A DNA stretch of 32,481 nucleotides from Omnitrophica bacterium GWA2_41_15. Its GTDB lineage: Bacteria; Omnitrophota; Gorgyraeia; Gygaellales; Profunditerraquicolaceae. Made by a program: the position numbers and the translations under genes. Shown in pieces: positions 1 to 32,481 of this stretch. The notes under the pieces were generated by a model. It had not been told where the DNA came from, did not search any database, and saw only the letters and a program-made list of their open reading frames with translations. Within the stretch, counting starts at the first letter, position 1, and each line of letters opens with the position of its first letter. The stretch is taken from positions 1-32,481 of the forward strand of contig CAKKQB010000010.1 of NCBI GenBank assembly GCA_919901915.1, in the 5' to 3' direction.

Positions 1-1
1 A

Positions 2-3000
2 CGATTCACGAATAACGAGATACAAAACATCTCCGAACAACTGATGAAGGAAATCATTCTCCCCGCAATCACCCAAGACATCAACACCTCACCGCGCTAC
101 GCGCCTCTACGTCAAATATATCACTCGTTAATTCTGGCGGAATGGTTTAAACGTAAACACTCATCCGTATCTCGCGCAACGCAAGATACAAAATGCGCTT
201 CACGAGATACGCTTCACGCTTCACGAAATACTAACCCCTACGACCCCTACATCAACTCCGGCACAACCGCTGGCTTAGAATCCCAAGTTCCATGGTCAAA
301 ACAAACTCTCTGGCAGGAATATCTTAAATCTTACCAACAAGGGGAATACAAGCTCCAAGATACGCTTTTTGGCTTAAAACGGATGTATTGGAGCGGCGGG
401 ATAACTTTTTTTAAAGAAAACGGCGCCGAGATATTTACTGGTTCTTCTGCTGTAATTAAAAAATTGATAACCCTTCAAAGAAACCCTGGAAAAATCCTTG
501 CTATAGCTACTACTACAGAAAGTCCGATTCCCTCAAAAATAAAAGTTATTACTCCGAATAACGAGCTAAGAACATCCTTTCAAGCGGGAGACAAGGTTTG
601 GTATGGTAATTTTGGCTTAGGGGAAGTTAAGAAAATTACCGAAACAGGACTTATTGAGGTAAGATTCAGGAGAAAACCTTTTGAGGGTGGAGAAAACGTT
701 ATGAAAGTATCGCCTGAATTTTTAAGGTTAGCCACCAAGGATGACAAAAATACACCTAAAAAGCCTAAGAAAAAAGATACAGAGCCATTGCCCGTAAGTT
801 CTGATGTTTCTGCTGATAGCGCGCCTCTGCCCGTAAGCTCTAATGTTTCTGGTGATAGCGTACCTCCTGCCAAAGCAACATTTAAAATAATCCCCTATGA
901 TAGGGAATCAGAAAATGTTTACAATCTTTTTCTTAAAATTTTAAATATAGACAGAGATTTTTTTGAAAAATCGAATGAAAAGCTAACCATTCTTCAGAAA
1001 TCGCTAGGAACAAGGTTGAATAAACTTACAAAGAACCCCGGAGATCTTATTAATAACGCGGAATTCCAAAAACTAATAAGGATTTACTATTATCTAGCTA
1101 AATGGGCTAGCTGCCGCGCCCTTCCTCTAAAAATCAAATTATCTAAAAAAGGATACAGCTTAAAGATATCTCTTTCTCCTTCTAAGGACAAAAAATATGT
1201 TACCGCGGAAATATCTAAAGATCGGGGCACAACAAGCAGTGCTATTGCTTATGAAAATTTTCAAAATTGGTGTAAAAATATCTCTCAAGAAAAGTTAGAA
1301 AGGACAATATTATTTTTAGATATCAAAAATTCTGCTCTTAGCGGCTTACACGGTTGGCATAAACACATTTTGGAAGCCAATTTAAAACTCTCTACGTCCT
1401 TTATTAGCGCGGGACTTGTTACTGAAGAAGAGGCGGAAGAGAATCACCTTTTTGAAATTGCTTTAAATGGCTTGAGTAATCCGGATAATAATTTTCGTTT
1501 AAAATATTACCGACTCCTTAAGGCTCTTATTGATGCAAGTATTGTCACAAAAGAAGAGGCGATAAAAAGAGTAAAAGAAACAGGGCTCTTGAAAGTTGTT
1601 TTTAAAGAATTAGATAATCCGAACAAGCATATTCAATTAAATAATTTGCAATTCCTAAAATTTCTTATTGACGCTGGTGTTGTTACTAAAGAAGAAACGG
1701 AAGAGAGTCGTCTTTTTGAGGTTGCTTTCGAAAAATTAAATAAGCCCGATTGGATGTTTGCCTATTCAATCTACTGGCAGGTTCTTGAATCCCTTATTGA
1801 CGCAAATTTCGTCACAAAGGGAAAGGTGGAAGAAAAAACAAAAGAAATAGACCTCTTGCAAACTGTTCTTAAAAAATTAAATAATCCAAACATACACATC
1901 CAATATGATAGCTTGCGCTTCCTTAAAGTCCTTATTGACGCGGGAGTTGTTACCGAAAAAGAAGCAAGAGACAATCGCCTTTTTGAGATTGCTTTAAATG
2001 GCTTGAGTAATCCGGATAATAATTTTCGTTTAAAATATTCCCAACTTTTTAAATCCCTTACTAACGCGGGCATTGCCGATATAACAGAAGCAAGAAAGGA
2101 GGTAAAGGCAGTGGGCCTCTTAGAATTTACTTTTAAAGAATTATTATATAACCCAGCTCAACGGATTTGGCTAAACAATTTGCTATTTCTTAGGCCATAT
2201 ATTGACACGGGCATTGTTACCAAAAAAGAAGCGGAAGAAAATAATCTTTTAGGATTTTTTCGTATGGGATTAAATAATCCGCATTTCTATATCCAACTGA
2301 ACAGTTTGCGCGCCCTTGAATCCCTTATTAACGCGGGGTTTATTACTCAAGAAGAAGCGGAAAAAAATCATCTCTTAGAAACCTTCTACACTGGCCTAAA
2401 TGACCAGCATAGCGAGATTCGTGATGCCAGCCTTCAAAATCTTAATGCCTTTATCAACGCAGGTCTTATCATAAAAGAAAAAATTATTAGTAAAGATGAA
2501 GCGGAAAACATGTTCCTGGAAATTTACGGCAATGAGATTCCAGTTCCAAATTTTCATTATTATTTAAAAATGTTGCGCATATTGAAAGACGAACCTGATA
2601 AGGCGTATGAAATTTTTAATTATAGCCAAAAAGAATTGTCAGAATTATTGCGTATATTTAGTTACTTCGCGGAATATAATACCAAACATAATGAAAAATA
2701 TTTTTTCGAGAGAAGATGGATACGGAATCACTGGAGTCTTTTCAAAAATCCGCAAGGATTTATTAATTATTTAAAGAATAAGGTTGAGGCAATAATTAAG
2801 GGTGATTCAATAAAATTCATTATAGATATACACATGATGGTCCATGTCAACGCGGCAAAAAGCTTAATAGAAGCCATGGGAATAAATAAAGACCAAATAC
2901 TTATACGCTATGAGGGAGAAATAAGCTATGAACAAATTTTAGGATTTTTTCCCGGATATGCCATAAAAATAGGCACGGAACTTAATGATAAAAAAACCAT

Positions 3001-4045
3001 CGAAATAATGTTTCATGGCAATGACAAGATACAACCTGATTTTTCTAAAGGCTTTCTTTCAATATCAATACCTGAAATGCCATTTAAATTTAGTCTTCCG
3101 CAAGAAAGCTCAAAAGAAAAATTAGATAAAATAAAAAAAGACCTTAACGCAGGTTCAAGAAAAGTAATTGTTATAGGTTCGCCTTCAGACGCGGAATTCA
3201 ATAAGTTTATGCGGGTTTATAATGCTCTCTACAGCAATCTTCCCTGCAAAGAACGTCCATTGACTATTGTTGGTTTTAGAAGAAAAAAGAGCGAAAAAGA
3301 ATTAAAATTATTGGACAGCCTTAACAATCAATCTATTATTATCCGCGATAACGCGGCAGATCCTTTGCCGGACATTGGAGACAATAATATTTTAATACTT
3401 AATACTATCGGAGAGCTTCTTAGTATGTACGGCATAGCGGATCCGCTGTCCATAACTGGTTGTGATAGAAATATCATGGAGCCTATCCAGGGAAAAGGAG
3501 TTTTATTTTTTGATGGTGCTTGGATCAACAATCTAGAAGCAAAAACGGCTTTGGTTAACGCGGGAGCGGCAGAAGTATTTAGTGAAAAAACTTTCTCTAA
3601 TTTAATGGACGATCTCGCGAAAACAGAAGAAATGGCAGAAAAAGGGCTAAAAGTAATAGAATATTTCAAAAGAGAAGCCCGGCTTATGGCGGAAGAAGTT
3701 ACCGCGGTGATTATTACGAATAACGAAGATCTTGCAGGCGAATTGATTAACGACAAGGTACCGCAATCTGCCAATTCACCTGTTCAAATAGACAATGAAA
3801 CCGGGGGAATTGATTTAAACCGAATAGAGATTACCCTCAAAAACCAAGAATATACCTCTAAACTTAATCCTGTTGATTTAAAAATCCTGCGGGCAGCAAA
3901 GGCATTAAAAGATGGGTGGAGCAACTTATCGCTTCTTTATTGCCATGAAATAATCTTGCTTTTAAAGGATAATATAGTAAAAAATATTCGAAACAAACCC
4001 CTTCTTTTAAATATCTTGGCGCAACTTAAAATTGACCCGAACTAG
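2..4045 (+). CDS. Giant multidomain protein, 5'-truncated by window edge: tudor-like, HEAT/ARM-like repeats, KdtA-like glycosyltransferase domain
   Basis: The frame is open to the left edge, so the gene probably begins outside the window; the ATG at 44 is only the first in-frame Met, and residues below count from it. Residues 1-130 hold a module (FAPLRQIYHSLILA-like, then WSGGI) that I recall from other large Omnitrophota proteins. Residues 180-220 (GDKVWYGNFGLGEV) resemble the tudor/CarD-like fold at UvrD C-termini. A Pro/Ser-rich linker follows, then about ten helical repeats of roughly 44 residues (415-830) with a LIDAGVVTKEEAEE core, like HEAT/ARM units. Residues 1030-1220 look like the C-terminal half of Kdo transferase (WaaA/KdtA): GSPSD, NTIGELLSMYGIAD, then MEPIQGKGVLFF. 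The tail carries GGIDLN near residue 1254. No signal peptide can be judged. The chromatin, scaffold or sugar-transfer role is unknown. Confidence 0.7.
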   Translation, partial: RFTNNEIQNISEQLMKEIILPAITQDINTSPRYAPLRQIYHSLILAEWFKRKHSSVSRATQDTKCASRDTLHASRNTNPYDPYINSGTTAGLESQVPWSKQTLWQEYLKSYQQGEYKLQDTLFGLKRMYWSGGITFFKENGAEIFTGSSAVIKKLITLQRNPGKILAIATTTESPIPSKIKVITPNNELRTSFQAGDKVWYGNFGLGEVKKITETGLIEVRFRRKPFEGGENVMKVSPEFLRLATKDDKNTPKKPKKKDTEPLPVSSDVSADSAPLPVSSNVSGDSVPPAKATFKIIPYDRESENVYNLFLKILNIDRDFFEKSNEKLTILQKSLGTRLNKLTKNPGDLINNAEFQKLIRIYYYLAKWASCRALPLKIKLSKKGYSLKISLSPSKDKKYVTAEISKDRGTTSSAIAYENFQNWCKNISQEKLERTILFLDIKNSALSGLHGWHKHILEANLKLSTSFISAGLVTEEEAEENHLFEIALNGLSNPDNNFRLKYYRLLKALIDASIVTKEEAIKRVKETGLLKVVFKELDNPNKHIQLNNLQFLKFLIDAGVVTKEETEESRLFEVAFEKLNKPDWMFAYSIYWQVLESLIDANFVTKGKVEEKTKEIDLLQTVLKKLNNPNIHIQYDSLRFLKVLIDAGVVTEKEARDNRLFEIALNGLSNPDNNFRLKYSQLFKSLTNAGIADITEARKEVKAVGLLEFTFKELLYNPAQRIWLNNLLFLRPYIDTGIVTKKEAEENNLLGFFRMGLNNPHFYIQLNSLRALESLINAGFITQEEAEKNHLLETFYTGLNDQHSEIRDASLQNLNAFINAGLIIKEKIISKDEAENMFLEIYGNEIPVPNFHYYLKMLRILKDEPDKAYEIFNYSQKELSELLRIFSYFAEYNTKHNEKYFFERRWIRNHWSLFKNPQGFINYLKNKVEAIIKGDSIKFIIDIHMMVHVNAAKSLIEAMGINKDQILIRYEGEISYEQILGFFPGYAIKIGTELNDKKTIEIMFHGNDKIQPDFSKGFLSISIPEMPFKFSLPQESSKEKLDKIKKDLNAGSRKVIVIGSPSDAEFNKFMRVYNALYSNLPCKERPLTIVGFRRKKSEKELKLLDSLNNQSIIIRDNAADPLPDIGDNNILILNTIGELLSMYGIADPLSITGCDRNIMEPIQGKGVLFFDGAWINNLEAKTALVNAGAAEVFSEKTFSNLMDDLAKTEEMAEKGLKVIEYFKREARLMAEEVTAVIITNNEDLAGELINDKVPQSANSPVQIDNETGGIDLNRIEITLKNQEYTSKLNPVDLKILRAAKALKDGWSNLSLLYCHEIILLLKDNIVKNIRNKPLLLNILAQLKIDPN
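160..235. repeat. Word-repeat array inside the giant gene
   Basis: Imperfect tandem of short words around TTCACGAGATACG and CGCAAGATACAAAA. Related words (CACGAATAACGAGATAC) lie at 6-23. The array is in frame and encodes a low-complexity stretch rich in Arg, Thr and Ser (about residues 40-64) in the position where I would expect a linker of the first module. It looks like an intergenic-type repeat that has entered coding sequence. Confidence 0.55.
783..868 (+). repeat. Two-copy 39-bp coding tandem repeat (LPVSS linker)
   Basis: Two adjacent 39-bp copies encode LPVSSDVSADSAP and LPVSSNVSGDSVP, a flexible linker between the tudor-like domain and the helical region. The copies differ at a few positions. 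Confidence 0.7.
1447..2039 (+). repeat. Pair of near-identical 62-bp direct repeats, 531 bp apart, in the HEAT-like array
   Basis: Positions 1447-1508 and 1978-2039 match over 62 bp with a single A/G difference, whereas the neighbouring helical units have diverged strongly. The offset of 531 bp is 177 codons, about four repeat units. This points to recent block duplication or gene conversion within the array. Confidence 0.85.
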
Positions 4046-4117
4046 AACCGCCCCTATCAAAGGGACACTTTTAGTTCATCTTAAGAACCGTCCCCGTTAC
4101 TCCTACTACTCCAGTTT

Positions 4118-4261
4118 TCACAAAGCATTCACCAAAACTTCAAACTCTTTGGACTTAAATACCAGAACAAGGCGTCCATTCATACTCACGTCCTTAGCCA
4201 TGAATTCGATTTTTTCAGCAATCTCTTCACATTGAGTCAGTTTTTGATTTGAAACAAACAA
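4118..4261 (-). CDS. Possible small ORF or gene remnant, 47 aa
   Basis: A minus-strand frame from a TTG at 4261 to a TGA at 4118 encodes a short mixed alpha/beta-looking peptide ending SKEFEVLVNAL. An internal ATG at about 4198 would give 27 residues. The composition looks protein-like rather than random, but there is no Shine-Dalgarno and I recognise no family. It may be the tail of a decayed gene, or nothing. Confidence 0.25.
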   Translation of the reverse strand: MFVSNQKLTQCEEIAEKIEFMAKDVSMNGRLVLVFKSKEFEVLVNAL

Positions 4262-4303
4262 TTTTTTTTAAATCGAATTGTCTCACATTAAATCTAACCG
4301 AAA

Positions 4304-4334
4304 GTAGGGGGCGGGTTTGAAACCCGCCCCCTAC
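4304..4334. repeat. Perfect 15-bp-arm palindrome (REP-like)
   Basis: GTAGGGGGCGGGTTT is followed by one G and then its exact reverse complement. The outer GTAGGGG/CCCCTAC ends match the hairpins at 8475-8552, 23981-24057 and 30108-30131, so I group all four as one REP-like family. Its place between convergent genes could let it act as a two-way terminator, though no T-tract follows. Confidence 0.75.
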
Positions 4335-4406
4335 TATGAAATAGCAAATTTTTGTTATTTTGCAGGGATTCGATTTATCAAACCCGGTATGTTGTTTTGT
4401 TTTGCT

Positions 4407-5198
4407 CTAAAGCAATTTCCTATATGCTTCTAGGTAGGAACCGCAGTATATTTGCTTATTTAAGATTAGCTCCGCGGTAATTGAAGCGTCTAGCAAATCT
4501 TTATCTAGGGGGTCTAATATCGCGGCATCTAAGCCAAAGGCAATTGCCATAGTCAAAAATGTACGATTAATTAAACTGCGATTGCAAGCGCCTTGCGAAA
4601 CATTACTTAAACCAACTATACTTTTGGGGGAAGGTTCGGAAATAATCTTAAATTCATTTATAACCTCTAAGATATCTCTCATCTGTGCCTGCGCTACATT
4701 AACCGGCAAAACTATAGGATCAAGATAAAGGTCCTCAATAGGAAACCCTTGCTCGCTACAGCTGGCAACAATGGTTGCCGCTAACTCTAATCTCTGATCT
4801 TTATTCTGCGGGATGCCTTTCGCGCTAATGGTCAAACCAATGAGCTTGGCATTATATTTTTTGGCCAAAGGCACCAGTATGTCTAATTTTTCAAGATCAG
4901 CAGTGGTAGAATTTATAATTACCTTATTTTTAATAACCTCTAACCCTGATTTAATAACCTGTGGCTTGCTTGAATCAATGCACAAAGGCTTATCCGTTAC
5001 CTCTTGAATGACTTGAATTAGCCATTGAATATCAGATATGGGGTTCCGCGAGTCCGGGCCGCAATTTACATCTAAAGCATCCGCGCCCGCGCTTATCTGA
5101 GCAACAGCGCATCTTTTAATCTCATCTTTATTTTTTTCTCTTATCGCCCTGCCAATATTGGCATACATCCCATTAATCAATTCGCCGATTATAAACAT
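4407..5198 (-). CDS. acsE: Methyltetrahydrofolate:corrinoid/iron-sulfur protein methyltransferase
   Basis: Transfers the methyl group of methyl-tetrahydrofolate to the cobalt of the corrinoid iron-sulfur protein in the Wood-Ljungdahl pathway; cytosolic. The product is 263 aa, matching the family length of about 262. It is a single pterin-binding TIM barrel: IGELING near the N-terminus, DVNCG after strand 2, the CIDSS strand, LDPIVLPV, and GLSNVSQG near residue 198, which holds the Asn that helps activate the pterin. It is the last gene of the acsC-acsV-acsD-acsE set on this strand, but 252 bp of repeats separate it from acsD. No Shine-Dalgarno is seen before the ATG, which follows repeat-derived sequence. 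Confident call from motif order and context. Confidence 0.93.
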   Translation of the reverse strand: MFIIGELINGMYANIGRAIREKNKDEIKRCAVAQISAGADALDVNCGPDSRNPISDIQWLIQVIQEVTDKPLCIDSSKPQVIKSGLEVIKNKVIINSTTADLEKLDILVPLAKKYNAKLIGLTISAKGIPQNKDQRLELAATIVASCSEQGFPIEDLYLDPIVLPVNVAQAQMRDILEVINEFKIISEPSPKSIVGLSNVSQGACNRSLINRTFLTMAIAFGLDAAILDPLDKDLLDASITAELILNKQIYCGSYLEAYRKLL

Positions 5199-5204
5199 AT
5201 TAAA

Positions 5205-5236
5205 TTAGCGTAAAGCGTATAACGTTTAGCGGATAA
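5205..5236. repeat. Word-repeat array, TAGCGTA family
   Basis: Tandem variants of TAGCGTA/TAACGTT/TAGCGGA directly upstream of acsE on its coding strand. The complementary words recur at 5432-5466, so the two could pair across the mobile element between them. Confidence 0.7.
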
Positions 5237-5247
5237 ATTTTTACTAT

Positions 5248-5429
5248 GAGGCTGTTACGAAATGCTCTTTTTCGTCATTCCGGCGAAAGGTCAAGCCCAG
5301 TTAGGCTCTGACACTTCCTCGGGCAATTCTGCCCTCGGTCGCCGGAATCCAGGACTCTTTGATTCCAATAAACTTATGGATACCGGCTTTCGCCGGTATG
5401 ACGATTTTAATGCATTTCGCAACAATCCC
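5248..5429. mobile_element. MITE-like element with GGCTGTTRCGAAATGC-type inverted ends
   Basis: Left end GGCTGTTACGAAATGC (5250-5265) and right end GCATTTCGCAACAAT (5412-5426) are imperfect inverted repeats, with ACTAT directly repeated outside (5243-5247 and 5430-5434). Inside is a GTCATTCCGG...GGTATGAC hairpin of a type widespread between bacterial genes, itself interrupted by the element at 5289-5341. The element at 25167-25283 shares the same ends. It has no transposase gene, so any movement would need help in trans. Confidence 0.6.
5289..5341. mobile_element. Second copy of the short element found in rnpB
   Basis: Positions 5295-5322 are identical over 28 bp to 30279-30306 within rnpB. 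After a hairpin whose stem differs but still pairs (GGGC/GCCC here, GGCC/GGCC there), both copies resume with CTCGGTCG. Here it splits a GTCAT-type repeat hairpin between CGGCGAAAG and CCGGAATCC, so it is nested. GGTC occurs at both ends of both copies. Confidence 0.8.
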
Positions 5430-5466
5430 ACTATCGCTATACGCTAAACGCTATCCGCTATCCATT
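5430..5466. repeat. Word-repeat array, TAGCGTA family, over the acsD stop
   Basis: Tandem CGCTATA/CGCTAAA/CGCTATC heptamers. The stop codon of acsD (5451-5453) lies inside the array and the last residues of AcsD are encoded by it. Confidence 0.7.
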
Positions 5467-6410
5467 AACTCGTCTATATACTTATCTATCTTCTCTATCG
5501 CCTTTGGATGCCGCATTACTAAGATATCAGCTCCTGCCTGCAAAAGCGCGGTGGCAGTGACAATCTCCCAGATTATGCCGCGCTCTGATTCCGAACCCCA
5601 TGAAGGAAATTCTTGCTGAGTAACCCTTGCCTCTTTTGTCTTCCATGTTTCCTGGGCAACAAAACAAATAAATGGCGAAGCAACTGCCTTATCTCCTGAT
5701 AATGCCGCTAAACGGCCGCGCTCCATTATTGAATAAGCATACTCCAATCCATAACCCAAAGCGCCTATAGTCGGATTCATTACAATGCGGTCTAAGCCTA
5801 ATCCCATATCAGAAATAAGAATATTTAATTGTTTGGCAATATTTATATCAATGGGTGATTCAGCAATAATATTATGACCATCCGCCAGAGCGCTTACTGC
5901 CAATGTTTTATAATTATCTGTTGAGGCGCTTCCAATTAAACATCTCTCCCCCCGGCTAACTTCACAACAAGCAGGCAAAACTAAATTATCTTTATCATCG
6001 TCCTGACTGCCGACAATAATCAGAGGAACCTCAACCGTTTTTAATAATCGCGAAATAAATTCTGCCTCTTCCTCCGCGGATTTATTTCCAAAATCCGGAT
6101 GCGCTCCCTGCAGGCGGACACAGAGCATTTCAGCCTTATATTCTCTGACGCATTTTTGCGCCCATTCTAAAGAATCATTTAAAACATCGCCATAAGGCTC
6201 AATTAATTCCCGCGGCCAATCAACAGGCGCGATATCCCAAATCTCATACGCAATTACCGGCTTATTCGCGATAGCGCCTTCCTGAAATAAAAAAGGCAGG
6301 GATTCTTCACCGCCAACTTTTATTACAGAGGACCTCCCCCCTCCTTGCGCCTTCGTTGCCCCGATAGTTACCGTGTTAACTTTACCAGTCCACTTTTCTA
6401 ATACTGTCAT
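5451..6410 (-). CDS. acsD: Corrinoid/iron-sulfur protein small subunit (acetyl-CoA decarbonylase/synthase delta subunit)
   Basis: Forms the heterodimer with AcsC that carries the methyl group on cobamide from AcsE to acetyl-CoA synthase. At 319 aa it has the usual length and a TIM-barrel pattern, starting with KAQGGGRSSVIKVGGEESLPF, which is characteristic of the CdhD/AcsD family, and later IGALGYGLEYAYSIMER. It lies between acsV and acsE on the same strand. The start at 6410 is chosen because conserved sequence begins at once; the bases before it are pure heptamer repeat without a Shine-Dalgarno. The stop codon is also inside a repeat, so both gene ends have been rebuilt by repeats. Confidence 0.93.
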   Translation of the reverse strand: MTVLEKWTGKVNTVTIGATKAQGGGRSSVIKVGGEESLPFLFQEGAIANKPVIAYEIWDIAPVDWPRELIEPYGDVLNDSLEWAQKCVREYKAEMLCVRLQGAHPDFGNKSAEEEAEFISRLLKTVEVPLIIVGSQDDDKDNLVLPACCEVSRGERCLIGSASTDNYKTLAVSALADGHNIIAESPIDINIAKQLNILISDMGLGLDRIVMNPTIGALGYGLEYAYSIMERGRLAALSGDKAVASPFICFVAQETWKTKEARVTQQEFPSWGSESERGIIWEIVTATALLQAGADILVMRHPKAIEKIDKYIDELMDSG

Positions 6411-6411
6411 A

Positions 6412-6480
6412 TCGGCGTATAGCGTATAGCGTATAGCGTATAGCGGATAGTTTTTACTCTACGCTATCCGCTCTACGCTA
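6412..6480. repeat. Tandem heptamer array (GCGTATA x4) forming a hairpin between acsV and acsD
   Basis: Four perfect GCGTATA units at 6415-6442 plus a GCGGATA unit, then a spacer, then complementary CTACGCTATCCGCTCTACG words. The array fills the whole acsV-acsD junction, supplies the acsV stop (6473-6475) and abuts the acsD ATG. Confidence 0.85.
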
Positions 6481-8374
6481 ATCCTACGCTTGGGAATTTA
6501 GTTAAATCCGTATGCGGAAAAAATAATGCCGCCATATATTCATCCATATAACCCGGCTCAACTGACAACTCAAAATAAGTTACGCCGCAGGCGATTTGAT
6601 CTGCCTTCTCTCGCGCTTCGCGCGATAAAATCATTTTATAAGCGCCTGCCAATGAACTGTTCCCTATAAACACAAAACGCTTCCTGTCTAAATCAGGTAA
6701 CAAGCCTATTTTTACCGCGCTATCAATATCTATCGCGGTTCCAAATCCGCCGGCAATAAAAATAGTTTCTATTTTAGTAAAATCCAAATTCATATGTCTT
6801 ACCAAAACTGAAGCTGCCGAATAAATAGCCGCCTTGGCGCGTTTTAAATTATCAATATCCAAATCAGTAATTATTATATCTGAGAGCGCGAGAGAATCTT
6901 CCTTAAAAACAACCGTAAATTCCCGTTTCCGCTCAACCTCACGGATACGCTTATTCTTTATATCTTTTATCGAGCCATCTTTATCCAAAATTCCGCATTC
7001 TAGCATCTGGGCAATTAAATCAATATAGCCTGAACCGCAAATACCGCGCGGAGCGGCATCACCTATGGTTTCATATTTTACCTCTAGGCTTCCCGGCTCA
7101 ATTTTTACTTTTTGGATTGCTCCCTTTCCCGCGCGCATACCGCAAGCAAGGCCGCTTCCTTCAAACGCCGGCCCCGCGGAAGCCGCGCAAGCTATCAGGA
7201 ACTCTTTGTCACCCAAAATTATCTCGCCGTTAGTCCCAATATCAATCAATATGCTTAAATCCTTTTTATGATTTAAGCCGCAGAATAAAATACCGCTGGT
7301 AACATCTCCGCCTACATAACTTGCTACTCCGGGCGAACAAAACAAAATCCCGTGAGGATTAATTTTAATTCCTGCCTCAACCGCGCGGCTCACCGGCAAA
7401 AAATTTGCCACAGGCACATACGGCTCCTTTCTGATATAAGCAGGATCAATACGCAATAGCAGATGAATCATAGTGGTGTTTCCGGCGCATAACACACAAG
7501 TGATATCATTAAGGTCAATACCGTGCTGACAAGTAAGCTCCTGAATCATCGCGTTCATTTCTTCAGTTACCGCGCGGTGTAATTGAAGAAGCCCCTCGGG
7601 CTTACGGGCATAAAGTATACGCGCGATAATATCGCTGCCAAAACTTGCCTGCTTGTTATAAACAGCTTTAGCGCCTAAAATTTTCCCGCTGGTTAAGTTT
7701 ACCAACTGGCCCGAAATAGTTGTAGTACCAATATCAAAACATAAACCAAAATTCTTATCCAAAGTATTACCGGGCTCAATCAAAATAATTTCGGCCTCAA
7801 TGTTTATCTTTGTCAGAGTAACGGTAATTTTCCAATCACTGGAACGCAATAACTCTCCGAGATCGCGAATATTGGCAATGCTAGTACGCAAAACAACTCC
7901 CTCTTGAATCCTTTTAATTTCGCGATAAACTCTTTCCAAATCACTTATCTTATCATCCAAATCAGGCGGACATAATTCTAAATATAATTTATAAGTAAGC
8001 GGGAAAAATTTAAATTTTTCCTCTTCTGAGCTGGGCATTGCCAGCTCAATCTCTTCTATCTCTGTTTTTGCCCCTAATTTTTCAAAATCTACGCGCGACT
8101 CTGAAGGAATCTCTACTTCTAAATCACTTTGTATCGCTGATAAACAAGCAAGATATACGCCTCTATCTTTTTCTTCCCTGCTCAATAACCCTGTGGGTTG
8201 CATTAAAACTTTGCCTTTTTTTAAAATTACCTTGCACCGGCCGCAAACACCATCACCGCCACAGCCGGAATTAACACAAACCCCCGCGGAAATCGCCGCG
8301 GAAAGGATAGTTTTACCTTTCTCTACTTCTATGGTTTTATTATCCGGATAAAATGTTACTTTAAACTTTTCCAT
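6473..8374 (-). CDS. acsV: Reductive activator of the corrinoid/iron-sulfur protein (RACo), ASKHA ATPase with 2Fe-2S domain
   Basis: ATP-driven electron donor that returns inactive Co(II) in AcsC/AcsD to Co(I). The 633-aa product has an N-terminal plant-type ferredoxin domain with Cys38, Cys44, Cys47 and Cys77, a linker and middle region (about 95-205), then an ASKHA actin-like ATPase from LCFDIGTTTISGQLV (about 210) through IDIGTNGEI and a C-terminal FIAGGFGTAID loop. This order is that of RACo from Carboxydothermus and relatives. It sits between acsC and acsD, which supports the corrinoid protein as partner rather than a methanogenic methyltransferase. The ATG at 8374 has no Shine-Dalgarno and follows repeat sequence; the stop is in the heptamer array. 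Confidence 0.92.
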   Translation of the reverse strand: MEKFKVTFYPDNKTIEVEKGKTILSAAISAGVCVNSGCGGDGVCGRCKVILKKGKVLMQPTGLLSREEKDRGVYLACLSAIQSDLEVEIPSESRVDFEKLGAKTEIEEIELAMPSSEEEKFKFFPLTYKLYLELCPPDLDDKISDLERVYREIKRIQEGVVLRTSIANIRDLGELLRSSDWKITVTLTKINIEAEIILIEPGNTLDKNFGLCFDIGTTTISGQLVNLTSGKILGAKAVYNKQASFGSDIIARILYARKPEGLLQLHRAVTEEMNAMIQELTCQHGIDLNDITCVLCAGNTTMIHLLLRIDPAYIRKEPYVPVANFLPVSRAVEAGIKINPHGILFCSPGVASYVGGDVTSGILFCGLNHKKDLSILIDIGTNGEIILGDKEFLIACAASAGPAFEGSGLACGMRAGKGAIQKVKIEPGSLEVKYETIGDAAPRGICGSGYIDLIAQMLECGILDKDGSIKDIKNKRIREVERKREFTVVFKEDSLALSDIIITDLDIDNLKRAKAAIYSAASVLVRHMNLDFTKIETIFIAGGFGTAIDIDSAVKIGLLPDLDRKRFVFIGNSSLAGAYKMILSREAREKADQIACGVTYFELSVEPGYMDEYMAALFFPHTDLTKFPSVGLA

Positions 8375-8411
8375 ACTCTTATTTTTAGCGTAGGGTGTAG
8401 AGCGAATAATT

Positions 8412-8696
8412 AAAAAATTTGGTTCTTTCGTATTTATTTAAGGTAATAAGTATATATCTAGTTTGCGTAAATGCCTGGGCGGGCAAGCCCGCCCCTACGC
8501 GGCGATTTACAGAGACTATTAGCGACCCGTAGGGGCGGGCTTGCCCGCCCAGATACCACGAGTCCCGGCAAATTGTTATTATAAACAAATTCTATCGGTT
8601 TTTCTCTGACAATTGATGCTTTTTTATTTCCTCCTTACCTATCAAGTCCTTACATTAATTCCGTTACACTTCAAACAAAAGAACCAAAAATTTTTT
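8412..8696. mobile_element. Probable MITE-like element carrying a REPIN-like hairpin pair
   Basis: Left end AAAAAATTTGGTTCTTT (8412-8428) and right end AAAAGAACCAAAAATTTTTT (8677-8696) are imperfect inverted repeats. The left end continues CGTATTTATTTAAGGTA, matching the end of the element between gatA and gatC (18114-18135). It may be a composite of several insertions. Confidence 0.4.
8475..8552. repeat. REPIN-like inverted pair of GC-rich hairpins
   Basis: 8475-8499 and 8528-8552 are exact 25-bp inverted repeats. Each contains its own hairpin (GGGCGGGC-AA-GCCCGCCC) followed by CTACG. The arrangement matches 23979-24057, with a different spacer. Confidence 0.8.
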
Positions 8697-8732
8697 CTAC
8701 CCATTCTACGCTCGATATCTTAATTTTTGTAT

Positions 8733-10064
8733 TTATACTAAATTCTTCAAAAACGCTGGAATTCCCGCTGCTTCTTTTGGCCCTACCACAACCTGCCAGC
8801 CTGATTTCTCTTCCAGATCTCCGCTTATTACCGCGACATAACCGGGTATAATTAACCTGTTATGCGAAACAACATCTTTTAGAGCGAATTTATTTATTGA
8901 ATCAGTTATCCTTTCCGGCGTAAACTTTTCTGCCGCCCAAGCAGTTAAAACCGACATTCCATCAGTATTTATACTAGCGATATACGAAGGCACTTTGCTT
9001 GCCTCCACCTCACTCAACACAGTGTGATACGTAAGCGAAAAATTAGTAGTAACCAAAACAGGTGAATTATCATTAACAGAACCCACAGCATAAAGGTTAG
9101 GCTCAATCTGTAATGGCTTTTGCGGATCAGTATAAATATTTTGCCTTAAAGCAAGAAAAGACAGGGCCTGCCACACTTCAGAACCCTTTATTAAAATAAT
9201 CTGCGCGTATTTTAAAATATAGGTGGCTGCCTCTATCGCTTCATCATAAAAATCGTCTTTATCAATGACTGTTAAGATTGGGTATCCTAAAGACCGATTA
9301 GATTTTTTAAGCGCCTGTCTTCTGGCTTGCGTTAAAACCCAGATTTTTTCAGCTAAACCCTGGCCTTGCGGCTCTATAACTAATTCACTAACCCCTTGTT
9401 TATATAATTCATCAGTAAGGATAGGGATAGATTCTAAATCCGGCCCGGAAACAACCAAAAGCGCTTTATACTCTAACGCCAATTTAGAAATCCAGCCGAT
9501 GTTTTCTCTTGTCGCGGAATAAATCAGCGGTTTTTTATCTTTGGTTATTTCTAATGCTTCCCTAAGAGACCCTTCATCATTACTCATGAGAGCCAACGCG
9601 AGAAGCGTATGTGAAGAAATTAACTTAACTGCTTCAACAAATCTCTTTTTATCACTATTTTGCCTAACCGCTATGAGATTTATGTCTAGTTTCTGTCCGA
9701 CACGCTCAAACCTCAGGCTGCTAATTTTTTCTAATCTAAATTTTATTTGGGTATCCGTCAGAGTATCTTCAATAATAATCCCGATACCACAAGGGTGATG
9801 AAATTTTTCTTCGTGCCGAAACATAACCGTTTCATTGCCAATTTCAAAAGATGAGCCGCCCGCGCCGATAGTAACTAATTTTATAGGCGGAAGGCTTGCC
9901 TCTTCCAATGTTTTCCTTGATTCTTCTGCTATATAAGGGCACTTATCAATACTCAAGGCTTTTTTTGCCAATTGCATAGCAAAAGCAAGACAAGTAGCAA
10001 AACCGCATTTACGGCAATTAGTTTTCGGTAATAATTTATAGATATCTAGTCCGGAGAGAGGCAT
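8733..10064 (-). CDS. acsC: Corrinoid/iron-sulfur protein large subunit (acetyl-CoA decarbonylase/synthase gamma subunit)
   Basis: Binds the cobamide and a 4Fe-4S cluster and carries the methyl group to acetyl-CoA synthase. The N-terminus has GLDIYKLLPKTNC then KCGFATC, giving cluster ligands Cys17, Cys20, Cys25 and Cys42. A TIM-barrel domain follows and the C-terminal third (SLTYHTV, GMSVLTAWAAEKF) is the B12-binding Rossmann-like domain. I start at the ATG at 10064; the GTG at 10073 would add three residues encoded by the repeat upstream. That gives 443 aa, normal for the family. First of the four acs genes here. No Shine-Dalgarno is visible. Confidence 0.94.
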   Translation of the reverse strand: MPLSGLDIYKLLPKTNCRKCGFATCLAFAMQLAKKALSIDKCPYIAEESRKTLEEASLPPIKLVTIGAGGSSFEIGNETVMFRHEEKFHHPCGIGIIIEDTLTDTQIKFRLEKISSLRFERVGQKLDINLIAVRQNSDKKRFVEAVKLISSHTLLALALMSNDEGSLREALEITKDKKPLIYSATRENIGWISKLALEYKALLVVSGPDLESIPILTDELYKQGVSELVIEPQGQGLAEKIWVLTQARRQALKKSNRSLGYPILTVIDKDDFYDEAIEAATYILKYAQIILIKGSEVWQALSFLALRQNIYTDPQKPLQIEPNLYAVGSVNDNSPVLVTTNFSLTYHTVLSEVEASKVPSYIASINTDGMSVLTAWAAEKFTPERITDSINKFALKDVVSHNRLIIPGYVAVISGDLEEKSGWQVVVGPKEAAGIPAFLKNLV

Positions 10065-10176
10065 ATAATACACGGATTAGCACAGATTAAAAAACACGGA
10101 TGAGCACAGATTTTCCTGACAATATCTGTGTTCATCACGCAGCATTTCATCTGTGCTAATCTGTGCCGCATGTAAT
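10064..10176. repeat. Imperfect hairpin of CACAGATTA/GATGAGCACAGAT words upstream of acsC
   Basis: 10075-10087 and 10149-10161 are perfect 13-bp inverted repeats, and a nested pair lies at 10099-10111 and 10124-10136 with one mismatch. The array reaches to the acsC start codon and fills most of the gap after the FmdE-like gene. Confidence 0.8.
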
Positions 10177-10202
10177 CCTTATTTAAACCCAAACTTGGCG
10201 GG

Positions 10203-10628
10203 TTAAACCAAATCAAAAAGCCTAAAGTAATTTGTCTTATAAAGCGCGATTGCTAATAATTCTGAATCTTTCTTATCTTTTGTTACCTCTAATATTTGCT
10301 TAAGCCCGTCTTTTAATTTCAAAACAATCTTTTCGTTATTAGTTCTATTCTGAAAAACTATCTTAATTGTTTTTCCCGCGGCCTTTTCAATATTCCCTTT
10401 ACCAAAAGTTGCTCCAGTAGACAGCTGTAACCCATCAATAAGGCAGGATTTTGGTTTTTTATCCGCCCCAAAAACCTTAACTCTAAAGCCAAAATATTTC
10501 TTGCACTTAAGTTTTTTTAAGGCAAATTCCCCTGCCAAAATCCCCAAAACCAAATACGGCCCGAGGTGGCCGTGAAAATCAATCGCTCTTTCCAAAACTT
10601 TTGCATTTTTGATTTTTGATTTTTGCAT
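10203..10628 (-). CDS. FmdE-like protein (formylmethanofuran dehydrogenase subunit E family domain)
   Basis: 141 aa with FHGHLGPYLVLGILAGEFAL at the start and LIDGLQLSTGATFGKGNIE in the middle, the two blocks that define the FmdE family. Family members often carry Cys at HGHLCPG and TGCT; here those positions are Gly and Ala, while the Cys before LIDG is kept, so any metal site must differ. The ATG immediately follows the larB stop codon, so the two are translationally coupled and probably work together. The family occurs in many bacteria that lack methanofuran, and its role there is not established. The first ten residues (MQKSKIKNAK) are encoded by an A-rich word repeat. Confidence 0.75.
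   Translation of the reverse strand: MQKSKIKNAKVLERAIDFHGHLGPYLVLGILAGEFALKKLKCKKYFGFRVKVFGADKKPKSCLIDGLQLSTGATFGKGNIEKAAGKTIKIVFQNRTNNEKIVLKLKDGLKQILEVTKDKKDSELLAIALYKTNYFRLFDLV
10599..10628. repeat. A-rich word repeat at the FmdE-like start
   Basis: On the coding strand, tandem AAAAATC/AAAAATG heptamers flanked by ATGCAAAA. They encode the N-terminal extension before conserved sequence begins, so the gene start has been taken over by a repeat. Confidence 0.55.
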
Positions 10629-11297
10629 TTATTTATTTATTAGATTCGCGAAATATCCCGCGCCAAAACCATTATCTATATTAACCACTACCACACCCGG
10701 AGAGCAGCTGTTAAGCATAGCCAAAAGCGCTGACAAACCTCCAAAACTCGCGCCATAACCGCAGCTTGTAGGCACGGCAATAACCGCGCCCCTCGTCATT
10801 GAGCTAACTAAGCTTGCTAACGCGCCTTCCATGCCCGCAACCACTATAAGCACATTTGCTTTTCTTATAATGTCAACGTAATTCAAAATACGATGAACCC
10901 CGGCTACGCCCGCGTCATAAATTCTCTTCACTTTGTTTCCCATTATTTCTAAAGTAGCCGCCGCCTCTTCTGCCACAGGCATATCTGAAGTGCCCGCGGA
11001 AATAACCATGACTAAACCCTTCTTTTTAAGCCGCGGGCTCTTAAGAATATAACCTATTTTTGCTAATCGATTATATTTTAGCCTGGGAAAAAGCCTCTTT
11101 AGATACGCGAATGTCAATTTATCTAACTTAGTAAGCAAAAGGTTCTGTTTATTTTTTAACAACTCGGTAGAAATTTTTTTAAGGTGAGCTTTGGTTTTTC
11201 CCGGGCAATATATTACTTCCGCGAAGCCTCTTCTTTTATGCCTATCTATATCAATTTTGGCAAAACCTAAATCGCAAAAACCTTTTTTAGAAATCAT
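10629..11297 (-). CDS. larB: LarB: pyridinium-3,5-biscarboxylic acid mononucleotide synthase (nickel-pincer cofactor biosynthesis)
   Basis: LarB carboxylates and hydrolyses nicotinate adenine dinucleotide, the first step toward the nickel-pincer nucleotide of lactate racemase-type enzymes. The 222-aa product has the PurE-like core in order: [77 protein letters not shown]. The family usually runs 220-260 aa. larC and larE are not in the window. The partner gene downstream is FmdE-like, and the acs genes follow; both systems use metals, and nickel is used by CODH/ACS, so shared regulation is possible but not shown. No Shine-Dalgarno before the ATG. Confidence 0.92.
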
Positions 11298-11329
11298 TTA
11301 AGTAAAATTGATTGCATAGATTTAGCTTT

Positions 11330-11365
11330 AATCTGTGTAATCTTGTTTAAAAAATCTGTGTAATC
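11330..11365. repeat. Two direct copies of AATCTGTGTAATC
   Basis: Exact 13-bp copies at 11330-11342 and 11353-11365 between the HTH-membrane gene and larB. The word is related to the CACAGATTA family at 10064-10176. Confidence 0.7.
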
Positions 11366-11371
11366 ATTTTT

Positions 11372-11677
11372 TCACCGGAATATAATAACCACTAACAAAA
11401 AAATAATTAGCGCGGCAAAAATGTAAAAATCATTAAAATAAAAAAAATCACTGATTCTATCTTTAACCGAATACTCTTGAACAACATTGTGTTTTAAAGA
11501 AACGGCTCCGGTAGACTTTTTAAACTCAAGAACCTGTTCCTTCTTGAATCTTAAGTATACCCCGCCAACCTTATAAGCAGGCAAAGCGCCCTTTTCAGCT
11601 AAATCCAGCACTTCTTTTTCCGAAATACCCAAGACGCTAGAAACATCTCTAACAGTTAAAAGTTTTTCTTCCGCCAT
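11372..11677 (-). CDS. Small helix-turn-helix protein with a C-terminal transmembrane segment
   Basis: 101 aa. Residues 5-55 form an excisionase/MerR-like helix-turn-helix (LLTVRDVSSVLGISEKEV, then GALPAYKVGGVYLRFKKEQV). A 25-residue polar linker follows, and the last 20 residues (IFAALIIFLLVVIIF) form a single membrane helix with Arg at the end, so the DNA-binding-type domain would face the cytoplasm on a C-tail anchor. It starts two bases after the bactofilin-HTH stop, which carries a related helix-turn-helix. A function in membrane attachment of DNA or of the bactofilin scaffold is inference; no characterised family is recognised. Confidence 0.75.
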   Translation of the reverse strand: MAEEKLLTVRDVSSVLGISEKEVLDLAEKGALPAYKVGGVYLRFKKEQVLEFKKSTGAVSLKHNVVQEYSVKDRISDFFYFNDFYIFAALIIFLLVVIIFR

Positions 11678-11679
11678 TT

Positions 11680-12183
11680 TTATTTACTGATTTTACCTGA
11701 AGCAACCCAGGAATCAATCGCCTTTCTCTCAAACTTCCAATCACTACCTTCTTTTTGAGCGGGTATCCTTCCGGAATTCACCCACTCCATAACCGTATCC
11801 GCGTTCACCTCAAGATACCTTGTTAATTCCTCAACATTTAAATAATCCCGTAGCATAAAACAAACGCCTTCAAGAATCGCGCCTTCCGCGATATTCAACT
11901 TTGCCGGATAGATGTTACCTTCAACTATTGCTGAAGGCAGAAGCGTCAGCCTCTCCTTAGCAACTATCTTTCCTTTAACCCTGCCGCCAACAATAATATT
12001 ATCACCCACAATATCAGCCATGATAATAGCAGCCTGGCCTACAGTTAAATTACCCTTAGTATCCAAAGTTCCTTCAAATTTTCCATTTATGCGCAAGTTA
12101 ACCGAATCCTTAAAACTTAAATTGCCTTGCATCGCGGCATCAACGTCAAGAATCTTTTCTTCCGCCTTTTTTTTAAATGCCAT
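11680..12183 (-). CDS. Bactofilin fused to a C-terminal helix-turn-helix domain
   Basis: 167 aa in two parts. Residues 1-110 are a bactofilin (polymer-forming cytoskeletal) domain, a right-handed beta-helix with regular spacing of short strands (NLRINGKFEGTLDTKGNLTVG, IIVGGRVKGKIVAKERLTL, AIVEGNIYPAKLNIAEGAIL). Residues 111-167 are an excisionase-type helix-turn-helix (YLNVEELTRYLEVNADTVMEW, GRIPAQKEGSDWKFERKAI). Bactofilins self-assemble into filaments without nucleotide; I do not know a described member with this C-terminal domain. A strong GGAGG lies 5-6 bases before the ATG. Downstream is the HTH-membrane protein with a related motif, hence probably a functional pair. Confidence 0.88.
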   Translation of the reverse strand: MAFKKKAEEKILDVDAAMQGNLSFKDSVNLRINGKFEGTLDTKGNLTVGQAAIIMADIVGDNIIVGGRVKGKIVAKERLTLLPSAIVEGNIYPAKLNIAEGAILEGVCFMLRDYLNVEELTRYLEVNADTVMEWVNSGRIPAQKEGSDWKFERKAIDSWVASGKISK

Positions 12184-12203
12184 GGCTTACCTCCTTTTTT
12201 TTA

Positions 12204-12236
12204 ACGTAGAGCGTAGAGTTTTTCTATACGCTATCT
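12204..12236. repeat. TAGCGTA-family hairpin over the mgtC-type stop
   Basis: GTAGAGCGTAGAG on the left pairs imperfectly with CTATACGCTATC on the right across a T-run. The TAG stop of the upstream membrane gene (12224-12226) lies inside. Here the bactofilin gene keeps its own Shine-Dalgarno beyond the array. Confidence 0.7.
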
Positions 12237-12676
12237 TTCCCCTCTTTCTCGCTAAATATCATTTCTTCCAAATATCGAAGAAAAAAAAGCACTATTAACG
12301 CTAAAACCGCGGTATAAATAGCGGCTTTTAAAAAACCACAGCCTACAGCTAAACCTATTCCTGCCACCACCCAAAGGCTTGCGGCTGTGGTAATCCCTTT
12401 TATTCCTTCCTTTTCCCTAATTATTGCTCCCGCGCCCAGAAATCCAATGCCGGTAATTACTCCCGCGGCAATTCGCGCTGGATCAAGCGGAACGTAAGCT
12501 TTATATATATCAAATATATATAACGATGTCAACATGATCAGGCAAGAGCCCAAAGATACCAGGATATGCGTGCGTAATCCAGCGGTTCTGCGATGCAACT
12601 GGCGTTCAAAACCGATAAAACCGCTTAAAATTATACTTAATGCCAAGCGCCCAATAATCTGACTGTCTGTAAGCAT
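12224..12676 (-). CDS. MgtC/SapB-family inner membrane protein
   Basis: 150 aa with four to five hydrophobic helices and the family hallmark GFERQLHRRTAGLRTHILVSLGSCLIML at residues 21-48 (quoted in part: RTAGLRTHILVSLGS), then GVITGIGFLGAGAIIRE. MgtC-type proteins are linked to magnesium limitation and to ATP synthase modulation in other bacteria; this one is the short form without the C-terminal ACT-like domain. GGGTG lies six bases before the ATG. The last two residues and the stop come from a TAGCGTA-family repeat. The specific role here is not predictable. Confidence 0.85.
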   Translation of the reverse strand: MLTDSQIIGRLALSIILSGFIGFERQLHRRTAGLRTHILVSLGSCLIMLTSLYIFDIYKAYVPLDPARIAAGVITGIGFLGAGAIIREKEGIKGITTAASLWVVAGIGLAVGCGFLKAAIYTAVLALIVLFFLRYLEEMIFSEKEGKDSV

Positions 12677-12689
12677 ATTTTCACCCGTA

Positions 12690-12746
12690 TTAGTATGCCC
12701 GTTAGCCAGTGTGCCGGTTTGTCGGCTAACTGGCTAACTGCCTAAC
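12690..12746. repeat. GCTAACTG-family word array over the tsaD stop
   Basis: Words such as GTTAGCCAGT, GCCGGTTTGTC and GGCTAACTGGCTAACTG fill the gap between tsaD and the mgtC-type gene, and the tsaD TAG (12742-12744) is inside the array. Same family as 13037-13107, 16529-16604 and 17879-17956. Confidence 0.75.
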
Positions 12747-13785
12747 TAGATAGCTCCAAATCCAAATCTAACCCCGATCTACTGCCTTTTTTAAATAATT
12801 GGAAACCAAATCCGGCAACCATTGCCGCGTTATCCATACAAAAATTTTTAGCCGGAAATAAACAATCAATACCGCTCCTTTTCGCGGCATCTAAAAATTT
12901 TTCCCTTAGCCGGTTGTTTACTACTACTCCACCGCCAATAACAAGCCGGTTTGTTCTTTTCAACTCACAGGCTAAAAAAGATTTTTTAATTAACGCATCT
13001 ATAGCTGCTTCCTGAAACGAAGCGGCAATATCTCTGGTTTGCCTGTTTGCCTGTTTGCCTGTTTGCCTGCTTAACTGACTAACCGGCGAACCGGCTAACC
13101 GGCTAACATAATAAAACACTGCCGTCTTAATCCCGCTGAAACTAAAATTCAGCGCCTCCCCTGTATCAGAACAACGAAATTTTATTTTATTAGGATTACC
13201 GTTTTTTGCCAATTTTTCGATAAAAGGCCCGCCCGGATAACCCAACCCTAAAATTTTAGCTACTTTATCGAATGCCTCTCCGCAGGCGTCATCCCGCGTT
13301 TGCCCTAAAAGTTCTATCCTGTCAAAATCTCCGACAAAGTATAAACTCGTATGCCCCCCGGAAACCACCAAAGCCACAAAAGGAAATCTTACTTTAGCGG
13401 CGCGGCTTGCTCCTTTCACGTTCAAAAAATTAGCGTAAATATGACTTTTAACATGATTAACGCCTAATAAAGGAATGCTTAACCCAAAGCTTAGCGCTTT
13501 AGCAAAAGATATCCCCACAAACAAAGAGCCTATGAGGCCCGGCCCGCTAGTAACACATATTAAGTTTATATCTTTGAAATTAAGCTTTGCTTCTCTCATG
13601 GCGAGATCCGTCACATCAGTAATTGTCTCTAATTGCGCGCGTGACGCAATTTCAGGAATAACCCCGCCGTAAATTTTATGAAGCTTAAGGCTTGAACTAA
13701 TCGCGCAAGACAAAACTTCCTTTCCGTTTTTAACTACCGCGGCGGAAGTTTCATCACAGGAAGTTTCAATACCTAAAGTATACAT
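12742..13785 (-). CDS. tsaD: tRNA N6-adenosine threonylcarbamoyltransferase
   Basis: Catalyses the last step of t6A37 formation on ANN-decoding tRNAs, with TsaB and TsaE as usual partners (not in the window). The 347-aa product starts LGIETSCDETSAAVV and has SGPGLIGSLFVG, the metal-binding NHVKSH pair near residues 110-115, VSGGHTSLYF, LGYPGGP, FSFSGIKTAV and GGGVVVNNRLRE. Between YYVSRL and DIAASFQEA, about residues 227-250, lies a low-complexity insert (including RQTGKQANRQT) encoded by a tandem 8-mer array; the usual family has a shorter, different linker there. The enzyme should still fold because the insert sits between helices. The stop codon comes from another array. No Shine-Dalgarno. 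Confidence 0.95.
   Translation of the reverse strand: MYTLGIETSCDETSAAVVKNGKEVLSCAISSSLKLHKIYGGVIPEIASRAQLETITDVTDLAMREAKLNFKDINLICVTSGPGLIGSLFVGISFAKALSFGLSIPLLGVNHVKSHIYANFLNVKGASRAAKVRFPFVALVVSGGHTSLYFVGDFDRIELLGQTRDDACGEAFDKVAKILGLGYPGGPFIEKLAKNGNPNKIKFRCSDTGEALNFSFSGIKTAVFYYVSRLAGSPVSQLSRQTGKQANRQTRDIAASFQEAAIDALIKKSFLACELKRTNRLVIGGGVVVNNRLREKFLDAAKRSGIDCLFPAKNFCMDNAAMVAGFGFQLFKKGSRSGLDLDLELSS
13037..13107. repeat. In-frame tandem 8-mer array inside tsaD
   Basis: Four perfect GTTTGCCT units (13037-13068) followed by CTTAACTGACTAACCGG and GGCTAACC words. In the coding direction this encodes the low-complexity linker of TsaD. Four 8-mers total 32 bp, so the flanking words must restore the frame. 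Confidence 0.9.
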
Positions 13786-13811
13786 AGCAAAAATGAAGGT
13801 TTCAATAATAA

Positions 13812-15074
13812 CTATTTGATTTCTTTATATATCCTAATCGCCTTCAAAATATCAACTGCCCGGGATAGCTGATTATCAGATTTATAATCAAAGGCCTTTT
13901 CTTCTTTTTTTATTTTTTCCTTTTGTTCTATTTTTTTAAACACGTCTTCCGGCTTATCTTCTTCAGCCTTAGGCGCTACAACCTTTGTTTCCTCCACAAC
14001 AATATCAGGAATGACACCTTTGCCGTGAATTTCTATGCCCTTAGGAGTAAAATACTTACTGGTTGTAAGCCGCAAAGCCGAGCCATCGCCTAACGGTATA
14101 ACCGTTTGCACGGAACCTTTGCCATAAGATTTAATGCCTACTATTATAGCCCTTCCATAATCATGCAGGCAGCCCGCGACTATTTCACTGCCCGAAACAG
14201 AACCTTCGTTAATTAATACAACCATTGGCAGGCGCAAACTGGGGTTAACCGCGCGCGAAACGAATTCCAGGCTTTGGGTTATTTTTCTGCCTTTTATGGA
14301 CACTATCACTTTACCTTTTTCGACAAATCTCTCCGCGATTCTAACCGCTATATCTAACAAGCCGCCGGGATTATTTCGTAAATCCAATATAAAACCGCTC
14401 ATATTAGATTTAGATAAATTTTCGAAAGCAACATCGAAATCATTCGGCGTATTCTCCCTGAATTCAGCCAAACGGATGTATCCGATTCCATCATCCAAAA
14501 TTCTGGCTTCCTTAATATCCTTTATTTTAATAATATCTCTCACGATCTTAAATTCCAAAATCTTTTTTTCTGATTCCCGCAAAATAGTAATATCCACAAC
14601 GCTCCCAGGCTTTCCTCTTAATTTCCTTACCGCGTCCATAAGGGTTATATTGCGTATCAATTTATTATCAATTTTAACAATCCGGTCATTAGTTTTTATG
14701 CCTGCCTCCCAAGCCGGAGTATCCTGCATCGGAGTTACCACGGTTAAAAGGCTATCCTTCATAGTAATCTCAATTCCTATGCCACCGAATTTTCCTTCGG
14801 TATCAGCCTTTAATTCATTATACGCGTCAGGATCCATAAACTGACTATACGGATCTAAAGAAGAAAGCATGCCTTTTAGCGCGCCATAGATCAAACTCTT
14901 AGACGAAACGTCGTTAACGTAATCGGTTTGTATCATAACTAACGCATCCGAAAAAAGTTTCACTTGCTTATAAATATCGTCCTTATTTTTCTTTTCAATT
15001 TCCGAAACCGCGGTTGAATAACTAGTGAAAATAATCACGATAAAAAGCACAAAAATCAAAAATTTCTTACGCAT
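13812..15074 (-). CDS. ctpA: Carboxy-terminal processing serine protease, S41 family
   Basis: 420 aa. A signal anchor (residues 4-22) sends it to the periplasmic side. A PDZ domain covers about 90-175 (GGIGIEITMKDSLLTVVTP, then WEAGIKTNDRIVKID). The S41 catalytic domain follows, with NEGSVSGSEIVAG holding the nucleophilic Ser and KSYGKGSVQT holding the general-base Lys. A Lys/Glu-rich tail (about 355-400) looks disordered. C-terminal processing proteases trim exported or lipid-linked proteins. GGAGG lies eight bases before the ATG, inside the last codons of gatB, five bases downstream of whose stop it starts; the two are coupled. Confidence 0.93.
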   Translation of the reverse strand: MRKKFLIFVLFIVIIFTSYSTAVSEIEKKNKDDIYKQVKLFSDALVMIQTDYVNDVSSKSLIYGALKGMLSSLDPYSQFMDPDAYNELKADTEGKFGGIGIEITMKDSLLTVVTPMQDTPAWEAGIKTNDRIVKIDNKLIRNITLMDAVRKLRGKPGSVVDITILRESEKKILEFKIVRDIIKIKDIKEARILDDGIGYIRLAEFRENTPNDFDVAFENLSKSNMSGFILDLRNNPGGLLDIAVRIAERFVEKGKVIVSIKGRKITQSLEFVSRAVNPSLRLPMVVLINEGSVSGSEIVAGCLHDYGRAIIVGIKSYGKGSVQTVIPLGDGSALRLTTSKYFTPKGIEIHGKGVIPDIVVEETKVVAPKAEEDKPEDVFKKIEQKEKIKKEEKAFDYKSDNQLSRAVDILKAIRIYKEIK

Positions 15075-15078
15075 TTAC

Positions 15079-16521
15079 CTAACCTCCATCCGTCAACATT
15101 TTTTTTAAAATATCCCTCGCCACAATAGGATTTGCCTTACCATTTGATTTCTTCATCATCTGGCCAACCAAAAACATTATCGCGTTGGCTTTACCCTGCT
15201 TATAATCCATAACTGATTTGGGATTTCCCTTAATGATTTCTTCAGCAATTTTATCCAAGCTTTCAGTATCAGAAACTTGATAAAGATTTTTCTCTAATAT
15301 TATCTCTCTGGCTAGCTTGGCCGTGTCGAGCGATTCGCTTAATACGCCTTTTGCCGCTAAATTTGAGATTTTTGCCTCTTCCGCGGATTTAATCAAATTT
15401 ATTAATTCAATATTGCCTCCGGGGATATTCAAATCTGAAATGCCGCATTTTCTTTTATTGGCTTCAAAAAGCAACGGGCCGATTAACCAGTTTACCACAG
15501 GCTTTTTGTCTTTGCCTTCCCAACTTTCTATGCAACTTTGGGCGTAATCAGCATCTTTCTTAATTCCAACAAGAATCTTAGCAGAGCCTTCGGATAAACA
15601 AAAATCTTTAACAAAACGCTCTAATTTCTGACGAGGCAGTTCAGGAATGTTTTTTTTAATTTCTTCTAATTTTTGCGCGCTGATAATAAAAGGCGCTAAA
15701 TCCGGTTCAGGAAAATATCTATAATCTTTGGCCTCTTCTTTCACGCGCATAGAAAATGTCTCGGACAATTTCGCGTCCCATAATCTTGTTTCCTGGATAA
15801 CTTTTCCGCCTTCTCTTAAAATTTCCTCCTGGCGCCTGATTTCAAAAACCAGGGCATCCTTTGTTCCTTTAAAGGAATTCATATTTTTTAATTCGGCTTT
15901 TACGCCTAAAGCTAAAACACCCTTTGGCCTCAAAGACACATTAACGTCGCAGCGCAATGACCCCTTTTCCATATCACAATCAGAAACATCAAGGTAACCT
16001 AAAACGCTTTTTAAAAAAGTAAGGTACTCATAGGCTTCTTCCGGAGAATTCATATCAGGCTCACTGACAATCTCTAATAAAGGTATCCCCGTGCGGTTAA
16101 AATCAACAAGGCTTGTATCTTCTTCGTGAATAAGTTTTCCCGCGTCCTCTTCCATATGCACCCTGTTTATGCCTACGCGCTTAGTCTTGTCTCCCACAAC
16201 AATATCCAGATATCCTTTTTTCGATAAAGGTAAATCGTATTGCGAGATTTGATAATTCTTAGGAAGATCCGGATAAAAATAATTTTTTCGGTCAAACTTA
16301 TGTTTTTCCTGAACAGTACAATTTAAAGCAAGCGCTACTTTAATGGCATAATCTAAAAAAACCCTATTTAAAACCGGCAGAGATCCCGGAAAACCAAGAC
16401 ATACGGGACAGACCTGTGAATTCGGCTCTTTGCCAAATTCCGTGGAACAGCCGCAAAAAGCCTTGCTCTTAGTCTTTAATTGAACATGGACCTCTAATCC
16501 GATGACTGGTTCGTATTCCAT
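15079..16521 (-). CDS. gatB: Aspartyl/glutamyl-tRNA(Asn/Gln) amidotransferase subunit B
   Basis: The kinase and tRNA-binding subunit of GatCAB, which phosphorylates and then amidates Glu-tRNA(Gln) or Asp-tRNA(Asn). 480 aa from the ATG at 16521, the usual length. Motifs: GLEVHVQLKTKSKAFCGCST (residues 7-26), VCPVCLGFPGSLPV, DRKNYFYPDLPKNYQISQ, HMEEDAGK, DFNRTGIPLLEIV, YRYFPEPDLAP, and a C-terminal YqeY-like helical domain. A GTG at 16539 would add six residues encoded by the upstream repeat, so I reject it. No Shine-Dalgarno precedes the ATG; the array ends a few bases before it. gatC and gatA lie upstream. Confidence 0.96.
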   Translation of the reverse strand: MEYEPVIGLEVHVQLKTKSKAFCGCSTEFGKEPNSQVCPVCLGFPGSLPVLNRVFLDYAIKVALALNCTVQEKHKFDRKNYFYPDLPKNYQISQYDLPLSKKGYLDIVVGDKTKRVGINRVHMEEDAGKLIHEEDTSLVDFNRTGIPLLEIVSEPDMNSPEEAYEYLTFLKSVLGYLDVSDCDMEKGSLRCDVNVSLRPKGVLALGVKAELKNMNSFKGTKDALVFEIRRQEEILREGGKVIQETRLWDAKLSETFSMRVKEEAKDYRYFPEPDLAPFIISAQKLEEIKKNIPELPRQKLERFVKDFCLSEGSAKILVGIKKDADYAQSCIESWEGKDKKPVVNWLIGPLLFEANKRKCGISDLNIPGGNIELINLIKSAEEAKISNLAAKGVLSESLDTAKLAREIILEKNLYQVSDTESLDKIAEEIIKGNPKSVMDYKQGKANAIMFLVGQMMKKSNGKANPIVARDILKKMLTDGG

Positions 16522-16528
16522 TTTGATT

Positions 16529-16604
16529 TGCCGGTTCACTGGCTAACCGGTTAACTGGCTAACCGGTTCACTGGCTAACCGGTTAACTGGCTAACCGGCT
16601 AACA
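16529..16604. repeat. ACTGGCTAACCGGTTA 16-mer tandem array between gatA and gatB
   Basis: About four tandem 16-mers with minor variation (TTAACT or TTCACT), preceded by TTGCCGG. It occupies nearly the whole 87-bp junction and leaves no Shine-Dalgarno for gatB. Confidence 0.9.
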
Positions 16605-16608
16605 ATAA

Positions 16609-18105
16609 TTATAACTTTGGTTTCATTTTATGCCATTCAGTACTTTGTTCATAAGCATACGCAACCCTAAAAAGCATTTCTTCGTTAAATGGCTTAGCCA
16701 AAATCTGTAAACCCACGGGGAGCCCCTTTTTAGTAAAACCACAAGGTATGGATATCGCGGGTATTCCAGATAAATTTGCCGATATAGTATAAATATCAGA
16801 AAGATACATCTTTAAGGGATCCTCTACCTTTTCTCCAATTTTAAATGCCGGCGTAGGTGAAGTCGGTGTAACTATGCAATCAAATCCCTTAAAAACATGA
16901 TCAAAATCCTGCTTTATAAGCGTACGCACTTTTAACGCGCGCAAATAATAAGCATCATAATATCCATGAGACAAAATAAAAGTGCCGAGGATTATTCTTC
17001 TTTTGGCTTCTTCCCCAAACCCTTCTCCCCTTGTTTTTTTATACATTTCAATTAAATTCCGCGTCTTGTTCCTTGCGTCTTGAACTCTAAATCCGTACTG
17101 CACTCCGTCAAACCTCGCAAGATTTGAACTAGCCTCAGCAGTCGCGATAATATAATACACCTCAACCGCGTACTCTGTATGAGGCAAAGACACATTTTCA
17201 AAAGAAGCTCCTTGCGATTTTAATTTATTTATTGCCTCATTTATTATATCTTTTACTTCTGGATCAAGGCCTTCGGGAAAATATTCTTTAGGAAGAGCGA
17301 TTTTTATCCCCTTAATATCCATCTCCAAAGATTTTGTATAATCAGGAATATCTATGTTAACGGAAGTTGAATCATTAGGGTCATGTCCGGCAATAACGTT
17401 CATCAGTAACGCGGAGTCCCTGATATCCTTAGTAATCGGGCCAATTTGATCAAGGCTGGACGCGAAAGCAATCAGGCCATAACGGGAAACCCTGCCATAA
17501 GTAGGCTTTAAACCAACTACCCCGCAAAAAGATGCTGGTTGGCGGATTGAACCGCCCGTATCCGAACCTAACGCCCAAATCGCCTCATCAGCCGCGACAC
17601 AAGCAGCAGACCCTCCGGAAGAACCACCCGGAACGCATTCTAAATTCCAAGGATTTCGCGTAGAGCCAAAGCAAGAATTTTCCGTTGAAGAACCAAAAGC
17701 AAATTCATCCATATTAGTCTTTAAGGGCGATATAATCGCGCCAGCTTCTTTTAATCTCTTAATAACCGTAGCATCATAAGGCGGCTTGAATCCCTCAAGA
17801 ATTTTAGAACAGCATTCGGTATTCAAACCATCGGCGCAGATGTTGTCTTTTATGGAAATGGGTATACCTTGTAGATCTGTTTGCCGGTTTGCCGGTTTGC
17901 CGGTTTGCCGGTTATTATTATAACTGGCCAACTGGTTAACTGGCCAACTGGTTAACCCGTCTTCAACGCGCGCATAGGCTTTGACTTCAGAATCTATCGC
18001 ATTTATTCTTTTATTAAGGCAGGATACAATTTGATCAGAAGTAATTTCTTCTCTGCTCAACTTCTCAATAAGCTCATGCGCGGTTAATTTATTCAATTCC
18101 ATCAT
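16609..18105 (-). CDS. gatA: Aspartyl/glutamyl-tRNA(Asn/Gln) amidotransferase subunit A
   Basis: The amidase subunit of GatCAB, releasing ammonia from glutamine. From the ATG at 18105 it has 498 aa, slightly long. The amidase-signature triad is present: Lys in ISIKDNI, and the two Ser in [10 protein letters not shown] and [27 protein letters not shown] and [10 protein letters not shown] follow. Starts further upstream (from 18150) would add residues encoded by the adjacent hairpin element. About residues 50-77 are low-complexity ([14 protein letters not shown]) where other GatA proteins have an ordinary helix-loop before LxGIPI; this piece is encoded by a tandem 8-mer array. The catalytic core is intact. 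No Shine-Dalgarno. Confidence 0.95.
17879..17956. repeat. In-frame tandem 8-mer/16-mer array inside gatA
   Basis: Four perfect GTTTGCCG units (17879-17910), a short TTATTATTA spacer, then two AACTGGCCAACTGGTT 16-mers. It is the same architecture as inside tsaD, in another gene and with a one-base different unit. Confidence 0.9.
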
Positions 18106-18109
18106 ATTG

Positions 18110-18384
18110 ATTTTAGGTTCTTTCGTATTTAAGGTAGCAAGGAGTAACAATTATCAGATAACGAAAGTTCCTGTTTGCGCGCAATTAGAAATTTTTTTGC
18201 CATAAGCGCGCAAGGATTTACGACGAGTTGAAGCGCTTCTTTCTTACGTAAGTCGCTGCGGAAACGAGGAGTAAACCGTAGCGCACGGCAAAAAATTTCG
18301 TGCGCAAACAGGAACTTTCGTTATCCGGTTGCTTATTAAAGAGTTATGGATATTTTTTAACCTTAAATACGAATGACCCTAATT
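18110..18384. mobile_element. Long nested inverted-repeat (MITE-like) element between gatC and gatA
   Basis: Outer arms TCGTATTTAAGGT (18123-18135) and its complement (18359-18371), within longer imperfect ends GGTTCTTTCG and GACCCTAATT. Inner arms 18157-18180 and 18302-18325 are perfect 24-bp inverted repeats, extended by AAATTTTTT/GCC blocks. It has no coding capacity. The left end matches the element at 8412. It begins a few bases before the gatA start and ends at the gatC stop codon. Confidence 0.75.
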
Positions 18385-18672
18385 TTATTCTATCGCCTTA
18401 GGCACGCTGAAAAAATTACCCTTGCGGCAAGGCGCGTTCATAAGCGCCATATCAGTAGATAAAGATTCTCTTGTTTCATCTGGCCTCAAAACATTACTAA
18501 TAGGCAAAATATGGCTTGTAGGCTCAACACCTTCTATATTTAATTTTTTTAATTTATCAATAAAATCTACGATACTTTGCAATTGCCGGGATAATTTTTC
18601 CAATTCCCCCGGCTGCAATTCAATACGCGCAAGATGCGCCACATGCTTAACAACCCCTTCATCTATCGCCAC
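18385..18672 (-). CDS. gatC: Aspartyl/glutamyl-tRNA(Asn/Gln) amidotransferase subunit C
   Basis: Small subunit that clamps GatA and GatB. I start at the GTG at 18672 because GGAGGAG lies just upstream and the resulting 95-aa protein (MAIDEGVVKHVAHLARIEL) aligns with the family from its first residue; the longer frame from a TTG at 18711 adds 13 unneeded residues. Conserved points: HLARIEL, GVEPTSHILP, NVLRPDE, NAPCRKGNFFSVPKAIE. A 275-bp hairpin element separates it from gatA, unusual for this normally tight trio. Confidence 0.94.
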   Translation of the reverse strand: MAIDEGVVKHVAHLARIELQPGELEKLSRQLQSIVDFIDKLKKLNIEGVEPTSHILPISNVLRPDETRESLSTDMALMNAPCRKGNFFSVPKAIE

Positions 18673-18754
18673 TATCTCCTCCGGTATTTTCCGTAACAAT
18701 CTTTCCGTCAAACATTAACAAAAATGAAATATTTTTTACAAAGCCTTATTTTGG

Positions 18755-19393
18755 TTAAAACAAAGTTGGTTCTTTGCCCTGCAGAAATCTTTTAAGATTG
18801 GAGCTGTGGCGAATAACAGCAAAAAAACAAAACAGAACACTCAAAGATATAACTAACGCGGATTGCTTAAAAATAATCGCGTATATCACAAAACAAACGG
18901 CCGAAAAAACAGAAGCAATAGAAACAATTCTGGTAATTAAAAAAACTATAATCCAAGTTAAAACTAATAACCCCAATATTAGTTTTAATCCGGAAATTTT
19001 AATTGATAAGCCTATTAATACCCCCAGAGCCGTAGCAACACCTTTACCGCCCCTAAACTTTAAGAATATTGTCCAATTATGCCCCGAAATGGAACTTGCG
19101 CCTAAAATAATTCGCAGGAACTCTTCAGAGCGCCAAAGCGCCATAGACGGCGCGGTAACCGAAACCAAAATATCTCCCAAAAAAACCACAGAAATGAAAC
19201 CTTTCAAAATATCCAGAATCAAAACAACTACGCCCCAACCTTTGCCTAAAACTCTTGAAGCGTTAGTCGCGCCTATATTTCCTGAACCAAAATTTCTAAT
19301 ATCTACGCGTTTTATCAAGCGGCCCAATATATAACCTACGGGTATTGAGCCGATAAGATAACTAGCCAATAATCCTATTATTATCCACAGCAT
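18755..19393 (-). CDS. plsY: Acyl-phosphate:glycerol-3-phosphate acyltransferase
   Basis: Integral membrane enzyme that puts the first acyl chain on glycerol-3-phosphate. 212 aa with about six membrane helices; motif 1 GSGNIGATN at about residues 37-45, HNWTIFLKFRGGKGVATALG (motif 2, with Gly-Gly-Lys-Gly), and the C-terminal IRHSSNLKRFLQGKE (motif 3). Its start lies 32 bp inside the end of pgsA, so the two lipid genes are translationally coupled. Confidence 0.95.
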   Translation of the reverse strand: MLWIIIGLLASYLIGSIPVGYILGRLIKRVDIRNFGSGNIGATNASRVLGKGWGVVVLILDILKGFISVVFLGDILVSVTAPSMALWRSEEFLRIILGASSISGHNWTIFLKFRGGKGVATALGVLIGLSIKISGLKLILGLLVLTWIIVFLITRIVSIASVFSAVCFVIYAIIFKQSALVISLSVLFCFFAVIRHSSNLKRFLQGKEPTLF

Positions 19394-19925
19394 ATAAAAT
19401 TTTAAATCCTCTCCTTATGTAATCTGCTCCCGAAACAAGAGTAAAGATTACAGCCGCGTACCAAACGACACCGGAAAATTTAAAGTTCAAAAGCAGGCAA
19501 ATAACCGAACTCATCTGAAACACGGTAGTAACTTTTCCCCACTTTGTAGGATAGATATCCAATTTTTGCTTAATCATAAAAATTAACACGGTACCGAGCA
19601 AAATAATTATATCCCTGCTTATAACTACAAGAGTAATCCAGAGCGGAAATTTTAAAGGTAATTTGCTTGCCTCTGAAAGAAAAATGAACGCGCCCATAAG
19701 CAGCAGCTTATCGCCCAAAGGATCAAGCACGAGGCCCGCTTTTGACGTCTGCTTTGAAATCCTGGCAACAAACCCGTCCACAGCATCAGAGATAACACCC
19801 AGGACAAAAATACCCAAAGCAATAAATCTAAAGTAATCCTTTTCCGGCGAATAATATATCAGGCTAGCAACAAAAAAAGGAACACACAATATCCTAAACA
19901 TAGAAATCTTATTAGCAAAATTCAC
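19362..19925 (-). CDS. pgsA: CDP-diacylglycerol--glycerol-3-phosphate 3-phosphatidyltransferase
   Basis: First committed step to phosphatidylglycerol; membrane protein of 187 aa with about five helices. The CDP-alcohol phosphotransferase motif is complete: DAVDGFVARI, eight residues later GLVLDPLGDK (D-G-x2-A-R-x8-G-x3-D-x3-D). The start is a GTG at 19925 with AAGGTG five bases upstream. The family also includes cardiolipin-type and phosphatidylinositol-type synthases, but length and the plsY neighbour favour PgsA. Confidence 0.88.
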   Translation of the reverse strand: MNFANKISMFRILCVPFFVASLIYYSPEKDYFRFIALGIFVLGVISDAVDGFVARISKQTSKAGLVLDPLGDKLLLMGAFIFLSEASKLPLKFPLWITLVVISRDIIILLGTVLIFMIKQKLDIYPTKWGKVTTVFQMSSVICLLLNFKFSGVVWYAAVIFTLVSGADYIRRGFKILYAVDNNRIIG

Positions 19926-19960
19926 CCCGCACCTTCTTTCTTATTCGTAGTAATTCGTGT

Positions 19961-20560
19961 CTATTTAATTATCCTTATTCTCTGCGGCGGCCAATAAATC
20001 ACAATGGCTTTACCTAAAAGATTTTTCCTGGGCACAAAGCCCCAATAACGGCTGTCTTTAGACGAAGCTGAATTATCACCCAAAACAAAAAAATTATCAT
20101 TAGGAACAGTAACTTTATATTCTTGCGCCTGAAAATCTCCATAATTATAATAAAACATCTTGCCAAACACTGAATCTGTCAAAGCCTTACCGTTTATATA
20201 AACCGTTCCATTTCTAATTTCAACTGTTTCGCCCGGAAGGCCGATAAGCCTTTTTATAAAATCCTTTTTGCGGTCCTCGGGGTAAATAAAAACAATAACA
20301 TCCCCCCTCACAGGCTGCCGAACAGCAGGCAGCCTTAAATCCACAAAAGGTATCTTTACCCCGTAAATAAATTTATTTACTAATATCAGGTCTCCTTCTA
20401 AAAGCGTAGTTCGCATAGAACCGGTAGGAATTTTAAAAGCCTGAATAATAAAAGTGCGAATAATCATCGCGAATATCAACGCGACAATAATTGATTCAAC
20501 CCAGTCCCTGATTACACCTTTCTTTTTTCTGTCTGTACCATCTAAAACTTTATTTTTCAT
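19961..20560 (-). CDS. lepB: Signal peptidase I
   Basis: Removes signal peptides from exported proteins at the outer face of the inner membrane. The ATG at 20560 overlaps the lepA stop as ATGA and has GGAGG ten bases before it, so I choose it over the upstream Met at 20650, whose 30 extra residues are out-of-frame lepA. 200 aa: one membrane helix (about 20-42), Ser48 in IPTGSMRTTL, Lys103 in DFIKRLIGLPGE, then the C-terminal GDNSASSKDSRYWGFVP box. Translationally coupled to lepA, an arrangement common in bacteria. Confidence 0.96.
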   Translation of the reverse strand: MKNKVLDGTDRKKKGVIRDWVESIIVALIFAMIIRTFIIQAFKIPTGSMRTTLLEGDLILVNKFIYGVKIPFVDLRLPAVRQPVRGDVIVFIYPEDRKKDFIKRLIGLPGETVEIRNGTVYINGKALTDSVFGKMFYYNYGDFQAQEYKVTVPNDNFFVLGDNSASSKDSRYWGFVPRKNLLGKAIVIYWPPQRIRIIK

Positions 20561-22353
20561 AATTTTAACACCTCCAAAAATGCTTCCCGGGGAATCTCTA
20601 TCTTCCCGAACTGCCTTAATCTCTTCTTGCCCTCTTTCTGGCTTTCCCAAAGTTTACGTTTACGGGTAATATCTCCGCCATAACATTTCGCGGTAACATT
20701 CTTACCCATAGCCTTTATTTTTTCAGAAGCAATAATCTGACTGCCCACAACCGCCTGCACAGACACCTCATAGAGTTGCCGGGGAATTGATTCTTTTAAT
20801 TTCGCGACCAAGGCATGCGCCCTGGTAAAAGCCCTGTCTTTATGTATGAGAGAAGAAAACGCGTCACAAACAACAGCATTCAACATTACGTCTAATTTTA
20901 CTAATTTCGCGGGAAAGTAATCTGAAAACTCGTAATCTATGGAACCATACCCCCTGGTTATAGATTTTATGCGGTCGTAAAAATCCACAATTATTTCCGA
21001 AAGCGGCATATCAAAAATCAGCTTCACCCTGTCTTCTCCAAGATATTCGGTTAATTTAAAGATTCCGCGCCGTGATTTTGATAATTCGCATACAGGATCT
21101 ATGGAATCAACAGGAACAATCATCAACATATGCACATAAGGCTCAAAGGACTCTTCTATATCCTGCTGATTCGGCAGCTTTGCCGGCATATCCACATCTA
21201 GAACCTGTCCATTTTTTCTCTTTACCCTATAGACAACATTAGGTACCGTTAATATTAAATTCAGGTCATATTCCCTCTCTAAGCGCTCCTCAACTATCTC
21301 CATATGCAAAAGCCCCAGAAATCCGCAGCGAAAGCCAGAACCGAATGACTGGGAATTCTCAGGCTCAAACACAAATGAGGCATCCGAAAGTTTTAATTTA
21401 TCCATCGCATCGCGCAAATTCGGAAAATCTCCCGGGTTTACCGGATATATCCCGCAAAAAACCAACGGCTTTAGCGTGCGATACCCCGGCAAAGCTTCTT
21501 TACAGGGATTTTTTTGATCAGTTATGGTGTCGCCGACAATTATTTCCCTTGAATCCCTGACATTTGCCGTAAAATAACCTACCTCACCGCAGGAAAGAAG
21601 GTCTACTTTTAAATATTTCAAATTCTGCAAAACACCTAACTCCTCTATTTTATATACTACTCCCGAATGCATTAATTTTATTTGAGTACGCGCGTCAATC
21701 TTGCCATCTACTACCCTGACAAAAATTACCACACCCTTAAAAATATCAAAACGGCAATCAAACACAAGCGCCCTCAAAGGATTAATTATTTCGCCGCAAG
21801 GCTCAGGCACAACCTCAATTATTTTCTCTAAAATATCCTCAATTCCAACCCCCTCTTTCGCGGAAGCCAAAACAATATCCTTCTCCTCAAAACCTAAAAT
21901 ATTAATAACCTGTCTTTGCACGCGCTGAATATCCGCGCTAGCCAGATCAATCTTATTTATTACAGGAATAATCATCAAATTATTCTCCAGCGCTAAATTA
22001 TAATTTGCCATGGTTTGCGCTTCTATACCTTGAGCCGCGTCTATGACCAATATCGCGCCCTCACAAGCAGCCAGGGATTTGGACACCTCATAAGTAAAGT
22101 CAACGTGGCCGGGCGTATCAATAAGGTTCAAAACATAACTCCTGTCATCGCGCGCCTTATAAGATAATCTTACCATTGAAGCCTTAATAGTAATACCCCG
22201 CTCTTTTTCCAAATCCATATCATCCAAAAGCAATACTTCCTTATGCCTCTTGTCCACGGCTCCGGTAAATTCAAGTATCCTATCAGCCAGAGTGGATTTA
22301 CCATGGTCGATATGGGCGATAATACAAAAATTTCGAATTAAAGTCTTGTCCAT
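20557..22353 (-). CDS. lepA: Elongation factor 4 (LepA), ribosome back-translocase GTPase
   Basis: 598 aa, the usual length. G motifs are all present: AHIDHGKSTLADR (G1), EKERGITIKA (G2), DTPGHVDFTYEV (G3), NKIDLASAD (G4), SAKEGVG (G5). The LepA-specific C-terminal domain ends KRKLWESQKEGKKRLRQFGK. EF4 acts on stalled ribosomes in the cytosol. The ATG lies 11 bases after the cmk stop; the bases between are ACGCTAAA words and no Shine-Dalgarno is visible. Confidence 0.97.
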   Translation of the reverse strand: MDKTLIRNFCIIAHIDHGKSTLADRILEFTGAVDKRHKEVLLLDDMDLEKERGITIKASMVRLSYKARDDRSYVLNLIDTPGHVDFTYEVSKSLAACEGAILVIDAAQGIEAQTMANYNLALENNLMIIPVINKIDLASADIQRVQRQVINILGFEEKDIVLASAKEGVGIEDILEKIIEVVPEPCGEIINPLRALVFDCRFDIFKGVVIFVRVVDGKIDARTQIKLMHSGVVYKIEELGVLQNLKYLKVDLLSCGEVGYFTANVRDSREIIVGDTITDQKNPCKEALPGYRTLKPLVFCGIYPVNPGDFPNLRDAMDKLKLSDASFVFEPENSQSFGSGFRCGFLGLLHMEIVEERLEREYDLNLILTVPNVVYRVKRKNGQVLDVDMPAKLPNQQDIEESFEPYVHMLMIVPVDSIDPVCELSKSRRGIFKLTEYLGEDRVKLIFDMPLSEIIVDFYDRIKSITRGYGSIDYEFSDYFPAKLVKLDVMLNAVVCDAFSSLIHKDRAFTRAHALVAKLKESIPRQLYEVSVQAVVGSQIIASEKIKAMGKNVTAKCYGGDITRKRKLWESQKEGKKRLRQFGKIEIPREAFLEVLKL

Positions 22354-22372
22354 TGTTTTAGCGTTTAGCGTT
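22354..22372. repeat. ACGCTAA words at the cmk-lepA junction
   Basis: Short tandem GCGTTTA/TAGCGTTT of the TAGCGTA family. The cmk TAA stop (22365-22367) is inside and lepA starts right after. Confidence 0.6.
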
Positions 22373-23027
22373 TAATAGAAATATTTTTTAATATTGCGCC
22401 TACTACTTCCTCAATCGTCATATTAGTCGTATCAATATAAATCGCGTCAGGCGCTTTTTTTAGAGGCGCGACTTCCCGGGTAGAATCAATGGTATCACGA
22501 TTATGCAAATCTAACTCGACATCATTGTAGTTTACCTGCCGGCCTAAACCACTAAACTCCAAATGCCGGCGCTTCACCCGTTCCTTAAAATACGCGTCTA
22601 TATAAAATTTTTTGTCCGCGTCAGGAAAAACCACTGTCCCGATATCACGGCCATCCAGAACGCTATCCCCCTGTAACCCTAATTTTCTTTGCAAGACCAG
22701 CATCACCTGTCTTACCTCTTTTATCTTGGCAATGTCTGAAACGATTTTGGTAATTCGCGGCTCTCTTATTTCTTCGTTAACAACCCTTCCATCCAATAAC
22801 AACTTTAAAGAACCATCCTTGTTATTTACCAATTCTATGTTCGTATTGAAGGATATCTCTATAATCTTGGAGATATCCTTTAGATCCAAACCTATCTCCA
22901 AAACTTTAAGCGCTAAAGCCCGGTACATCGCGCCAGTATCAATATAAAGAAAACCTAATCTCTGAGCTATTATTTTGGCTACCGTGCTTTTACCAGCGCC
23001 AGCAGGGCCGTCTATGGCTATAATCAT
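22365..23027 (-). CDS. cmk: Cytidylate kinase
   Basis: Phosphorylates CMP and dCMP with ATP. 220 aa: P-loop IDGPAGAGKSTVAK (residues 4-17), YIDTGAMYRALALK, LDGRDIGTVVFPDADKKFYI, and R-rich lid RDTIDSTREVAPLKKAPDAIYIDT. Follows tyrA, as in many Firmicutes and related genomes where aroA often lies between; aroA is absent here. The ATG directly follows a TAGCGTA array with no Shine-Dalgarno, and the stop is in another. Confidence 0.96.
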   Translation of the reverse strand: MIIAIDGPAGAGKSTVAKIIAQRLGFLYIDTGAMYRALALKVLEIGLDLKDISKIIEISFNTNIELVNNKDGSLKLLLDGRVVNEEIREPRITKIVSDIAKIKEVRQVMLVLQRKLGLQGDSVLDGRDIGTVVFPDADKKFYIDAYFKERVKRRHLEFSGLGRQVNYNDVELDLHNRDTIDSTREVAPLKKAPDAIYIDTTNMTIEEVVGAILKNISIKR

Positions 23028-23029
23028 TT

Positions 23030-23102
23030 TATAGCGGATAGCGCGGATAACGTAGAGCGGATAGCGAAACTATACGCTATACGCTCTACGCTATACGCTA
23101 TC
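23030..23102. repeat. TAGCGTA-family hairpin array filling the tyrA-cmk junction
   Basis: Left arm of TAGCGGATAGCG-type words, GAAAC spacer, right arm TATACGCTATACGCTC and further units. The tyrA TAG stop (23098-23100) is inside and the cmk ATG follows by three bases. Confidence 0.85.
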
Positions 23103-23931
23103 TATTAACACTCCGTCTCTTATCCTTTGCCTTATTCAGAATAAAAGCTAACTGCTTCCTATCATTTTTTTTAACAGCAGATTTTATCTTAAGCAGGCTA
23201 TTCTGAAATAATGTTATAGTTTTTAAAACATTTTTCTGATTGCTCAACAGTATGTCTGACCAGATCTCGCTTTCAGAAGCGGCAATGCGTGTCGTATCCT
23301 TAAAACCTGTTGAAGTAAATTTTAAAAAACTGTCCGGCACGCTATCCACCAAAGAAAAAGCAACCACGTGCGGAAGATGGCTGACAAAAGACAAAACTTT
23401 ATCATGATCCCGCGTGGACATAGAAATCACCTTAGCGCCGATAAGCCTCCACATTTTTTTTATTTTACCTAAGGCCTCAAGGGACGTATTTGGCGTCGGG
23501 GTAAGCACACACAATGAACCTTTAAAAATTCCCAAATCCGCGTTCACAACCCCTTTTTTTTCAGAACCAGCCAATGGATGGCTACCTACAAAATTAGGAA
23601 AAAATTTTTCAAACCTCGAAACAATCAATTCTTTCGTGCTTCCCACATCAGAAACTATTGGCTGGGGGCCGACAATCTTAAAAATTTCATTCGCAAGACC
23701 AAAAATCGTATTTACAGGCGCGGCCAGAATCACCAAATCCGAGCCTTTAATGATATCTAAAGTTTGCGAACCCTTATCTATAGCGCCTATTTTTTGAGCC
23801 AATAACAAACTCTCTTTATGACGCGCCACTCCAACGATTTCATCCACAAGACGTTTCTTTTTTAAAGCCAATGCTATTGAACCACCAATCAATCCTACTC
23901 CAACTATCGCGACTTTATTGAATAATTTCAT
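23098..23931 (-). CDS. tyrA: Prephenate dehydrogenase
   Basis: NAD(P)-dependent oxidative decarboxylation of prephenate toward tyrosine (arogenate dehydrogenase is an alternative). 277 aa: Rossmann VGVGLIGGSIALALK at residues 10-24, ILAAPVNTIF, VSDVGSTKELIV, GSHPLAGSEKKGV with the catalytic His, and a helical dimerisation domain. No ACT domain, so feedback by Tyr through one is not expected. Lies after aroF with a 142-bp REPIN-like gap. The stop lies in a word array. Confidence 0.93.
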   Translation of the reverse strand: MKLFNKVAIVGVGLIGGSIALALKKKRLVDEIVGVARHKESLLLAQKIGAIDKGSQTLDIIKGSDLVILAAPVNTIFGLANEIFKIVGPQPIVSDVGSTKELIVSRFEKFFPNFVGSHPLAGSEKKGVVNADLGIFKGSLCVLTPTPNTSLEALGKIKKMWRLIGAKVISMSTRDHDKVLSFVSHLPHVVAFSLVDSVPDSFLKFTSTGFKDTTRIAASESEIWSDILLSNQKNVLKTITLFQNSLLKIKSAVKKNDRKQLAFILNKAKDKRRSVNR

Positions 23932-23978
23932 TTTAAAATCTTCGTAACTCGTTTAAAAATCATCTTATAATTTCTGTT

Positions 23979-24057
23979 TTGGGCGAGCAAGCTCGCCCCT
24001 ACGCGAATCGCTACATAATTCCTACGTATTGCCGCGTAGGGGTGGGCTTGCCCACCC
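23979..24057. repeat. REPIN-like inverted hairpin pair between aroF and tyrA
   Basis: Hairpin GGGCGAGC-AA-GCTCGCCC (23981-23998) and hairpin GGGTGGGC-TT-GCCCACCC (24040-24057) face each other, joined by CTACGCG/CGCGTAG inner edges. Both hairpins keep pairing although their stem sequences differ from each other and from 8475-8552, which suggests selection on structure. Confidence 0.8.
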
Positions 24058-24073
24058 TTTTCATAATAATACG

Positions 24074-25090
24074 CTATATCTCTCTCCCCACTGCATTTGC
24101 TAATCCCTTTAATTCCCGCATCAAATTATCAAAATTTTCAGGTATTAATGACTGCGCCCCATCAGACAATGCCTCTTCCGGCCGGTTGTGTGCCTCAATA
24201 ATCAGGCCATCAGCGCCAGCCGCCACCGCCGCTTTTGAAAGAGGCGAAACCAGCCCCCATTTACCTGCCGCGTGTGAAGGATCAATAATTATGGGCAGAT
24301 GCGAAAGTTGCTTAACTACGGGCACCGCGCTTACATCAAGAGTATTACGAGTTGAATCTTCAAATGTCCTTATCCCGCGCTCGCAAAGAACAACATTAAA
24401 ATTACCCCCTGCTAATATATACTCCGCGGACATAAGAAGCTCCTTAACTGTTGAAGACATTCCCCGTTTCAATACCACAGGTTTTTTAGTAAGGCCTACT
24501 TCCTTTAAAAGATTGAAATTCTGCATATTACGCGCGCCAATCTGAAGCACATCAACATAACTAGCAACCAATTCTACGTGCCGCGTATCCATTACTTCAC
24601 TAATTGTAACCAAGCCCAACTCATCACCTACCTTTTTTAATATCTTCAACCCCTCCTCCCCTAACCCTTGAAAATTATATGGAGAAGTACGCGGTTTAAA
24701 CGCCCCGCCCCGCAATACCGTTGCCCCGGCAGCCTTAACACTACGGGCAATTTCATACAATATATCCATATTTTCTATCGCGCAGGGTCCTGCCATAACA
24801 ATTATTCTCTTATCGCCTATTTTTACACCCTTTCCTAAATCAATAATTGAATCATGGCGCTGAAATTCCCGCGAAACAAGCCTATAAGGAGCTAAAACCG
24901 GTATAACCTTTTCTACGCCGGCAAAAACCTCCAAAGGAGTTACCCGCAAAACATCCTCCGGGCCGATAACCCCAATAATAGTGCGCTCCACCCCTCTTGA
25001 AACATGCGGAGTAAGCCCCAGCTTCTTAACCCTGTCAATAATATGAATTATTTGCTCCTCTGTAACATCAGGCCTTAATACAATAATCAT
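24074..25090 (-). CDS. aroF: 3-deoxy-7-phosphoheptulonate (DAHP) synthase
   Basis: Condenses phosphoenolpyruvate and erythrose-4-phosphate, the first step of the shikimate pathway. 338 aa: an N-terminal ferredoxin-like regulatory domain ([14 protein letters not shown] to about 70) and a KDO8P-synthase-like barrel with [48 protein letters not shown] and DPSHAAGKW. This is the Thermotoga-type architecture, in which the small domain confers feedback control. GGAGG six bases before the ATG. Confidence 0.96.
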
Positions 25091-25099
25091 TTTAACCTC

Positions 25100-25166
25100 C
25101 GTATTTCGTTGTTCGCATATCGCATATCGTAATTCGTTTACAAACTACGAACAACGAATCGCAAAT
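25100..25166. repeat. Hairpin of CGCATATCG/ACGAACAACGAA words
   Basis: Left arm CGTTGTTCGCATATCGCATA and right arm TACGAACAACGAATCGC pair imperfectly around TTTACAAAC. It lies just upstream of the aroF Shine-Dalgarno and may have donated the TCGCAAAT that flanks the next element. Confidence 0.65.
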
Positions 25167-25283
25167 GGGGCTGTTGCGAAATACCATTTTTTGTCATCCT
25201 GAGCGTAGCGAAGGATCTTATCATCGACGAGATTCTTCGGCCTTTGGCCTCAGAATGACACCAAATTAGTAATTTCGCAACAG
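25167..25283. mobile_element. MITE-like element with CTGTTGCGAAAT ends and 8-bp direct repeats
   Basis: Inverted ends at 25171-25182 and 25272-25283 are perfect over 12 bp. TCGCAAAT is directly repeated outside (25159-25166 and 25284-25291), which fits a target-site duplication. The inside is a GTCATCCTGAG...CAGAATGAC hairpin. It shares ends with 5248-5429 but has a different core. Confidence 0.65.
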
Positions 25284-25298
25284 TCGCAAATAGAATTT

Positions 25299-26378
25299 TT
25301 ACAACACTTTTCTCAACGCCTTAATAAACTTCTTGTTCTCTCTTTGCGTTCCAACAGTTACCCTGATAAAATTTTTTAAGCCATACTGGTCCATATCTCT
25401 TACAATTATACCGAACTTAAGCAGTTCCTTAAAAACATCAATACCGTTTCTGCCTACATTAACTAATATGAAATTAGCAACGCTTTTCACATAGCTAATT
25501 CCGGATTTCGCAAGGCAATCTGAAAGATATTTTTTGCCTTCCAGAATAATTTTTCGGGTTTTCATTAAGAAATCTCTGTCGTCCAAAGCGGCAATCGCCG
25601 CGACCTGGGCGATAGCATTAACATTAAAGGGTTGTCTTGCCCTCTCCATATACGAAACCAATGTTTGATTAGCTAAAGCGTAACCGATTCTTAATCCTGC
25701 TAAACCGTAAGCCTTAGAAAAGGTTTTTAAAACTATCACATTCTTTCTATTTATATACTCTAGACCTCGGGGAAAATCTTTCGCGTCAACAAAAGCATCA
25801 TAAGCCTCATCTAGAACCAACAAAACATTTTCAGGTAATCCTTTAATAAATTCTTCTATTTCATATTTCGTAACATACGTACCTGTGGGATTATTTGGAT
25901 TCGAAATAAAAATAAGTTTTGTTTTATTATTTATCTTTTTTTTAATTGCCTCTAAATCATATTTAAAATCTTTTAGAGGAACCTTGATAACACCCCGGCC
26001 AAGGATTAAAGTTATAATCTCATACTCTAAAAATGTAATATCCGCGGTAATTATATTTTCATCATTTTCTACAAAGGTTTTTACAACAATATCAATAAGC
26101 TCATCTGAACCATTACCCAAAACGATATTAGCAAGCTCAACGTTCAGGCGCTGGCTAAGCTTTTTCTTCAAATAAAATCCCCGGGAATCAGGATAACGAT
26201 TGATACCGGAAACATTCTTCTTAATTGCCGCTATAACCTTAGATGAAATCCCCAGAGGATTCTCATTAGAAGCAAGCTTAATTACTTCTTTAAGCCCCAG
26301 CTCTCTTTTTGTTTCCTCAATGGGCTTACCCGCGATATAAGGAATTATTTCTAATATATTTTTCCTTACTAATCTCAT
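25299..26378 (-). CDS. hisC: Histidinol-phosphate / aromatic aminotransferase
   Basis: PLP-dependent class I/II aminotransferase of 359 aa: ASNENPLGISSKV near the N-terminus, GNGSDELIDI, FISNPNNPTGTYVT, LDEAYDAFV, and TFSKAYGLAGLRIGYA with the PLP lysine. The sequence is HisC-like. Its place between pheA and aroF suggests that it also, or mainly, transaminates phenylpyruvate and hydroxyphenylpyruvate, as such paralogues do elsewhere. No other his gene is in the window. The spacer before it consists of AATTAAA-type words. Confidence 0.92.
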   Translation of the reverse strand: MRLVRKNILEIIPYIAGKPIEETKRELGLKEVIKLASNENPLGISSKVIAAIKKNVSGINRYPDSRGFYLKKKLSQRLNVELANIVLGNGSDELIDIVVKTFVENDENIITADITFLEYEIITLILGRGVIKVPLKDFKYDLEAIKKKINNKTKLIFISNPNNPTGTYVTKYEIEEFIKGLPENVLLVLDEAYDAFVDAKDFPRGLEYINRKNVIVLKTFSKAYGLAGLRIGYALANQTLVSYMERARQPFNVNAIAQVAAIAALDDRDFLMKTRKIILEGKKYLSDCLAKSGISYVKSVANFILVNVGRNGIDVFKELLKFGIIVRDMDQYGLKNFIRVTVGTQRENKKFIKALRKVL

Positions 26379-26390
26379 TTTTTACTCTCT

Positions 26391-26420
26391 CTTAATTCTT
26401 AACTTTTAATTTTTAATTGA
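26391..26420. repeat. AATTAAA-type tandem heptamers between pheA and hisC
   Basis: On the coding strand AATTAAA, AATTAAA, AGTTAAG, AATTAAG follow one another. Same heptamer periodicity as the GC-richer arrays, with a different word. Confidence 0.6.
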
Positions 26421-26421
26421 T

Positions 26422-27492
26422 TTATTCCCCCGCGGGATAAGAGCCTAATATTTTTAAGAATTTGCACTTATTATCCAACTCGAAAAGCGCTTTTTTAACA
26501 CAAGGGCTATTTTTATGGCCTTCTAAATCAATAAAAAAGTAATAATCCCATGCCTTCTTCTTTGAAGGCCTGGACTCAATTTTGGTAAGATTAATCCTGT
26601 ATTTTTTAAAAGGCAGGAGCATTTCATGCAATGCCCCCACTTTATCTTTAATAGAAAACAGAATCGAAGTTTTATCATTCGCGGTTTGATTCGCGTCTGA
26701 TTTCCCGATAACAAAAAATTTAGTAGCGTTTTGCGATGAATCTTCAATATCCGGACAAACAACTTTTAACTTATAAACCTTACTCGCCAACAATGAAGCA
26801 ATTGCCGCGCTGTATTTTTCTTTCACGGCAATTTGTGCCGCGCGAGTAGTGCTGGAAACTTCAATTTTTTCTACCGCCGGCAAATTTTCCTGAAGCCAAG
26901 AACGGCATTGCCCAAAAACCTGCGGATTAGAATATACCCGCTTAATTTGGCCTTTTAAATAGTTTGACAATAAATTATGCGAGACATCCAAAATTATCTG
27001 CGCGCAAATCTTTAAATCTGAATCCACGAACATATCCATAGTATGCGAAACCGCGCCTTCAATAGAATTCTCTATCGGCACAACGCCAAAATCAGCTTCG
27101 CCCTTCTCAACCCTTAAAAATACATCAGTTATGCTATCCAAGGCAATATATTCTACCTGTGAACCAAACCTTTTTAAAGCAGCCAGATGCGTAAATGATG
27201 CCTCTGGCCCAAGATACGCAATCCTTAATTTTTTCCCCAAAGAAAAACTCGCGGACATTACCTCGCGATATATTGCCTCTAGGGCCCTACAACTTAACGG
27301 CCCTTTATTTATAACGGTTAACTTATTCAGAACTTCTCTCTCTCTATCCGGAGAATAAACACTTACTCCTTTTTTTATCTTAAGCTGGGCAATATCCTTA
27401 GTAATCATGGCGCGGCTATTTAAGAACTCAACTATCTTTTTGTCCACACCATCAATCTTCTCGCGCAAGTTCTTTATGTTCATCTTGTCCAT
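26422..27492 (-). CDS. pheA: Bifunctional chorismate mutase / prephenate dehydratase
   Basis: Makes phenylpyruvate from chorismate. I start at the ATG at 27492, directly after GGAGGAG; upstream residues of the open frame would be out-of-frame scpB. 356 aa: chorismate mutase helices (1-88, LREKIDGVDKKIVEFLNSRA), prephenate dehydratase (about 92-270, YLGPEASFTHLA, PIENSIEGAV, NATKFFVIG with Lys where most have Arg), and a C-terminal ACT domain with ESRPSKKKAWDYYFFID, the usual phenylalanine sensor. It overlaps the end of scpB by 41 bp. Confidence 0.95.
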   Translation of the reverse strand: MDKMNIKNLREKIDGVDKKIVEFLNSRAMITKDIAQLKIKKGVSVYSPDREREVLNKLTVINKGPLSCRALEAIYREVMSASFSLGKKLRIAYLGPEASFTHLAALKRFGSQVEYIALDSITDVFLRVEKGEADFGVVPIENSIEGAVSHTMDMFVDSDLKICAQIILDVSHNLLSNYLKGQIKRVYSNPQVFGQCRSWLQENLPAVEKIEVSSTTRAAQIAVKEKYSAAIASLLASKVYKLKVVCPDIEDSSQNATKFFVIGKSDANQTANDKTSILFSIKDKVGALHEMLLPFKKYRINLTKIESRPSKKKAWDYYFFIDLEGHKNSPCVKKALFELDNKCKFLKILGSYPAGE

Positions 27493-28081
27493 TAATCTCC
27501 TCCGGTATTTTTTCGATTTCTTCGGTTTGCTCACTGGTTTCAATATTCTTTTGTTTTATAAAATCTGAAAATTCCTCCATTTTAGGCAATTCATCCAGAG
27601 AGTTAAGCCCAAAATACTCCAAAAACTGCCTGCTTGTGCTAAATACATACGGCCGGCCAGGAACCTTCTTTCTTCCTGAAATACGAATAAGATTTTTATC
27701 TAAAAGATTTTTCATGACTCCGTCAATATTTACGCTTCTTAGAGATTGTATCTGAAATTTGGTTATCGACTGTTTATAGGCAATTATGGCTAAAGTTTCA
27801 AGAGCAGGCTTTGAAAGCCTTTCAACATGCCGCTCTTTATATAATTTTTTAAGAAAGGGGGCAAAACACGGCGAAGTTACCATTTGAAAACCGCCTGCCA
27901 CCTCAATAATACGCAATCCCCGGTTAAGCTGTTCGTATTCTAATTTCAATTCTTCTATATTTTTACGGACAAGGCTTGCCTCTAAATTATCCAAAGCCTT
28001 CCTTATCTGCTCAATAGCCAAAGGCTTTTCACTTGAAAAAAACAATGCCTCTATCGTTGATTTTACGTTATTTTCTGACAT
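27452..28081 (-). CDS. scpB: Segregation and condensation protein B
   Basis: Kleisin-associated subunit of the SMC-ScpAB condensin that organises and separates chromosomes. 209 aa with two winged-helix domains: IEALFFSSEKPLAIEQIRKAL at the start and LSKPALETLAIIAYKQ with LRSVNIDGVMKNLLDKNLI later; the acidic tail is poorly conserved. scpA is not in the window. Starts six bases after the ruvA stop and overlaps pheA. Confidence 0.95.
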   Translation of the reverse strand: MSENNVKSTIEALFFSSEKPLAIEQIRKALDNLEASLVRKNIEELKLEYEQLNRGLRIIEVAGGFQMVTSPCFAPFLKKLYKERHVERLSKPALETLAIIAYKQSITKFQIQSLRSVNIDGVMKNLLDKNLIRISGRKKVPGRPYVFSTSRQFLEYFGLNSLDELPKMEEFSDFIKQKNIETSEQTEEIEKIPEEINGQDEHKELARED

Positions 28082-28086
28082 GAATT

Positions 28087-28719
28087 TTAATTTCTCGCGG
28101 GATATCTTTGTTTATAAACCAGGCTCAATAATTCCTCGGTTGTTTTCGCGTTAGGCGAAATCTCTAACGCCTTTTTTATCATGCTAGAAGCCTCTGCTTT
28201 TTTGTATTCTAACTGCGTGAGCACAGCCAAAGCCTCTTCTTCTATATCTATTGTTTTTACTTTCTGCTCTCCTGTCAAATCGTCCCGTATCAGGCCAAAC
28301 TTACCTAATTTATTCTGAAGTTTCGCCACAATCTCTTTTGCCCTTTGCCTGCCTATCCCCGGCAAAGACTGCAAAAAATTCATATCCGCTCCTTCTATCG
28401 CGCGCACCACGCAAGATATAGGCTTATTCAGCGCCCTTAATGCTGCCCGCGGCCCAACCCCAGAGACAGTAATAAACGCTTCAAAAAATTCCTTCTCCAC
28501 TTCATTCAAAAAACCAATCAACATAGGAGTACTCTTGGAAGGCTCTACCTGAAGATAATGATAAGTTACAAGGCTTATCTTACCGTCATCGGTCATACTC
28601 TCATCCAACCGCTGCATAACCGTCAACGGCATAAATACCTTGTAGGAAATACCGTTAATATCAATAAGCAAAAAATTCTCACCCTTTTCAATAACTTTTC
28701 CGCAAATACGCGCAATCAT
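28087..28719 (-). CDS. ruvA: Holliday junction branch migration protein RuvA
   Basis: Tetrameric junction-binding subunit that loads RuvB. 210 aa: OB-fold (1-63), two helix-hairpin-helix motifs (ITVSGVGPRAALRAL and LQSLPGIGRQRAKEIVAKL), acidic linker, and the C-terminal RuvB-binding three-helix domain (EEALAVLTQLEYKKAEASSM, in part). ruvB is not adjacent. The ATG abuts a TTAGTGG array with no Shine-Dalgarno. Confidence 0.96.
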   Translation of the reverse strand: MIARICGKVIEKGENFLLIDINGISYKVFMPLTVMQRLDESMTDDGKISLVTYHYLQVEPSKSTPMLIGFLNEVEKEFFEAFITVSGVGPRAALRALNKPISCVVRAIEGADMNFLQSLPGIGRQRAKEIVAKLQNKLGKFGLIRDDLTGEQKVKTIDIEEEALAVLTQLEYKKAEASSMIKKALEISPNAKTTEELLSLVYKQRYPARN

Positions 28720-28721
28720 GG

Positions 28722-28842
28722 TTAATAATTAGTGGTTAGTGAATAGTGATTGGTGGTTAATAATTAGTGGTTAATAATTAGTGGTTAGTGGACAATGCTA
28801 TATCGATCACTACTCACTATTCACTATTCACTAATCACTGTT
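28722..28842. repeat. TTAGTGG/TCACTAT word hairpin between ruvC and ruvA
   Basis: Left side is built of GGTTAATAATTAGTGG and TTAGTGAATAGTGA words, right side of CACTATT/CACTAAT heptamers, with a unique spacer near GCTATATCGAT. It fills the 104-bp junction, contains the ruvC TAG (28824-28826) and encodes its final VISE residues. Confidence 0.85.
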
Positions 28843-29312
28843 TTAATAATATAACTATGCGTAATAGCTAACGCCAGGGCATCCGTCACATCCGCGTACT
28901 GGGGTATTTCGCTAAAATTAAGGAGCCCGGCAACCATCCTTTGCACTTGAGCCTTTGAAGCCAGGCCTTTTCCTACGACTGCCTTTTTTACCCGGGTAGC
29001 CGCGTATTCAACCAAAGGTATATCTTGCGTCGCGCAAGCCAAACAAATCACCCCTCGCGCCTGCCCCAAAATATACGCGGTTGTAGGATGACGGTAATGC
29101 GCGTACAATTTCTCAAGCACCAAAACATCCGGCTTGACATCCAATATTAACTTATTTACTGCCTGATATATCTTATTTAGGCGTTTAGGAATCTCTTCTT
29201 TAGGAAAAGTTTTTATTATTCCCGCCTCTACCAATACTAATTTGTTTTTTTTAACATCAATTACACCATACCCAGTAATCGTTAACGCGGGATCAATACC
29301 TAAAATTATCAT
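28824..29312 (-). CDS. ruvC: Holliday junction endodeoxyribonuclease RuvC
   Basis: Resolves Holliday junctions by paired nicks. 162 aa, RNase H fold with the full acidic set: Asp7 (GIDPAL), Glu67 (VLEKLY), Asp141 and Asp144 (DVTDALALA). The ATG follows the yebC stop with no gap, a common yebC-ruvC order. The C-terminus is encoded by a word repeat. Confidence 0.96.
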   Translation of the reverse strand: MIILGIDPALTITGYGVIDVKKNKLVLVEAGIIKTFPKEEIPKRLNKIYQAVNKLILDVKPDVLVLEKLYAHYRHPTTAYILGQARGVICLACATQDIPLVEYAATRVKKAVVGKGLASKAQVQRMVAGLLNFSEIPQYADVTDALALAITHSYIIKTVISE

Positions 29313-30068
29313 TTAAGCTTCGGAGGCTGCCTCTTCCAATATCTCATCCGGAATATCAAAATTCGCGTAAACTTCCTGGACATCATCATGCTCTTGCAAA
29401 GCATCAATTAATGCCAACACCTGCTTTGCGTCATTACCAGCTACTTTTATCGTTGAAGCAGGAATCATGGTTAATTCGGCATCCTGGCAAGTTATCCCCT
29501 TTTCAACAAAAGCTTGCTTTATTTTTTCAAAATCCTGTATCGAGGTGATAATTTCATAATTTTTATCATCAGACTTAAAATCCTCGGCTCCCGCATCCAG
29601 GACAAATGACATTAAATCTTCTTCCTTTGCCTGACTTTTATCAATAAGAAAGTACCCTTTTTTCGTAAATATCCAGCTCACTGAACCCGCGCCCGCCATA
29701 TTAGCATTTTTTTTAGACATAATATTGCGTATCTCCGCGGTAGAGCGATTCTTATTATCGGTTAAAGCCTCTATCATAATCGCGACTCCGCAAGGCCCAT
29801 ACGCTTCATACATAACTGTCTCATAAACAATTCCCGGCATTTCTCCTGTGCCGCGTTTTATAGCTATCTTAACATTATCAGAAGGCATATTAGCTTCTCT
29901 TGCCCTGGCGACAGCTGAGCGCAACCTGATATTAGTATCAGTATTCCCGCCGCCTTCGCGGGCCGCAGCCGTAATTTCCTTAATAACTTTTGTATACGTA
30001 GCTCCTTTTTTGGCATCCGCTATCGTTTTTTTACCTTTATTCGTCTTCCATTTTGAATGACCTGACAT
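29313..30068 (-). CDS. yebC: YebC/PmpR-family protein (TACO1-type translation factor or regulator)
   Basis: 251 aa with the family start SGHSKWKTNKGKK and DAKKGATYTKVIKEI, then NMPSDNVKIAIKRGTGE, YGPCGVAIMIEALTDN, GAGSVSWIFTKKGY. Members were named as transcription regulators; mitochondrial TACO1 and recent bacterial work link the family to translation of difficult peptides, so I leave the activity open. GGAGG lies six bases before the ATG. Confidence 0.95.
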   Translation of the reverse strand: MSGHSKWKTNKGKKTIADAKKGATYTKVIKEITAAAREGGGNTDTNIRLRSAVARAREANMPSDNVKIAIKRGTGEMPGIVYETVMYEAYGPCGVAIMIEALTDNKNRSTAEIRNIMSKKNANMAGAGSVSWIFTKKGYFLIDKSQAKEEDLMSFVLDAGAEDFKSDDKNYEIITSIQDFEKIKQAFVEKGITCQDAELTMIPASTIKVAGNDAKQVLALIDALQEHDDVQEVYANFDIPDEILEEAASEA

Positions 30069-30107
30069 TTTTTCCTCCTTTAGAAATAGGTTGATTTAAA
30101 TCCCCAT

Positions 30108-30131
30108 GGGCGGTTCGCGAACCGCCCCTAC
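30108..30131. repeat. Perfect 20-bp palindrome plus CTAC, REP-like
   Basis: GGGCGGTTCG followed by its exact reverse complement (30108-30127) and CTAC, between yebC and rnpB. Downstream of rnpB on its own strand, so it could help end the RNA, but no T-run follows. Confidence 0.75.
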
Positions 30132-30152
30132 AAATATCATTTAAAATTTTAA

Positions 30153-30605
30153 GGGACAGGCAGAATAAGCCGGGTTCTGTTTCGATGCGAATTTCCGCAT
30201 CTAAGTGGCCATTTCTCTCGATCCTGGCGTTACCACCAAGACTCTAGCGGCTTACCCGAGACTTTTTCCGTCGGTCGAGCCCAGTTAGGCTCTGACACTT
30301 CCTCGGCCATTTCGGCCTCGGTCGCAGGAAACGCATCGGACTAATGCTCGTCTCTTATTTTACCTTGCTCCACATGGGGTTTTCCGTGCAACTCATATCG
30401 CTATGAACTACGGTGGTCTCTTACACCACCTTTTCACCTTTGCCACCCGCTATAACACAGGTGGTAGTTTATTTTCTGTGGCACTTTCCCTATCCGCCGC
30501 TTCACATTGGCGAACGCTCTATATTAAAGAGCATGCTGTCCTCCGGAGCCCGGACTTTCCTCCCCCGCGCCATATAGCGCGGAAGTAGCCACACCTACCC
30601 ATCCC
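30153..30605 (-). ncRNA. rnpB: RNase P RNA, bacterial type A
   Basis: Catalytic RNA that trims tRNA 5' ends. The minus strand has the universal blocks: GAGGAAAGTCCGG near the 5' end and ACAGAACCCGGCTTAT near the 3' end, AAACCCCATGTGGAGCAAGG before P15, and GGGTAAGCC, the tRNA-CCA-binding loop. P1 pairs GGGATGGGTAG (30605 down) with CTGCCTGTCCC (up to 30153), allowing G-U pairs, which sets the ends at about 453 nt. P16 pairs GAGAC with GTCTC, P17 is GCAT-loop-ATGC, and P18 is visible. Between P17 and the 3' strand of P16 lies an extra arm carrying the element at 30271-30324. Starts a few bases after the rnhA stop. Confidence 0.96.
30271..30324. mobile_element. Short insertion element inside the RNase P RNA
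   Basis: About 47 bp bounded by the direct repeat TCGGTCG (30271-30277 and 30318-30324). It contains two hairpins, AGCC/GGCT-type (about 30278-30293) and GGCC-ATTTC-GGCC (30304-30316). A near copy is at 5289-5341. Flanking RNA pairs as TTTCC/GGAAA, so the element appears to sit in the loop of an extra hairpin. Confidence 0.75.
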
Positions 30606-30610
30606 AATTC

Positions 30611-31021
30611 TCAAAATACTTTTTTAACAGTTAATGCCGCCCTACTTGCCAATTTGTCCGCGTCACAATTTTCTTCCCGCCTGATGTTCCTCATTGAAAC
30701 TTTTTTAAACGCGGCCATAAGCTCTATAGCCCTGTTATATAATTCTATAATATTAGGGCTCTTCACCCTATAAACCTTCTTAATCTGTCTATATAAAAGC
30801 TGGCTATCCGTATTAATAGTCAAAACCTCCGCCTTAAGCATAATAGCTTCCTGCAAAGCATAAATTAACGCTGTATATTCCGCGACATTATTTGTAACAT
30901 TACCGATATAACTAGATATATTCTTAATATTTTCCCCAGCGCTATAAATAACTACACCTATTCCGCCTGGGCCCGGATTTCCTTTTGACGCGCCATCAAT
31001 ATATATATCAATCTCCTTCAT
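30611..31021 (-). CDS. rnhA: Ribonuclease HI family protein
   Basis: Cuts RNA in RNA-DNA hybrids. 136 aa with the four-acid site: Asp9 (YIDGASKGNPGPGG), Glu48 (NNVAEYTAL), Asp72 (INTDSQLL) and Asp122 (NCDADKLAS). It lacks the basic handle region of E. coli RNase HI, like many short bacterial and archaeal forms, and may also act on other hybrids. Overlaps the upstream zinc-ribbon gene by 14 bp, as the two often do. Confidence 0.93.
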   Translation of the reverse strand: MKEIDIYIDGASKGNPGPGGIGVVIYSAGENIKNISSYIGNVTNNVAEYTALIYALQEAIMLKAEVLTINTDSQLLYRQIKKVYRVKSPNIIELYNRAIELMAAFKKVSMRNIRREENCDADKLASRAALTVKKVF

Positions 31022-31733
31022 TTATATACAATATCCTACTGCACATCTCGCAGACAACAATATGTTCATACATCTTTATAAGATTTATTACCTGCGGCGT
31101 GACAAGCATATTACAACCCTGACAAGATTCATTTTCTACTTTGACTATAGCTAAACCATCCCGATTACACAGTATCCTCTCATACTGTGATAAAATTTTA
31201 GGAGAAATCTCTGGCGTGAAGAGCTTCCTCTGGGCTTCTAATTGGATGAGCAAATCATCAATTTCTTTCACCCTATTCTCTATTTTTCTTTTGTCTTCGT
31301 TAAATATTTTTTCTTCTTTTTCAAAATTTTGCTTTTCAAGCTCTATTTCAAGCTTCACCTTATCTAACTGGTCAAATATTTCTAAAATTTTATCTTCTAT
31401 TACTGAGACATCCGCCTTGACACTTCTTATTTCCTGTAGCATCGTCTGATATTCCTTATTAGTTTTAAGCGAACCAAGTTGATTCTGAAATTTTTTTGCC
31501 GCCTCCTCCTTTGAGGCCAGCTCAAGCTCCCTGTCTTTTTTATACTTCTGTAAATCTAAAGATTTTTTTTCTAAATTAACTACCCCTTGTTTTTTCTCTT
31601 CAAAAACAGCCTCAAGCGCTTTTACCTCTTGAGGCTTTGCTTCCTTTTCGTTTCTTAAAACATGTATATCGCTATCAATCGTCTGTAATTTAAGCAAAGA
31701 ACTCAATTCTAATTTCAGATTAACCTCAGCCAA
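31008..31733 (-). CDS. Coiled-coil protein with C-terminal C4 zinc ribbon (COG1579 family)
   Basis: 241 aa. Residues 10-180 are a long antiparallel coiled coil with strong heptads. The C-terminus has CQGC and CEMC, 23 residues apart, forming a zinc ribbon. The start is a TTG at 31733 with AAGGTG five bases upstream. Family members are described as putative nucleic-acid-binding or membrane-associated helper proteins, and commonly neighbour rnhA-like or rnpB genes; the exact role is not settled. It opens the long minus-strand gene run. Confidence 0.88.
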   Translation of the reverse strand: MAEVNLKLELSSLLKLQTIDSDIHVLRNEKEAKPQEVKALEAVFEEKKQGVVNLEKKSLDLQKYKKDRELELASKEEAAKKFQNQLGSLKTNKEYQTMLQEIRSVKADVSVIEDKILEIFDQLDKVKLEIELEKQNFEKEEKIFNEDKRKIENRVKEIDDLLIQLEAQRKLFTPEISPKILSQYERILCNRDGLAIVKVENESCQGCNMLVTPQVINLIKMYEHIVVCEMCSRILYINEGD

Positions 31734-32060
31734 TTTATCACCTTTTTCTGGTTGGCCATACTTTATGGCGAAAACTGAACCTAGACATTTTTAAACCCAA
31801 ATTTTACATTAGAAATGGATGAAGAATACAAAGATTTGCGTTATTCGCCATTCTCTAATGCAGATTAAAATTAAACCTTGTCATTTCGAGGAGTGAAACG
31901 ACGAGAAATCCTTGATATTGGTAAGATTTCTCCCTTCGGTCGAAATGACAGTCTACGGGCAAAGGTGACTATTACACCCTTTGTAACTATCACCCTTGAC
32001 TTAAATCCGCTCAGATTTTACATTAAAAGCGGATCCGCCAAAATTTTCATAATCAAAAAT
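31734..32060. other. 327-bp intergenic region upstream of the long minus-strand run
   Basis: Lies between the tRNA-Val gene and the COG1579-type gene. It has an imperfect inverted repeat CATTAGAAATGG / CCATTCTCTAATG (31809-31820 and 31848-31860) and a GTCATTTCGA hairpin. A promoter for the minus-strand genes would be expected here, but I see no box that I would defend. Confidence 0.5.
31880..31949. repeat. GTCATTTCGA...TCGAAATGAC hairpin repeat
   Basis: Perfect 10-bp ends 31880-31889 and 31940-31949 around an imperfect stem (ACGAGAAATC / GATTTCTC). Related by GTCAT/ATGAC ends to the cores of the elements at 5248 and 25167, but without their outer GCGAAAT ends. Confidence 0.8.
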
Positions 32061-32136
32061 GGTGGGCGCAATAGGATTCGAACCTATGACCTCCACAATG
32101 TGAATGTGATGCTCTAACCAGCTGAGCCATGCGCCC
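32061..32136 (-). tRNA. tRNA-Val (anticodon CAC)
   Basis: Full cloverleaf on the minus strand: acceptor GGGCGCA/TGCGCCC, D stem GCTC/GAGC, anticodon stem TCACA/TGTGG with loop TTCACAT, T arm ATAGG-TTCGAAT-CCTAT, discriminator A and an encoded CCA. Reads GUG codons. Confidence 0.93.
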
Positions 32137-32185
32137 CAAAATAGTTCATAACCTTACTCTTGAACTATGAATTTACGAACTAACC

Positions 32186-32259
32186 TGGGCCCAGAAGGAT
32201 TCGAACCTCCGACCAAGTGATTATGAGTCACCTGCTCTAACCAACTGAGCTATGGGCCC
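32186..32259 (-). tRNA. tRNA with CAT anticodon, probably tRNA-Ile2 (lysidine-modified)
   Basis: Acceptor GGGCCCA/TGGGCCC, D stem GCTC/GAGC, anticodon stem GGTGA/TCACT with loop CTCATAA, T arm GGAGG-TTCGAAT-CCTTC, discriminator A. CCA is not encoded. The AGCAGGTGACTCATAATCAC core is closer to E. coli tRNA-Ile2 (AGCAGGCGACTCATAATCGC) than to elongator tRNA-Met, so TilS-dependent Ile2 is preferred; elongator Met is the alternative. Not an initiator: the G-C triple in the anticodon stem is missing. Confidence 0.85.
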
Positions 32260-32325
32260 CGATGTTATAACTTTTTTATTATCAAATAGTTGCGAGAAGT
32301 CAAAAACTTCCTCTGTTTCTTTATT

Positions 32326-32481
32326 CTACTCAAATACCCAATACGTCTTGCGCTCCGCGTTTCTATTATAAAGTCTAGGTTTAATAATACCAGATTTTAT
32401 AAGCGCTGTAAAGAAAGATTTTGAGTAATTTTGGGAATGATACCATAGATCGTTACCCCCCTGCTTATGAGGGAAAGTTAA
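32326..32481 (-). CDS. C-terminal end of an unidentified protein, cut by the right window edge
   Basis: A minus-strand frame stays open from the edge to a TAG at 32326, giving 51 residues with a natural look: NDLWYHSQNYSKSFFTALIK, then SGIIKPRLYNRNAERKTYWVF. There is no stop or start inside. I do not recognise the family; the basic, aromatic-rich end could suit a nucleic-acid-binding domain. It lies upstream of the two tRNAs on the same strand. Confidence 0.6.
   Translation of the reverse strand, partial: LTFPHKQGGNDLWYHSQNYSKSFFTALIKSGIIKPRLYNRNAERKTYWVFE

Follow-up and report, generated by a model that had tools for sequence, protein, structure and literature searches.

A bactofilin carrying a helix-turn-helix domain and its membrane-anchored neighbour, a conserved gene pair of Omnitrophota

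Two adjacent genes of Omnitrophica bacterium GWA2_41_15 place similar helix-turn-helix (HTH) domains on very different proteins, one on a bactofilin and the other on a small protein with a membrane anchor. The question that this locus raises is what the two HTHs hold on to. The initial annotation had read the pair as a two-part system tethering DNA, or the two proteins to each other, at the envelope. The genes, A and B, lie within the stretch of 32,481 nucleotides that was analysed (the window), and their features are as follows.

11680..12183, minus strand: gene A, bactofilin with a C-terminal HTH_17 domain, 167 amino acids (Pfam)
12154..12183, minus strand: N-terminal tail of A, MAFKKKAEEK, resembling the bactofilin membrane-targeting peptide MFSKKKK (PMC12448750)
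11860..12153, minus strand: bactofilin beta-helix domain of A, residues 11-108 (PF04519 and model comparison)
11695..11844, minus strand: HTH_17 domain of A, residues 114-163, with an acidic recognition helix (PF12728, charge)
11372..11677, minus strand: gene B, HTH_17 protein with a C-terminal membrane anchor, 101 amino acids (Pfam, profile)
11513..11662, minus strand: HTH_17 domain of B, residues 6-55, with an acidic recognition helix and a basic wing (PF12728, model)
11420..11449, minus strand: juxtamembrane motif of B, DFFYFNDFYI, residues 77-86, near-invariant (alignment, pattern search)
11375..11428, minus strand: predicted transmembrane helix and C-terminus of B, residues 84-101 (hydropathy, model of a relative)

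Domains of the two proteins

In A a short basic N-terminal tail precedes a bactofilin domain (PF04519, E 8e-23, 80.9 bits against a curated cut-off of 27.9), which is followed by an HTH_17 domain (PF12728, E 7e-12, 45.8 bits against a cut-off of 27); this bears out the earlier description of a bactofilin fused to an excisionase-type HTH. B follows after a gap of 2 bp (11678-11679) on the same strand. Its HTH_17 domain (E 5e-10, 40 bits against the same cut-off) is connected by a variable linker to the motif DFFYFNDFYI, and the protein ends in one hydrophobic helix. The maximal Kyte-Doolittle mean of B is 2.9, at residues 83-100, as compared with a maximum of 1.5 for A, and in the model of a relative's fusion the membrane helix of B spans residues 259-277. 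The annotation of B as a related HTH with a C-tail anchor, encoded two bases further on, is thus also correct. Upstream of A in the window are genes for an MgtC-like protein, TsaD and a CtpA-type protease, and downstream of B are those for LarB, an FmdE-like protein and a CODH/ACS subunit.

Gene A is a true bactofilin. In a model of a relative's pair the bactofilin fold superposes on that of Thermus thermophilus 6rib with a Z-score of 18.7 and an rmsd of 1.3 over 98 residues, and on 2n3d with a Z-score of 16.2. Phe130 of Caulobacter BacA is required for polymerisation (PMC12448750); column 104 of A aligns with this residue and with Phe105 of the T. thermophilus bactofilin, and is Leu in 49% and Phe in 40% of 157 A sequences (89% together), such that the hydrophobic polymerisation position is kept. 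A may self-assemble into filaments.

Canonical bactofilins bind the membrane through an N-terminal peptide with the consensus MFSKKKK, the two hydrophobic N-terminal residues of which enter the bilayer (PMC12448750). The commonest start of A is MAFKKK (44 of 211), with Ala at position 2, as in the window, in 77% of 157 sequences. Since A retains a peptide like the membrane-targeting sequence, it may reach the membrane without B. If the inserted Ala does not weaken this peptide, A would not rely on B alone for anchoring, and B would be either an additional anchor or a client. A resembles the canonical proteins (Caulobacter BacA and the Thermus bactofilin; PF04519) in its beta-helix, its polymerisation residue and its basic N-terminal tail. 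It differs from them in the Ala inserted at position 2, in having an invariant neighbouring membrane protein, and in ending with a structured HTH_17 where they have a short, poorly conserved C-terminal tail. All 211 A proteins match the profile through to the end of the HTH, and among the 58 nearest genomes A is the sole bactofilin in 46 of the 47 that bear one.

A second type of bactofilin, lacking the HTH and starting MF-K/R-KK, occurs in a few Omnitrophota (L309, L312 and L280/L317, from genomes G017, G259 and G051); G051 has no other bactofilin and lacks B. A further paralogue, L310 (G311:C69), has a tail like that of gene A with most of the HTH deleted.

Conservation and co-occurrence of the pair

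A scan of genome contigs for relatives gave, as the best 80 of 212, 77 labelled Omnitrophota or Omnitrophica, two labelled only 'bacterium' and one 'Pacebacteria'. With a single-sequence query 48 of 58 relatives match B. With a profile 365 of 384 Omnitrophota genomes match at an E-value of 1e-3, and leaving out 27 whose best match was 2e-11 or worse, which were taken as HTH-only, gives 338 of 384 with B, the threshold having been set by us between full-length and HTH-only matches. Bactofilin domains are encoded by 319 of these 384 genomes. Both are present in 317 genomes, B without a bactofilin in 21, a bactofilin without B in two and neither in 44 (Fisher p 4e-39, uncorrected for ancestry and for joint loss from incomplete genomes). 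The two genes are neighbours on one strand, with A before B, at each of the 211 distinct loci that carry both. The gap is between -60 and 300 bp in 208 of these, and the three larger overlaps are ascribed to the choice of the longest-frame start. The pair is thus conserved well beyond this genome, as the initial annotation had required of it.

The exceptions are mostly on one side. There are six B-only loci, of which L010 and L094 are the same place; L010/L094, L162 and L199 end near contig ends, and L229 and L250 have no A upstream. The one A-only locus, L047, is near a contig end. Profile searches of the 384 genomes found no orthologue of gene A in the 46 that lack B: one of the two bactofilins counted there is the HTH-less paralogue of G051, with its classical start, and the other (G057) is an unrelated match. 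A further genome, G230, has a short fragment at a contig end, below the Pfam cut-off. B without a bactofilin is lineage-wide in family f17 (8/8 genomes) and genus g72 (4/4), whilst all ten genomes of family f36 are without both genes, so joint absence is not only a matter of incompleteness. As 21 of the 338 genomes with B have no detected bactofilin, B is not solely an anchor for A and must have an additional role. The asymmetry, with the HTH-bearing bactofilin not seen without B and B seen without a bactofilin, fits B as an upstream anchor rather than a mere accessory.

Conservation extends to the cluster tsaD-mgtC-A-B-larB as a whole (TsaD 66/66, MgtC 64/66, LarB 64/71), and adjacency of A and B by itself is therefore weak evidence of contact. 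LarB (nickel-pincer cofactor) adjoins the FmdE-like protein (window 10203-11297) beside the CODH/ACS genes, and FmdE is downstream of B in 36 of the same 71 relatives.

An origin in phage or defence systems was considered and rejected, as the PHROGs and PADLOC matches were generic and confined to the HTH. The MADS component MAD1 (NF047737) scored 49.4 and 36.5 bits against an equivalog cut-off of 80. No relative of B was found on viral contigs, where none of 44 pattern matches was confirmed, and none of the eight plasmid records that match A does so over >80% of its length.

The HTH domains: DNA reading or docking

Comparison using Foldseek and VIA-align grouped the HTHs with BldC, Xis, RacA, MerR-type proteins and CbpM, though VIA-align gave HTH matches for the B domain only and the A HTH was barely covered by it. 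In the model of a relative, BldC (6amk) superposes on the B HTH over 51 residues with an rmsd of 1.3 and a Z-score of 8.0. The recognition helices, on the other hand, are acidic in both proteins, where the initial annotation had made a basic helix the test of DNA binding. Over ten residues the mean net charge is -1.94 for A and -2.34 for B (157 sequences each), against +1.65 for 20 stand-alone HTH_17 proteins of the relatives, chosen by similarity to A and not proven DNA binders; the separation from these controls is complete for A and near-complete for B. The stand-alone proteins mostly have (K/R/S/Q)(K/R)(Q/R)TIY(N/E)WL, as against consensus sequences of D-L-N-S-I-M-E-W-A in A and S-E-K-E-V-I-D-L-A-E in B. 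Arg30 of BldC, which reads bases (PMC5859096), corresponds to residue 25 of B in a gap-free alignment of 51 residues and, by homology, to residue 133 of A, positions that are acidic in 69% and 91% of sequences respectively. Because some controls also have Glu here, the case rests on the whole recognition helix. It would seem likely that both HTHs have lost the ability to read sequence. The wings are basic (mean +2.0 in A and +3.9 in B), and weak, non-specific contact with DNA may persist.

BldC packs head to tail on DNA (PMC5859096) and RdfS forms oligomers without DNA (PMC11963761). Direct coupling analysis of 211 A-B pairs (Neff 159, 268 columns) placed 17 of the top 50 inter-protein couplings between the two HTHs, with 8.2 expected, and showed no excess in the block between the bactofilin domain and the HTH. 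The top inter-protein coupling was 6.3, against at most 5.1 in four shuffles, and with 157 pairs 6.8, against 6.25 as the highest of five, the shuffles in both cases not keeping ancestry. For the 16 residue pairs of the BldC interface, with the recognition face of A on the wing of B, the mean z was 0.81 versus 0.05 (p 0.005, for one direction of the two tested, with shared ancestry kept in), and the score was highest at the unshifted register. The opposite direction gave no signal (p 0.69). The former score depends largely on a single pair, A134-B38, whose members correspond to Trp31 and Leu43 of BldC. The covariation thus weakly supports a BldC-like head-to-tail contact. AlphaFold was run on read-through fusions from relatives with both genes in one frame, the stop codon of A being replaced by Gly. 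With 33 rows the fusion reached a pTM of 0.43 and no confident domain arrangement, and with 106 rows (32 paired, 37 of A alone and 37 of B alone) a pLDDT of 88 and a pTM of 0.51, with no confident interface between the two proteins.

On these data the pair probably serves to fasten a filament at the membrane, and not to bind DNA. A would polymerise through its beta-helix domain, so that each filament displays an array of HTHs, while the C-terminal helix of B would sit in the inner membrane, leaving the HTH of B exposed to the cytoplasm. Both HTHs, which have the MerR/excisionase-type, BldC-like winged-helix fold, would no longer read DNA and would instead dock on one another, probably head to tail with the recognition-helix face of A on the wing of B, thereby fixing the filament at the membrane and onto any partner of the juxtamembrane motif of B. 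That A forms a bactofilin filament for which B is the dedicated partner in the membrane, the two being joined by HTH-HTH docking, we regard as an even proposition. More tentatively, an excisionase-type winged helix may have been turned into a docking domain on both partners, with B an upstream organiser of the envelope whose YFNDFY binds a membrane partner, and with A dependent on B but not vice versa.

Of the alternatives, the one nearest to the initial annotation is that the HTHs are DNA-binding and link the chromosome to filament and membrane, in the manner of RacA or of BacNOP-PadC-ParABS. The fold matches DNA-bound BldC, Xis and RacA, Arg43 of B, the counterpart of the DNA-contacting Arg48 of BldC, is present at 211 of 211 loci in the basic wing, and Myxococcus bactofilins have been linked to ParABS (PMC5703909). 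It is the acidic recognition helices of both proteins, acidic also at the Arg30 position, that disfavour a DNA tether and make it improbable. They also count against B being a membrane-held transcription factor for which the HTH of A competes. HTH_17 and excisionase models match both proteins, as such a regulator would have it, but the linker of B is its least conserved part and the motif next to the membrane among its most conserved, as would be expected of a permanent anchor more than of a factor that is released, and we consider this reading very improbable indeed.

A stronger rival is that A and B are operon partners without contact, the HTH of A and the whole of B serving other partners and their adjacency stemming from the conserved cluster. 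The stability of that cluster and the persistence of B without a bactofilin are in keeping with it, but it leaves the strong co-occurrence across the 384 genomes to be explained, as well as the fact that both proteins share an unusual domain type with the same inversion of charge; we think it unlikely, though a serious contender. Of the original proposal, then, the two-part system stands on synteny and co-occurrence, the tethering of DNA is disfavoured, and tethering to each other is the better reading, for which the covariation is weak and the models give no confident interface.

The membrane end of B and comparison with known systems

The motif DF-x-YFNDFYI is conserved as highly as any part of B, with Tyr85 in 100%, Phe78 in 96% and Asp77 in 94% of 157 sequences, and forms in the models a short helix followed by a break and then the membrane helix. 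A back-translated pattern of the motif gave a single match, at the position of gene B, in each of 33 of the 57 relatives, while the reversed control gave none. In other classes, where the membrane end of B is also retained, the motif shifts to DFWRFNNFYI. It is present at L250, where the bactofilin has been lost, so it likely serves another partner, and its near-invariance likewise points to a likely further partner. In one relative (G084:C39:89240-89629) gene B has a long insertion in the linker that splits the profile match in two; comparably long linkers are seen at L229, L231 and L253.

The closest system in its proposed working is RodZ-MreB, which likewise pairs a single-pass membrane protein bearing a cytoplasmic HTH with a cytoskeletal polymer, although neither its filament nor its HTH is related to those of A and B. 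The HTH of RodZ belongs to Pfam HTH_25. No match to this domain (PF13413) was found in B at E-values up to 1, and separate genes for an HTH_25 protein and for MreB are present in the same genomes; B is not a RodZ by the type of its HTH. RodZ, paired with MreB, is a precedent for the anchoring of a filament through an HTH, and that of E. coli also has a periplasmic domain (PMC4047632), whereas B ends at the membrane helix and its filament is a bactofilin that itself bears an HTH. In BacA-PbpC of Caulobacter a membrane client attaches by its cytoplasmic portion to a bactofilin polymer, as in our proposal. PbpC, however, uses a short peptide for this and binds near the polymerisation interface of BacA (PMC12448750), while for A and B a contact between domains is proposed. 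The BldC/Xis/RdfS winged-helix proteins share the fold and possibly the head-to-tail packing, but they bind DNA, and the HTHs of A and B have acidic recognition helices and belong to a filament protein and to a membrane-anchored one.

We found no paper that joins bactofilins with excisionases or with Omnitrophota. Judged by titles and the beginnings of abstracts, the literature on bactofilins and helix-turn-helix proteins describes no such gene pair, and nothing in that on bactofilins and Omnitrophica was judged to concern it, nor did we find it, judged in the same way, under bactofilin and MerR (among the matches listed), the Omnitrophota cytoskeleton or BldC head-to-tail packing. Within the literature searched the pair, which is real and widespread in Omnitrophota, is undescribed, in agreement with the earlier statement that no system of this form was known. 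It bears on how bactofilin polymers attach to the membrane and select their clients, and, being phylum-wide and usually including the only bactofilin of the genome, makes a small, testable two-protein system in a phylum whose cell biology has hardly been studied. If the docking holds true, it would be an example of a DNA-binding fold that has become a docking domain on both sides.

Two further features were seen during the analysis. A plus-strand open reading frame of 1333 amino acids at 44-4045 of the window contains many repeats that are similar by eye. In a relative of the same family, one match (G011:C2:168361-168474) falls inside an open frame of 57,756 amino acids, a giant gene; giant proteins are known in Omnitrophota.

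Follow-up and report, generated by a model that had tools for sequence, protein, structure and literature searches.

The window, by which we mean the whole stretch of 32,481 nucleotides analysed here (contig C10), belongs to the Omnitrophota MAG GWA2_41_15, a genome of 1.47 Mb in 66 contigs, and the only rnpB match in this genome, a type A RNase P RNA gene, carries an inserted palindromic element of which a second copy lies elsewhere in the window (Table 1). When named genomes were scanned with the ArgD protein of this genome, its closest relatives were found among Candidatus Omnitrophota. In the order of the RNA strand, the region reads P16 (GAGAC), P17 (GCATTAGTCCGATGC), TTTCC, element, GGAAA, and P16 (GTCTC); the 3′ strand of P16, GAGAC in the window, is at 30258-30262, and the helix at 30333-30347 corresponds to P17 of type A RNase P. 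The element occupies J17/16 as the loop of a host hairpin, with P16 and P17 still in place, and its position in an extra TTTCC/GGAAA hairpin between P17 and P16, proposed by an earlier sequence-only reading, is borne out by the sequence. Folding predicts the TTTCC/GGAAA stem both with the element and with the element removed. At J17/16, the rnpB genes of relatives have 5-7 nt (e.g., GTTATGA) or an unrelated hairpin, for which reason the host hairpin may be older than the element, and the element is matched in 0 of 29 rnpB loci of relatives.

Table 1. Features of the rnpB locus and of the second element copy, in window coordinates.
Feature	Position	Strand	Basis
rnpB, type A RNase P RNA	30150..30604	-	RF00010 235.9 bits, full model 1-367
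Element within rnpB, 51 bp (GGTCGAGCCC...CCTCGGTC)	30273..30323	+	R1 79.5 bits, E 2.7e-18
Element hairpin 1 (GTC-G-AGCC...GGCT-CT-GAC)	30274..30296	+	Compensatory changes in 7/9 pairs, 25 members
Element hairpin 2 (CC-TC-GGCC ATTTC GGCC-TC-GG)	30301..30321	+	Every cell paired, 25 members
TTTCC arm of host hairpin in rnpB J17/16	30265..30269	+	Sequence; predicted fold with and without element
GGAAA arm of host hairpin in rnpB J17/16	30327..30331	+	Sequence; predicted fold with and without element
P17 with loop (P6 partner), GCATTAGTCCGATGC, uninterrupted	30333..30347	-	Comparison with relatives' rnpB
Second window copy of element, 52 bp	5289..5340	+	R1 78.0 bits
Left half of CGTC-type REP (CGTCATTCCGGCGAAA) interrupted by second copy	5273..5288	+	
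Right half of CGTC-type REP (GCCGGAATCCAG) interrupted by second copy	5341..5352	+	

The 51-bp unit, GGTCGAGCCCAGTTGGGCTCTGACACTTCCTCGGGCATTTCGCCCTCGGTC, is 17 codons long, ranges from 50 to 53 bp across the copies in the GWA2_41_15 genome, and has a G+C content of 65% vs 39% in the window. The rnpB copy and the copy at 5.3 kb had been read as identical over 28 bp; the identity is exact but runs to 29 bp (30278-30306 = 5294-5322), past which, as that reading also had it, the stems differ and still pair (GGCC-ATTTC-GGCC vs GGGCA-ATTC-TGCCC) before both copies continue into CTCGGTCG. The covariance model R1, built from 14 copies, returned 57 matches in the genome, 53 of them at E ≤ 1e-3, which amounts to ~53 dispersed copies; the 29-mer core recurs at 27 sites with ≤3 mismatches and its reversed control pattern at 0, and we conclude from both counts that the repetition is not due to chance. 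Among 43 copies extracted, there are 34 distinct sequences, with a median pairwise identity of 0.87 and a lowest value of 65%. The element also forms tandem arrays with a period of 49-51 bp and partial terminal duplications, and several of these arrays are located at contig ends or N gaps.

Strong covariation within the class backs both hairpins. In an alignment of 25 members drawn from several families of the class, 92.8% of cells pair, changes on both sides are seen in 10 of 15 pairs (5.0 on average in shuffles and 0-2 in slid versions), and covariation scores 0.292, compared with 0.144 after shuffling; pair 35-44 of hairpin 2, for instance, is GC in 12 members, AU in 10, and CG in 2. The pairing, the compensatory changes, and the covariation score together indicate that the two hairpins are conserved as such. 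Their arrangement as two adjacent stems is unlike that of REPs, which have a single stem (8-9 bp in the CGTC type, 5-13 bp in the GTAG type).

The ends of the element are nearly constant. In a table of the junctions of 48 copies, whose comparison also set the borders of the rnpB element, nearly every copy starts with GGTC or GGCC and ends with CTCGGTC, and the base to the right is G in 48 of 48. A net 51 bp is gained and all target bases are kept, with no duplication beyond one or two ambiguous G. The TCGGTCG repeats said to flank the element in rnpB are indeed present in the sequence but are not a target duplication, as they consist mostly of the element's own GGTC ends and neighbouring bases, two of which (TC, on the left) belong to the host. 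Most copies, including that at 5289-5340, split a CGTC-type REP at a single exact point, CGTCATTCCGGCGAAA^GCCGGAATCCAG, and the element-free REP, CATTCCGGCGAAAGCCGGAATCCAG, occurs ~65 times in the genome (≤3 mismatches). Both orientations of the REP are used (C56 copy). Some REP-located copies have longer flanks in common, and these may stem from joint copying of element and REP instead of separate insertions. GTAG-type palindromes hold or adjoin further copies (L139 and L140, and, next to GTAGGGGC, L120 and L121), and the usual site in relatives is GAGATT^GCTTCG of a different palindromic repeat. The stretch of the window at 5273-5403 contains opposed CGTC-type REPs in a longer repeat that has ends like GTTGCGAAAT...ATTTCGCAAC and many relatives in the genome.

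Protein genes are interrupted in the same exact manner. Long open frames cross many copies, which are read in either orientation and in more than one frame, and the predicted proteins have inserts of the GRAQLGSDTSSGISPSV type. The element-bearing families include argD (TIGR00707, 472 bits), rdgB, PriA, a vWA/Bat-like protein, a protein that combines an NFACT-R domain with an MnmA/ThiI-like part, and others. Alignments confirm in-frame copies in four of them: ArgD reads RKFG-QAQLGSDTSSAIPASVG-QGRYE vs RKFGQGRYE in relatives, with exactly 17 extra residues, the same number by which the vWA protein exceeds an 81%-identical relative and the MnmA-like protein exceeds nine relatives; RdgB has exactly 34 extra residues relative to five relatives, equal to two tandem units. 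ArgD homologues in the PDB, shorter here by 13 net residues, also do without most of the insert, and an AlphaFold model of ArgD has it between helix 111-127 and strand 148-152, at a pLDDT of 53 that is too weak to place it or to judge whether, like an RPE insert, it is solvent-exposed. At the same point, the argD gene of the same-genus genome G001 (L159) contains a different, 32-residue insert with inverted-repeat-like ends (CTTCGACTACGCTCAG), the middle 30-mer of which is unique and the 16-mer end of which occurs three times, so that its nature as a repeat is unproven. The linker of PriA bears copies not only in GWA2_41_15 but also in G080 and G151, which belong to the same family. The insertions in an epimerase-like protein, a T2SSC-like protein, PriA, and the tail of an RNA-binding protein are putative, judged mainly from the open frame, as are those in three genes (L129, L137, L138) where a complete REP together with the element appears to be in frame. 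A copy in lpd (C31:40890) scored 27 bits only, in a loop that varies by 2-4 residues, and was for both reasons left out of the insertion count. Five of the element's six frames are without stops, which is not a special property, since 39% of shuffles do equally well.

The exact core was found in none of 146 relatives, in none of 84,980 genomes (a collection that possibly does not include the element's own genome), and in no viral contigs, and the copies of relatives thus had to be sought with a looser covariance model. By this model, 11 of the family's 108 genomes and 49 of the 334 in the class have members, own genome counted; the class members are divergent, and the best outside GWA2_41_15 scores 77.9 bits. 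G001, the only same-genus genome examined, is free of copies by both the exact core and the covariance model.

We consider it very probable that the repeat represents a mobile palindromic element, short, non-autonomous, and built of two hairpins, that has spread through the genome, inserts precisely, and is tolerated in genes. The element inserts its 51 bp always directly 5′ of a G without target loss; most copies lie at the edge of the loop in other REP palindromes, and further ones in the rnpB hairpin loop and in open reading frames. It may move as hairpin-forming single-stranded DNA on which an enzyme, perhaps of the IS200/IS605 type (Y1), works in trans. Insertions in loops or linkers would lengthen an RNA or protein instead of breaking it, and the decorated RNA and proteins probably keep working; the survival of copies in genes may be explained by the 17-codon unit, the five stop-free frames, and landing in loops or linkers. 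The genome has three Y1 transposase genes, of which the element flanks none, and as its source they were rejected, one having its own palindromes (CCTGTCCGACC...GGTCGGACAGG) and one having GGGACAGACAC-type inverted repeats. At L191 (1250-2080), a Y1 transposase gene lies between palindromes CCTGTCCGACCTACGCGGTCGGACAGG, a REPtron-like unit of a different repeat family.

The element might instead spread without a dedicated enzyme, via template switching during replication or via recombination of hairpins whose short GG/GC ends are alike, with REPs as both donor and acceptor. Such a route would suit the lack of a transposase linked to the element, the bias towards other palindromes, with REPs used in either orientation (as the C56 copy illustrates), and the tandem units with their period and partial terminal duplications; however, the exact, full-length insertions at unrelated argD, MnmA-like, and vWA sequences with no target bases lost, and the constant ends of 48 junctions, which look like the work of an enzyme recognising ends, make it possible but on the whole unlikely. 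Only tentatively do we entertain a class-wide, undescribed two-hairpin family in Omnitrophota, without either REP tag, that recognises loops or loop edges in the hairpins of other palindromes and of a ribozyme and is moved by an enzyme or route unconnected with any known transposase. We find it improbable that the copies are kept for a benefit to the host, for instance as a structured site in RNA or DNA or as a surface peptide, beyond mere tolerance: the structure is conserved across the class, yet a structural requirement for mobility explains the covariation equally well, the proteins read the element in different frames and in either orientation and hence have no common peptide, and G001, of the same genus, has no copies at all. 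A reading of the element as an ancestral, variable part of rnpB, and of the 5.3-kb copy as a duplicated rnpB fragment, would fit the variable hairpins in or near J17/16 of relatives, but it is refuted by the genome-wide copies, among which rnpB flanks accompany only the rnpB copy itself, and by the element-free rnpB loci of relatives; we regard it as extremely improbable, and the mobile-looking character first read from the sequence is supported. An artefact of the assembly or library, for instance an adaptor that became joined to contigs, is scarcely credible either, for despite the high G+C content and the arrays at contig ends or N gaps, the diversity of the copies, the divergent members with compensatory changes in relatives from other assemblies, and the preserved reading frames speak against it.

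A close parallel to this element is found in the Rickettsia palindromic elements, or RPE families (Ogata et al. 2000, 2002; accounts in PMC10969869 and PMC3767692), which are likewise hairpin-forming repeats that lie in frame in unrelated housekeeping genes. One gene region can also be hit in separate lineages: the biotin ligase gene region by WPE/eRPE-4 (PMC3767692), and here priA and perhaps argD. In contrast to the RPE unit of 100-150 bp, the Omnitrophota element measures 51 bp, and we therefore do not file it as an RPE but set it beside RPEs by description; it further differs in belonging to another phylum, in having two adjacent hairpins, in sitting inside a ribozyme, and in lacking the CGTC/ATGAC motif at its ends. 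The notion of an independent counterpart of the Rickettsia elements is supported, and the analogy is better than expected because the element is in frame in protein genes as well. The occurrence of RPEs in Rickettsia rnpB, assumed in the earlier reading, found no support in the papers that we searched.

REPs of the GTAG and CGTC types are also short palindromes that are in part intragenic, CGTC REPs having no dedicated transposase and some REPs lying inside other palindromes (Di Nocera et al. 2013, PMC3733652). The Omnitrophota element carries neither tag, its ends being GGTC/GGCC and CTCGGTC; it has two stems rather than one and is the guest where the CGTC-type REP is the host, and, whereas the RAYT gene of GTAG REPs is flanked by the repeat, it flanks 0 of 3 Y1_Tnp genes. 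Coxiella QMITE1 and QMITE2 (150-400 bp, with terminal inverted repeats plus 2-11-nt direct repeats) resemble it in having ~50 copies that overlap genes, and are a source of sRNAs; they differ in that their effects on functional genes are at gene 3′ ends (PMC5896051). Unlike MITEs, the element has direct (GGTC...GGTC) rather than terminal inverted repeats at its ends and no target-site duplication, the net gain being exactly 17 residues.

Very small mobile repeats of cyanobacteria were reportedly treated by Elhai in 2008. STRRs are tandem oligomers, whereas the Omnitrophota element is a 51-bp two-hairpin unit; STRR sequences are reported from within rnpB of heterocyst-forming cyanobacteria (Vioque 1997, cited in PMC2858038).

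As far as the literature shows, the kind of element is already known, and the element family, phylum, and form are new within the literature examined. Coding palindromes were initially presented as peculiar to Rickettsia and later reported, as intragenic REPs, in some other bacteria; the Omnitrophota element is an independent, structurally different family from an uncultured phylum. Its targets include a ribozyme of the host, and relatives provide exact element-free sites. The 17-residue insertions in housekeeping enzymes and the one ribozyme expansion form a clean natural series, which makes the lengthening of proteins and RNAs by short repeats directly testable, and annotators of Omnitrophota genomes should expect such inserts.

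The window contains further repeats. Octamer tandem arrays (GTTTGCCT, GGCTAACC, and similar) at 13037-13107 and 17879-17956, and also at 12724-12747 and 16531-16603, are a second kind of protein-lengthening repeat in the GWA2_41_15 genome, lying in frame in tsaD and gatA and adding ~15 and ~12 residues relative to homologues of known structure. Heptamer arrays of the CTATACG and TTAGTGG types (5431-5461, 6415-6450, 23070-23101, and 28719-28839) are mostly intergenic and resemble cyanobacterial STRRs. GTAG/CTAC-type palindromes, GGGCGGGCAAGCCCGCCCCTACGCG, occur in inverted pairs at 8475-8552 and 23980-24057.
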